Shown here piece after piece: positions 1 to 64,000 of a DNA stretch of 64,000 bases (the stretch's first letter is position 1; every line of letters begins with the position of its first letter). Origin of the DNA: Bolinopsis microptera (Eukaryota > Ctenophora > Tentaculata > Lobata > Bolinopsidae); contig NC_087079.1 in assembly GCF_026151205.1 (NCBI RefSeq), forward strand, positions 16,238,945 to 16,302,944, read 5' to 3'. The notes under the pieces were generated by a model, which was not told where the DNA came from, did not search any database, and saw only the letters and a program-made list of their open reading frames with translations. The position numbers and the translations under genes are program-made.

Positions 1-339
1 ACTAAACAGTAGAGATAAATACTAGTGTACACAATAACATGTCAAATAGAGAATACATGCATCCTCCTTGATTGTTTGTGAGCCCAGATGTGGCTAAACT
101 TTATATTCTCCGATAACACTGACATGAACGGTTCAATCTTTGGCAGGAACTAGGAATAATTAAACCATTGCATAGAAGAAAAATCAACAATAAACTAATA
201 TTACAGGTTAGATGTTTACCTGAGTTCTATATCTTTCGATAGCAACTCCATCTATCAATCTGATTAGCAAGTCATTCTGTATTCCACCAGTACTTGTGAT
301 CCTGGTTGCAGCTTTCAACATGTTTTATGGGCCCAACAC
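1..339. other. Non-coding flank
   Basis: AT-rich sequence with no supported coding exon. It lies just downstream of the minus-strand nuclease remnant at 340-897 and may be its 3' untranslated part, but I see no tail repeat that would prove this. Confidence 0.3.
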
Positions 340-897
340 TCAGCTTTCACAGTTTATGACTTCTGGCCTCCTTGCGATGTCGTAGCAGGTAGACCATTTC
401 TTGTTGTCGCGGGCTAACCAGATTGTATAGGAACATCGAAGAGCGACCAAAGCAGCCTCATTCAGGGCTTTATTCTTCGTTCTCTTCGCCAATCCAAAGT
501 AGTTAAATAGAGCTGGTACAGTATGGTGCCAGAAGCCCCTACACCCAATCTCTACCGTAAAGAGCAGAGCTTTCCAACCGCACCCGTCGATGCCAGGAAT
601 CAGCTCTCTGTTGTAGCGTGCTTCTTTACGTGCTACTTGGTCACTGAAGTTACTCTCGTCACCACAAGTCAGTTCAATCAGAACTACTTCTCTCAAACTA
701 TCTGACCATACTACAATGTCGGGTCTCTCCGCTGTGCTGTAGATGTGCTGTGGGAACTGGGCAGGTAGTGTATCCTCGTCCCATATCAGCTTCCAGTCTT
801 TCGCTCTCTCAAAGGGCCTCTCCTTCCTCAACTTTGGCTTTGGGTGTTCATACTTCCCATCCTTCGACTTGAACCGTCCTGTAAGTTTGCAAGGCAT
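340..897 (-). pseudogene. LINE restriction-like endonuclease domain remnant
   Basis: A 185-residue open stretch that resembles the C-terminal PD-(D/E)XK nuclease of R2/NeSL/Hero-type LINEs. The visible signature is RPDIVVWS, then a strand ending in ELTCGDE (the acidic residue), a conserved lysine in VARKEARY, and GWKALLFTVEIGCRGF, a block that recurs in these nucleases. There is no reverse transcriptase upstream on the minus strand, so this is a 5'-truncated or broken copy. The family is different from the RLE element at 33.7 kb: no CCHC block is visible and the motif spacing differs. The first Met is arbitrary because the upstream part is missing. A captured host use of the nuclease cannot be excluded, but nothing in the surroundings suggests it. 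Confidence 0.6.
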
Positions 898-1396
898 GTG
901 GAATAAGTGGGTCTAGATGCTCGACAATATCATTAACTTCCTGCATGCTCGCAATTATTCAGGACAAAATACGCCTATACTACAAAAATCATAGAAGTTG
1001 GTTCAAAAGACCAATAATAATAGAATTCTATTGATAATATTTAAAGGAATCTTTCCTTGATTTTTCAGTAAGGCAGATGCATAATGAATTTAAACTTATC
1101 CAGTATCAGTTAAATCCGATATCATACATACTCAGATTTGTAAATCTGAGTAAAATGTTAACCATGTAATTTCTAACTACTGTATATAGACATATTTATC
1201 TCAAATGCACTGTACACACAGGATATTAAATGTTAAATGTATAAAGCTACTTTGCATAGTTTAAGATAGTGAGAAATTACCTATACAATTTTACTAAATT
1301 TTAAATGATGATGTGATGTCATAAATTTTACTTTACTTATATTTTACTTTACTTTAATGTTATAATATATGTTCACCGATTAACCAGTAACCATTT

Positions 1397-1486
1397 AACG
1401 AGTGATACTTGTAAAACATTCCAAGACCGTCGACAAGTCCGTCGAGTTCAACCCGGCGCGCGTTTTGGTAGGTTATAAACCTACAA
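1397..1486 (+). repeat. Dispersed ~90-bp repeat, copy A
   Basis: Begins near AGTGATACTTGTAAAA, passes through ACCGTCGAC and GGCGCGCGTTTTGGTAGG, and ends in TTATAAACCTACAA. Related copies occur at about 1598-1660 (partial), 32742-32829 (minus) and 62990-63080 (plus). It may be the end of a SINE, MITE or Helitron; I could not define terminal repeats. Confidence 0.6.
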
Positions 1487-1597
1487 CTAGCTTATAGTTA
1501 GACTCATGCTACACAAAAATAAACTATAATTTAAATCCCAGGCCGTCCCATTATACTTCAACTAATCAGATAATATTATTAATTCGTGGCTCGCAAC

Positions 1598-1660
1598 TTA
1601 ACACGTGATATTTGTAAAATATTTGTTCCAAATATTAAACGTCGACGAGTCAAACATTGC
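1598..1660 (+). repeat. Dispersed ~90-bp repeat, partial copy B
   Basis: Carries only the first part of the family (CACGTGATATTTGTAAAATATT, then AACGTCGACGAGTC). The later GGCGCGCG / TATAAACCTAC part is missing. Confidence 0.45.
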
Positions 1661-1678
1661 TACACGTTGTATACCTCT

Positions 1679-1699
1679 CGTGCACGCGAAGCGTGCACG
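1679..1699. repeat. Short perfect hairpin CGTGCACGC-GAA-GCGTGCACG
   Basis: Nine-base perfect arms around a GAA loop, followed at once by a repeated CCGG tract and a CG alternation. It is an isolated GC-rich patch in AT-rich DNA. Confidence 0.6.
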
Positions 1700-2329
1700 C
1701 CGGCCGGCCGGCCGCGCGCGCGCTCAAAAGGGGTTACAGCGTGTGTCAAGTCAAACACGGCGCGCGCGTCTTGATAAGTTTAAAACGCTGCACGCACGAC
1801 TTGCCCTGCATCTAATCAGATTGCAATACTTTTTTAGTGCGTGTCGTTTAGCGTCACTAAAAACTTTTCAGATACTTTAGCGCTCAGGCATTCATGGGCC
1901 GGATATGAGCAAACAAAGAAGCGCGCTTCTATACTGGTTTCTATTATATATTATTGATTATGTATTGGTATAATTATATTTAATAACTATATACTAGATT
2001 GATTGACGATGTCAATCCGTCGAGATCGTTGCTCTGCGAAGGCAAGAATGCTAGTTCGCGCGGCGCGTCGAAGCGGCGAAGTCCTCCAACTATATAGAAT
2101 TATTTTAATTATTTATAGCAATAACTTAAACATGAAATTGAATCGTGCATTTAAATTTATAATGGACATTTTTTATTTTTGATCGTTTATAGAGCAATTA
2201 AATTAGTACAAAGCGAATATAAAAATATTAATTCACAAATAATGACATGAATATAGTGCACAATTTTTTTTAATACTTTCAACACTACTATATAACAAAT
2301 AATTTGAGTTCAGGGATAGCATGTATTAA

Positions 2330-2444
2330 GGCCCCCCAAGGGGAGACGTAAGTTTTCGTTGTTTTGTTGGCTGTGAAAGCTCTTACTGCATTACCGCTGC
2401 ACACTTGTGTTTATTTTAGATCATAGATATAGCTGATTTCTACT
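2330..2444 (+). other. Probable 5' UTR of the CR1-like LINE
   Basis: A GC-richer start (GGCCCCCCAAGGGG) marks a composition change from the AT-rich flank. The 115 bases between it and the ORF1 ATG are therefore read as the element's 5' UTR. No target-site duplication was confirmed, so the exact left end is an estimate. Confidence 0.4.
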
Positions 2445-4673
2445 ATGTCTGGTATTGCTAAGAGGCAAGGGAGAAACAAAGCCCTCTCCGCCAGTTCCAG
2501 TTCCAGTTCTACACCAACTCAACATAAATCAAAAACTGCTAAGAAGCACACATCATCATCCCTATCAGAGTTAGATGCTTCTTCAATAGCGCCCCAGCTG
2601 AACCTTACACCACACATTGCAATGCCAGCCATCCAGCACTCCCACAGAGATAAGAGGAAATGTCCCTGCGACCAGTCACTGGAATCGTCGTGGAAACTAG
2701 ACTGTGCCAAGTGTGGACAGTATTGGCATGCGAACTGCGTAGGCCTTAATGGACTAAATAGTAAGATGCTCAATGATCTCACACAATGGCCCTGTCCCTT
2801 TTGTTTTGTATCACCTATTGCTACTATATCCACCCAAGTTGACGTCTGTCACGTCTGCAGAAACACTTTATCACTACAGCAGTCAAACCTGGAAGCAGAA
2901 ACAGCACTCATTTCATCACAACTAGAACCCTTAGCCAATTGTTGCAAGCTCATTAAGGATATTGACTTTGTTCAATTCAGTAACAGAATTGACACACTTG
3001 GCCAATTTGACCAACGCCTTCAGCACCTCCTCCTAAAAGACCAGCCCTGGAAATCCTTAGACTCAGATATAAAGCTCCTTTCAGACCAGTTGGCCACTAC
3101 CCTAGATAAATCACCCACACCACCACTCAACACCACAATTGAAAACCTCACAACTGCCTTACAAACTCATGACAAGACTTTCCACTCACTCACCAACCAA
3201 CTAAATGAACTCAAACAGCAAGTCACATCCCTATCATCAGACATGACCACCTCACCAACATCAGATCAATCTGAAAAGCTCCTTGAACGGGTGTCACAAG
3301 AGCTCAGAGAGGTATGCAAGCAGGAGCTGAAGCAATCAACAGCAAATCTGCAGCATTCCTCAGAGCATCCACTGACCCTCCCTGGATTACAAGAGCTCAA
3401 CACCCAGGTTGTAACCCAGCTGCCCCCACACAGTCGCCCGCCTGTCTCTAAACACACTCTCGATTTTATTGATGAAGAGACAGAGAAGGATCTCATAGAA
3501 ATGCTTGATTCTCGCACATCTGAGTTCAAGAATGAGAATGGACGATCTGTTCTGGCTTTTGGAGAAAGATATCACTACACTGGCACAAAATCATCACCCT
3601 CATCCGACCAACTCCCAGACCAACTCCAATCACTCATAACACAACTGAACAATGATCATCCAAACTCTCCACCTGTCAACAGCATTCTCATCAATCGGTA
3701 TGATGGTCACTCAAGCTTCCTTCCACAACACTCAGACAACGAACCCCTCATTCACCCTGACTCATCAGTACACACACTTTCACTAGGTCACCATTGCACA
3801 GTCACTTTCAGCAAGACTGGCACCACAGAACCCTATCACAACCAGTCTTGTCCACCACGATCACTATACACTATGACCAGGGCAAGTCAGGATTTGTACG
3901 AACACAGAATTGAATCAGGATCTGTCGACTCCGGTGTTCGATACTCTGTGACCCTCAGATCTGTTAGTGCTCTAAACCGTGCTTCTACATGCATCATGGG
4001 AGATTCGAACACTGGTGGACTTAAATTTGGACTTGATCCTAAGAGATCCTTTGGAAAGTTCCTTCCTGGAAAACAAGTCTTCGCACCTACTGTAGACCAC
4101 ATTGACCCATACGAATCCTGCGGCTACAAAAACACTGTCATTCTCTGCGGACTCAATGATATTAGGCAGGATAATGTCAAAACTCCATCTGACATCAAAC
4201 AAGTGTTCAATAAATTTACTAGTAAAATTGCTGAAATTCAAGCTGTCAATAAAAAAACTAATGTTTATATATGTCCGCTGCTGCCAACTAAATGTATTGA
4301 TTTAAATAGAAGAGTCAATTTCTTTAACTATCTGATTCAAACCCAGCTTCTCCCTTTCAACTTTGGTGTGAGACTGGTAGAAGGGTTTCCAAGCTTTGCT
4401 GATGAGAACGGGCTATTAAGCCAACACTTGTCAAAAAGGTTGACGAAGTTCCAGAAACCTGATTACTTACACCTCAATTGGAGGGGGGTTGCAAAATTAG
4501 CAGCAATCATTAAAAATACTATTCTTCTTAGAGTTAATGGTGGTCGAGACAGACGCAGAGCTGGACGAGGGGGGAATCAGGTGGACTCCACATCATTTCG
4601 TGACATAACTGCACGCTCTCTTCCTGCTGATAAACGAGTATCTGGTGCTCCTGACGGCTACCAACCGTCATGA
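2445..4673 (+). CDS. LINE ORF1: PHD finger - AlkB-like dioxygenase - SGNH esterase
   Basis: A 742-residue protein. Residues 73-120 form a C4HC3 PHD-type finger (C73, C75, C87, C90, H95, C98, C117, C120), followed by one more CxxC pair (135/138). Residues 140-330 are Gln/Leu-rich and probably coiled. Residues 365-508 carry the AlkB set: NRYDGHSSFLPQHSD (iron ligands H429 and D431), a SLG-containing strand, H487 in YEHRI, and R499 and R505 in GVRYSVTLR, the RxxxxxR pair that binds 2-oxoglutarate and substrate in AlkB. Residues 515-690 carry SGNH hydrolase blocks: GDSN (S521), GLND (N571) and DYLH (D673, H676). The tail is basic (GGRDRRRAGRGG) and may bind RNA. The ATG at 2445 gives the longest frame. 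PHD and esterase are known in CR1-like ORF1; the dioxygenase is the unexpected part. Its demethylase function is inferred from motifs only. Confidence 0.85.
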   Translation: MSGIAKRQGRNKALSASSSSSSTPTQHKSKTAKKHTSSSLSELDASSIAPQLNLTPHIAMPAIQHSHRDKRKCPCDQSLESSWKLDCAKCGQYWHANCVGLNGLNSKMLNDLTQWPCPFCFVSPIATISTQVDVCHVCRNTLSLQQSNLEAETALISSQLEPLANCCKLIKDIDFVQFSNRIDTLGQFDQRLQHLLLKDQPWKSLDSDIKLLSDQLATTLDKSPTPPLNTTIENLTTALQTHDKTFHSLTNQLNELKQQVTSLSSDMTTSPTSDQSEKLLERVSQELREVCKQELKQSTANLQHSSEHPLTLPGLQELNTQVVTQLPPHSRPPVSKHTLDFIDEETEKDLIEMLDSRTSEFKNENGRSVLAFGERYHYTGTKSSPSSDQLPDQLQSLITQLNNDHPNSPPVNSILINRYDGHSSFLPQHSDNEPLIHPDSSVHTLSLGHHCTVTFSKTGTTEPYHNQSCPPRSLYTMTRASQDLYEHRIESGSVDSGVRYSVTLRSVSALNRASTCIMGDSNTGGLKFGLDPKRSFGKFLPGKQVFAPTVDHIDPYESCGYKNTVILCGLNDIRQDNVKTPSDIKQVFNKFTSKIAEIQAVNKKTNVYICPLLPTKCIDLNRRVNFFNYLIQTQLLPFNFGVRLVEGFPSFADENGLLSQHLSKRLTKFQKPDYLHLNWRGVAKLAAIIKNTILLRVNGGRDRRRAGRGGNQVDSTSFRDITARSLPADKRVSGAPDGYQPS

Positions 4674-7600
4674 CTACTCTAACTAAAGAGGTATGTAAAC
4701 ACTGCTGCAAGGGTATCTATGTGGGCCAAGCCATAGTCGAGTGTTCCGAATGTAACCATGCAACTCATCATAAATGCTACAATATTGTCAATACCGATTT
4801 ATGCGGTAACTTTCTCTGCAATACATGTGTAAATCTTGCTGTAAAACGATACAACCCGTTCAAATATGATATTTCCGACGAAGAAATCGATCTAGACGAT
4901 ACGATAACTAAGCTCTCGCAAATTTTAAACAGTTGTTCTCAGCTTAACAGAAGTCAAATTAATCAAACTCTAGAAACTTTAACCGAAGGTCAAATGTCAA
5001 TGATGTTTCAAAACATAGACGGTAACAAAAGTAACTTTGATACTATGTGTATAGATCTTCGCCGATATAACAAAAAGTTTTCCATAATTGCACTTGCTGA
5101 AACAAATGTAGGACCTGAATTAAGTAGTTTGTATCAATTAACCGAATACAATAGTTTTTACCAAGCAACCTTTCGAGAGAAAAAGAAGGGCACCGGAGTT
5201 GCAATTTATATCCACCAGTCACTAAATGCAACAATCGATAATACCCTCTCCTATGTGAGTGAAAACCTAGAAATCCTATTTTTAAGATTCAACAGTGGTA
5301 ACTCAAGCACCTTTGTTGGAGTTTTATACCGCCCTCCGAGTGGCAATTTTGACTTAGCGCTAAGTGAACTAGCCGACACTCTGGACAAAGTCCCCAGACA
5401 CTCGTATATAGCTGGTGACTTTAACATCAATCTTCACGGCGACAGCAACAAGGTTGCTAAATATGAACACGTTCTTTACAGTCGAGGCTTCTATCCTCTC
5501 ATATCTGTAATGACCCATGAAAAACCCGGCTGTATTCCTTCATGCATCGATAACATCATTACCAATGATTTAGACAACATTATAACATCTGGCACATTCA
5601 AAGACAAAATCACACATCATCACCCCATATTCTTAGCACTCAACACACACCTTGACCAGAACGATTGCAAGATTAAGTATGAACAGTTTTATGACTACTG
5701 TAACTCTAACGTAGATAAGTTCACCGACAAACTATCCAATAGTCTTGATAACACTGTAATAAATTGTTTTGATACCTTTGCTGACACATTTAACGTTGCT
5801 TTTGACGAATGTTTCAAGTTAGAAACCCCGAAATGTACAAAACGCACTATGCAAAACAATCCATGGATTACACCAGCAATTATAACATCAATAAATCACT
5901 GTCACGAACTATACGAAAACTGGGTCAAAGCTCGCAAAGTCAAGTGCAATCTAGGAGATACTGACACAAAAGGTGGCTTCTGTCACTGCGCAGTATGTAA
6001 CAAAAAGCGCAGTGAGTACTTAACTTATAAATATTATAGAAAAGAACTCAAAGTTATACGTGAAAAGGCTCAAACTTCGTACAATATGGGTAAATTTAAT
6101 GAAGTTCAAGGTGACAGTAAGAAAACATGGCAACTAATCAATAAGATACGCGGCAAAGGGAAACGAGAAATTAAACCCCCGTTTGTTATTAATAATGAGA
6201 AAATAATGAACCGTAGAATTATAGCTAACGAATTTAATAATTACTTTGTATCTCTTGCCCCTAAGTTGAATGAATCATACAGTACAACCGGTCAAATTAG
6301 ACTAAGTCCAATTCAATGCTTTACGGACTACTTACCAAGGCCAAATACCTCAAGTATATTTCTCAGCGATTGTACACCAGAAGAAATAGAGAAAATCATT
6401 AGCGAACTCAAGAATGGAAAAGCTAGTGACATCCCTATTCACGTCATCAAACGAACGTCTAAGATTATAAGCCCACTCCTGTCAGTATTATTTAATGAAC
6501 ACATGAGAAATGGAACTTTTCCAGACCGACTGAAAATTGGTAAAATTAGCCCTATATACAAAAAAGACGGTACAGAATATCTCGAAAACTATAGGCCAGT
6601 ATCTACCCTAGCTGTGTTCGGAAAGTTATTTGAGAAAGTAATCTACTCCCGTTTGTACAGTTTTCTTGTGTCGCAGAACGTTTTGTTTGAGAACCAGTTT
6701 GGTTTTAGGAAGAGTCACTCAACTAACCACGCCCTTAATTACTCAGTTGACTATGTAAACTCCCATATAAAGGAAAAGCAACATGTATTAGGTATCTTTA
6801 TTGACTTATCAAAGGCATTTGACACTATCAGTCACGATAAACTTCTCATAAAACTTGACAAATATGGTATAAGAGGTAACGCAAACGAGCTTATTGGAAG
6901 TTACCTATCTAACAGACAGCAGTACGTTTCAGTTTTAGGTGAGGAATCTGATAAACTCCCTGTTATTTGTGGAGTACCACAAGGTAGTGTTTTAGGACCG
7001 CTACTGTTTATAATTTACATAAACGATATCTATAACTCATCAGACCTAGGAAAATTTATACTTTTCGCTGATGACACCAATATATTTGTAGTCGACAAAT
7101 CTGTCCAGAATCTCTACCAAAAAGCTAATACTATAATGAATTCTGTTTACAATTATATGAAATGCAATCTTCTCCACATTAACATCAAGAAATGCTGTTA
7201 CATTCACTTTACACCAGGAAAGAAGGATGTAACTAGTAGTAGTAGTAATAGTAATGATCTTATTTTAACGTTGAATAACACAGTCATTAAACGTGTTGAT
7301 GAAACTAAATTCCTCGGCGTTATTATAGATAAAAACCTTAACTGGAAACCTCATACTGCATATCTTAGTTCTAAATTAAAGTGTGAAGTCGGTAAACTCT
7401 GCCGTATGAGAAGATTTATACCTAAAGAGCTGTATAATGACCTCTACCACACCCTCTTCGAATCTCATCTAGGATATGGGATCTCAGTGTGGGGAGGCAT
7501 ATCGAACAATAGGCTTGAACCAATATTTAAAATTCAAAAAAAGTGCACTCGTATTCTATTTGGTGATCAAGAGGCATACAGTAATAAGTTCAAAACATGT

Positions 7601-8020
7601 GCTAGAACCCGCCCAATTGGATCCCAAAAACTTGGAGCCGACTTCTATAAACGAGAATCAAGTAAACCCCTTCTCAGCAGAAACAAAATACTCTGCGTGC
7701 ATAATTTGTATAAGTACCACTGTCTACTTGAAATGTTTAAAATAATCAAACTTCACACTCCAATACCGATGTACAATTTATTTCAAAAGTCACCCCGACG
7801 TGATAACTACTTTATTAACCCCGCTGCAACCAATTTGTTTGTATATAAAACCTCGAATATGTGGAATAAATTCCTTAAACCTTCTAGTAAGATTGACTTC
7901 TCGTCCCCAATTGCACTTGTTAAAGGTCGCATTAAAACTATGCTACTCAATGCTCAAAAAGCTGGAAACACTGATGAATGGTCAGAACTCAACTTTGATG
8001 GAAATGACATGTGCCTATAA
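4670..8020 (+). CDS. LINE ORF2: zinc finger - endonuclease - reverse transcriptase
   Basis: A 1,116-residue pol protein. Residues 9-53 form a PHD/RING-like Cys/His finger (C9, C12, C25, C28, H33 or H34, C36, C50, C53). The exonuclease-endonuclease-phosphatase domain follows at about 112-325: FQNIDG (N115), AETN (E144), YRPPSG, GDFNIN (D250, N252) and THHHPIF, a variant of the usual SDHxP box. A small Cys cluster sits at 426-443. The reverse transcriptase spans about 620-900, with NYRPVSTL, DLSKAFD (714-718), GVPQGSVLGPLLF and the catalytic FADD at 799-802. It nicks target DNA and copies the element RNA at the nick. The ATG overlaps the ORF1 stop, which suggests translation by termination-reinitiation. 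No inactivating change is visible. Confidence 0.93.
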   Translation: MTTLTKEVCKHCCKGIYVGQAIVECSECNHATHHKCYNIVNTDLCGNFLCNTCVNLAVKRYNPFKYDISDEEIDLDDTITKLSQILNSCSQLNRSQINQTLETLTEGQMSMMFQNIDGNKSNFDTMCIDLRRYNKKFSIIALAETNVGPELSSLYQLTEYNSFYQATFREKKKGTGVAIYIHQSLNATIDNTLSYVSENLEILFLRFNSGNSSTFVGVLYRPPSGNFDLALSELADTLDKVPRHSYIAGDFNINLHGDSNKVAKYEHVLYSRGFYPLISVMTHEKPGCIPSCIDNIITNDLDNIITSGTFKDKITHHHPIFLALNTHLDQNDCKIKYEQFYDYCNSNVDKFTDKLSNSLDNTVINCFDTFADTFNVAFDECFKLETPKCTKRTMQNNPWITPAIITSINHCHELYENWVKARKVKCNLGDTDTKGGFCHCAVCNKKRSEYLTYKYYRKELKVIREKAQTSYNMGKFNEVQGDSKKTWQLINKIRGKGKREIKPPFVINNEKIMNRRIIANEFNNYFVSLAPKLNESYSTTGQIRLSPIQCFTDYLPRPNTSSIFLSDCTPEEIEKIISELKNGKASDIPIHVIKRTSKIISPLLSVLFNEHMRNGTFPDRLKIGKISPIYKKDGTEYLENYRPVSTLAVFGKLFEKVIYSRLYSFLVSQNVLFENQFGFRKSHSTNHALNYSVDYVNSHIKEKQHVLGIFIDLSKAFDTISHDKLLIKLDKYGIRGNANELIGSYLSNRQQYVSVLGEESDKLPVICGVPQGSVLGPLLFIIYINDIYNSSDLGKFILFADDTNIFVVDKSVQNLYQKANTIMNSVYNYMKCNLLHINIKKCCYIHFTPGKKDVTSSSSNSNDLILTLNNTVIKRVDETKFLGVIIDKNLNWKPHTAYLSSKLKCEVGKLCRMRRFIPKELYNDLYHTLFESHLGYGISVWGGISNNRLEPIFKIQKKCTRILFGDQEAYSNKFKTCARTRPIGSQKLGADFYKRESSKPLLSRNKILCVHNLYKYHCLLEMFKIIKLHTPIPMYNLFQKSPRRDNYFINPAATNLFVYKTSNMWNKFLKPSSKIDFSSPIALVKGRIKTMLLNAQKAGNTDEWSELNFDGNDMCL

Positions 8021-9640
8021 TAAGAACATACAAACTAGTCCATATAGATTTCATACTACACACACAAAATAACACACACAATACACACCACAGTCAAACA
8101 TAGAAACTATATATTCACACATATAACACAGAACACTGATCAGCTCACCCGCTTTACACTAGTGTCTGGACTTGTCTGGAGTGTACGTCTGGAACGTGGG
8201 ACGGACTCACAAATATATTGTGTAAACGTACGGCGCGAAACTTAAATATTGTATAACTCTATCATTTCATTACCCAGCGTGATTTACCGCGCCAGATTAA
8301 TGAAATGACGCCGCGCTATATCCGTGAACCTACCGTCACTTATATCTTATATTTTATATTTCGTATCTCTTACTACGTAACGCGAAATTAAGTTGTATCA
8401 CACTCCCGGTTTTGGACCCCAATGTTAACCTTGCAGCAACTGTGTCAGCCCAATATACTCTAGAAGTATGATCACACTTATTTTAATGAACAAAAGACCC
8501 ATAATTAATATAATCAGATACTCGTCAACAGCAGCAGTTTCCGTCCGTGTGATGTGTTGTCCTCCTCCTTTCTGTGTCCCCGTCGTTTTGTTTTGTGAAA
8601 TGTATTGTAGTAGTGTTTTAATATTTAAATCGAACGCAACTCAATAGTTAATAATAACAAACACAAATACTATTTCAAATAATTGATTAATATCGATTTA
8701 TACGAACCAAACATTAATTATTTTTTTAATAACCTTTTATATATGTGTTAAACGATCCAGGGCATATCTAAAATTCGATAATGAACTTCATATATTATTA
8801 GTGCCGCGTGCTGATAAATATTCTGGGAATCAATCCACCCAATCGTGGCGATAACATATTTTTGTGCTTGGCCGGTTTTAGGTTTGAGTTTGTGCTCCAA
8901 AAGTGGTAAATCGGGTGCTAGTAAAGCTCTTGCAGGCAACTGGCTCCTTTTGCCAACTGCTTTTGGTTTAAGCGCGGACTCACATTTGGAACTGGCACTG
9001 GTATAATTGTAATATCCTACGAAGTCAGCATGCTATATTATTTTGCAAAACTCGTTTAATATCTTGACAATATTTAAAGTTTATGGATTTAGGTTTAGGC
9101 GCGGCGCACTGCTTATATGTTATAGCTCATTCAGCTTCTGTTTTCAGCGATGTGTTGCTACACACTGTATAGCATGTGGAACAAGCGCGGTGCCGCGCCT
9201 AAGCAGCAAAAGAGTTATTTATTTTAAAATTTATTTTTGTATCTCAAAAATGATGTAAAGTTTTTAATATGACGTAGAATTAAAGCTATTTCCGTACAGC
9301 CTAAGTGCTAAGCATGCTCGTTAGATAAACTATGAACAATGAACATAACATGCTAGCTTTCTTTATTTTTGTAAGTCGTGTCGGCTGACATCTTGGGTTG
9401 TACTGGATGTAACAAGTTTATTATCGGATGTCTACTTATATTTATTATGATATCATTATTCATTGTAATGGCAATAAAATTTAAATTTTGTTTTACTTAA
9501 ATTTTGTTTTACTTAATTGAACAACAAATTATTTGATCACTTTTATGTTTTAGTTTATTTATTATTTGTAATGTTGCAGGTTTATAATGTATAAAAACCT
9601 TTTAAACTTTTAATCTTTTGTATTTACAATTTTCTTATAT
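8021..9640. other. LINE 3' UTR and intergenic sequence
   Basis: The first 600 or so bases, rich in ACACAC and TATA motifs, are probably the 3' UTR of the LINE. Beyond about 8640 the sequence is AT-rich with GC-rich islets (for example GCGCGGCGCAC near 9098 and CGCGGTGCCGCGCC near 9187). No supported gene; an open stretch on the minus strand at 8748-8939 has no recognisable content. Confidence 0.4.
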
Positions 9641-9642
9641 AG

Positions 9643-11130
9643 ATTTTTTAAAAAGGGCTCTAAGTCTGACCCTCTTAACTATAGACCAGTTTCTCTTACC
9701 TGTATTCTTTGTAAAGTTTATGAACAGTTTGTTAGATCCCATGTGTTAGAATTTTTAGAAGACCGTATTTCAAAGGACCAACATGGGTTTGTTAAAGGAA
9801 AATCTTGTTTGTCAAATCTTTTGGAGACTTTCGACACTATACTTAATTTAATAGATGAAGGTGCTCCTGTGGACTTATTTTATTTTGATTTTAGTAAAGC
9901 TTTCGATTCTGTTCCCCATTATCGCTTGATTAACAAGCTAGAGAGTCTAGGGATAACTGGTAAAGTTTTAGTGTAATTACAGATTTTATCTCAAATAGAA
10001 CTATGAGAGTGTGTGTAGAAGGTGAAACTTCAGAGTGGAAGATTGTATGGTCAGGAGTTCCCCAGGGATCAGTCCTTGGACCATTACTATTTGTGTTATT
10101 TATTAATGATTTACCAGATAACATTAAAAGTAAAGTTAAAATATTTGCTGATGATCTTAAGCTTATAGCTAATGCCTCCGAGCATGAAACTATAGCTAAT
10201 GATCTGAACGAACTAGAGATGTGGGAGAGTAAATGGCTTTTAAAGTTTAATCCTACTAAGTGTTCAGTAATGCATTTAGATGTTAACGATAACCCAAGAT
10301 CAAGTTATTCTCTTAATGGAGTTACATTGGCAGAATCTGTACAGGAAAAAGACTTGGGAGTTATAACCCATAACTCTCTGCTTTGGAATGAACAGATTAA
10401 GGCTTCAATATCTAAAGCCAACAGAATGATATGTTGGATTGTTAGAAATTTGATTATCAGGGAAAAATCTGTGATGATATCCATTTACAAAGCTTTGATA
10501 AGACCCCATTTAGAGTATTGTGTTCAATTGTGGAGTCCAGTTGCGGCTCATGGAAGTTGGGGGATCATCTTGGAGCTGGAGAGTGTCCAGAGGCGGTTTA
10601 CCCGTCTGATTGACGAGGTGGGTACTCTTCCATACAGTCGTCGACTGGAAATCCTCAATTTAACAACGCTGGCAGAGCGGCGAATACGTGGGGACCTCAT
10701 TGAATCTTTTAAAATGATAAGTGGTTTGGCCAATTACGGAGCTGGTTTGTTCAGTATGAGCAGATCTGGTTTTAATGTGGTATCAAACAGTAGATGCAGT
10801 AAAAGTAGCAGTAAAATGAAGAAAGTCCACAGTTCTTTTCTTCCGGAGAGGGTGAGACCTTATTGGAACAAACTCCCCTCGGATGTCAAGAATTGTGGGA
10901 CTGTGTTAAGTTTTAAAATAAGATTAGAAGCTTTCAAAAAAGAGACTATTTTAAACGGATCCGTAAATGATATTCATTTTTGGTATGTTTCGGACGAAGT
11001 ATTAGGGAAGATTGAGGGATTAAATTATGCTACTAATAAAGAGAAGCACAATGAATATCTTGTGTGTAATCCTCATGTTGCTAAGAAACGCTTTATTAAC
11101 TTATATAGTAGTGGAAAGTATGTAAATTAG
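9643..11130 (+). pseudogene. Reverse transcriptase of truncated LINE, one frameshift
   Basis: The frame open at 9743-9976 carries DQHGFVKGKSCLSN and YFDFSKAFDSVPH. The frame open at 10003-11130 continues with SGVPQGSVLGPLLF, the catalytic FADD and the C-terminal region ending NPHVAKKRFINLYSS. The two halves belong together and are separated by one small frameshift between about 9965 and 10000. The endonuclease and the start of the RT are missing. The catalytic residues persist, so inactivation is recent or the indel is a sequence error. Confidence 0.85.
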
Positions 11131-11235
11131 ATTCATTTTATCTTGGTTGTTTAGGCCAATAGATTTAAGATATTTTTAAAACTTTAGTAGATATATTTTT
11201 GATGATGTGTGATGATGTTTGTGTCATTATATTTT

Positions 11236-11262
11236 GATTTGATTTGATTTGATTTGATTTAT
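11236..11262 (+). repeat. GATTT tandem tail of LINE
   Basis: Consecutive GATTT units immediately downstream of the truncated LINE's 3' UTR, read as its replicated terminal repeat. Confidence 0.75.
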
Positions 11263-11670
11263 TATAGTAGTTCCATAGCACGATTTATGTCTTTAATTAT
11301 TTTAATTATTTATTAATGGTATTATACAACATTTTACATTTTATAATATCTAAAAGGTGGAAGTGAATGGAAGTATAATACAAAAAGTTATAATACAGGA
11401 AAATTGTAACATGTCAGAATTTCCCTTTATCACAACTTTTCGCATTAAGCTTCCATTCGCATTAAAATTTTGACTACTCAATCAAAACTCAAATAAATCA
11501 ACATCACTTGCTTCATATCTCACTCACCTAATATCTCCTACGATAATGACTTTTATCAACCACTTCATATCTCTGGCTGCAGGTAACATCACTGCGCACT
11601 GTGAAATTATCAAATTACGATATTGCTCGACATGAATATCTGTTAATATATTTTTAATACTGTCAAATAG
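11263..11670. other. Intergenic or intronic spacer
   Basis: AT-rich sequence between the LINE tail and the exon at 11671. A pyrimidine-rich AG (CTCTGGCTGCAG, ending 11582) looks like a splice acceptor but runs into an in-frame stop before the open exon, so it is not used in the model. Confidence 0.3.
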
Positions 11671-11881
11671 TGTCACCCTGATTTTGTATGTGGAAGATCC
11701 ACTGTGTGCTAGGAATGTTTCTGTTCATATAAGGCAATCTTCTGAAATGCTCATTGTAAACTACAATGATTCAGATTTACCATTTGCCTGTGTATTCGAG
11801 AGAAGAAACCCCAGAAGCACATACCTTCATATTACTGTCCCTTCATATTACCTTCCTCGACCCATGACCCCTAAAATTCAG

Positions 11882-11889
11882 CCTGACAA
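11882..11889. repeat. Left 8-bp target-site duplication of hAT
   Basis: CCTGACAA immediately before the element; the identical octamer is at 13110-13117. Confidence 0.9.
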
Positions 11890-13109
11890 CAGTGGCGTAA
11901 CAAAGGGCCCCGCTGACCCAGCTGTGCAGAGGGGTGCCATATTAGAGAAGCGCCAAATCGTCGTTTGAATGTGGGACAATTTTGAAAAACCTAGCTACAG
12001 TACTAGCAAAACTGTGCAAGAGATTTTGCGCAAGAGATTTTGCCGGCGTATCCTTTAAAATCTCCTAATTTGTCTAATTTTAGGGAGGGGCTCTAAAAGG
12101 GGAGGAGTGCCGATAGGGGGGGCCAGAGGCTCGTGGGAGCCCACATGTTTTACATATTACAGTTACACACAGGGCCTGTATGTAATGTGTAACAGTTGAC
12201 AGCAAGCAAAAACGGAATCTTATAAAATGAGTGAAATAGGACACCACACGTGCATGATCTCAGCCGCGCAGTATGATAGCAGATAGTTTAGAATAAAACA
12301 AATATTCAAAATAAAACAAATATTATATTCAAATCTCTTTATTCAACAATATTAAATCATTATAGGGACCTAATTTGTGACTTGATCGATATGTTAGGGC
12401 TATTCTGTTAGCTGATGCTGACAGGCACCGCATGGGGCAGAGACTTAGGACCATTATGCTGGAGGCTTACAATGACCCTTTTTGAACCCCATGGCAGTGC
12501 TAGTTTTATTATGGTACAAATTGTAAAGCGAAGTTATGAAAACGATCAGGTCACTCCTGTTTTACACTATCAACAGCTACTTAAAACAACCTAGATTGTA
12601 CAACTCACTTTGAAGATTAAACTACGTTAAGTGATGAGCTTCTTGAGGTTCTAATAGTTCATTCAGACAAGAAGTTTTACTTTTCAAATTCAGTCGTTCA
12701 AGCTGCCTGAGTTCAGGAAGTTTGCCAAAGGGGCCCAGGAATTCTGGTCACCTTTACACTGGGGCGAGAGAATAACTTTTTTTACCTTTGATTTGAATAC
12801 ACCATGAGTCATTTCAAGGTCGTTCAGTGCCAACATCTGACGGAATGAATTCCAAAGGCAACTAGATTGGTAAACGAAACTGATTGAGGGCATGGTTGTT
12901 ATAAGAAGAGTTTCTTTCAGTTCAAATTGCAGGGTGTCGTGGACACCCTGGTTGATGTGCTTTGTAGCCATTTGCAATTAACTGTGTGTTAAAACTGCAT
13001 GGCTGAGTCGTCTAAACGAGGATTGGACACCTTACAACATGACTTCACAAAGATCATGCGTGCGCTTACATTCGAACGTTTGAGTAGAGGGGGCAACGTT
13101 ACGCCACTA
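11890..13109 (+). mobile_element. Non-autonomous hAT transposon (1,220 bp)
   Basis: Left end CAGTGGCGTAAC and right end GTTACGCCACTA are 12-bp inverted repeats with one terminal mismatch, giving the CAG/TAG start usual for hAT. It is flanked by a perfect 8-bp duplication (CCTGACAA), the size made by hAT transposases. No transposase is visible inside. The minus strand at 12690-12977 resembles the C-terminal tail of a LINE pol protein, so the element may have acquired a LINE fragment. It interrupts a coding frame. Confidence 0.88.
12690..12977 (-). pseudogene. LINE pol C-terminal fragment inside the hAT element
   Basis: The reading SFVYQSSCLWNSF...GVFKSKVKKVIL matches the ending common to CR1/Jockey-type pol proteins (a Phe/Tyr, LWNSLP, then FK..LK). 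No RT motif is visible. It is probably a fragment captured by or inserted in the hAT element. Confidence 0.4.
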
Positions 13110-13117
13110 CCTGACAA
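13110..13117. repeat. Right 8-bp target-site duplication of hAT
   Basis: CCTGACAA, identical to 11882-11889. Confidence 0.9.
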
Positions 13118-13481
13118 CTCCCTCATAACTTTAAAGTGTAGTTTTCGTTGTGGTGCTTATTCGAATCGAACAGCTGAGTGCCATCCTGCCCTGTTAACTA
13201 TCATTCTAACTATAGTGTCCATTGTCCAATGATTCTTTTAAAATCGAAATTTTCTCCATTGATGTTTTTGATAATATCGATATACCAGGAATAATTTAAA
13301 AAAATTCATATTCAATGGATCAAATTAGTAAGAAGATGTTCGTCATTGATTATTCTTTTTATTTACTTATTTATTTATCGAATTTTTATCTAATGTTAAT
13401 TTTCCTGTATTTTTGGGATGTCTATAAATTTATATACATAATGAACTGAGATGATCACAATAATTTTTGATAGGCATCAGG

Positions 13482-16400
13482 ATGTTGCTGTTTATTCTAT
13501 TGAACCTGTTTTGGAAAGCAACTGGAGAAGTGTACAGCTCTTATGAGAATGTAAGGCATATCAACAAGATCGAGAATCAACTGGTGAGAAAATTTACAAC
13601 TGGCTGCTGTGATGAATCTAGTATTCCTTAAAAATTCCCTAAAGCCAACTCTATATTGTTGTTTGTAATTATGGGCCCAATTGCTAAATGGACACCTTTC
13701 GGACGCAGATGACCGTGTGCCTTGGCTTCTATATCCCTGTGTTTCAGATGATCTAGTAATTGTGTCAACAGAAAATTATATTAAGAGAACACTTGCAATA
13801 CAGCCAGTCTTCAACATAAAGATCTGTGCTGACTTTTAAAATTAATCAATAACATTCCAGCATCATTGGTTACTTTCTTAAAAGTACTTCTTCCAGGTGC
13901 AATTGCTTGGGGATTACATCTCGGAAGAACGTGAGCGTCTCAACACGTTGGAACGGTTTCAGCAGTATGTTGCAGACAGTAAAAACTATACAGAACCAGA
14001 CTCATACATTAGCTACCCTACCAATCAGGTTTTTGGCATAAAAACTTTAACTCCACACTTTGTTATTTTGAGTTCAATTCCTCTAATTTAAGACCATTCA
14101 AGTTTTTTGGGTTCTTAACAAATTTTTCATAAATGCATTTGTCTTTTTTGTTTCAGTTTAATGTGATACATAGATTTGTTGCGGACTGGAATAACCTGCA
14201 AGAATGGACAAATAGTAGGAGCGAGGCCATCACTTCAGCATACCAAAATTACAGACAATATTTTCCTGGCCAGAATGATGTCAAAGGTAAGGACATTATA
14301 TCAGCAAACTTATTGGTGAAGCAGCTAAGTTTTGGCTTTTTTTCCTTTCTCCCGCTACGGGACCAAGTACTAACTAAACTTGTTGTTACACCAGTTTAGC
14401 GACTTAAACTAATTCGGGGAAAGGGGTTTCATCGCATCGAATCAAACATATTTTCTTCAGGAGCAATAAAAGCTATACATCGACTGCAGGATATTTACAA
14501 AATCAAAGCTGGCCACTTTTCTAGGGGAGATCCACTGGGTAGGTACTGTTGCCTACACTCTGTTACCATGACAGTACATTTCGTGTGTTTCACATACTGG
14601 GAAACACACGAAACCACTAATTTGTGTTCATGACACTTAAATTGCAATTAGTAAGCTTTATCAAAAAGATAATGAGGCAATATATTAGCAAGGGCCCGAA
14701 TATTAAAAGGTATATTACCTTTTATTAATTACACTATTAGTTTAATTTGGGGCAGCATTCAATGACAGGTTCGGCTACAAGACCATTGAGAACCTGGCAA
14801 TGTAACAAGTAAATACGTCATCAAGTAAATATGATAGATGTAAGCACAGTAAGAAATCAGAGTAGCTTCGATATTTAGGAGCCAATACAAAAAATGCCCA
14901 ACTATGAAAAAAACGTGATTCAAGAAAGTGATCAAGAAATGCTAAAATGCACTAATTAACGGATTGTGCTATTTTTCTTTTGTCATCTCAGGAATGTTTG
15001 TTAAAATTGTTTAACTCAGTCTCCTCTGATCTGCACTTAGTCAAGAAGGGCAAGTAGAAACAATAGCGGCTGCCATTGAACTTTCAGTTTGCTATTGTTC
15101 AATCATGGTGCACAAAGTATCGACCTAGCTTCTCAAACAAGGGGGACAACATAGCTATTACAGTGCCCTTGAGAGAGATAGTGTTTACAAGATACATTAT
15201 TTCTGTAAAATTCTGAAAAGTAGGTATTTATTTAAATCGTGCATCGTGCGAACGTATTCAAAATGTACGAGTTAGATATTTAATAACGGTTAATGCCGTC
15301 TGTTCATACTACTCGTACAGCTGGTACATTTCTGATCCCTCTGTGTTTCAGGGCCTGGAGACGGTGGCTTGGTGAGAGGACAACCCCTTAACATTAAGGC
15401 TCTCCTGCTATTTGTTAAGGATGCATATGAAAATGAAGGTAAGGTCACTTAACTCTTACGCACATTCACTTCAATTGTACTATTTACTTTAACTTCCAGG
15501 TTGCAATTAACTTAGAAACCTGTTGTCTCAATAATTTTAAAAAGCCATTTATATATTTTAGGTATTAATTAATTCTCCAATCTCTAGAGTGGCGGAAGTG
15601 TGCAGGTTGGGGACAACAAGCCTACTATCAACTCCAAACATTCCGAGAACACGACCCTTCCACCACAATATGGTTCGACATCACTGACCACTTTGCTTTC
15701 TGTTTGTATAAAACTGGTAAGCTATGCTTCTGTTTTGTTTAATAAATTTGCTGGAATTAAAAAAACTGGGGATTTTTAGCGTTAAAGACGAATAATAGAA
15801 TATCAAAAGGGGAATTCAGCTGAATATGCTGAAAATGCTGAAATATTACAGAGGAAATACAGCACGCTGTGGAGATAACTACTGAAATGATGGTTCACTA
15901 TCCTGACCATGATCGACTTAAAGGCAATATGAAGTTCTTCAAAGGGCTTGTTGAAAAGGGAGAAGTTGCTGTTGACGAATCCAGAGGTATGTACCACTAC
16001 CCACCTTTTATTAAACGTTTTATTGATTACTAAAGTGTTCTACTGCAAATGATTAGATATTTAAAAGTCTTACAAATCCTTTCTCCAAGTTCCCACCATC
16101 ACTATCATCATCCCATGTCTACCTAAGACTTCAAACTACTCTACCTTTCCGATATTGTCATCTCCCCTTTTTATCCAGCTCTTTCACCTGACATCAGTTA
16201 TACTTAAATGAGCACATATTGACGTTTTGACACAGTATCTCTAGTTATACAATTCAAAGAAGCAGACCGTGAATCTTGATGTCGTGAAGATTATAATGGT
16301 AAAACTCTTTTCCTGCTTTAAACATGAAACATACTATTAAATTGCTAATAATATGTGTGTTTTAGGGAAGAGAAGTGTGGTATCGGAGCCTCTCCCCAGT

Positions 16401-19400
16401 CTTGAAGAGGATGGCGAGGTAGAGGTGGAGATAACATACGTTCCTAAGCTGTACCCTGGGGCTGACCAGACTATACTGTCAGAGGAGACGATTGAGGATG
16501 AAATTCAGGACAGGCACTATAAGAAGTGGGGCGAGAGGTACTGTTGCTTTTATTCTTTACACTTGTTTAATTTAATTAAGAGAGGTACTGTTGCTTTTAT
16601 TATTTACACTTGTTTAATTTAATTCACTATAAGAAGTGGGGCGAGAGGTACTGTTGCTTTTATTATTTACACTTGTTTATAAGAAGTGGGGCGAGAGGTA
16701 CTGTTGCTTTTATTATTTACACTTGTTTAATTTAATTCACTATAAGAAGTGGGGCGAGAGGTACTGTTACTTTTATTATTTACACTTGTTTAATTTAATT
16801 AAGAGAGGTACTGTTGCTTTTATTATTTACACTTGTTTATAAGAAGTGGGGCGAGAGGTACTGTTACTTTTATTATTTACACTTGTTTATAAGAAGTGGG
16901 GCGAGAGGTACTGTTGCTTTTATTATTTACACTTGTTTAATTTAATTCTGAAAGTACCTGTCTACCGTTACTTTTATTGTTTACACTTGTTTTACTTAAA
17001 ATCTGAAAATAATAAACTATGGACAGGAGCGTATGTAGTTTATGTACTGAACAGATTTTATTTTAATATTGTTGATCCAGGAACAGTTTCATCATACTTC
17101 GATAGTTTTCATCACTTTCACGTAATTCTACTGAACATCTTCTGTACTAATTTTGTAACACCCGTTATTTTATTTTCTCCTGGGTCCTTGATACTTTAAT
17201 TATGGCAAGTTATGCGAGGATTTTGAATAACTTTTAAAAAGTACATGACAAAATGTGAGGGCGTGTGGACATATCAGTTGGAAATCATGGAATGTTTTGA
17301 AATATTTCAAATTTAGCGCTTTCTCGAACCCCTACTAATGCGCTAATCCTACTCGAGAGGTTATCTAATATAGTGTGGCAGTGTAGTAGTAGTAGTAGTA
17401 GGGTGGTTTATACGTGTAGTAGTAGGGTGGTTTATACGTGTAGTAGTAGGGTGGTTTATACGTGTAGTAGTAGGGTGGTTTATACGTGTAGTAGTAGGGT
17501 GGTTTATACGTGTAGTAGTAGGGTGGTTTATACGTGTAGTAGTAGGGTGGTTTATACGTGTAGTAGTAGGGTGGTTTATACGTGTAGTAGTAGGGTGGTT
17601 TATACGTGTAGTAGTAGGGTGGTTTATACGTGTAGTAGTAGGGTGGTTTATACGTGTAGTAGTAGGGTGGTTTATACGTGTCTTCTGTTACATGTTAAGC
17701 CTCTGAGTGTTAAATAAATGCAATATTAAAATGATATGGTATGTTGTAAGAGTCAACTGTTACCCTCGCTCTCGAGGAGTTACATTTTAGCGCATGTACT
17801 GGTAGTGGAGATGGAATTTCAAAATTTGTACGGAATTACTGGAAGTTTGTGGATTCTTCGGAGGTGGAGACTGGAGACGCATTTAAAGCTATTAAATTAT
17901 TAATAAACTTGTAAAGTGTGACGATATAATAAGCTAAAGCTATTAAATAATTAATAAACTTGTAAAGTGTGACGATATCACCACATTCCTCCCCAACAAG
18001 GATAAAGAAGTATAAGAAGTTGTGTAAAGAACGTCCTGCACTCACTCCCCAGATCAAGCAGCAGATAGAAAGACTTACCTGTTATTACAAACAAAACACA
18101 CCCAGGAGCTACCTAAAGCCCATTAAAGTTGAAGTTGTGAGTACTTTATTAACTCTTATTAAGTTAACTTTTCTTTCCACTCCTTATCAATTTTCATGGT
18201 TACTGTCTTTATAATATTCAACTTATTTTAGAAAATGTTGCACTTACAAAGTATTTAAAAATTTAACATTTTTAAATATCAAAGTGAACTTTAAAAATGT
18301 TAAACATAATATTTAAAACAAATTTCCGTGGTTTTAATTAATATCTACTATCTAGGTCTGGCCTTCCCCCCGGATTGTCGTATTCTACGACATAGTTAGT
18401 GACGAGGAGGCTAATATAATGATGGAACTCGCTCAACCTCATTTGAATAGAGCGACGGTGCACAACAAGAACACAGGTAACTTAACCTTATTTCAAACTC
18501 ATTTCAACTTCATTTCAACCTCATTTCAGCCGAGCGCAGCTAGCATCAATCACCGATAATGTACACATTATAGGTATACTATATACATACATCGTCGGTG
18601 AACCTGATAGACGCCGCACGAATAACAAACGTGTAATATAATCAGTATTATTAAAAACTGAAAAAAACACATCGTTGACCAATGACCATACATGTGATAC
18701 AACTGGTTAAAAAACCTCAATTTTTTATCAATGATCATGTGATGTTACACGTTATGTTACACGTTATGTTACACGTTATGTTACACGTTATGTTACACGT
18801 TATGTTACACGTTATGTTAGACGTGATGTTACACGTTATGTTACACGTGATGTTACCAGTTACACGTTATGTTACACGTTATGTTACACGTTATGTTACA
18901 CGTTATGTTACACGTGATGTTACCAGTTGCACGTTATGTTACACGTTATGTTACACGTGATGTTACACGTGATGTTACCAGTTACACGTTATGTTACACG
19001 TTATGTTACACGTTATGTTACACGTTATGTTACACGTTATGTTACACGTTATGTTACACGTTATGTTACACGTTATGTTACACGTTATGTTATACGTTAT
19101 GTTACACGTGATGTTACACGTTATGTTACACGTTATGTTACACGTTATGTCACACGTGATGTCACACGTCATGTTACACGTTATGTTACACGTCATGTTA
19201 CACGTTATGTTACAAGTTATGTTAAACGTTATGTTACAGGTAAATTAGAGAACGCTGAGTACAGAGTGAGCAAGACAGCGTGGCTAGATGACGACATGAC
19301 TGAGGACAAGGGGCGGATCGTCCGCAGGATAAACCGGAGGATGGAAGACGCTACGGAGCTCAGTCACGACTACGCAGAACTCGATCAGGTCAGTATAGTG

Positions 19401-22400
19401 TCCGCTACTCAACCAGTATTTTATGTGTTTCAACCAGTGTTTTAACCGTTACACAACCAGTATTTTAAGTGTTACAACCAGTGTTTTAACCGTTACACAA
19501 CCAGTATTTTAAGTGTTACAACCAGTGTTTTAAACGTTACACAACCAGTATGTTATGTGTTACAAGTTACAACCAGTGTTTTAACCGTTACGTGTTATGT
19601 CATATGTCTCTAACACTTAACAACTTGTATGTGCAATAAAACTACATGGTTAAAAGTAATAAGTATTATATTGCTATTTGCTAATAAGGAGTGTGTAATA
19701 TTGAAAGTTAATATCCCAATGAAAATTTGCATTTTGTTTCCAAATCCAATTAAGAAAGGTATTTTTATTCCCAATTATATCAAAAGAAATATTCTAAGAA
19801 TGTAAAAGTGCCTTTTATCGCACTAAGATACCATTAAACGTACGATGTGCGTAGTCAAGATTTGATAAACATGCCATGCTTGATGCTACTAAAGAAGTGT
19901 CCCTGTTGAAAATTTAAAATTGGAATTTCCGATTAACTTTTCCAATCGTCCAGTAACCTGCGTACTTTAGATTTAGGGATTAGCATCGTTGATGAGAGAT
20001 TCTTCCCATGATTCAACATTTTTTGCGAACTTCCTGAAGTAATGAAACTTTTAGTGATACGAATAAGTCCCTTCCATAAAGTAAGTGGATAAATCAAATA
20101 AGAAAAATTTCATGTTTTCAATCACATCAAAAGTCAAAACAAAATCAACTATTAAATTTCATTGTTGCAAACCTCCAAAATACACAATTTAGTTCAACTT
20201 CGTTGTCGCAGATCAAATCCACCAAAGCATTCCTGATTCTGTCAAAAATCTGGAATTCTTTACGAGTCATTTCCTGCTCCATGTTCTTGTCGGCGTCATT
20301 TATCAAGGCATCCTTAGTTTCTTGATCAGCAAGGTCCTCCTCCTCCACATCTTTCTCTATCAGGTATTTTTGTAAGGGTTCAGATTTGGTTGAACTAACA
20401 CTGCTGAGATAAATTGAAATCACCTCAATGGTATGCCACATAAGCTTCACGCCATTCACTGCTTCCGGTTTGCCCAATTCTTCCAGGAGAGATTTGTACT
20501 TTTCTGTGTGAGAGTCTGATGGTATGGTTGCTGTCTTTGTCAGTGCAGTCACCATGAGAAATAGAGCCATACACGAAATCTTAAACATTTAACCTGCTGC
20601 TGTATTTCATCCATCAATAATTATTAGCGCAAGTCGGCATGCAAATTGTTTTTACTTAATTAACTCAAAGCGGTTGAGTTTCTAACGAAATTGTACTTGA
20701 AGTTGTACTAAGTAACAGCCATGTATCAGTGAAAATGTTTTAGAAAAGAAGAATAAAATCTGTAAGTACAAGACTTGTACTGTAAGTACTGTAAGTACAA
20801 GACTTACAACTTACTTACAGATTTTAGAGATCAGCCTTGGCCGTACAAAAATAAGGGCGAACCAAGGTACGGCCGGGGTCTCGATAACTTTAAAGAGGAA
20901 TTCAAATAGGTTGTACAAGAACTGAACTCATCTTACAGATATCATGCATTTAAAAGAATTGCTACTCTAAACCTTCCTCAACAACGTGTCGCATGGGAAG
21001 TTTTCTATTGTTGGGAGGGTAACCCAATTACTGCTGAAAATCCCCCCTTCCCCTAAAACTAACAATAAGAGGAGAACGGTAAACAAAGAAATCGCGAAAG
21101 GGAGATTTAGTAAACGACCTCACGGAAGATTATCTATTGCGTAAAGTGCCCAATTATATAAGAACCATCATCAACTTTACTGTAAAAACAGTAATAAACC
21201 ACACTACTATTTTCTGAAATCAAACAATTCTCCACCTAATATCACCTCAACTATCGAATGCCATCAATTATAATTTACACCAACTCCTTTTCAAAATAAA
21301 ACAATCTATAAACATCAGATTCTCCCACCCCTCCGTGTCCCTAATGGCAAAATGGAGTGAGTGTACAGTGCCATCGCATCTGAAAGATAATTTTATATTG
21401 TAATTGCATGTGTGCAAAAAGTCAAAATTTGCACCATTTAGGACACCCTCAAATCGACGAAAATTAGTTTAAACATCAGGGGTATATACTTTGAAGGTGC
21501 AAAATTTAACAAGCATGCGTTCTCACCTGGTCTAACGATCGGGAAACGGAGCAGCAGTTCGAGTGACGTCATAGTCACTTGACCTCAGACCCAATCAAGT
21601 GGGGTGCAGCCTGGGTGCTCCATCTCGAGGTGACGTATGACAACTCGTCAACCCAATCCATGTCTGGAAAACTGAAAAATGTTCGAGATGATAATACTGT
21701 ACATACAGGCCGCAGAATAATGAGTACTACTAGATCCCGTTGGAACTAATTTGATCCATGATATCACGAAAGGCCCTAATAACCAGTGTTTTATCCGTTA
21801 CACATCCAGTGTTTTATCCGTTACATAACCAGTGTTTTATCCGTTACATAACCAGTGTTTTATCCGTTACATAACCAGTGTTTTATCCGTTACATAACCA
21901 GTGTTTTATCCGTAACATAACCTGTGTTTTATCCGTTAAATAACCAGTGTTTTATCCGTTACATAACCTGTGTTTTATCCGTTACACAACCAGTGTTTTA
22001 TCCGTTACATAACCTGTGTTTTATCCGTTACATAACCAGTGTTTTATCCGTTACACAAGGCATCATGTAGCCGGTGGGCCCGACATGATACGACATATCT
22101 TGACACGTCGGGGTTTGTCGGGATTTGTCTGGGTTTGTCGGGGTTTGTCGGGGTTTGTCGGGGTTTGTCAGGGTTTGACGGGGTTTGACGGGGTTTCCGG
22201 TTTGTCGAGCCTGGAGGCTTTTTTTTTTTTTTTTTTTTTTGAGTCTCCCAACAAAAAGCCGAGACGGATTCATCAAGCTTTACGTGGAAAAACACTATAC
22301 AAGAAGGCCTCATGTAGCCGGTGGGCCCGAGGCAAAACCCCTCGACAAACCCCGACAAACCCCGTTTGTCGGGGTTTGTCGGGATATGTCGGGGTTTGTC

Positions 22401-23076
22401 GGGATTTGTCGGGGTTTGTCGGGGTTTGTCGAGCCTGGAGGCTACATGATGCCTTACACAGCCAGTGTTTTATCCGTTACACAGCCAGTGTTTTATCCGT
22501 TACATAACCAGTGTTTTATCCGTTACACACTGTGTACACTGGCTGTGTAATACACAGCCAGTGTTTTATCCGTTAGTAATATAATAGTAGCTGTTTGTAG
22601 AGTGAGTTATTGATGGTAACAGAGTCTGTCTGTACATTTCAGGTTAATAACTATGGTATGGCTGGCCAGTACGAGCCCCATTATGATATGAAAACACTTA
22701 GAGACATAAAAGTACAGAAACTCGGCCCGAGCGAGGCGGGTAACCGAGTGGCGACACTATTGATTTATCTCCAAGAGCCAGTTGATGGGGGTGCCACCAT
22801 ATTCACCGATGGTGGCGCGCGGTTACTTCCAAAAAAGGTGGGTTAGTTGTGTCTTACCAGGCCTCCTGGGCCTCAATGCTATTTTTACAGGTCAATAACT
22901 ACGGCATGGCCGGACAGTATGAGCCGCACTATGACATGGCTACCCGAGAGGAGAAAGCTTTCCTAGACCACGAAGGAGGAAATCGTGTGGCTACTCTTCT
23001 GTTTTACATGGGAAAGACTGATGCTGGTGGGGCAACGGTCTTTATAGATGGTGGAGTGAGGTTACCCCCCACCCAA
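13482..23076 (+). CDS. Collagen prolyl 4-hydroxylase alpha subunit (3' end not found)
   Basis: Hydroxylates prolines in procollagen in the ER using Fe(II), 2-oxoglutarate and ascorbate, as an alpha2beta2 tetramer with PDI. Exons in consistent phase with GT/AG ends: 13482-13583 (signal peptide MLLFILLNLFWKATG), 13897-14028, 14157-14286, 14461-14538, 15352-15438, 15588-15716, 15852-15986, 16366-16537, 18001-18136, 18356-18476, 19240-19388, then 22643-22837 or 22891-23076. Family landmarks are RQYFP, the AIKAIHRLQDIYKI helix, a TPR-like substrate region (exons 5-7), YKKLCK..ALTP, RATVHN, YRVSKTAWL and NYGMAGQYEPHYD with the first two iron ligands. About 457 residues precede the catalytic exon. 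The last exon(s), with the distal His and 2-oxoglutarate Lys, were not seen. Exon 8 includes a Glu-rich insert. Confidence 0.9.
16516..16947 (+). repeat. Minisatellite made from exon 8's 3' end, repeating the splice donor
   Basis: The unit (about 50-63 bp) contains AAGAAGTGGGGCGAGAG followed by GTACTGTTGCTTTTATT and TTACACTTG. The first copy is the true end of exon 8. The GAG/GTA donor recurs after 16537, 16647, 16697, 16760, 16857 and 16907. Shorter AAGAGAGGTACTG pieces lie between. Confidence 0.9.
17385..17680 (+). repeat. 24-bp minisatellite in P4HA intron 8
   Basis: About twelve nearly identical units of GGTTTATACGTGTAGTAG plus TAGGGT. Because 24 is divisible by three it gives a spurious open frame repeating SSRVVYTC; not coding. 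Confidence 0.95.
17887..17978 (+). repeat. Direct duplication before P4HA exon 9
   Basis: AGCTATTAAATTATTAATAA...GTGACGATAT occurs twice with an offset of about 52 bases; the second copy ends just before the polypyrimidine tract of the exon 9 acceptor. Confidence 0.8.
18739..19239 (+). repeat. 12-bp minisatellite abutting P4HA exon 11
   Basis: Around 40 units of ACGTTATGTTAC with ACGTGATGTTAC and CAGTTACACG variants fill most of intron 10. The last unit ends ...ATGTTACAG directly at the exon 11 boundary, so the array supplies the 3' splice site. Open frames on both strands here are artefacts of the multiple-of-three unit. Confidence 0.95.
19410..19600 (+). repeat. ACCAGT/GTTTTA minisatellite, left array
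   Basis: Alternating units ACCAGTGTTTTAACCGTTAC and ACCAGTATTTTAAGTGTTAC. Related to the 23-bp array at 21779-22058; the two flank about 2.2 kb that contains the antisense ORF. Confidence 0.85.
20145..20588 (-). CDS. Small secreted protein candidate, antisense within P4HA intron 11
   Basis: A 147-residue uninterrupted frame starting with a good signal peptide (MFKISCMALFLMVTALTKTA). The rest is acidic and likely helical (LLEELGKPEAV, VEEEDLADQETKD, NMEQEMTRKEFQIFD) with two late cysteines (LICDNEVELNC). No family is recognised. It lies on the opposite strand inside a long P4HA intron, between two arrays of the same minisatellite. A possible minus-strand AATAAA lies near 19760. It may be a nested single-exon gene, or carried in by an inserted segment; no transposon ends were found. 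The Met at the signal peptide is the natural start. Confidence 0.5.
   Translation of the reverse strand: MFKISCMALFLMVTALTKTATIPSDSHTEKYKSLLEELGKPEAVNGVKLMWHTIEVISIYLSSVSSTKSEPLQKYLIEKDVEEEDLADQETKDALINDADKNMEQEMTRKEFQIFDRIRNALVDLICDNEVELNCVFWRFATMKFNS
21779..22058 (+). repeat. 23-bp minisatellite, right array (first part)
   Basis: About twelve units of ACCAGTGTTTTATCCGTTAC plus ATA. It is interrupted by the inverted-repeat element at 22059-22453 and resumes at 22454-22578. Confidence 0.93.
22059..22453. mobile_element. 395-bp inverted-repeat (MITE-like) insertion in a minisatellite
   Basis: Ends are perfect 14-bp inverted repeats (GGCATCATGTAGCC and GGCTACATGATGCC) flanked by TTACACAA and TTACACAG. 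The inside has a repeated TCGGGGTTTG unit in direct and inverted orientation, a T-run at 22220-22240, and a second copy of the TGTAGCCGGTGGGCCCGA end near 22315, suggesting nesting. No coding potential. The flanking octamers could be a duplication or just neighbouring minisatellite units. Confidence 0.65.
22454..22578 (+). repeat. 23-bp minisatellite, right array (second part)
   Basis: Continues the GCCAGTGTTTTATCCGTTAC units after the insertion, with a short inverted stretch (ACACTGGCTGTGT) near 22535-22555. Confidence 0.85.
22643..22837 (+). CDS. P4HA catalytic exon, version A
   Basis: A 65-codon phase 0-0 exon after a good acceptor (CTGTACATTTCAG), followed by GTGGGT. It encodes NNYGMAGQYEPHYDM (iron ligands His at 22679-22681 and Asp at 22685-22687) then GNRVATLLIYL and GGATIFTDGG, the start of the double-stranded beta-helix. 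It differs from version B mainly in the loop after HYDM. Confidence 0.85.
22838..22890 (+). other. 53-nt intron between the two catalytic exons
   Basis: GTGGGT donor and a pyrimidine-rich TATTTTTACAG acceptor only 53 nt apart, far shorter than every other intron of this gene (smallest other intron 128 nt). Confidence 0.75.
22891..23076 (+). CDS. P4HA catalytic exon, version B
   Basis: A 62-codon phase 0-0 exon ending at GTGAGT. It repeats NNYGMAGQYEPHYDM, with the HxD ligands again intact (His at 22927-22929), GNRVATLLFYM and GGATVFIDGG. The post-HYDM loop (ATREEKAFLDHEG) is three residues shorter than in A. Paralogous to version A by tandem exon duplication. Confidence 0.88.
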
Positions 23077-26000
23077 GTGAGTCAGCAGCGGACACTGCAT
23101 TTCTTGTGAGGCATTGTCATTTGTCACTTTTATGTTTGAAGATCCTCCCTTCAATTGATTTTCTGCATGTGAAAAAGCGTGTGGTTGAATGGTGCTTTAA
23201 AAACAAAGAAACTTGGCCGGTGGCTACAATATGCAAGTATACAAACCGCAACTGGGAATGTCAGACTACAGGTCATTGTAAGGCTAATTGAAGTGTCTCA
23301 TATATTCACGGATCCACTATGCTGAACTGTCGATCAATAATAGAATATCAAAGAAATTGAAAGCGCTTGTATAAAGGACTATAAAAGCAGCTTTGGTGCA
23401 GTGTTCAATGTAAAGACTAACTACAGCTGAAATGATACTGTTGTGTTGCAACTCAACATATCAAAACAAAGTGAACTCAGTGAAGCACATCCTAAACGGA
23501 ATATATTCCCGCATAAAAAGAGGATCCACTGAAACACCTTATTGATGACCAATGAAATCAGCCATTACAAGCGCACTAACATGGAAAAGTATAATGAAGT
23601 ATTTCAGTTTCAATTGTGAGAAATCTCGATACTTCCTGAACACTTCACTAATGAGGATCTAAAAATCATAAATAAACCATGAACTAGAAACAACTCACCA
23701 GTCTATCAATAAAAGGATGCATCTCACAGTAAATCAGGGATGAAACATTCCAGTGACAGCTTTGGCAATCGTCCCATAAACAGCCAGTACCAGCTGGAAG
23801 GGTGTTACAGAGGCACCTACAGTGACGCCACAAAAGCTCAATTTCCGCCCAAAACATCAAGCAACTTGAACCTTTTTCTAAGATGTTCTATCCGAACAAC
23901 ATATGAATGAATTCTTCACCGCCTTCAAAAGCAGTAAATTCGATGAGCAGACTTGATGGGAGCAACTTCGAGAGTCTCTTTATCTAGCACTGAAATAACA
24001 AAGGATGCAGAAAATCCTTCGAATATGAGATAACACTTTAAACATTGATTATCTTCCAAATACCATAACTACACCTTCCCTATGATTAGAGGAGCCGGGT
24101 TCAATGTGTAGACCGACGAATCCATATAATTCATGAGCGGGTCACTGTTAGACCGGACGAAGATATGGCAACATCTCAACAGTGGATAACACAGCAGAGG
24201 TTCTATACAGTAAATTCTTTTACTGAACTCAACTTAACATTCTAATATTAAAGCATATACTAAATAGTATTAGATATTTTTGGCAAAATGAGGCTGTTTT
24301 AATCGTTTTTTTTTTTTTGCTATCATTCTACACACAAAGGTTGTTGTGTGGTTTTTAATTAATTTATTTATTGGTTTAACAGTTTATATGAGAAAAATTT
24401 ATACAGTAGTCTATAGACCCATACATTATTTACTGGTCACATATATCTGTGTTTTAGAATATATAATGACATTGAACGAACTTATTTTATTGCGATTTAA
24501 AGGATTGCTAGTATTTTATTTAATTGTTTTCACTTCATGCACCGTTTAGGCAATTGCTCTTGTGACCAAGTTTTAGAGTTATATATATATAAATGAGAAA
24601 CGTCTGTCATCAACATCGGAATTTTTTATTCTTTGGTACCTTGAGCATGAGATTGTCACCAGGTCTCTTCGACTAGTCAATGGTGTTTAATACTTTCATC
24701 AGGTGCTGTTAATCACACCAATAAGTTGAGTGTGCATATAATTGGTAATGGGGTTATCAAATCTAATCACAACGCATAACAATAACAATGACACCACACA
24801 TCACTTGTTAGCTTTTGATTGAGGCAATATCTGGTGTACAATAAAAGCGACAGTAAAGTATTTTTGTTGTCCATACATACATGAGGCCTCATCATTCTGA
24901 ATAAATGAGATATAAATCAAATTGCCACATAAATTATCTATTAAAGAGAATTCAGTACTCATATCCCTGGCTGAGCTGGGTTGCCCCCATGAAAAATTTA
25001 TAAGAAGCCAATTATTCCTTCAAACGTTATCATCAGGAGTGAAAACTTGGGTCTCCTGGCTCACTCCCTCAGGAGGCCTTCATGTAAACAATCTAACTAA
25101 ACCATAAAAAATATAGGTTAAAACAAATATAAATGGTTGCTTTGTTTGAAATTAGAAAACATATTGTTACAACCCCAATTGCTCCAAACAAACAAGTTAT
25201 TTGACATCAATCGCCTTTGGAATTAAATTTGCATTCCAGTGCAGTGAGGCCACATCCAAAACATGATGTCCAAGTAGGAGGAAAGATTCACATACTTGTC
25301 AGCAATATGTAGTGTTTCCTCGGAAATAGACCTACAGTCCTCTGGTTAGTGAACTATCGCAGATAACACTGTTACCTTTGCCTACAATCTACATCTGTAA
25401 TGTAACCTTGACAGAGGAAGCAACATTTAAATAACACATGTCACGTAAAAATCAGGAAGAACAACGTGTACTGTATAGTTTCTCCGATTTGGTCTTGGAT
25501 ATTCATTATGCCTTACATACATCCTTAATCTATTCAGTCACCAAAAACAAAAAATAGATAGTTTAATCAAAGATTGGGTTATTACAAATGAACTAAAAAA
25601 ATTCTTATCTGATGTTCTTATATCATATATGTTTTAAACTGTCGAATTGAAATCATACTTGATTTTTTATTTTAGTTTTAAAACATTATTTGAAAATTTG
25701 GTAAGCAATTTACATATTCTCCACATCTTACATAAATAAAGATGTTTATTTTCACATCCATATCTGATCTTGTCTTCCCAGTAACAGCTGGGACTGACTA
25801 ATAATGGGAGGGTGGCAAAAATGCAGAAAAAAATCTTAAATAACTTGCACCCCTTCTGATTCCTGTTTAATTTAACCTCTATGTTGATTAAACCCAACTC
25901 TTTGGAAGACAATTTTCATATCGTTCTGCAGAAGTCTGCGAATCGTTATAAATTTTTTTATTAAATACTTTTCAATTTTACAGAGTACAGCAATAGATGA

Positions 26001-26830
26001 ATATAAAATCAAATCGTTCAAAATCTCGGCCCCCATCTGTAAAAAAAAAAAATAGATGGCACCCAACACGGTAAAACACATAGTTGAACGATGTCCCCGC
26101 ATAACTTGGCCCATGACATCGAATTAATCTAATCCAAAAATTTATGAAAAACTATTAATACAAATAAATCCATGGTGAGTAACTGTGGATATAGAGTCAA
26201 AATTGGTATTCAATACGTCAATTCCAGATACATTAATAAAGGTCTGGAAATGTCATTAATGTGTGAGAAGGTGTGCGGTGAAGGTGATATGAATGTTGAA
26301 AGTATGGGAAGTAGATAAAAAATTAAGAAAACAAAAAATAATAATAATATGGGGAGCAAAGAGACCAGGCTAGACTGTTGTTTCACTATCCAATAACATT
26401 TCCATTAGATGCTAGTGACACTCAGCTTTGAAAAGACTAGTAGACACAATCTGTCTAACTGTAAAGGGAGCATTCCACAGTATATGGGTTCAGTAGAAAA
26501 ATGATTTTGCCAGTGGGCTATTGATGTAACATGTGGTTGTGGTGAATTCCTGAACTTAACTTAGGTAAAATTGATGACACAATAGACAGACTGTCGAGTA
26601 GCAACGTCTTAGTCCGAGAAGTGCCCTGATATAAAGAGAGAATAGTGAGGCAAGCGATACAGGAATTAAATTGTTAAGAACTTGTGTAAAAAAATAAGAT
26701 CATTCAAGTCAAACTTTGAGACAAAGGGAGAATGCGACAATCGTGCACTTTTTGACATATTGCTCCGGTGGATAACTGCGCCCTCTTCTCGACAGAATCC
26801 ATTAAAAGCTCTCCTTTGAGACTTTCTAAT
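23077..26830. other. No supported gene; P4HA 3' exons expected but not seen
   Basis: I looked here for an exon with the family's FWYN and KW(V)xNKW/H blocks and found none. A coding-like patch near 23930-24010 (ESLYLALK, QRMQKIL) has many stops and may be an old transposon remnant. The rest is AT-rich; 24305-24320 is a T-run. Confidence 0.35.
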
Positions 26831-29360
26831 TATATCACTAGTGATTTATACAAGGCGCCAGATTATGGAACAATTTTTCGAATGGCTACGAACCAGAAGT
26901 GTAAAGCGCCCGGCGACGTTTCTGATCAATGACAATATGGGCCATCTCTTCTGACCAAACAAGTTGTTGCAGGCCTTAGTATATATTCTGCGGCACTGAC
27001 TATTCCAACTTAGCTTAGGAGTAACATCGACTCCAAGAATCTTTTCTAACTCTACATACACAAGAGGAGAGCCATCCAAGATCATATGCGCACGAGGAGA
27101 TCAAGATGGTTTTCCCGAAAACAATAAGCACTTTACTTTTGCTGGATGGAACGCATTTTGTTTCTATGCCCAAGTCAGAGAGATAGTCTAAATCCATTTG
27201 TAAATTATATTACAGAAGATAGAAATGTATTTTACGCCCAGATTTTTGTAACATCGCATATAAAACAATATCAGTAATTACCGAGAAGGCCAAGAGAAAA
27301 ATCATTGATAAACAAGTATAAACAAAAAAGTAATAGGACCAAGAATAGAGCCCTTGGGGACACCAGAATTAACTGAGTAGGGTAGATGACATCTCATTAC
27401 CAATACCACTCTTTGTAACGGCCTTGAAGGTATATTGGTAAGAAATTTGAAAAGTGTATCCATCAATGTTAATAAGGTCTTTAGCTTAAGAAGAAGGATA
27501 TCAAGATTTACAGAATCAAATGCCTTAGTGACAATCAAAATACACACATGATTGATAGATGTTTTCGTTAAGAGACAATGCCTTGCTATCACAAAATTCA
27601 ACCCTTTGTTGTGCATGACTTGTGCTCTAGAAAACCATGGCTGCCTGGAACAAGAAGGTACTTGTCAATAGAAAGCATTTACGTTTAACAATGCCGCTCA
27701 AAAACTTGTCATGACTAAACAAGTAAGGGATATTGGTCCTATAGTTTTTCCACACACTTTTCTTACCTTTCTTAAAATTGGGACAACTTTTGCAGTTTCC
27801 CTTCTTGTGGAAGGTAGCCGCTGGTGTAAGATCCACGAAAAATGCATGTTAAGAGGTAAGCTACACCTACGGAACAATTTTAGAGAATTTTACCGTGTAT
27901 GCCATCTGGTCCCTGGGCCTTTATTGAATTAAGATTGAAGAAGCTTACGAACATCCCGATGATCCAAAGTCAATATCAAAATCACATCATGACATAGAGA
28001 TGTCTAGTGTCATAAAGTGAAGGATCCGAAAACTGGTTACAAAAAGAAAGAATTGATAAGATCAGCTTGAGCTTGGTTTGAACTAAGCTGTCCAGAATCA
28101 CTAACACAATTAGGAATACGGCAGGAGTTAGATTGAGTCTTCACATGTGACCAAAACTTCTTAGTTATAAGCGCTGGATCAGTCACTATTGAAAGAATTG
28201 TCTCTTATTTGGCTGCTGAAAGCTCTTAAAATCGTACGGCTAGTAACAAACGTGTAACTCATCAGAAATAGAACCAGAAATTTTAAATTTAGCTCGGAGT
28301 CTATCTTTTACGGCATGAAGAAAAAAGTTCACTATCCGAACCACGGGGGTTGAACTCTGATTTAATAGTTACGTTATGAATATGTATAACAACAAAATTC
28401 ATAATGCAGTCTTTACCTAACTTCCAAGACGAATCAGATCTAGGCATATCTAGGACTTGCCAATTAATCGAGCATAAAACGAACGATTTATCAAGTCCCA
28501 GTTTTGCTTTCTTATAATATAGATTTACGTTTAGGATTTTCTTTTCTTGGCGGAAAAGGGAGCTTTTATGAAAAGTGACAGGAAAATGATCCGATTTGCT
28601 CACGGAATGAGATCACATGGACATCAAGTATCGATTGTGTTATCATAATACTGAGAAATGTCTAATGTATTACCACTTTTATGGGTGGGTGATGTGGATC
28701 AACTGGAGAGAGAAAGATTACTGAAAGAAACGATAAAGGATCCAATAGTACGGTACAGGATGAAGATAGCCAGTCTGTATGGGGGAGATTAAAATCACCA
28801 ATAACATAGATTAAGGGGATTCTTTGGAAACTAGCTTGCGAATATAACTAACTATGACATCATGATTAGGTAACCCAAGAGTTTTCCTACTCTATACACG
28901 TACAGATTACATTACTCTCTTGTAGGAAAAGCAATTAACGGCAAGCATCTCTGCACCGAGGCTTAACTGGTAGTCGGGTTGTAGTGCATCGAGATCAGAA
29001 CCGAACAGCCAAAAGAACACCACCTCCATTTTCTAAACTTTTTAGGGTTATTAGGATCTTGAGGATGAGTCCTTTCTCGTGCGGTCATTGCGGAAGATTT
29101 CATATTGAGAAGAAGGAAAGATTTCGTTGCTAGAAATATGCCCTTTTTGAGCCAAGTCACATTTAGGGCAATTATGTCAGGCTGCCTATGTTAGCAAAGA
29201 TTTGAATCGGAATCTTATACGATCAAGAAGGGGAAAGGGAGAGCTATATGTATACTGAAAGGTAATAAGACCTTGACATTTTGTATAGTCCAGAAGGGAT
29301 TTGGGACCTGGATTAAGCATAGAAGGATAACAAGAGTTACAAAAAGAGCAGTTAAGAGAG
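26830..29360 (-). pseudogene. Decayed LINE pol gene (CR1/L2-like)
   Basis: Reading the minus strand from 29360 down, fragments appear in pol order: LNPGPKS and an endonuclease start (TWLKKG, PNNPKKFRKW; 29.35-28.96 kb), SDHFPVTF of the endonuclease (about 28.6 kb), KAFDSVNLDILL and SGVPKGSILGP of the RT (27.6-27.3 kb), a damaged catalytic site near 27.25 kb where FADD is not preserved, then LGVDVTPKLSWNS of the C-terminal part (27.0 kb). Frames change many times and stops are frequent. It is clearly dead and old, in contrast to the intact element at 2.4-8.0 kb. Confidence 0.75.
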
Positions 29361-32300
29361 AAAACACAAAGATTGAATAAATAGACTAGACGCCAATGAG
29401 GCGGCTGAATACTTGACTCTATTAAATCTAACCAGGGAGAAGAACATTCTTATAAACCATGAGGAGATAATTACAAAGCAAAAGTTTTTGATGTGGCGCA
29501 GCAAGATATGGTATACAGATACCGTGGGCTGTCAAGAGTAGAGAGAATGAATGCAGAAATCTAGGGGAATACGGTGTTCATGACCTAACCGTGGAGAGAA
29601 AGAATTTGGGAGAAAGTAAGTCATGAATGAGAGAATAGAAGAAAACATATGATTATATAATTGTAGTTAAGTGTGGGGGTGTATGGGAGACTTCAATGTT
29701 AAATTTGGTAGGTATACACGTGTTGATATGTAAAAGTGCATTCGTGACTGTGTACAGCCTATTGCAATGCAAAAAGACCTATCTAAGTCTAAACGATTCA
29801 TTTGTCCTAGACATGTTTGGAAAATGTACAGTGACCGAATAATACCTGACATGGGAGGCATAAAATTGTGAAAAGATTAAATCAGAGATTTGTTTGAGTT
29901 TAATTTTAGGCGCAACGTCTTTAAATCAAAATATTAAATGGGGAAGAAAAGATCAAAGATTTAAATTCTCAGAAGATTATTTACAACCCGGTCAAAACTG
30001 TGTTTTCGTTTTACAACAAACTTAAGCCAAGTGGACAGTAAACCTACTCCTCTCATGTTGATATGGAAGCCAATCCTGGTATAGAAGTTCATTACAATAT
30101 CTAAAGTCTCGGCTAAAGTCCTGAGAAACAGTCTAGGAAACACGCCAATTATTCTTTAGGCATAAGTCTTTAAGTCGATTGTTAAAATCAGAACATTCTT
30201 TGCGATGTAAGAATATAAACACTTAAAAGGAAGACAACATTGGATAATTAAAATTGCAGCGGGAAATAACAGCTTAGTGTGTCACTTAATTCATAAGGAT
30301 ACTTCCTAAGGAACTGAACCCATACTTTAGAAATTTTAATGTCATTTGGTACCAACACTCAATATAATCTTGTTCAATACGTCAGCTTCGCACTGCATGA
30401 GTTTTATGAAAATGGAAGAATATTTTCAGTGAAGTCCTCTAAGTTTATTATTTTTTTTTATGCACCACTTGAGACGACATTGATTACTTTCCTTCCCCAA
30501 TCCAACTCATGTCCGTACGAAATTTTTTCATGACGTACCAAACAGGACATGGTGTTCCCTGCCTGCGGTTTCATGGAGCATTTCGGTCGTAAAGGTTGTG
30601 TTGAGGTGTGTGGGCGCATAGGAATGTAGGGAGGACAATCTGCTCTCTTGACTACATTTGTAACTGTCTCGGTATCTGACAGCGAAAAAGATAAGGCTAT
30701 ACCGAGTCCCCATTAACTGAGCTCTCTGCCCTAAACCTTGTGAAGACAATATTCCAGACACCCCGGTTTCATAATATACAAACTCAAAGCCCTTTGGGTG
30801 ATATGCATTTACTGTACATCTCTTATCCCATTTTCTGGAATATGTTCCGAGGTCCTCATCAGCTCCAAATGAAAACTACATAAATACCTTGCGACTGTCA
30901 AGAGCCACCTCGTCGTCGTTGTGGTACATATTGCATCAAGAACCAGAACCTTTAAATGCTTGCCTAGCATGAGTTTAGCTTGCAGCAAAACTTGAGTGAT
31001 ATAATGGCATAACTCTGATATCCCAGGATAATTAAAAATATCGATTGGCTCCTAATCGTGTGTGTCCATTGAGGAAGACCATACATATTCTCTCCATGAA
31101 TGAGCCACTTGTGCAGTTTTCACAAGCAGTTTGCTTGGCCATAAGTGTTTCAAGTTCAGACATCAACGTGGGTCATGTGAACACTCCTTGTGCTGAACAA
31201 AAAATCTGAATGCAACTCCCAAAGAAGTACCTCGCCTTTAACAGAATCCCTCTTTGACAAAAAAATTACTAAAATATTCTGATAGTCATGCCTTGGGGCA
31301 AAGAGGCCAGTGTGCTTCACACTATTGCTAACAGCAAAAAGCAACCTAGTAAAAGTTTTGTAAAGATACTGGTCTGGCGGTATGGCAGATAGAAGATCTA
31401 GAGACTGTAAGATCTAGAGGCAACAGAAAGTGAGTAAAGTTTTCAGGAATCCCTACCTGATATAAAGAATATTCAGCATTCAATTCAGCTGATCTGCCAA
31501 CTCTCACATAAATGCTGCTTTGAGCCTTGTGGGCTCTATAGTAATCCCATATCAACAAAGCGTTCTGGGCTGCTGGTTAGTGGTTACCTTATAACCTGGT
31601 CAACCTTTTTCCATATTTGATATAGATTTACAGTAAGTTTTTTTAAATGCATCGAACAGTATACAAATAATTTTAACGATGGTAATTGTCTAGCTATAAG
31701 GATAGACACCCTCAAAAAATGAATAAACCAATACAATAGCCCAATCACCTCAAATCATCCATAAGAATCACCATCACTCACACTCAAAAGGAAGGAGAAC
31801 CAAATGACTGGAACTTAGCCTTAAACAGCGTTCGACAAAATTCAAAAACTTTAAAATTGACCTTGCCTAGATTACTTAAGCTTGAAAAAGCGGTAATATC
31901 TTAGCAAAATATAACTTGCAGCAGCCCCATACTTTGTCATGAACATAATATCGAAACTACCTCTGTGATCACATCTTTCTCTGGGTGCAAAATGAATATA
32001 TATATAGGTTTATTAGTTTTATAGAAATTTAAAAGTTCTATAGAAATTTATTATATAAGGATTACGGTATAAACATTTTGTTTGTGTGTTTTGTGTTATG
32101 CATTTTTATACCTATTTTAGAAGAGATTTTTATAGAATGTTACAAGTGCAGTAGGGTCAGTTTCAGACGAATTAAGCATAAATGAAATCATTGCCATGTC
32201 TGAAGTGGTTTGTAAATGGGCCATTGTTAGCCCCAAGCGTTTTGGTCCCTCATTCCTGCCACTCAGCATTGCCTACTGTAAAGTAGAAATTTTTCTAAGA

Positions 32301-32741
32301 TAATAGAGAAACTGACCTTGTCTCACTAAATTCAACCACTTACCATAATTAAAATACTAACAACCAAATAAAGTTTTTAAATAATTATATACAATCACCA
32401 AAAATATTTCCTCAAGTTTACTTCTAGCTAACTAATTCGTGGTTTAAGCTCTTATTTTATTTATGATTAAAGGAATGTAAAATAAAACTTTTCGTTTCAT
32501 TGAAAACTTTTCGTTTCATTGATTAAATGCAATGAAATAATAAAATCCATTTTATTTTGAAAAGGGGGTTTCGACGCGATTTTTATTTGGTAAAAATGCT
32601 ATACTTTATACCGGCATAAATAATAAGTATAAAGCACCGTTTTACATGCTTGCAGTTTGAACTTGCTCGTTTATCATCAAAATTGATTTACACTTTAATA
32701 CATTTATTTTACTTACTTAAAATTGTATTTTACTTATTGTT
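29361..32741. other. AT-rich region without supported genes
   Basis: Open stretches on the minus strand at 30528-30761, 31156-31344 and 31346-31558 show no recognisable domain and may be further transposon decay. No RNA gene or tandem array noticed. Confidence 0.3.
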
Positions 32742-32829
32742 GTAGGTTTATAACCTACCAAAACGCACGCCGAGTAGAATTCATCGATGGTCTAATATTT
32801 GGAACAAATATTTTTCGAGTATCACTTGA
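32742..32829 (-). repeat. Dispersed ~90-bp repeat, copy C (minus)
   Basis: TGTAGGTTTATAACCTACC, then AAAACGCACGCCGAG and a GGAACAAATATTTTTCGAG end: the reverse complement of the family at 1397-1486. It is followed by a twice-repeated GGCGCGCGCTACTTCG at 32852 and 32905. Confidence 0.65.
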
Positions 32830-33540
32830 CCATTGTTAATGATCTGGCCCGGCGCGCGCTACTTCGTAGCTCGTGCCATCGGGCCAACATTTCGAGAAGA
32901 AATCGGCGCGCGCTACTTCGAAGAAATTTAGACGAGTAACATCCGTCAAAAAAGTCAAAAAATACATTTTAATTTCATCATGATATATTATTATTATAGT
33001 ACATATTGGCGGTGGAGATGCAAGACATTCTTGGCCTGGTAGCACTCTACACTCTAGCTCGGAACCCAACCCAAGCAACTCAAGTAACCCATATAGTGAT
33101 TGTTGATATCGAATTAGTTTTCTTTTTTTTTTAAGAAAAAAAGGGGGACCCCAACCCATGTAGCTGAGACACCTCACAGCAAATAGACCAAAGTGGCTCT
33201 TGCTTGTGATCGGTGCATCAACTACCCGCCGAAGCAGTGGGTTGGGAGTCCCCCCTGGGATCATTTCGTCCGTAAAATTGTATACAATATAAAATAGTAC
33301 AGTAAAATATCTACAAAATTTACATAAACAAATCTAGGAGATGAGGTTGAAGGATACGTCTTGCAGTTCAAGATGCTGGGCTGTTGGCCTTCCTCTGATT
33401 CAAGTGTTGCAATTGGCAAAGCACAATACAGAGATAGCGGAAATTGTCCACTGCTACCAATATTATATATGAAATATCAACAATCAGATATATACACATC
33501 TATATGTATATATATATATACAATAAAGTAATTCAAGTGT
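32830..33540. other. Spacer and possible SINE-like sequence before RLE element
   Basis: Contains the two GGCGCGCGCTACTTCG copies, a 33120-33250 block with AAGAAAAAAAGGGGGACCCC that looks repeat-derived, and a TATATA microsatellite near 33500. No coding exon supported. Confidence 0.3.
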
Positions 33541-36500
33541 TGCAGTATTCTGTAAAACCCTCTGGTGTCGAGATTACTCCATCAGATCCCAAATTCGGAT
33601 CCACTATTGTTAAGGAGACCCGCATCCAGTAGGGACTGTTGGCGGTAAGCTACAGCTCCTGCTGGTAATCGACTCGGAAAACAGTAGTGGTCCGCGTTTT
33701 TGGGTTGGAAATGAACACCAGATCGAAAACAGTTCCCCAGCTAGAATCCACACTTACTGCTCCTATACCCCCTCCTAGAAGCCGTAAATCTCTAAATCCC
33801 ACCTCCCTTAGTGAAAAGCATGCTCTCCCTATCCACATTCACAAAAGAGCACAAGAAATCCAAGCTCCTAACACAGCCATAGATGAGTTCATAACATCGG
33901 AAAGACTGAAATCTAACAGACAACAGATCCTAATATCAGACCACAGCACCCAAGAAGATATCTGTCCAACATGCCACCTAGGTGTTCTTGCTGAACAAGA
34001 TGGGCTCCTTTGTGAACAGTGCAATGTTTGGCACCATCCCATTTGTGAGGAAATCAACACCAAAGAATACAAACACCTCCAAGATGAAAAGTTTGACATA
34101 GCATTTGTATGTGGTAACTGTGAAAAACAACGCCTTACTACATCCACTTTACCTCCCCCGGATGCAGTCATCGCATCGATCAACAATGCAAAATGGGGAG
34201 TCCTAAAAGGTTTACAGATAAGGCCAGCTGTAGACTCTATCTACAAGAGGGTAGTCCTTTGGAAGAAGAACATGTTTAAGGTACCGAAAGGCAAGATAGG
34301 AGAGAGTTTTATTGAGGAAGTTGCCAATACCATCAATCTCTTTAACAGTGGCTCTAACCTTGAGAGTGTTGCAATTACTATGACGCTTATAATTTTTCCC
34401 CTCCTGCTCCAGAAACCCTCCAAATCCTCTAAAGCCAAAGACCATGTAGCACACCTGGAAAGAAGACTCCAACTATGGAAAGATGGCGAAATAGAGAAGC
34501 TCGCTAGGGAATGTAAATCAATACAAGATCGCCTACTCAAATCTAAGTACAGCCCAGGACATCACAACAAAGTCTTTACACGACTCATGTTACTAGGAAA
34601 AGTCTCCGCAGCCTTAAGATGGAATGGGAGCCAGAGAAGTAAACTCCTGGACACAAGCCCTACTGTCATACAGGAACTCATAAAGAAACACCCCGAAAGC
34701 AGCCCATCACTCGAATCTAGTCTGATGAAGGGACCCATTGAAGAAGTAGACAACGTCATATTTGATTCCATTGATTCCAGCAGAATTGAAAAGGTTGCAA
34801 GAGACCTCAGCGGATCTGGTGGGCCCTCAGGAACTGATGCAGAGACATGGCAGCATATTCTCTGCTCTAAGCAGTTTAAGAAAAAGCCTGAACTTCTAAA
34901 AGAAGCAGTCGCAGTTTTGGCCAGAAAGCTGTGTTGCCAAAAGATACAGCCCGACCACCTGAAAACATACATAGCAGGTCGCCTCATCCCCCTTGATAAA
35001 GACCCAGGGGTTAGACCCATTGGGATTGGTGAAGTCCTTAGAAGAATAGTCGGAAAAGCAGTGATGACCACATTGAAACAGGACATTATCATGAACACAG
35101 CACCCATGCAACTGTGTGGTGGCTTACAAGGAGGAGTGGAAGCGGCCATTCATGCAGTCAGAAAGATCTTTGAAGAGGAATCCACAGAAGCGATCCTGCT
35201 TGTTGATGCTGAAAACGCCTTCAATGCATTAAATCGCAACACAGCCCTTAGGAATCTTCGATACACCTGTCCAGAGCTATTCACTTACATCCTAAATACA
35301 TACAGACAAGAAGCTAACCTATTCATTGCCAACAGTGATGACCACTTACAATCTCAGGAAGGAACTACACAGGGAGATACCTGTGCACTCGGATGGTATG
35401 CACTGAGCCTAATGCCTCTGCTCAGAGAAGTCCAGGTTAAACAGACAGAACCTGAAACAGAACTAGAATCAGACAGGGAACCCAACACTTATCCCAAACA
35501 AGTTTGGTATGCTGACGACTCTGCAGCAGGGGGTAAACTTGATCAACTCACGAAATGGTGGGAGGACCTTAAAGATCATGGTCCCATGTATGGGTATTAC
35601 CCAAAACCCAGCAAGACATGGTTGATAGTGAAACCAGAGCATGCAACCAAAGCTAAGGAACTCTTTCCAGATGTTCAGATCACTACCAAAGGCCACCGTT
35701 ATCTTGGGTCATATATTGGATCAGAAGAAGGGGTAAAAGAGTTCATACTAAAGGAGACCGAAAGTTGGAAAGCAGACATTCTCGGACTCGTCGAAATAGC
35801 TGCAAACGAACCCCAGCTAGCCTACTCCGCTTTCATCTACGGAACCTCCAAAAGATGGAATTTTGTTTGCCGTACAACCCCAGGGATTTCCGACCATCTG
35901 AAACTCTTGGAATATTGTGTCAAGGAAGACTTTATACCAGCCATTATGGGCAAAAGTTTTGTGCCTGATCAAATCAGAAAAATAGCTTCACTTCCTGCAA
36001 GAATGGGCGGGCTGAGCATTCCAGACTGCACATCAACAGCAGAGATGGAGTACACTAACTCAGTAAATGCTACAAAACAGCTCACAGAAGCAGTTTTTCA
36101 ACAGCTTACTACTTTCCAACTAAACGGAGAACTGCAGCATGACATCATAAGTGAAGTAAAGAAGCGTAAGGAAGAGCTTTACAAACACCAACGTGAAACT
36201 ATTACGAATGAGGTATCCCCATCAACACAAAGGCAATTAGAACTCCTTAGTGAAAAAGGAGCATCCATTTGGTTATCCACACTCCCTCTAAAAGCATGTG
36301 GGTACGTCCTTAACAAACAAGAATTCTTTGATGCCCTCTCACTCAGATATAATCTTACACTGTCTACAGCTAACAGAAGTCCCCTATGTGTATGTGGAAA
36401 TCAAAATCATATCAACCATACTCTAACCTGCAAAATCGGAGGCTACGTTTCACTTAGACACAATTCACTAAGAGATACAATAGCTGAACTCCTAACCACT

Positions 36501-37236
36501 GTTTGCAAAGACGTTGAAACAGAACCCCAGCTTCTCTCCGTTCCTCACACACTTGAACTATCTAATGGAACAAATAGACAGGATGGTGCAAGACTGGACA
36601 TCAGTGCGAGATCGTTTTGGTCGCCGCTGGACAGGGCATTCACAGATGTAAGGGTACTTCACCCTCAAGCCCAGTCCAACAGTGACAAGAGCATCTCACA
36701 GATGTACCAATCTCACGAGAAAAGCAAAAAACGTGAGTACAATGACAGAGTCCTCAATGTTGAAAAGGCTACCTTCACGCCACTGGTGTTCAGTACTACA
36801 GGAGGAATGGCAACTGAGGCTTCACAGTTTCTAAAACATCTCGCTGAAAAGATCAGCCTAAAGAAAGGCCAACGGTATTGTGATGTGATGTCATTTGTCA
36901 GACGCAGACTGCGTTTTGATCTACTCAGAACCTGTATAATCTCTATCAGGGGGTACAGAGGTACCAGAACCCTTCCACCCACGGCAATAAGTGATTTGGA
37001 CCTTAACCTGATCAACACTCTTAAACCCTAAAAGGTCATGCTCTAGTTGGATGGGGGTCTAAACTGCTTTTTGTTGTGATGTGATTTAGTGGATTTTATA
37101 TATTATATTATTACAAAGGGTTTTATTTTTATTTCTACCTCAGTTTTTAAATTTGTACCATTTTTACAGAATTTTATATAGGGTCATTGCTATATTATGT
37201 GTATTATATTGTTTGAATATCTTTTTATATACACAT
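33541..37236 (+). mobile_element. RLE-type non-LTR retrotransposon (R2/NeSL/Hero-related)
   Basis: One long intact pol ORF with an estimated 170-base leader and a 200-base T-rich 3' region. The nuclease is C-terminal and restriction-like, with no apurinic endonuclease at the N-terminus, which places it among RLE LINEs. The exact ends are not defined: no target duplication was recognised and the 3' side runs directly into an oppositely oriented relative. Confidence 0.7.
33711..37031 (+). CDS. RLE LINE pol: PHD finger - reverse transcriptase - CCHC - PD-(D/E)XK nuclease
   Basis: 1,106 residues from the ATG at 33711; an open GTG extends eight codons upstream. Residues about 85-137 form a C4HC3 PHD finger (CPTC, CEQC, WHHPIC, CGNC). 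The RT covers about 420-680: RLIPLDKDPGVRPIGIGE, the catalytic DAENAFNAL (499 region), GTTQGDTCALGWYAL and YADD at 600-603, followed by WW...GPMYGYYPKPSKTWL. A helical linker follows. The C-terminus has CVCGNQNHINHTLTC and GGYVSLRHN, then ARLDIS...FTDVRVLHP, the spacing of a PD-(D/E)XK nuclease. R2 itself carries C2H2 fingers N-terminally, so a PHD there is a variation. No stop or frameshift; likely young. Clade assignment is by motif memory only. Confidence 0.88.
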   Translation: MNTRSKTVPQLESTLTAPIPPPRSRKSLNPTSLSEKHALPIHIHKRAQEIQAPNTAIDEFITSERLKSNRQQILISDHSTQEDICPTCHLGVLAEQDGLLCEQCNVWHHPICEEINTKEYKHLQDEKFDIAFVCGNCEKQRLTTSTLPPPDAVIASINNAKWGVLKGLQIRPAVDSIYKRVVLWKKNMFKVPKGKIGESFIEEVANTINLFNSGSNLESVAITMTLIIFPLLLQKPSKSSKAKDHVAHLERRLQLWKDGEIEKLARECKSIQDRLLKSKYSPGHHNKVFTRLMLLGKVSAALRWNGSQRSKLLDTSPTVIQELIKKHPESSPSLESSLMKGPIEEVDNVIFDSIDSSRIEKVARDLSGSGGPSGTDAETWQHILCSKQFKKKPELLKEAVAVLARKLCCQKIQPDHLKTYIAGRLIPLDKDPGVRPIGIGEVLRRIVGKAVMTTLKQDIIMNTAPMQLCGGLQGGVEAAIHAVRKIFEEESTEAILLVDAENAFNALNRNTALRNLRYTCPELFTYILNTYRQEANLFIANSDDHLQSQEGTTQGDTCALGWYALSLMPLLREVQVKQTEPETELESDREPNTYPKQVWYADDSAAGGKLDQLTKWWEDLKDHGPMYGYYPKPSKTWLIVKPEHATKAKELFPDVQITTKGHRYLGSYIGSEEGVKEFILKETESWKADILGLVEIAANEPQLAYSAFIYGTSKRWNFVCRTTPGISDHLKLLEYCVKEDFIPAIMGKSFVPDQIRKIASLPARMGGLSIPDCTSTAEMEYTNSVNATKQLTEAVFQQLTTFQLNGELQHDIISEVKKRKEELYKHQRETITNEVSPSTQRQLELLSEKGASIWLSTLPLKACGYVLNKQEFFDALSLRYNLTLSTANRSPLCVCGNQNHINHTLTCKIGGYVSLRHNSLRDTIAELLTTVCKDVETEPQLLSVPHTLELSNGTNRQDGARLDISARSFWSPLDRAFTDVRVLHPQAQSNSDKSISQMYQSHEKSKKREYNDRVLNVEKATFTPLVFSTTGGMATEASQFLKHLAEKISLKKGQRYCDVMSFVRRRLRFDLLRTCIISIRGYRGTRTLPPTAISDLDLNLINTLKP

Positions 37237-38237
37237 CTACTCCATCATAGGGGCAGGGATGAGGTTATAAGAGACTTCTGATAGTGGTGTCTCATATTTG
37301 CTGTCCATTTTTTTCCCTCTGTACCCTCGTAGAGCTATGAGTGTGGTTCTTAACATAGCGAATCTTATTCTTGTCCTTACATGTCTTACCACATCGCAAT
37401 ACCTCTCTTTTCTTCCTCTGATTCCCCTCAGTGCAATGAGTGTACTTCTTAACAGATCGAATCTGAATCGTGTTCTGATGTGATTTTGGACTTGGCTCTT
37501 GGCTTCTTTTTTGTGGTCAGCTATCATCTCAGAGACACGATCTACAAACACTGTGCAGAGTGATCCCATACCTCCGGAGGTTGTGAAGACTAGAGGGATA
37601 AAGGATCCCTTCTCCGACTGAAGTACTCTCTCTTCATACAAATCTTTCTTTTCTTTCTCATGATCTCTATAGATCTTATCTAGTGGCTTAAATGTATTTG
37701 TGTCACAGTTAGGATGTGTGACCCTGATGTCATAGAATGTTCTTTCAAAAGGTGCATACAATCCGACAGCTGCTACATCAAGACGGGCTTCATCCTGGGT
37801 GTTGGTCTTCCTTGAGAATGAGCTTGGTTGGACTGGTATGAGTGCTGGTTCTATCCTTACGTCTTTACACTTTGCTTCTCGGAGGAAGAAAGCAGCAGTG
37901 TCTCTTATGGCATTGTGGCACATAGAAACGTATCCACCTAGTTTACAGTCAAGGGCGTTATAGATACATTTCCGCATGCATATTTAAGGAATACAAACTC
38001 CTGCCTGTTCAGAACATAGTTGAGGTCCTTCAGTGGTAGTGTTGAGAGCCATGTTGAGGCTCCCTTCTCTCTTGCTTGGTCTAGGTGGTTCTTAAGAGGA
38101 TGATCTGACTCATTATAGAGCACCTTGAACCTTTGGGAGAGAACCTCCTCTTTCTGTTTCCTCAGTTCTTTTTTCTTTTCTTTTATCTTGCCCAGGTCCA
38201 GCTTGGTAATATCCTGGTCTTGTTGGTTTTCATTCAT
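37237..38237 (-). pseudogene. Broken C-terminal copy of a related RLE LINE
   Basis: Two minus-strand frames (38237-37938 and 37977-37237) match the C-terminal third of the 33.7-kb pol: EKGASTWLSTLPLKDLNYVLNRQEF, LGGYVSMCHNAIRDT, ARLDVAA...FYDIRVTHP and SGGMG. The segment between the helical linker and the CCHC block is partly deleted and the frame shifts there. No RT remains. The end is unusual: the RTRFRFDLLRSTLIALRG block occurs twice, 33 residues apart and diverged. It lies tail-to-tail with the intact element. Confidence 0.8.
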
Positions 38238-39219
38238 CCTCTACGATATAATAACACTGTTAGATATTTAAAATTTGACGGAATTAGGGGAACAGAACTA
38301 TTGAAAGGGCCAGGGGATATAGTTATTTCGAAACATACAATCATGCTAGTTAATTCTTTAAATTTTTCGAATTATATGCTCATTGCTGAATGTGCCGCCA
38401 TTTTGATGTATATAATCGGCTTTTCTTTAAATCCTGAAAGTTGATCAGTAACCCCAATATAACTCGTGGAGGCGCAGCCTTTTTTCTTACAAAAGCAGTC
38501 CAGGACAACAGTCACCTTCAACTGAAACAAGAACTGAATGGAGCTGACTCGTATTCTAATCTAGAAGAAATTCCGATTCCAACAAAAAGCAGCACGCGAA
38601 AAGTATTTATCAGAAGAGTTGAATTTCTTTGGAGACAAAATGAATCTCTCCATAATTTAGCCAACTAGTTAAACGGCCCCATATGATCTCATTTAAATCA
38701 AGAGGGAGGATCCTGGGCCCCGAAGTCCACCACCTTTCTGTACTTTTGGAGGTAACAATGTGGCAGGAGACCAGTGCTCGTGCTGCTACTGAGCTAAAGC
38801 AGTAGAGGGATGGCGGCTTGTCTGGGATCTAACCCATCCTGAAGCAGACCAACACTATGTCCCAACGCACTGGTGTTGGAATGTCTACCCCCAGTGCCTG
38901 CCCTGGTCAATAAGGCAATCAAGTGAAACCTTTAGCAGAAAAGATGCTATTTTCCCATAATAATTTCTGTGGGTATTATTAATAAGTTACTGCGCTAACA
39001 GCAGGAGTCAGTATTGAAACAACCTTGCTCATTTTCTGCTAGAAAATGTATAGCAGCTGGCAGCATTCATAGCCTTTAACCATTTACGTGATTAAACACA
39101 TATATTTCGATTTAATAGAATGTTGAGTTGTTATAGCACATATGAAACATACAAGAGATTTTCATTATCATATTTGCCACCTACATAATATCATATTTCA
39201 CAATAATTTATTCATAAGG
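38238..39219. other. Spacer with possible SINE
   Basis: No supported gene. The segment around 38700-38900 is GC-richer and contains ACTGAGCTAAAGCAGTAGAGG and GGGATCTAACCC, faintly like tRNA-type A and B boxes, so a decayed tRNA-derived SINE is possible. An open stretch at 38441-38668 is not recognised. Confidence 0.3.
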
Positions 39220-41602
39220 ATGCCAAAAAAGTCGGCGCTTCCTAATGCATCAGTTTTTGTCAAGAACTTACCCTATGATGCCAAAGAAGTTGATCTGAAA
39301 GACGTATTTGGAAAATTTGGCAGATTACGAGATGTTTATATCCCTCTCGACTTTCACACAAAGGTTGGCAGAAACTTGTTTTAACTTTTCTTCTCAAATT
39401 TGAATTCTTTAATGATATTTTCATCACGAGAGCCTTTAATGTTTGTTTTAAATGTAACGCATACTCCCTCCAACAATCAAGATTCATATATATCTTAAAT
39501 TATATTGAATGCGATCAAGTACAATATTATATTTTCAGGAACCACGAGGTTTTGGATACATTCAATTTGAAAACGAGCAAGATGCTGAAGCAGCTGTTCA
39601 GGAACTACACGGTTTTAAAATGAAAGGTCGAGAACTTGATGTACGCTTTGCAGAAGGGGATCGCAAAAAACCAGGTAATTTTTCATGCAGTTATACTGAT
39701 TTATCAGGCATGTGGCAACTCCACATCATTGCAGATCCAGTCTGTTTAAAGTTGCTTTAATAAAAGGTTGTTTTTATTTATTTCAGTGTCCAACAAGTAA
39801 CAACCAACTTATATGATATTTTCACAATAAATACACAAACCCTTCAATTAATCAACAGAAATTAGTGATACAATTAAGATAATATCCTCCAAAATTATGA
39901 TTTAATCTTAATATATGAACTTTTTATATTATATTATATATAATATGTACATTTTATTGGCCATTCCTCTAATCTGTACTGATTGGTAAAACGCTTTCCA
40001 TGTCAAGAAATATGGTCCAACTCCCCAAAATTATCCATGTCTTTGTCCTGTGAATTTTGACAATTATTTCAGGTCAAATGGTTGGAGAAGGAGACCACCT
40101 CACGGAGAAACAGTTTCTTCTGATCGGAGAAGATCAAATCCCCACGACGGAGAAGGAGTTCCCCCTCAGCCTCATAGATCAATGAATAGGCGCAACTCCC
40201 CTCCTTCTATCGCAACTTCCCACCGGGATCATTCACCATGTTTACGGCAAGGAAATCGTTCACCATTAAGACAGAGATCCCCTATCATTCGTCAGCGATC
40301 ACCTCCTCAGCAAAGATCCCCTACCAGAGGAGGATCTCCTGTAAGAAACAGATTGACAGTAGGACTTGACCCAGCTCGCTCTCCTCCTTCCAGGAGAAGA
40401 ATACCTGTACGAAGGGAGCTCCCCAGGCCCAGTTAGAAACAGATCCCCACCGGGTAAAGAACACATTGTGAGGAGGCAGAGGTCGCCAGCTCCACACAAT
40501 CGTCCACAGAGAAGGGTCAGGTCTCCTGCTCCTCTTATTGAATCTCCCCTCAACATTCTGAACCATGCTTTGAGGGGCGTTCCCCTGGAAACAGATCCCC
40601 TATTCATCGCACTTCCCGTAGATCACCCTCTCCTGGTCTGCAGACCCAACGTGAACAGAAGTAAACACAGCATAAGAGAAGATTGATCATATTATCTAGT
40701 AGGAGATCTACCAGCCCTCCCAGAGTCCGTCACCATACCAGCCCTTTAACAAACCACAGGATAACTGTTTCTAATGACAACAAGGATGATAGGACGATAG
40801 GGTCCTCACGACAGGGTGGGCAGAGTGCGGGCTAGAGATGATCGAATGAATGAAAGGCGAGATGAAAAAAATGTGAGATGATGGTCGACAGTCTAGATAT
40901 GATGGACTCAGGCGAACACAAGGATCTTTTGATCAGAGTCCTCCAAGGAAAAGGCCAATCAGGCGGCAGCCCCATGCAAGCAAATCACAGTACTGCACCA
41001 CCCAATAGATCACGTTTCTCTTCCAGATATCCCAAAAGGGAGAGTAAGTTTCTCGACCTAGAGGTAGGTCTCCGAAAGGAGGAAGGGATGTTATGCGTGG
41101 GAGGTCACCTCAAGCAAGAGTTTTGCTCGAAACTCCTGAAATACCAGTTCATCATGAGAGAACACATTCACCTCGATCACACAAAATGTCTGACCGGAGA
41201 CGTGAGGACCACGCCAACCGCAGTCGTAGAAGGCAGAGTGATTCTAGACGAAACAATGAAGAGGATTTTGTAAGTAGTATTCGGATTCTCCGACTTGATA
41301 CATAGTTAACAATTTGACAAACATAGCTATCAAATTTTTAATCAGAGATCGTTTGAGAACAGCCTGCACTATCATTTTTGTGGAGGGACTATACCTGCAC
41401 CCAAAGATGGAAAGGGTTAAAGTGAAAGTGAAAGAGAAATATGCAACAGGTGAAAATGGAGCTAGACGACTCTGTATGAGTCAGTGCAGTTACTGCTTGT
41501 TAAATTCTGCTTTTTACCCAGGAGTTTGTTGATGAGGAAGAATATTACGAAGAGTTGGATGCAATGGATGATATGGACAATCTGGACATAGACTTCAACT
41601 AA
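39220..41602 (+). pseudogene. SR splicing factor (SRSF10/12-like), RS region frameshifted
   Basis: Exon 1 39220-39363 and exon 2 39539-39674 give a complete RRM: ASVFVKNLPYD (RNP2), [20 protein letters not shown] (RNP1) and RELDVRFAEGDRKKP, joined in phase with GT/AG ends. Exon 3 (acceptor 40071-40072 to donor at 41270) starts GQM in phase, like GDRKTPNQM in SRSF10, but then needs about five frame changes to read its RS-rich content (RNSPPS, RQRSPPQQRSP, RRQRSPAPH, RSPGNRSPIH, SDRRREDHANRSRRRQSD). Exon 4 41522-41602 encodes an acidic end (EEEYYEELDAMDDMDN). Splice sites and RRM are sound, so sequence indels are as likely as true decay. Confidence 0.65.
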
Positions 41603-43463
41603 AGCTAGAGGTATGTCAAATATGTATATAACCTCTGTAGATTCATCGTACTAATTGTAAACTTACACATGATTTTTTTCCAAATCTTCAAATTTACCTG
41701 ATGTGTTGAATTTTTGTTACATAACGTGATGACTTATCAAAAGGGAATCTTTCATTTAATACAGTATGATGACTGGGAACTTTAATCTGTTTCATCTAGG
41801 AGATTATTTTAGGTAGTCTGAATATAATTTCTACGACATGGCGTTCAGAATTATTAAGTGTTTGCATTCGATTCATAATGAAACCTGATTCAACGTCAAA
41901 TTTTTAACATATAATATAGTAAAATCGTTGAATCATTATTTTGTTACGATTTCGATTTGCTCATCAGTTCATCTGAAAAATTACTTAGACTTAAAGGATA
42001 TGTAATTGTAAGCTTTGACGCAACTATTCTTCAGATTAAGTGCATCAGCTATTGGTAGATTTGCAGATTCTCCGGAATTCTTCAGTCAAAGGTCACTCTA
42101 AAAGAACTGCTCTTCGGTTAAAGCTCATGTACACAATATGTTGTTCCAAGCCTCAATCCCCCCTCAAGGTAGTGAAAGGCCCAAAGCAAAGCTTCAATTT
42201 GCTTCAAGTAGTTATGGGCGGACATGCCATGGTTTTCACTTGCTCCAATGATATGAGAGGCCGACATCAAAGTTTCTTCTGCTTCAAAGTCTTCAAACGT
42301 TTACAAAGGTTCAATTTATGCCAAAGTAGTCAAATACAATGCCAAAGGTCCATTTTTTCCCCAAAGTAGTCTAATTTAATGTCAAAGCTCTATTCTGCTC
42401 CAAAGTGTTCATATGAAACAGTCGAGGTTTCATTTTGCTCCAGCAACCTTAGATTATGAGCTAGAGAATTAAATGATATTTCCAACCTTTTGCGGCTTAT
42501 CAATTTATTTTATGGAAAAGTGTTCCACTGTGATATTGCTGTTATTTGACACAGCCATGAAGACGTCAAAGTTTTGGAAGTGAATCAGCTGTCTCCACTT
42601 CCAAAAGGTTTCTTGTCCAATATCTGACCTCCCCCGATGATGACTAGAGTTGGTAAATTTATAGTTCCTAATATTATTCAGCACCTAGTCCTGTATAAAA
42701 TTACTGGACGATGGAGAAATTATATACCAAGATTCATATCTTTAAAAGATGATGTCATATTGCCATACGATCAAAGAAATAAAGGTAACGTAAACCGACA
42801 TGAACAAAGAAATAAGTTTAACTTAAGCCCGGTATGGAGTTTTTTAAACACCGCCATAACAACACTACAGTTACCATGGACAACACTACTGTTACCATGA
42901 CAATGATAAAGAATTTAAGGACAAAACCGCTTACGCGCTACGTAAACCTTAAAGGATCTGTTGAGATCTATTCTCGATTTAAAGTAGTTAAGAGAAAGTT
43001 AAAAGGCTTATAAAAGGTTTCAAAGATCGATCTGTTATCATAACAGCCCTCTGCAATAGTCGAGTAAGTATTCTATTAGATTTATAACTTAAATTGTGAG
43101 TATTGTACTACATATATCATATCATTATGTCATAATATATTATCATTCTACATGTACACTACATAGCTCATCCTTATCAACACACTGTCAAGGGTATAAC
43201 ATTTGTGCATTTGCAGAATTGTACATCCACTGCAAATCCGGTGTTGGAAGTGCATGCTAATGTTCTCAAATAATGCGCCAGCCATTTTTTAAGAGTGTGT
43301 GTTCCTGGAGTCTTGTGATGACTGATTTGAAAGTCTACATGTTGGACTATCCGAGTATATTACTGATCATTGACACACTCACAGACTGTAACCATCCATT
43401 CAAATTGTGAGCCCACGCCGCACCGTTTACACCGCTGCTAATAATCCTATCGTAGTATCATCT
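41603..43463. other. Downstream flank with weak internal repeats
   Basis: No gene supported. From about 42130 to 42430 a diverged unit containing GCTTCAAAGT / CCAAAGTAGTC recurs about six times. The remainder is AT-rich. Confidence 0.4.
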
Positions 43464-43832
43464 CTCACTCATCCTGTCTTCTCTTTTATTCCCTTCTCTC
43501 TCATCCTGTCTTCTCTTTTATTCCCTTCTCACTCATCCTGTCTTCTCTTTTATTCCCTTCTCACTCATCCTGTCTTCTCTTTTATTCCCTTCTCACTCAT
43601 CCTGTCTTCTCTTTTATTCCCTTCTCACTCATCCTGTCTTCTCTTTTTTGTCCCTTCTCACTCATCCTGTCTTCTCTTTTATTCCCTTCTCACTCATCCT
43701 GTCTTCTCTTTTATTCCCTTCTCTCTCATCCTGTCTTCTCTTTTATTCCCTTCTCACTCATCCTGTCTTCTCTTTTATTCCCTTCTCACTCATCCTGTCT
43801 TCTCTTTTATTCCCTTCTCACTCATCCTGTCT
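43464..43832 (+). repeat. 32-bp minisatellite
   Basis: About eleven units of CTCATCCTGTCTTCTC plus TTTTATTCCCTTCTCA. Three units equal 96 bases, so every frame stays open and gives a spurious Ser/Leu-rich frame. Confidence 0.95.
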
Positions 43833-44970
43833 TGGGGGAGAGGCACACCGATTGTCGTCCTTTTTGCCCAAACGCGAACAGAGCCCTAGTAATTAGTATA
43901 TTTTTAGGTTGGAACTAAAACTAGAGTTAAATGAAAATTTCAAAAAAAGAAATGGCCATTTTATCTAGAACCATTGAGTTTAAAGACCACCATGTACGAC
44001 CACGTGCTCCAAATTTTCCGTAACACGGCCATTATGAACCCCCGCCCCCCCCCCCCCCCCACAACTTCAAATGACCCACCAAGTTTCTAGATTTGATGGC
44101 CCGACCACTCACAATTCACATGCTTACTAACATGATTACACATAAAACTAGTCATGTGTGGTGCTTATTTGCTTATATTATCATTAGTTTTATATTATTC
44201 TATTCAGGTAATAAGATTCACGACGCCCTGGACTGTCAAGAGAACGCCAAGTCAAATAGTTTTATTCACGAAACAGCAGTTATACAGGAGATTAATATTA
44301 CTCTGAGAGGAAAATGTTTGTTGCCCATATAAGGGCATCATGAGATACTAAACTGCTATACTGAAACAATTCAGCCATGTATTCATTTTATCTTTAATGA
44401 CACAAAGATGATGTGTCCTAATGGGATATTTTTGTATCGACAATATTTTAAATGTAATCTGTTATGATATGTTAGTATTACGAGGGAAGCATGCTAAAAG
44501 CCTTATTTGCATTGTAGGGTATTGTGTAGTATTAAAATGAAAATAGTTTCTAGAGTATGTTACTTAGTAAATAGTCTCCTAGCCTACTAGTCTACATAAT
44601 TTAATAGGAATGATTTTTTAATTTTCTAGTTGGATTTTGTTACCCTAGCTCCGTAGTATGTCTCTGTGATAATGTTCTCTAACCTGCAATACTTTGTAAA
44701 ACTCAAGTTATAATTTCTTTTTAAACTACTTTAATTAATGGGATAAATAACACTTAACAGGTTGAATGAATTGTGAATTGTCTCTTTTGCGTATCACTGC
44801 TTTTCAGAGTTGCACTCAAATTTTATGATGTTCAGAGCGAGCAATAAAATAGAAAGTAAAGATAAAGTGGCAGGAATAAAGAATCTGTAAAGATTATATT
44901 TGGTGAGTGAGTACATTACAAATTTCAAAGTTAAGAAGTTATCAAATGGCAAAGGAGTAAGGCTTTTCCC
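43833..44970. other. AT-rich spacer with a poly-C run
   Basis: A C-run lies at about 44040-44060. No supported gene or RNA. Confidence 0.35.
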
Positions 44971-45540
44971 ACAGTGGTATGACCCCTCTTACAGGGGCAG
45001 GACCTGGCGACCCCTCTTTCTGGAATATAACCCCTCTTACTGGGGTATGACACCTCTTACTGGGGTATGACCCCTCTTACTGGGGTATGACACCTCTTAC
45101 TGGGGTATGACCCCTCTTACTGGGGTATGACCCCTCTTACTGGGGTATGGCCCCTCTTACTGGGGTATGACCCCTCTTACTGGGATATGACACCTCTTAC
45201 AGGGGTATGACCCTTCTTACAGGGCCAGGGGTATGACACCTCTTACTGGGGTATGACCCCGCTTACTGGGGTATGGCCCCTCTTACTGGGGTATGACCCC
45301 TCTTACTGGGGTATGACCCCTCTTACTGGGGTATGACACCTCTTACTGGGGTATGACCCCTCTTACTGGGGTATGACACCTCTTACTGGGGTATGACCAT
45401 TGACCCCTCTTACAGGGGTATGACACCTCTTACTGGGGTATGACCCCTCTTACTGGGGTATGACACCTCTTACTGGGGTATGACACCTCTTACTAGAGTA
45501 TGACCCCTCTTACTGGGGCAGGACCCCTCCTCCAGACCCC
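44971..45540 (+). repeat. 20-bp minisatellite
   Basis: About 27 units of CCCCTCTTACTGGGGTATGA with variants (GACACC, CAGGGGTATGA). Not coding. Confidence 0.95.
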
Positions 45541-46005
45541 TCTTTCACCAGAATTTGTCCCCTTTAACTAAATTAAACTTAGTATCTTTTTCCTGCCCCA
45601 GCTCACCCCTGTGACCGTATACTTTTTCGTGAACCAAAAAATTCAAGTGATCTGAAAAAAATTGAAATTGTGATGTTCAACATAATTGTAAACCATTAAG
45701 GAATACAGTGTAATAAACGCTTCTGAATTATCTCACATTCAATCAACCAGGGCAGAGATTCTAGAGTTCTAAAGGCTAAAGATTATATAAAGGCTAAAGC
45801 TAAAGATTTTATTAAAGTTCAAGATTCCCTAACGAATAACAAAGATTAAAGATCCATACAAGTGCAATTTGTAAGAAGTTATTTAACACACCCTTATCTT
45901 GGTATTACGGTGTCATTTTCATACACATCCATCTCAAATATTAGTAAGTGTAAACGAGATATCATCATGATGACATGACAGTTTATTTTACTCGTCATTA
46001 CCATT

Positions 46006-46132
46006 GGGGAGTAATTTCAGCACTATCCAAGGAGCCCGACCAGTGAAGTGGAATAGGGATATTGTTGGAAATAGGTTTAACGTGGAATTCCGCTGGTCGG
46101 GCGTCTTGGATACTGCCGTAATTCCGACCTAG
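46006..46132. repeat. Fold-back inverted repeat
   Basis: Arms of about 45 bases (left contains ATCCAAGGAGCCCGACCAG, right contains CTGGTCGGGCGTCTTGGAT) with several mismatches around a 35-base loop. Possibly a small fold-back transposon. Confidence 0.6.
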
Positions 46133-46363
46133 ACCTCGGGGTTCACAGCTTATCCACGCTATGATATTAACCACTGTTGAGGCTATACTGTATGGCTTGC
46201 CACCCCAATTCAACTAGCATTAAGGGTAACATCATACTGGAGGTGTTCAGATTGTTGTAGTAACTAGATAAGTTTAGTTGCTAAGCTAATAAGTCACATG
46301 ATCAGTGCAATGAAAGTGTATGACTGTGTTTGACAGTGGATTTTGACAGGCTATGTCACATGA

Positions 46364-47106
<743 letters not shown>

Positions 47107-48310
47107 TATCAAACCATGCAGACTGAAAACCGAGCAAGCCTTGTACCTTGTTACATTTTAAATCTCTGTGTAACATCTACACAATATCCACTGATGATAA
47201 ACTCTCTTAAAATTAAGAGAGTGCTTAAGACTAAATTTTACTCAGGATATATTTAATAATCTTTTTTGGGGGCAGCAGTTATCAGGTATGATCTGGTATC
47301 ATTTGGTATACACTGATTTGTTATTTTAGGGGTTTACTTCCAAACTTAAGTAATAAAATGGGGTATTGCAGCCAGGAGTAAACATTATAATTATGGAAAT
47401 CTCCAGTATTTAAAGAGTAATTTAATTGTTCTTTCAGTTCGTAGTTTCTTGGTTTAACCTTGGAAATCGTTTATTTTAATGAAATGTTCCTTAAACGATA
47501 TCCAAAAAATAAAAATATGTCAATTAAAATCTGCGATTAGTGACAATGAAACGGTGACTTATATATTATGAGTATTATATGTCCTTATACTATCAGTTCT
47601 CAAGTTTGTAATCTTTGTTGTTTTTTTTACTGTCCTATCAAAGTATCGTTCACATTATATCACGTAAATCAGCTTGTGGGGGAGGGGTTTTGTAGAAGCT
47701 AATGTAAGTGGCATTTCTACCTATTTCTACATATTTCTACCTATTTCTACATAGTTCTACCTATTTCTACCTATTTTCTACCTACGGCTTAATGTGTAAA
47801 GAGGCAGTCTAAATGGGCAAAAACTGGCGTACGTAAAATTATGTTAACGATTCTTTTAAACGGGCAACCAGTTTCGCCAACAAAGAAAAAGCGACTAAGT
47901 GATATTTGTTAGTAACTCTAGTCTCTAAGACGGTTTGATAAGTGAGATCCTCATTCAATAGTGGATATGATTCACGAGTATGATCTGACCTCCGCGAATA
48001 CATTTTTTAACCTCTGTTTCATTGGAATTTGAAAAATGTACGTTTAATTTCTCGAACCGAGACCTATATTGCAGCACAAATTGACATTTTAAATGAGTTA
48101 GAGCGTATATAAATCAATCAGCGTATAAATCACTAAAATTACTTTAAACATTTATAAATCGCTTAAACTGCCAGCTAGGCATAGAATACATTTTTTTAAA
48201 TTGAGCAGTGAAAAACTGAAACAAGAAAACTGTCGATAAAATTTGACTTTACAATTAATACAAATATAAGGCATATCAGAATTAATTGTATTGTATTATC
48301 AGTGCGTAGA
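47107..48310. other. Probable 3' UTR and spacer
   Basis: AT-rich. A short CTATTTCTAC / CATATTTCTAC repeat lies at about 47717-47785. No further coding exon recognised. Confidence 0.4.
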
Positions 48311-48866
48311 TGGTATTGTATCTGTATCTAGTAATGTATTGTATCTGTATCTAGTAATGGTATTGTATCTGTATCTAGTAATGTATTGTATCTGTATCTA
48401 GTAATGTATTGTATCTGTATCTAGTAATGTAGTGTATTCTGTATCTAGTAATGTATTGTATCTGTATCTAGTAATGTATGTATCTGTATCTAGTAAGGTA
48501 TTGTATCTGTATCTAGTAATGTATTGTATCTGTATCTAGTAATGTATTGTATCTGTATCTAGTAATGTATTGTATCTGTATCTAGTAATGTATTGTATCT
48601 GTATCTAGTAATGTATTGTATCTGTATCTAGTAATGGTATTGTATCTGTATCTAGTAATGTATTGTATCTGTATCTAGTAATGTATTGTATCTGTATCTA
48701 GTAATGTATTGTATCTGTATCTAGTAATGTATTGTATCTGTATCTAGTAATGTATTGTATATGTATCTAGTAATGTATTGTATCTGTATCTAGTAATGTA
48801 TTGTATCTGTATCTAGTAATGTATTGTATCTGTATCTAGTTATGTATTGTATCTGTATCTAGTAAT
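48311..48866 (+). repeat. 23-bp minisatellite
   Basis: About 24 units of TGTATTGTATCTGTATC plus TAGTAA with one-base length variants. Confidence 0.95.
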
Positions 48867-49307
48867 ATGTTTTGTCGTGCATGCCACTGTTCTTCACAAG
48901 TAGTCTTTAGTAGGACTGTGGTTGCTATAGTAGCCAATAAAGTAGCGCATGTTACCTTTATCATTGCGTCTTTCTAATGTTGTGAATTCCTATTTGTTTA
49001 GATTTTAAAACTCAAAAAACGCTGGCTTTATAATTATGTAATGTTTTTAAAAGTGATATTGAAGTTGTCTTTTAGCTTTCTTTGAATCACAAAGTCCAAA
49101 TTGTTAGTTTTTAAAGCCTCACAGACCTCAGTGGAGACTGGTACTGTTAAATTTTAAACATTCCAAGATAAAAAACACAATCAGGCACTCGCATACCGCT
49201 CCTCTTCAAAGTCTCCCCTGACTCATCTTTATGCACTTATTTTTTGCCAGTGCTTTCAGTTACTCGGATAGTTGTTCGCAGATAGCGTAGCAAAAAGGTG
49301 TGGGCTC

Positions 49308-49370
49308 AAAATCCTAATCGAGGTATTGTTAGCCATATTACATGGCTAAAAATACGTCGATTAGGATTTT
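49308..49370. repeat. 63-nt near-perfect hairpin
   Basis: Arms AAAATCCTAATCGA and TCGATTAGGATTTT continue inward as TTAGCCAT / ATGGCTAA with few mismatches around a short loop. It has the size of a pre-microRNA or a tiny fold-back element; no other evidence separates these. Confidence 0.55.
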
Positions 49371-49597
49371 CAACTTATAGTTGAACCCTGCAATCTGCAT
49401 CTTTGAATTGTCCTGTTCAGAGATACAAAAAACGCCCAAAAAAATAGTACATTATATAATTTGTAGCTTATTACTGTTTGTCCTTTATTAGTTATCGTAT
49501 CATTAGTGTTGTTAGCTGTTTAACCCTAAATGTAAGTGTGGTTTACGATAACCTCAAGTCAAAGGATGACACGCTATGAAACGACTATTGTCCCGAA

Positions 49598-49682
49598 ATG
49601 GCCATGTGGTTCAACGGAAAACCTCATGGAGATTACTGACATTGTTGAACATAGGCAATGAAGTCCCGGGGTTCAGTTCAGC
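49598..49682 (+). repeat. Possible tRNA-derived SINE head
   Basis: GGCCATGTGGTTCAACGG resembles a tRNA 5' end with an A box, and GGGGTTCAGTTC about 60 bases on resembles a B box. The sequence then enters the homopolymer-rich zone, so no SINE body can be read. Confidence 0.3.
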
Positions 49683-52560
49683 TGCCCCCCCCTTTTATTA
49701 AACGGCAGCCCCAACCGAACAAACATGCTAAGCAAAAGGGGTTAAGCAAAATTTTCGGCCCAAAATTTACTAAAAAAAGGCCCCAAAACCCTGCCACCCT
49801 ATTAAAAAAAAGTTCAAAATTATCTCGGTACTAGCTGACTTTGTAAAAAATGAATGGGCAAAAAAAATTTTTTAAGGGGCCGGGGGCGGCCTTCCTTTAA
49901 AATTTTAAAAACCCCGCCGCGCAAAATTAAAAACTACCCCCTTGCCACAACATCGGCCGGGGGGGCCGGATTCTAAATTCCTTTTTGGGGGGGGGGGTGC
50001 CCAAGCCCTTTTCCTTTTTGGATTCTAAAACAACGGACGGTTTTTTTGGGCCCTTTGGGGCGGACTCGGACGGACTTTGGGCGGACCCGGACGAACATTG
50101 GGGGATTTGGGAAGGACATTAGGACAAAGGGGAACAAACATTTTGGGGGACGAAGAGGCCGAGGGGAGGGGGGAGGACTTGGGAGAAATGATAAGGGACT
50201 GGGGAAAAACCGAGGAGGAGGGGGAAACTGAAAGGGGGGGGAAACGGGGAAGGGAACTGGGACTTGCTAACTTGGGGCCCCCAAAAGACCCCACTGGGGG
50301 GGGGGCCCGTAAAAGGGGGGCCCCCAATTTTCCAAATTTTTGGGCCCCTTTAAATTACGGGGGCCGCCTCAGCCGTCATTCCCCCCCAAATCTTTTTTGG
50401 GCTGATAAATTTAGGGACCCCAAACCCCTCAAAAAAAAGGAAAGTACGCTCATTGGAAGTTGATGTGCCGTGCCCCACCCATTCACGTTGATCATTTTAA
50501 AACCAATTGGGGCCTACAGAAAAGAACACGTGAAACGCAAACAAAACCCATTGGAAAAAGAAACCCGAAATTAGCTAGGGGAGCCGCGCGCGGATTAGAT
50601 TGAAAAATTTTGGATTTTTGGGATTGAAAAAATCGAGCGAAAAGAGGTCATCATGGGTGTTTCCCTCGCTGAAAACCCGTGTTATCACACGCACGTAACA
50701 CGGGTTTTCCCCCTTAAATTTTTAAATTTTGTTCCTGTAGTTAAAATATTTTTGATGCCTTTTCGTTTGGGCTTACAAAACTTTTTAAAAAAATCGTGGG
50801 GGGGGGGGGGTTTGTCTACCCCTTTGTTTATTTTTTGGGCTACCCGCCATTTATTTCCCTTTTTTAAAGGGACTCAGCCTAGCGAAAGTGTTAGTTTTTC
50901 CTTAAAATCAAATTTAAAAAGGCCTTTAAAGACCCCCTCTGATGGGGTTTTTTTTAAATTTTTGTAAATTCATTTTTGCATTTATCTAAGATTTTCTTTT
51001 ATATACTCATGCAATGAAATTTAAATTTAATTTTTCCGGGAACTAAAACGTTTTTATTTAAAAAATCCAAATCAAGGGGTTCGGGGTTACTAGAAGGAAA
51101 AAAATATGTCAGATTGTTTTTGACCTTTAAAAACTGTCTTTTGTATTTTAATTTTTTCCCGGACGGGCCGGGTTTGGGGCCCGTCCCCTTTTTTGCTTTT
51201 TCAAAAAAGGGCCCTGTTTCGAAAAAACCCTTTTAAAATGTAAACTAAAATTTTATTCTCCCCTGAAACCTTTTTTCCCCTTTGCATTATTTCCCAAAGT
51301 TCGGGGTTTGGGAAATCGTAGAAAAAAACACAAAATGGTCGATATTCATATTTACAATCTTTAAATAAAGGTTTAAAAAAATTTTTTTTTTTTAAATTAT
51401 TTTATTTTAAAAATTTGCTTTGGTGAGGGAAATAAAGTTTTTCCGTACTCTAAATTATCCTTTGCCCTTAATCCCTAAAATGTTGAAAAAATTTTATAGT
51501 TTGTTTTTAAATTTTGAAAGGGAATAGATTGTCCCCCTTAATTTAAAAAATTTGGGGATTTAAAATCTATAAAAAATTATCCTTCATTGTAAATGCTTTG
51601 AAGCGTCTTTTTTTGGGGTTTTTCCCTGAGTTACTTTTCGAAATGTGGATCAAACCCAAACCCGTTTAAAATTTTTTTCTGTTATATCGGTCTTTTTTTT
51701 AAACCACAGGATATTTTTTTACCCAAAATTTTACATTCATCCTCCCAGACAAAGTATTTCTAAAATTAAATTTTAAACTTTTACAGATATTGTTTTCTCA
51801 TCTAAAGGGGCCAAAGGGTTGTGAAAAAGTCTAAAATTTTAAATAAAAACCTTTTTAAAAAATTTATGTATAGCCAAGACGATTTCTTTTAGTTTTTCCC
51901 CTTTGGGAATTTTTTAAAGGGTTAAATTCCTTTTTTAATTCCTTTTTTAATTCCCCCTTTAAAATTCCCCTCTTTAATTCTTTTTTAAATTTCCCCTTTT
52001 TAATTCCTCTTTAATTCCTTTTTAAATTTCCGGTGCTATTTCCCCTGTCTCTTTTGACCCCCCCTTAAAAAAAAAAGGGTTACTTTTTTTTTTTTGTAAT
52101 TTCACAAAATGGGGTCAAGACAATTTCATCAACAATCTAGTCTGTTAGAAACTTTTTTGGTCAACAAACCCAACACAGTGAAATAAAATTTTTTGTTTCG
52201 TTATCAGTGCTTGTTTTAAACCTTTGGGGGACCCACTTTTAAATTTTCATTAAAAAAGAGATTAGGCGGAAGACGGGGCTAGCCGGCCCAGTTATGTGCG
52301 ATTCTTTCAATTTTGCCTATTTCCTAACTTCCTTATAATTCTATCCCCTTTTGGGTGTGTTGTGCACTTTTTGCCGTTTTTTTAAATGATATTCAACAAA
52401 CATTCTGGGGTCTATATTTCAAAAATTCTTTTCTTTATCTACCCCGCTGCCAATCAAATTTTTTTTGTAGTTTGACATGTTGGGGAAACAATTTTTTAGG
52501 GGTAGGTGTAAAATAATTTGAACGTTTTTTTATATCTTTTATTGAAACCGGTTCCCCGTT
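49683..52560. other. Homopolymer-rich, low-confidence sequence
   Basis: Short runs of one base (GGGGG, TTTTTTT, AAAAAA, CCCCC) follow one another almost throughout, unlike the flanks. Open frames here (for example 50025-50463) are composition artefacts. A 13-bp perfect hairpin (AAAACCCGTGTTA / TAACACGGGTTTT) survives at 50672-50708. This looks like a badly resolved consensus and should not be annotated further. Confidence 0.6.
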
Positions 52561-53984
52561 TTATTTTCAATTTTTTACTTTTATGACGAAGCCTCTTGTA
52601 GTGAAGGTTTTGATCTCAGAGTCAACTAACCATAAACAGTCTTCTAAGAATAATTAGTTAAAATATAGCTTCACTTATTTGTACTGGTTCCGGCTATCTC
52701 GTGTGTTTTAAGTTCAAATCCCCATGTTCTGTTCTCAGGAAGCGCCGTTAAATATTTTGTCTCGGAATTTAATAAACTTCATGCTTCAGTCGACAATCCA
52801 CAATATATTTCGATAGTGATACTGACTCTGAGATATATGCTGAGAGCTCGCATTATTTCTGACTATCTAGTACCTGATTATATATTGATATTTACTTGGG
52901 GGATAGGGACTGGAGGACAGGCTTATGTGATCACTGACACAATGTATAATCGTGTAATATCATATCTTAGAAATCCTTGTATATCCCCTTGCCTGGTCTT
53001 TGTCACAAATTTTAGGCAAACAACTGTGTTAATTCCAAATTTATTGTTTCGAATTCGAATTTGCCACTCTTGCAACGCCTTAGACTCATAAATTTAATGA
53101 GGGGACACCTTGCCAAGTTTATCAATATCGATAAAAAAATATAACATTTGTTTGCTCGCATTATTTCTTAAGTTCTTTATCTTACTATCTCATGCCTGAT
53201 TATAGACTTTGCCACTAATAGTCCTGTTTTTTACACCTGTTGGTTTTTTGTACGGCGCCACCGTAAAGTTTTCCACCGTAGAGTCTTACGCCATAGATTC
53301 CCAGACCCACTTACATTCACCGTGTAGATCTCCTGTAAGACTAAGACTAATGAGTAAGAGACCATTTAAACTCTGTTACCATTGATACAGTTTCAAGTAG
53401 AACGAGTCACCGTGTAAAATAAACCGTACTATTTAGCTGATCATTGGCTGTTTATGACATAGAATACTATTCCACCGACGTTTTTAGCAAACTTCGGTAA
53501 GAAATCAATAACCATCGCAAAACCCACCCTAACCGCTGCCGCTCTTCTTCCCTCGTTGCTATGGCAACAGACCCCGACCCAGGAAGAAGGTGAGGGATAT
53601 CGTTTACTGCGTGCAATTACTTCAGTTATTTAGTGGTCCTTCGTTGTTCTTTGTTAACAGTAACTATTATATTAGTCGAAAACCGCTATAGAGAATTAAG
53701 AGACGCCAGATCTCATTGCCCTCTGGTTTATAAGGAATACCTGATACAGATAATAATAATATATTTTCAAAATATCTGCACAGTGTTTGGTGATCAAACA
53801 CCTCTTTCGAGGATTTGCCATCACTTTTAGTTTTCGACTTATGGTACGGTAACTTTGTTCAAGATCACTCACTTCCCCGCCTATTTACGAAGGGGCCGTT
53901 TTTTGCTTTGTTAATCTAAAAATGGTTTAATTTGTATCATTATGATCTCTTACACCCTATAACTACTGATGAAGATTTTTATTA
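52561..53984. other. Spacer of normal composition
   Basis: No supported gene. A B-box-like GTTCAAATCC occurs at about 52713. The open stretch at 52816-53091 has no recognised content. Confidence 0.3.
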
Positions 53985-54480
53985 TTTGACAATATATGAA
54001 GGGGAAGGGTTTGGCCGACGTGCAAAAATCATCGACCAAAAAAGATTTTTCTAAAAAGCCCCCCCAGGGGGTTTGAACGCTGATTCCGAATCACCCCTCA
54101 TACAAAAAAATTCCCCTGGCAATAAAGGCGAAATAGCTGTTTTGATCACGTGATATTTTCCAAATTATAAAAAATAAAATTTTTTCAAATATCTCGTTCT
54201 AAAAGGGTTGGGTTTTTGGCATATGTTTTTGTTAAGAGGGGGTTTGGATTGGGGTTTGGAAAATCAGTTTAATGGGGTTATTCTGGCCCCCTTAAAAACG
54301 GGTTTTTAAAAATCACGTGACAGTCGAGTGTAGATGATTAATCAAAACCCAAATGATTTCGGGCCATCTAAAATATTTTTTTGGAACCCCCCCCAAAAAG
54401 GGTGCCTGTACCCCATCTAAACGAGGCCCGGGTTACCGGTACTTTTGGGGGGTGTGAGCCCAAACCGAGGGTAAAAGACG
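53985..54480. other. Second homopolymer-rich patch
   Basis: Same texture as 49.7-52.6 kb. It includes one member of a short dispersed repeat (CGCTGATTCCGAATCACCCC near 54078) that also occurs inverted near 63183. Confidence 0.5.
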
Positions 54481-56520
54481 TCTACGGTCGGCGTGCAGTA
54501 GAAAACTAGGACTCTACGGCGGGAAATATTTGTTTCATATTTTCGATCAAAATAGATAGAATTCCATATCAAATTAGGGGTGCCCATGGTTACAGGAAAT
54601 GTTTCTTTTCGAAAGTAAGCTTTATCTCATCAAGAAATATTATCTTGACCTATGATACAGCCGATGAAATGTAGACACTGATTTGAACACATAGCGGGTT
54701 TGAACTTATCTGAAAACGATAGTCATACTGTGAGCTATACATTATAGATATTCCTGGGTCGTTAATATCATGCAAACTTTCAAATGTAAACAGGCGCGAG
54801 TGCATTTAAGAGAAGTCTCAAGGCCGTAGAGTCCGGGACGCCGAAATGAATTGTTTTGAATAAGGTTGCAAGCAAATTCAGCCAAAATCTGTGTTGTTAT
54901 TTCTTTGACTCCAGAAACTTCCTAAAAGGTTAAACCCATGAGTATATTTATTTTGACCTTTTAAAAGCAACTTATGGTCTGAACAGAGCTGAAGGGTACC
55001 TTAGCAACGCCACAGTAACACCATCGTAACGCCATAGTGGTCCCCTAGCAACATCGTAGCAATTCGTAGAAAATAAAGCTAAAAGACAGGAAAGCTGCTG
55101 TAATATCCTGACAATGATAATTTCTATTTGGTAGCACACCTGACACAACGTTGCTGCACTTCTAAAAATTGTCTGCATGAGTTCTAATAGATTCTTATTA
55201 GTTATTCCTAATGAGACAGACGTCCTATCGTATCTATACAAAGCCGTGTTTAGCCGACAAGTATAAACGTCATATTATGCTAAAGTAAATCAATGCTGAC
55301 AGATCCAGACGCGATGATACATACAAAACTACTTAGAAATGCTTAAAGATGACTCGTTTCCATCATACGGGCAATGTAATTTGAGGTCTGTGGCTGAACC
55401 CATTCACTCTACCTATATTTTCATAGTAAACTATGTTACTAGTATCAATAGGTGTGGATGGGATTAAAAGTCATGCAATTTAAGCCATTTTTAGTAAAAA
55501 GCAGTTGAAAGTGAAAGTATCATGGCTGTTTTCAGTAATTGTTTCCTTACCGGCAAGTGTGGATCCGACCAGCTCCTTGACAGAGGTCCGGATTTACGTA
55601 CTACCAACGAAAGGTTGTTTTTAAAACTTTGTTTTGATTCGTCGGCATCATCCATGGAAGGCAATTGATCTAGAGTGGCGGAACTGTCGGGCAGAACTGT
55701 CAGTAGTTACATATAATGAGATTTTAGTGTCGATGTTGTTTATGATACGATCGTCACTAAAATCTATCTTTGGATTGTCCCTGATTTTGGCAGCCAGCTG
55801 AATTGGCAAAACCTTTTAACTCTTAATCATATCATAACCTCAACTAAAATACTTACTTGTCTGTCTTTTCGGCTATATTTATGAATTATATCAATATCTA
55901 TTGTAACTGTGTTACTTCACACTTGCGCGTAACCATGGCAATTGGGTTTATCGTGGTGTGGTTACTCTGTTATGGCTCATCATGTTTGGTTATTAATGCT
56001 GCATGTTTCGTTTTAAATTGTTTTGAAAACTTTGTTTAACCCTTTCCCTATCATTTTAGGCTAAGTTCTATCTCTCCCAGGCTCCCTCGTCGAGATACTT
56101 TTTTTGTCAACTGTGACGGGGCCCGCTCAAGGTAAAATATTCACTATCACAATATTAAGTTTGCTATAAAATTTGCAGATCAGCTTGCGATGAGCCACAA
56201 ACAGTGTTTTTAATGAAGATATGTATATAACTTGGGAGTAAAAGGCCACTGAAATTTCGTATCGTCTAACCTGAACAAGCGATCAGTTTGGAAAGAAAAC
56301 CGTTTGATTCATTCTGAATTGGCTGAAAACTGTATACTGACTTGTTTTATCTTTTTACAACCCCCCATTTACAGATGGCCGCGGAGAGAGCAGTAATAGA
56401 CAGAAGCCGAAGAGGGAGCGATATAGAAGCAGGAGGGTCATTACGTATGGGAATAAGGGAATCTGACGATGAGAAAAAAAGCGCTGAAAAAAATTTTGGT
56501 GAGAAAAACGGGAAAAAAGT
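54481..56520. other. Spacer; possible exon at 56375-56506 unproven
   Basis: Mostly AT-rich non-coding. After a CCATTTACAG acceptor-like site, an ATG at 56375 opens a charged frame (MAAERAVIDRSRRGSD) that reaches GGTGAG near 56499. I do not recognise it, and it runs into the next homopolymer-rich patch, so it is not called as a gene. Confidence 0.3.
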
Positions 56521-57300
<780 letters not shown>

Positions 57301-57733
57301 CAATTTCTTCTTAATTTCCCCTTACAGCGCCTTTCCCTAACACGGCTACCTCAGCACGTACACACCGTCCCCTTTGACAATTAAAACATTCCACTGTAAT
57401 TGTGTTATTGTAAAATAATTTCAAATGTGTGGGACTTTGGGACGTGCCGCGCGGCTTCTAGTCATGCCATAATTTTATAGTCACGGCACAAATTCATTCA
57501 TCAAAATATGTATCTGCGAAGAGTTTTATAGAAACCACACTCACTTCAGCATATATTTCTATATTTACCGCGCTCCCGGGCGTGCCGATCACCGATGGGG
57601 GCAGGGCGGGGGTTCAAATCATCAAATGATTTAGATTACGCTAGTGTTATTATGACACAATAGCTATACTAATCTGTAAAATTGATAACGTAGTGGGGGT
57701 GGGGAGGTGTAAGAATTGGCCAATAGTGATAAC

Positions 57734-57766
57734 CTAATTACGTAATATGTGAACTGTCCCTAAATC
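57734..57766 (-). repeat. Related MITE end
   Basis: ATTACGTAATATGTGAAC followed by TGTCCCTAA resembles the inverted-repeat end of the element at 62487-62986, in one orientation only. Confidence 0.45.
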
Positions 57767-58609
57767 ATTCGACACAATACCGTGTCAATAACTATTATTT
57801 AAGTACGTTACGTGAATTGTCGCGTACAGACGGTAAAGTGGATCGACCCTTTAGGACGTTAGTTACGCTACCACCTCTATCACCCCTTCAAGTCGCTCAC
57901 CCTTACAGAAGAGAAAGAAAACTTCGCCGGTTGAAGACGGTAGTTGAGTATTTGGGTTACAATGTTTTATTTTTTCTCACTTACTGGTAATTCCGTCAAA
58001 AATTTAAAAAGAATGTTCACTGTTAAGGACACAGTTTAGTTTTACATCCCAAACGTGTTGGGGAATTTTCAAGATACCACATTCCATATGACACGTAACA
58101 TGGAGTCATTCAACGGCAATTAATACAGCCCACGCACTTATCCATGAATTTGTGTTTATGTTTGTTTGTATATTACTAAAACCACTTTATATTCGTAATC
58201 AAATCACTTTTCCGACAATTGGTACTCATGCAACTCATCCCACGTAACTGGAATATTATAGACTTAGCTTATAAATTCTAAATAGAGTTCTAAACGCACA
58301 CCGATTTTTCAGGAGGTGATCTACAATAATGAAAGATGATCTATTTCTGGCCAGAAATTTGCGGAGTTCATCGTCTTGATATCAGTCTTGGCTGCAGTTG
58401 CATCTCTAAAATCAGGTATATCATTAGTTTAAAATAAAACTATCCTTCCTGGCTTAAACCCTGGTTGTTAAAACTAAAAGCCGCCTTGCATATGTCATCT
58501 TTGATTAAAAATGAATCAGATTTGTTAATTGGGTAATTTCATGATAGAGAGTTGAACATTTTCCCCGCATTTTCACACGTAGTACTTATTTTCTTCTCCC
58601 TCAGTGACG

Positions 58610-59680
58610 GTTTGAGGAGACACTGCATCTCACTGCTCAGTGGAGCACGGGATTGAAGGCAGTTTTCCTCTCAAAGTCCACTGCACGTTGTCACAGTCCG
58701 ATCAGAGGTAAGCAGCAAAGGATAAAAAGAGACTTTACCTCTGATGTCAGACAGATAAATTTTGACGAAAACAGACCTCGAGGGTTTAGTAAAGTAAACA
58801 GACTGGCTATGGTCCTAGTACAAGAGGAGGAGAACAAGAGACTCGCAATCTGTACGACTAGTTACTCTTCAGTCAAAAAATGGGGGACTAGGACGAAGCA
58901 GACATAGTGTAGAAGATTCTCGACGACCGGACCTAGGCAGATAAAATATTAGCCGTTGGGATTTGTTACACATCATCCAATACTGGAGTTCACAAAAGAG
59001 CATTACTTCTCTTCAGCAGGTCCTCTATCGACAGATCCTCTGGATGGCCGTGCAGACATCACGTCCTGGAGGCGGAGCTTGTAAGAGGGATCTCCCTCCA
59101 AGCAACTGTTCGGTGACACAATATCACTCGAAGTAACCCTTTTCAAGATCCTTTATTAATCACATCCGTCAACTCAACAACCAGCCCAGAACATTACAAG
59201 GAATTCCTAGAGCTTGCTAAACTAATCCATAGAGAAAGCATAGATATGAAGAAAGGATTACGTCTTCCGAGATACAAAGACCTGGGAGCTGGACCACCAG
59301 GGCCAGATGGATGGCTAAGTCCATCTACATTCTAGATGGCTTTTCTTAACTAGATACCAATTCACTGTACAAGAAGAGAAACGTTGCAGAAGAGGGCTCA
59401 CTTATTTGTCTTCGTTTATTTGAGAGCTTGGTTCAGCGCTCCTTTCCTTCATCCTTGAATCTACAGCCTCCGCCGACACCCGTTTGTTACAGAGTCTTCA
59501 AAGGTACAAGAGTGTGGACATAGTATCAGCCATCACCACGGCAGTCCTGAAGAGGCAAACATGGACCTGACTTAAAGCTCGTCCCACTATCCTTGTTTGA
59601 TAAAGACCTACCTCTAGAGCGAAGAGCTCTCCTTGCAGCAAGAATAGGCCAACAAACTCTTTGAGCCTTTTGAACGTAAA
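58610..59680 (+). pseudogene. Degenerate coding-like remnant, family unknown
   Basis: Stretches such as VRQINFDENRPRGFSKVNRL (58.75 kb) and LQRYKSVDIVSAITTAVLKRQTW with LPLERRALLAARIG (59.49-59.66 kb) look protein-like but are separated by stops and frame changes. It may be an old retroelement; I do not recognise which. Confidence 0.3.
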
Positions 59681-61162
59681 ATTATCTTAATTGATACATA
59701 ATTATTTGGATATGTTTCCTTTTATTGAACCTCTTTATAATGACCAGATAGTATGACCAAATAAGGGATGTTGGCATAATTTGCGTAGTCGTACGGGTAA
59801 GGGTTTTCAACATACGTTCTACACTCTAATTTGGGTTTAGATTTGTAATAGTCTCTAAGGACTACTTGAAGTAGTACGTGTTAAAGTATGCTACGTGCAG
59901 TTGGTCGAGTACGGAGTGATCAATCATCTTCACATTTTACTGTTTCAGTTTATTGTAGACCTTGTTGTAGAAACTCAGTACGGTGCTCCGCAGTTAATGT
60001 CATTCTGTATCATACGAAAAATGCATAGCTAGCATGAGGTATGATAATCCCTCGTATCGGAATCTTTACATATCTAATCGATTGAGTACCTGGGGACCCC
60101 GTTTTAGGTTTTCATACACGTATCAGTCATGAATCAAGCATATTACTAAAATCTAATATTAATATAACTACTGTGTTAGAGAACACAAAGCCCGGGGTCC
60201 CCGAGTAAGTTTAAAGCTGAAAATATTATGAGTGATTTGTGTATTTGGTAATGGTACTGGCTATAGCACTGACAACTGAGCACTCTCGTGAATAGCTATT
60301 TGTCAATAGTTTACGAATGACTCCATTATTAACCGTTCTCTTTAAATTATGTAATAAAATTATTAGAATATGATCTTTAAATTATGTAATAAAATGATTA
60401 AAATATGAAAATTGACATAAATTCTGTGATAATGATATGTCTACCACCTTTTTCCACTTGATTGTATTTACCTTTAGACCTCCGGCTTTTGTGTTCTTTA
60501 ACACGATTGATATATATAATATGGTGGAATGACATTGGTCGCGTTTTTGGTGTGGAATGCTAGGCGAGTTGTCGTGTGATCATTAACAATTAAGTAATAG
60601 TAATACTAGTTATACCATCATGAAACCTTTGATCCGTCAAAGTTCGGGATTGCAATTGCAATTGCAAATTGACCAAAACAAATGAGAAACTTCATAAAGT
60701 ATCATCACGCTACCGCACTTGTAACTTACAACATGTCGCTTGTCGGCTTGTTGCCACTCTGTCACATACTGCTTTTAAAAGGTCTACCGATATGCGATTA
60801 TCATTACAAAACATATATTTTGCGCGCTCAGCATTCCACGCGCAAAAACGCGCCCGTCAGAGAGACTTGCGCGTATTAGAGGGTTCAGTCTCACCAGGCT
60901 ATGTTAATGAACATAATAGCCTGGGGTCCTCAGGTAAGCCCTTTCACTGAAAAAAACGCCTTGTTTGTGTATTTCCCTGTCCAATTTAGCGTTCGGTCGA
61001 CGCGAAAAAAATATTTGGGGTACCATTTTTTGCTTCAGGGGGGCGCTAAAAGCTGAAGGGGGCGAGAAAAGAGAGTACCCGACTTTTTTTCTTTTTTTTA
61101 GGGACACACAAAATTTTAGGCGGGCGCTTTTCGTCACTGAGCGGGGGGCGTCAACAGGCAAA

Positions 61163-61174
61163 GTTACGCCACTG
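61163..61174 (+). repeat. Solo hAT-type terminal repeat
   Basis: GTTACGCCACTG equals the right end of the hAT at 11890-13109 except for the last base. No matching left end or 8-bp duplication was found nearby. Confidence 0.45.
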
Positions 61175-61177
61175 ACT

Positions 61178-61430
61178 GGGGAGGAGGAGGATGAAGAGAA
61201 GGAGGACCCAGGAAGAGGATGACTGAGAGGGAAGAGGAGGAGGAGGAGGATGGAGGACTGAGGAGGAGGATGAAGAGGAGGAGAAGGAGGACTGGGGAGG
61301 GGGAGGACTGTTGAGGACTGATGAGAAGGACTGAGGAGGAAGAGGACTGAGGAAGATCAGGAAAACCCAGGGGGAGGAGGAGGAAGAGAAGATCAGGGGG
61401 AGGAGGAGGAAGAGTAGGAGGAGGAAGCAT
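61178..61430 (+). repeat. GGA-rich polypurine tract
   Basis: About 250 bases almost entirely A and G (GAGGAGGAAGAGGA-like), able in principle to form triplex DNA. Confidence 0.85.
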
Positions 61431-62486
61431 CTAAATGTTATTTCCATTTTTGTCCGTTTTTGTCCGCTCTATTTTTTGTCCGTTTTGAAAATATAGGGTA
61501 CCGAACGGACAAAAAACATGATCCCCCTATATGCTATAACAGTTGACATACGTTGCATGCCACTTTTCGCGCGCGCCGCCGAAGGATGTACAAAACATGT
61601 ATCAATATAACAGCAACAAGAATTGCGCCGGTTAGCGGACGCTAGATTTCCATCAACCGTAGTGATTGCCATGCCTTTTAAAATTTGAAATTAAAATTAA
61701 CGATAGTTTCATGTTGGTCAAAATATTAAATAATGGTTCTTTATTCACCATTCTTGGGGCGCTACGGAACATAAAGTGGAGGGGTTGCCATTGTCAATAG
61801 TCAAATTTAAAAAGTTAAATGACCGGACACCGTAGCCTGCACCTGTGTGGTGATATGCAGATAAAAGTCGTGAAATCCGTATAGTAGTAGGTATAATATA
61901 ATAATCATGCAACTCATAATAACATTTATGGTCCATTTCGTATAACAAATCAAGCACTCACAACAAAACGAGAAGTTAGTATGTTGTACCGCATCATGAT
62001 CAATGATCAAGTAAAAAAGAGCGTGAGCTACTTAACACATTTATAAGATTTGGGAAATCGCTTGTTATTCAAATCAATTACCATAGAATTCAAATTGTAT
62101 GCTTGGCGCCGCGCATTTGAGGTGTAATTCAATCAATCGTCAAATCGTGCAAACGTATGCGGAGGGTAACCATGTCGACGACACCATAACTGCTCTGCGC
62201 GCGGACAATATACATTAAAATAACGTATGCGGAGGGTTATGCATGTTTTCCTTTGTGACACCGAACGAAAAACATACCTACCTACTATACCCATTCTCAA
62301 TTCCTTCCACTTCTATACATCTTATGCCTTTTTAAAGAAAAAGACAGTTGATGTAAAAAATTGAACATTTTATTTAGCAATTTAGGTGTCCATTAATGTC
62401 CGCCTATGTCCTGTCCTTTTTGGATTCTATGAGACAAGCGGACATAAACGGACGTGACACCCCCCCCCCCCCCTCTATTATACTTA

Positions 62487-62986
62487 TAGTGGTCGTTCAC
62501 ATATTACGTAATCAATATTTGAGCAATTTTCACCCCCTCCCCCCTTCCGTAATCAACCGTAATCAAAACCCTACCCCCTCCTGACAGCAATATTACGTAA
62601 TCATGGCCTGATATGACCCCCCCCCCCCTTGACTTTTTTTCCTAGAAAACACTTTTCTCTACGTTTCATGCTACCCCGATCATGCTATCATGATGAGCCG
62701 AAATCATTGTTATGATATCCGGCCAAGCACCTTCTAAACTACTTACTATTATAGCCGGATATTCGATCAATTTCTAAATTTTATCACTATCAACTATCAG
62801 AGTGGAATTTGAATTGAAATATTGTCAAATTTTTATTATTCAAGACGGTAAAAAAGAAAATTTTGATTACGCAATCATAACGACAAACGACCGAAACCCC
62901 GCCCCCCCCCCTCCGCAATCAATCGTAAGCATTTGGAAACCCCCTCCCCCCTCGGCTGATTAAGTAATATGTGAACGACCCCTAAT
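62487..62986. mobile_element. MITE with GGTCGTTCACATATTACG ends
   Basis: The left end has GGTCGTTCACATATTACG then TAATCA; the right end is TGATTAAGTAATATGTGAAC then GACCCC, its inverted copy with a few mismatches. About 500 bp, C-rich inside, no coding. Ends of this style are known from PIF/Harbinger/ISL2EU-like MITEs, an assignment from memory. Flanking TA is compatible with a short duplication. Confidence 0.65.
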
Positions 62987-62989
62987 AAC

Positions 62990-63080
62990 GGGTGATACTC
63001 GTAAAATATCTGTTTCAGGACCGTCGACGATCAGTCCAACTCGGCGCGCGTCCTGCTTATAGGTTGTTTGTAGGTTAAAT
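62990..63080 (+). repeat. Dispersed ~90-bp repeat, copy D
   Basis: GGGTGATACTCGTAAAATAT, GACCGTCGACGATCAG, CTCGGCGCGCGTCCTGC, then TTGTAGGTTAA. It lies directly next to the MITE at 62487-62986. Confidence 0.6.
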
Positions 63081-63123
63081 CACGTGATCGAGACAGTTTT
63101 TCGCCAATATTTCGTCAGGCCTC

Positions 63124-63167
63124 ACATAGGGTTAAAATGCTCCCCCGCGAGCATTTTAACCCTATGT
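63124..63167. repeat. Perfect 19-bp stem hairpin
   Basis: ACATAGGGTTAAAATGCTC and its exact reverse complement are separated by six bases (CCCCGC). No T-run follows. Confidence 0.9.
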
Positions 63168-63499
63168 CTGATGTCGTAAGGGGTGATTCGGAATCAGCGT
63201 CCGAAAATAAATCGCGGAATGAAGTTGGTCTCAACTGTCGGGGGGCCCTTTTAGAATAATCTCGAAGATCGACTGTAACGTGATTTAGCACGCTCGGGGG
63301 TCCTCATATCAGGTAAGGGGCGTTACCGGGGGACGGCCCAGGCTATCAATACTAATAATCTCAGGATATGTTTGTTTGTTTGTAGGTTTATAATAGGATA
63401 TCCATTATCGGTATGAAATCTTTTATCTAGATAAACAGGCAGATAAAGATGTAGGTTTTATCTAGATCGCATAGATAAAACCGATAATTTTTCTGCTGA

Positions 63500-63840
63500 A
63501 GGCCAAAGCAGTAAACGACCGGGGGTAGGATTTGGCCGGGGCCGGGAATGTCCAAATTTTCCCGGGGCCGGGAATTGTGAATTGGCCGTTCTGGAATTTG
63601 GCCGGGGCCGGGGCCGTGAATTTAATAAATCCACGACAAAAACAAAGGACTGCTCTTGAAAGTTGGCACTCTGGACATCATCCTTTCAAAATTGAAAATC
63701 CATTTTAAGATTTATATGAAAGTTTTAGGCCGATTTTGATCAAAAATTCCCGGCAAAAATTGAAAATCGGCCGGGGCCGGGAAGAAATAGCTCCCCCGGT
63801 GCCGGGATTTCACGGCGCCGGGAATCCCAGTCGATTACTG
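63500..63840 (+). repeat. GGCCGGGGCCGGG-rich island
   Basis: The word GGCCGGGGCCGGG and variants recur about six times, separated by AT-rich spacers, in otherwise AT-rich DNA. Function unknown; open frames here are not supported. Confidence 0.6.
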
Positions 63841-64000
63841 GGCCAAAGCCAAACTGTTTTCCAAATTTCACAAAAACTAATTGTCGACTTTTATCACTGC
63901 TTACCAGTAATCTTGGTAAAGTACCACTTCCTTTCTTTTGAAAATATTAGAGCATCAGTTTTCTTCTCCGGGGAATAGAAGTGCACCAGTTCTCTTCAAA

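Follow-up and report, generated by a model that had tools for sequence, protein, structure and literature searches.

The first open reading frame (ORF1) of a recently copied LINE retrotransposon in the window, by which is meant the whole 64,000-nucleotide stretch of Bolinopsis microptera DNA that was analysed, encodes a PHD-type finger, a helical region, an AlkB dioxygenase and an SGNH esterase, followed by a basic tail, in one protein of 742 amino acids (2445..4673, plus strand). Comparison of two sister families from this genome shows purifying selection on the AlkB domain, and AlkB and SGNH domains occur together in several further LINE families, as well as in a frame assigned to a Helitron by its predicted domains.

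The LINE element and its ORF1

The element extends over about 7.25 kb of the plus strand (2265..9516, the 5' end being a minimum). This size, and the 1.5-kb 3' UTR (8021..9516), were deduced from a copy elsewhere in the genome (L009) that aligned over 2265-9514 at 98.9% identity and from three more (L012, L013 and L016) that stop at 9514-9517 in window coordinates, so that the 3' end is common to four copies. All four end identically to the window element in a 16-bp tandem unit present in 2.2 copies (9481..9516). L012 and L013 are 5'-truncated: they start within ORF1 and share their 3' end with each other and with L009 and L016, which is the pattern expected of LINE insertion. Two other copies stop early in the same alignment, L010 at 8070 and L011 at 7830. 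A search for a target-site duplication at the element flanks gave only chance-length repeats and no clear duplication.

ORF2 (1116 amino acids; 4670..8020) starts by overlapping the stop codon of ORF1 (ATGA, 4670-4673), and encodes a zinc-finger-like stretch at its N-terminus (residues 5-42; 4682..4795; C1_1, E 0.01, below the cut-off, with Prok-RING_1 at 5.6e-4, also below the cut-off, in a sister ORF2), an APE-like endonuclease (residues 131-300; 5060..5569; Exo_endo_phos 1.6e-6, above the cut-off) and a reverse transcriptase (residues 631-886; 6560..7327; RVT_1 1.7e-36) that matched the R2 and LINE-1 ORF2p enzymes in the PDB at about 1e-14. An ORF2 with endonuclease and reverse transcriptase, together with 5'-truncated copies that have a common 3' end, identifies the element as a LINE of the APE type. 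The search for other copies that the original prediction had called for found four full-length copies of ORF1 in the genome, including that of the window, at 99-100% identity. The predicted uninterrupted frame in an intact element was borne out, as both ORFs are open in the window element and in L009; ORF2 is interrupted in L010, and L011 has a stop within ORF1 and is missing its 3' part.

The architecture of ORF1 was established from Pfam, an alignment of 21 proteins and a residue table. The eight ligand positions of the PHD-type C4HC3 finger (residues 73-120; 2661..2804) are present in 19 of the 21 aligned rows and absent from P0018 and P0019. Pfam PHD gave no significant match to the window ORF1 (E 0.42); besides the ligands, the finger is supported by a family profile compared with the PDB (about 1e-3) and by a PHD_4 match to a sister ORF1 (4e-6, below the cut-off). 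The region that follows (residues 141-303; 2865..3353) is helical in the AF2 model at low pLDDT and probably forms a coiled coil (profile match to a designed coiled coil, 8e-4). The AlkB domain (residues 331-510; 3435..3974) matched Pfam 2OG-FeII_Oxy_2 over residues 373-505 at 9.3e-14 and contains, complete as had been predicted, the residue set H429, D431, H487, R499 and R505, with an acid (E433) four residues beyond the first histidine and an aromatic pair (Y376, Y378). Its Fe(II) triad, its RxxxxxR pair (the 2-oxoglutarate-binding arginine and a second one typical of AlkB; PMC544882) and, in the predicted model, its fold are those of the AlkB family; the structural match to AlkB, on which the prediction had been made to depend, was thus found in the model. 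A chance motif or a false domain call was ruled out by Pfam, structure and conservation. The SGNH hydrolase-like domain (residues 515-697; 3987..4535; S521, N571, D673, H676) has no Pfam GDSL match up to E 1 and is recognized by conserved blocks, the structure model, a profile compared with the PDB (1.2e-4) and GDSL matches below the cut-off in sister ORF1s; the blocks GDSN, GLND and DxxH reported earlier are indeed in the same frame as the C4HC3 finger. NCBIfam gave no match for the window ORF1.

Other features of the window were also noted. The remnant of a different LINE reverse transcriptase, 29-34% identical to ORF2, lies at 9677-11260 (plus strand); tandem copies of TTTGA occupy 11233-11260. 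A single-ORF retroelement of 1114 amino acids (33687-37031, plus strand) has a PHD-like finger (1.6e-3) and RVT_1 (2.7e-6), both under the Pfam cut-offs, and two minus-strand regions (37237-37977 and 340-897) resemble its C-terminal part by eye, with no significant Pfam match. An RRM-encoding ORF (46367-46963, plus strand; RRM_1 4e-19) looks by eye like an exon of an SR splicing factor and is probably part of a host gene.

Conservation, selection and descent of the AlkB domain

Relatives of ORF1 were collected as four proteins by a search with residues 320-520 and 20 by a profile search, and PF13532 was precomputed for 18 of the latter. In the 21-row alignment, P0016 and P0017 are truncated and P0018 and P0019 have no PHD; row set A3 comprises 17 of the 21 rows (P0002, P0016, P0017 and P0019 dropped). 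A wider residue table of 39 rows was collected by similarity to ORF1 or AlkB, and its counts refer to the rows covering each position. The Fe(II) triad HxD...H is nearly invariant in this table (H429 38/38, D431 37/38, H487 33/33), as are the RxxxxxR pair (R499 32/33, R505 33/33), E433 (37/38) and the SGNH residues (S521 31/32, N571 29/29, D673 25/25, H676 24/25), although the AlkB regions of the aligned rows are as little as 31% identical to that of the window. The motif residues are therefore conserved among sister copies, as the prediction had required. The exceptions are P0031, which differs at D431 and R499, and P0034, which differs at E433, so some copies may be inactive. Counts for E433 were taken only from the 21-row and 39-row residue tables; it was not scored on the tree alignments because the transposable element (TE) rows there were cut by a pattern containing this glutamate. 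Of 35 rows, 34 retain the aromatic pair, which lines up with the Y-x-Y/F stretch found in ALKBH2-type proteins and falls in a part of the AF2 model with lower confidence (about 74). A pattern scan of viral contigs and genome contigs returned pattern matches and no relative.

Comparison of two sister families whose ORF1s are both open (L025, minus strand, and L031) gave an overall dN/dS of 0.18; by region it was 0.15 in AlkB (180 codons, dS 1.07, dN 0.162), 0.10 in SGNH and 0.21 in the coiled-coil part. AlkB is under purifying selection between these two families. Between the window and four near-identical copies, dN/dS was 0.23-0.31 in AlkB, from 6-8 changes each, and 0.76-1.53 in the coiled-coil region; a fifth copy (L012) has no change in AlkB. 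AlkB of L015 gave 0.49. Values for L016 (0.86; 20 stops, on an error-rich contig) and L032 (0.71; at least 29 stops in every frame) were set aside.

Divergence along ORF1 is uneven, with a near-identical PHD and a distant AlkB, in L025:4328-6439 (minus strand) compared with L031 and in P0005 and P0006 compared with the window. Because dS between L025 and L031 rises from 0.03 in the PHD to 1.07 in AlkB, and because identity between P0005 and the window is 93% in the PHD and 37% in AlkB, these ORF1s look like mosaics, as from recombination between families or template switching.

AlkB trees were built from 38, 38 and 29 rows, leaving out near-duplicates and short fragments. A single clade of LINE rows was not rejected by the two 38-row trees (p-AU 0.40 and 0.41), nor was a single clade of all TE rows by a 38-row tree (p-AU 0.452), results that are no proof of a clade in either case. 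With two host rows added (29-row tree), the TE rows formed one side of a branch (92/78, not starred). Several rows have long branches, the Helitron row most of all. A grouping of the TE rows exclusively with the ALKBH2-like row of the host was rejected (p-AU 0.0013), an older ALKBH2/3 origin being a separate question.

AlkB and SGNH domains in other mobile elements of the genome

The same genome contains at least four further families of LINEs with AlkB and SGNH, and probably a fifth. One, on the minus strand of L025 (703 amino acids), has at least 11 full ORF1 copies at 98-100% identity and at least nine at 83-84%, as counted among the 40 candidates that were scored out of 106. Another, on the plus strand of L025 (667 amino acids), has three full copies and a nearly complete one that is 90% identical and has a broken frame; the ORF2 of this family is 44% identical to that of the window. 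A 3' repeat of this family, present in two copies at L030:5655-6400 (ATATTTGTTTTATTCTG), resembles the 3' unit of the window element. The family on the plus strand of L017 (624 amino acids, without PHD) has 26 full ORF1 copies at 98-100% and an ORF2 25% identical to that of the window; its ORF1 has no GDSN block, which makes the position of the serine uncertain. L038 (551 amino acids) is followed by an endonuclease ORF that extends past the fetched stretch, and L039 (593 amino acids) is probably also a LINE. PF13532 was found in all five (2.6e-19 to 4.7e-16), and GDSL matches ranged from 5e-6 to 1e-3, below the Pfam cut-off.

A search of the genome for PF13532 gave at least 151 matches (150 of 587 candidates scored); the rows listed are above the cut-off and free of stops except for the last. 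The two best look like host genes, one ALKBH2-like (L041) and one ALKBH3-like (L042). By eye, a frame of 551 amino acids is common to 15 rows and one of 593 to 10 rows. The recurrence of frames with 551, 593, 611, 646, 676, 707 and 843 amino acids suggests that there are more transposon families. Many PF13532 proteins of such genomes should be annotated with caution, being transposon-borne and not host ALKBH genes.

A single frame of 3388 amino acids on C10 (L037:4883-10000 and the overlapping L040:2-5146) encodes SGNH (4.7e-5, below the cut-off) and then AlkB (3.3e-21) in its first half, an order that is the reverse of that in the LINEs, and Helitron_like_N (7.3e-23) and PIF1 (4.7e-22) in its second, by which it is classified as a Helitron. 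Five more AlkB-bearing frames, of 2225-3366 amino acids, are among the PF13532 matches listed. The original prediction was right in placing an AlkB domain between a PHD-type finger and an SGNH domain in a LINE ORF1, and this AlkB is genuine, conserved and under selection. It was too narrow in confining the domain to one element, since several LINE families and a Helitron carry AlkB and SGNH.

Possible roles and known systems

The best explanation, which falls just short of an even chance in our estimation, is that the ORF1 protein with its AlkB and SGNH domains would repair the single-stranded RNA or cDNA of its own LINE by direct reversal. The protein would assemble on element RNA through its helical region and basic tail, and the esterase would dock it at membranes, as proposed for ZfL2-1; AlkB would oxidatively strip lesions of the N1-methyl-adenine and N3-methyl-cytosine type that, if left, could halt reverse transcriptase, and the PHD finger would contact chromatin when the element inserts. 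The SGNH/AlkB pair of the Helitron would do the same service for its single-stranded DNA intermediate. The LINE cycle passes through RNA and cDNA and that of Helitrons through single-stranded DNA, which would explain why both types of element carry AlkB. More tentatively, AlkB and SGNH together may constitute an accessory module that is under selection and can be passed between eukaryotic mobile elements, a self-carried repair kit against N1 and N3 methyl lesions in single-stranded RNA or DNA intermediates.

The substrate call rests on one acid and the overall fit. E433 occupies the place of AlkB D135, four residues past the first iron ligand, which touches the exocyclic amine of adenine or cytosine and is conserved in homologues that act on 3-meC and 1-meA (PMC2800194), and Y376/Y378 may be the counterpart of ALKBH3 Tyr143, a residue that contributes to holding the base once it is flipped (PMC10816986). 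Because E433 and the aromatic pair are retained (37/38 and 34/35 rows), a demethylase of the m1A/m3C type is favoured over an m6A eraser. It is somewhat unlikely, then, that AlkB takes host-placed m6A off element RNA or 6mA off element DNA to evade silencing, as proposed for orchid Gypsy elements; ALKBH5 was absent from the 27 PDB sequences matched by the AlkB profile at E <=0.001, yet it was present among matches to the structure model, a comparison in which a family absent from the listed matches was not read as excluded. A tRNA (as for ALKBH8), N7-methyl groups (as for ALKBH6) or a protein would be a substrate more in keeping with phmmer, which ranked ALKBH8 and ALKBH6 highest, with Foldseek, whose best E-value for the model was to ALKBH6, and with the second rank of ALKBH8 in both profile searches of the PDB (9.2e-12 and 4.5e-11, ahead of ALKBH3); such substrates are nevertheless very unlikely, as ALKBH2 was first in both profile searches and ALKBH8 has no acid at the H+4 position of the alignment (HIDTH).

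Capture of host sequences by TEs is a general phenomenon. Passive carriage of a host gene fragment, or a false domain call, is nonetheless hardly credible for AlkB, and passive capture was not favoured, given the conserved homologues, the dN/dS of 0.15, the several families and the rejection of an exclusive grouping with the host ALKBH2-like gene (p-AU 0.0013). A distinctly unlikely alternative to repair of the element's own nucleic acid is that AlkB acts chiefly as a gag-like part of the ORF1 protein that binds RNA or single-stranded DNA, its chemistry being secondary. The esterase-type ORF1s of RepBase had no structured RNA-binding domain (PMC3905857), and RNA binding was retained by the H448A mutant of the orchid protein (PMC9289625), both of which fit this role; binding alone, however, would not require that the iron and 2-oxoglutarate ligands be near-invariant while AlkB identity falls to 31%.

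If repair of the element's own intermediates, or an eraser function, is correct, LINEs and a Helitron bring their own nucleic-acid enzyme for it, and in one animal genome they do so in many recent copies. Two questions then become testable: whether transposition is limited by alkylation of RNA or single-stranded DNA, and which function esterase-type ORF1 proteins have. Should the module exist as such, base repair would be a front in the conflict between hosts and transposons.

Kapitonov and Jurka reportedly described PHD-type ORF1s in CR1/L2 LINEs in 2003. These resemble the window ORF1 in their PHD, but the subgroups listed in PMC4120745 have no AlkB and esterase behind it, and no ORF1 in Table 1 of that source has AlkB or both PHD and esterase. 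The type IV (esterase) ORF1s of CR1/L2 elements such as zebrafish ZfL2-1, whose esterase binds acidic phospholipids (PMC3905857), similarly have an SGNH-type domain behind a helical region in an APE-type LINE; the window ORF1 has the SGNH Ser, Asn, Asp and His, and helices ahead of its esterase are predicted at low pLDDT. Type IV ORF1s differ in having no AlkB, and the esterase is found in only two vertebrate groups of Table 1 (PMC4120745, PMC3905857). Searches of open-licence PMC papers (CC0, CC BY or CC BY-SA) aimed at AlkB or dioxygenase domains in transposons found no LINE with the architecture of the window ORF1, in agreement with the original prediction, which named no described LINE of this kind. 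Flexiviridae are RNA parasites that also have AlkB with HxD, H and RxxxxxR, within a viral polyprotein and with no reverse transcription, unlike the LINE (PMC544882), and the TET/JBP proteins of fungal DNA transposons are likewise transposon-encoded 2OG/Fe dioxygenases, of a different family (PMC12730594). The sole case of a TE-borne AlkB found in these searches is paALKBH5-like of Phalaenopsis Ty3/Gypsy elements (PMC9289625), which is similarly a retrotransposon-encoded AlkB dioxygenase with HxD...H. It is an additional ORF of a plant LTR element, nested among AlkBH5 homologues and with m6A activity shown (PMC9289625), whereas the AlkB of the window is fused with a PHD-type finger and SGNH in a LINE ORF1 and is closest to ALKBH2 by profile.
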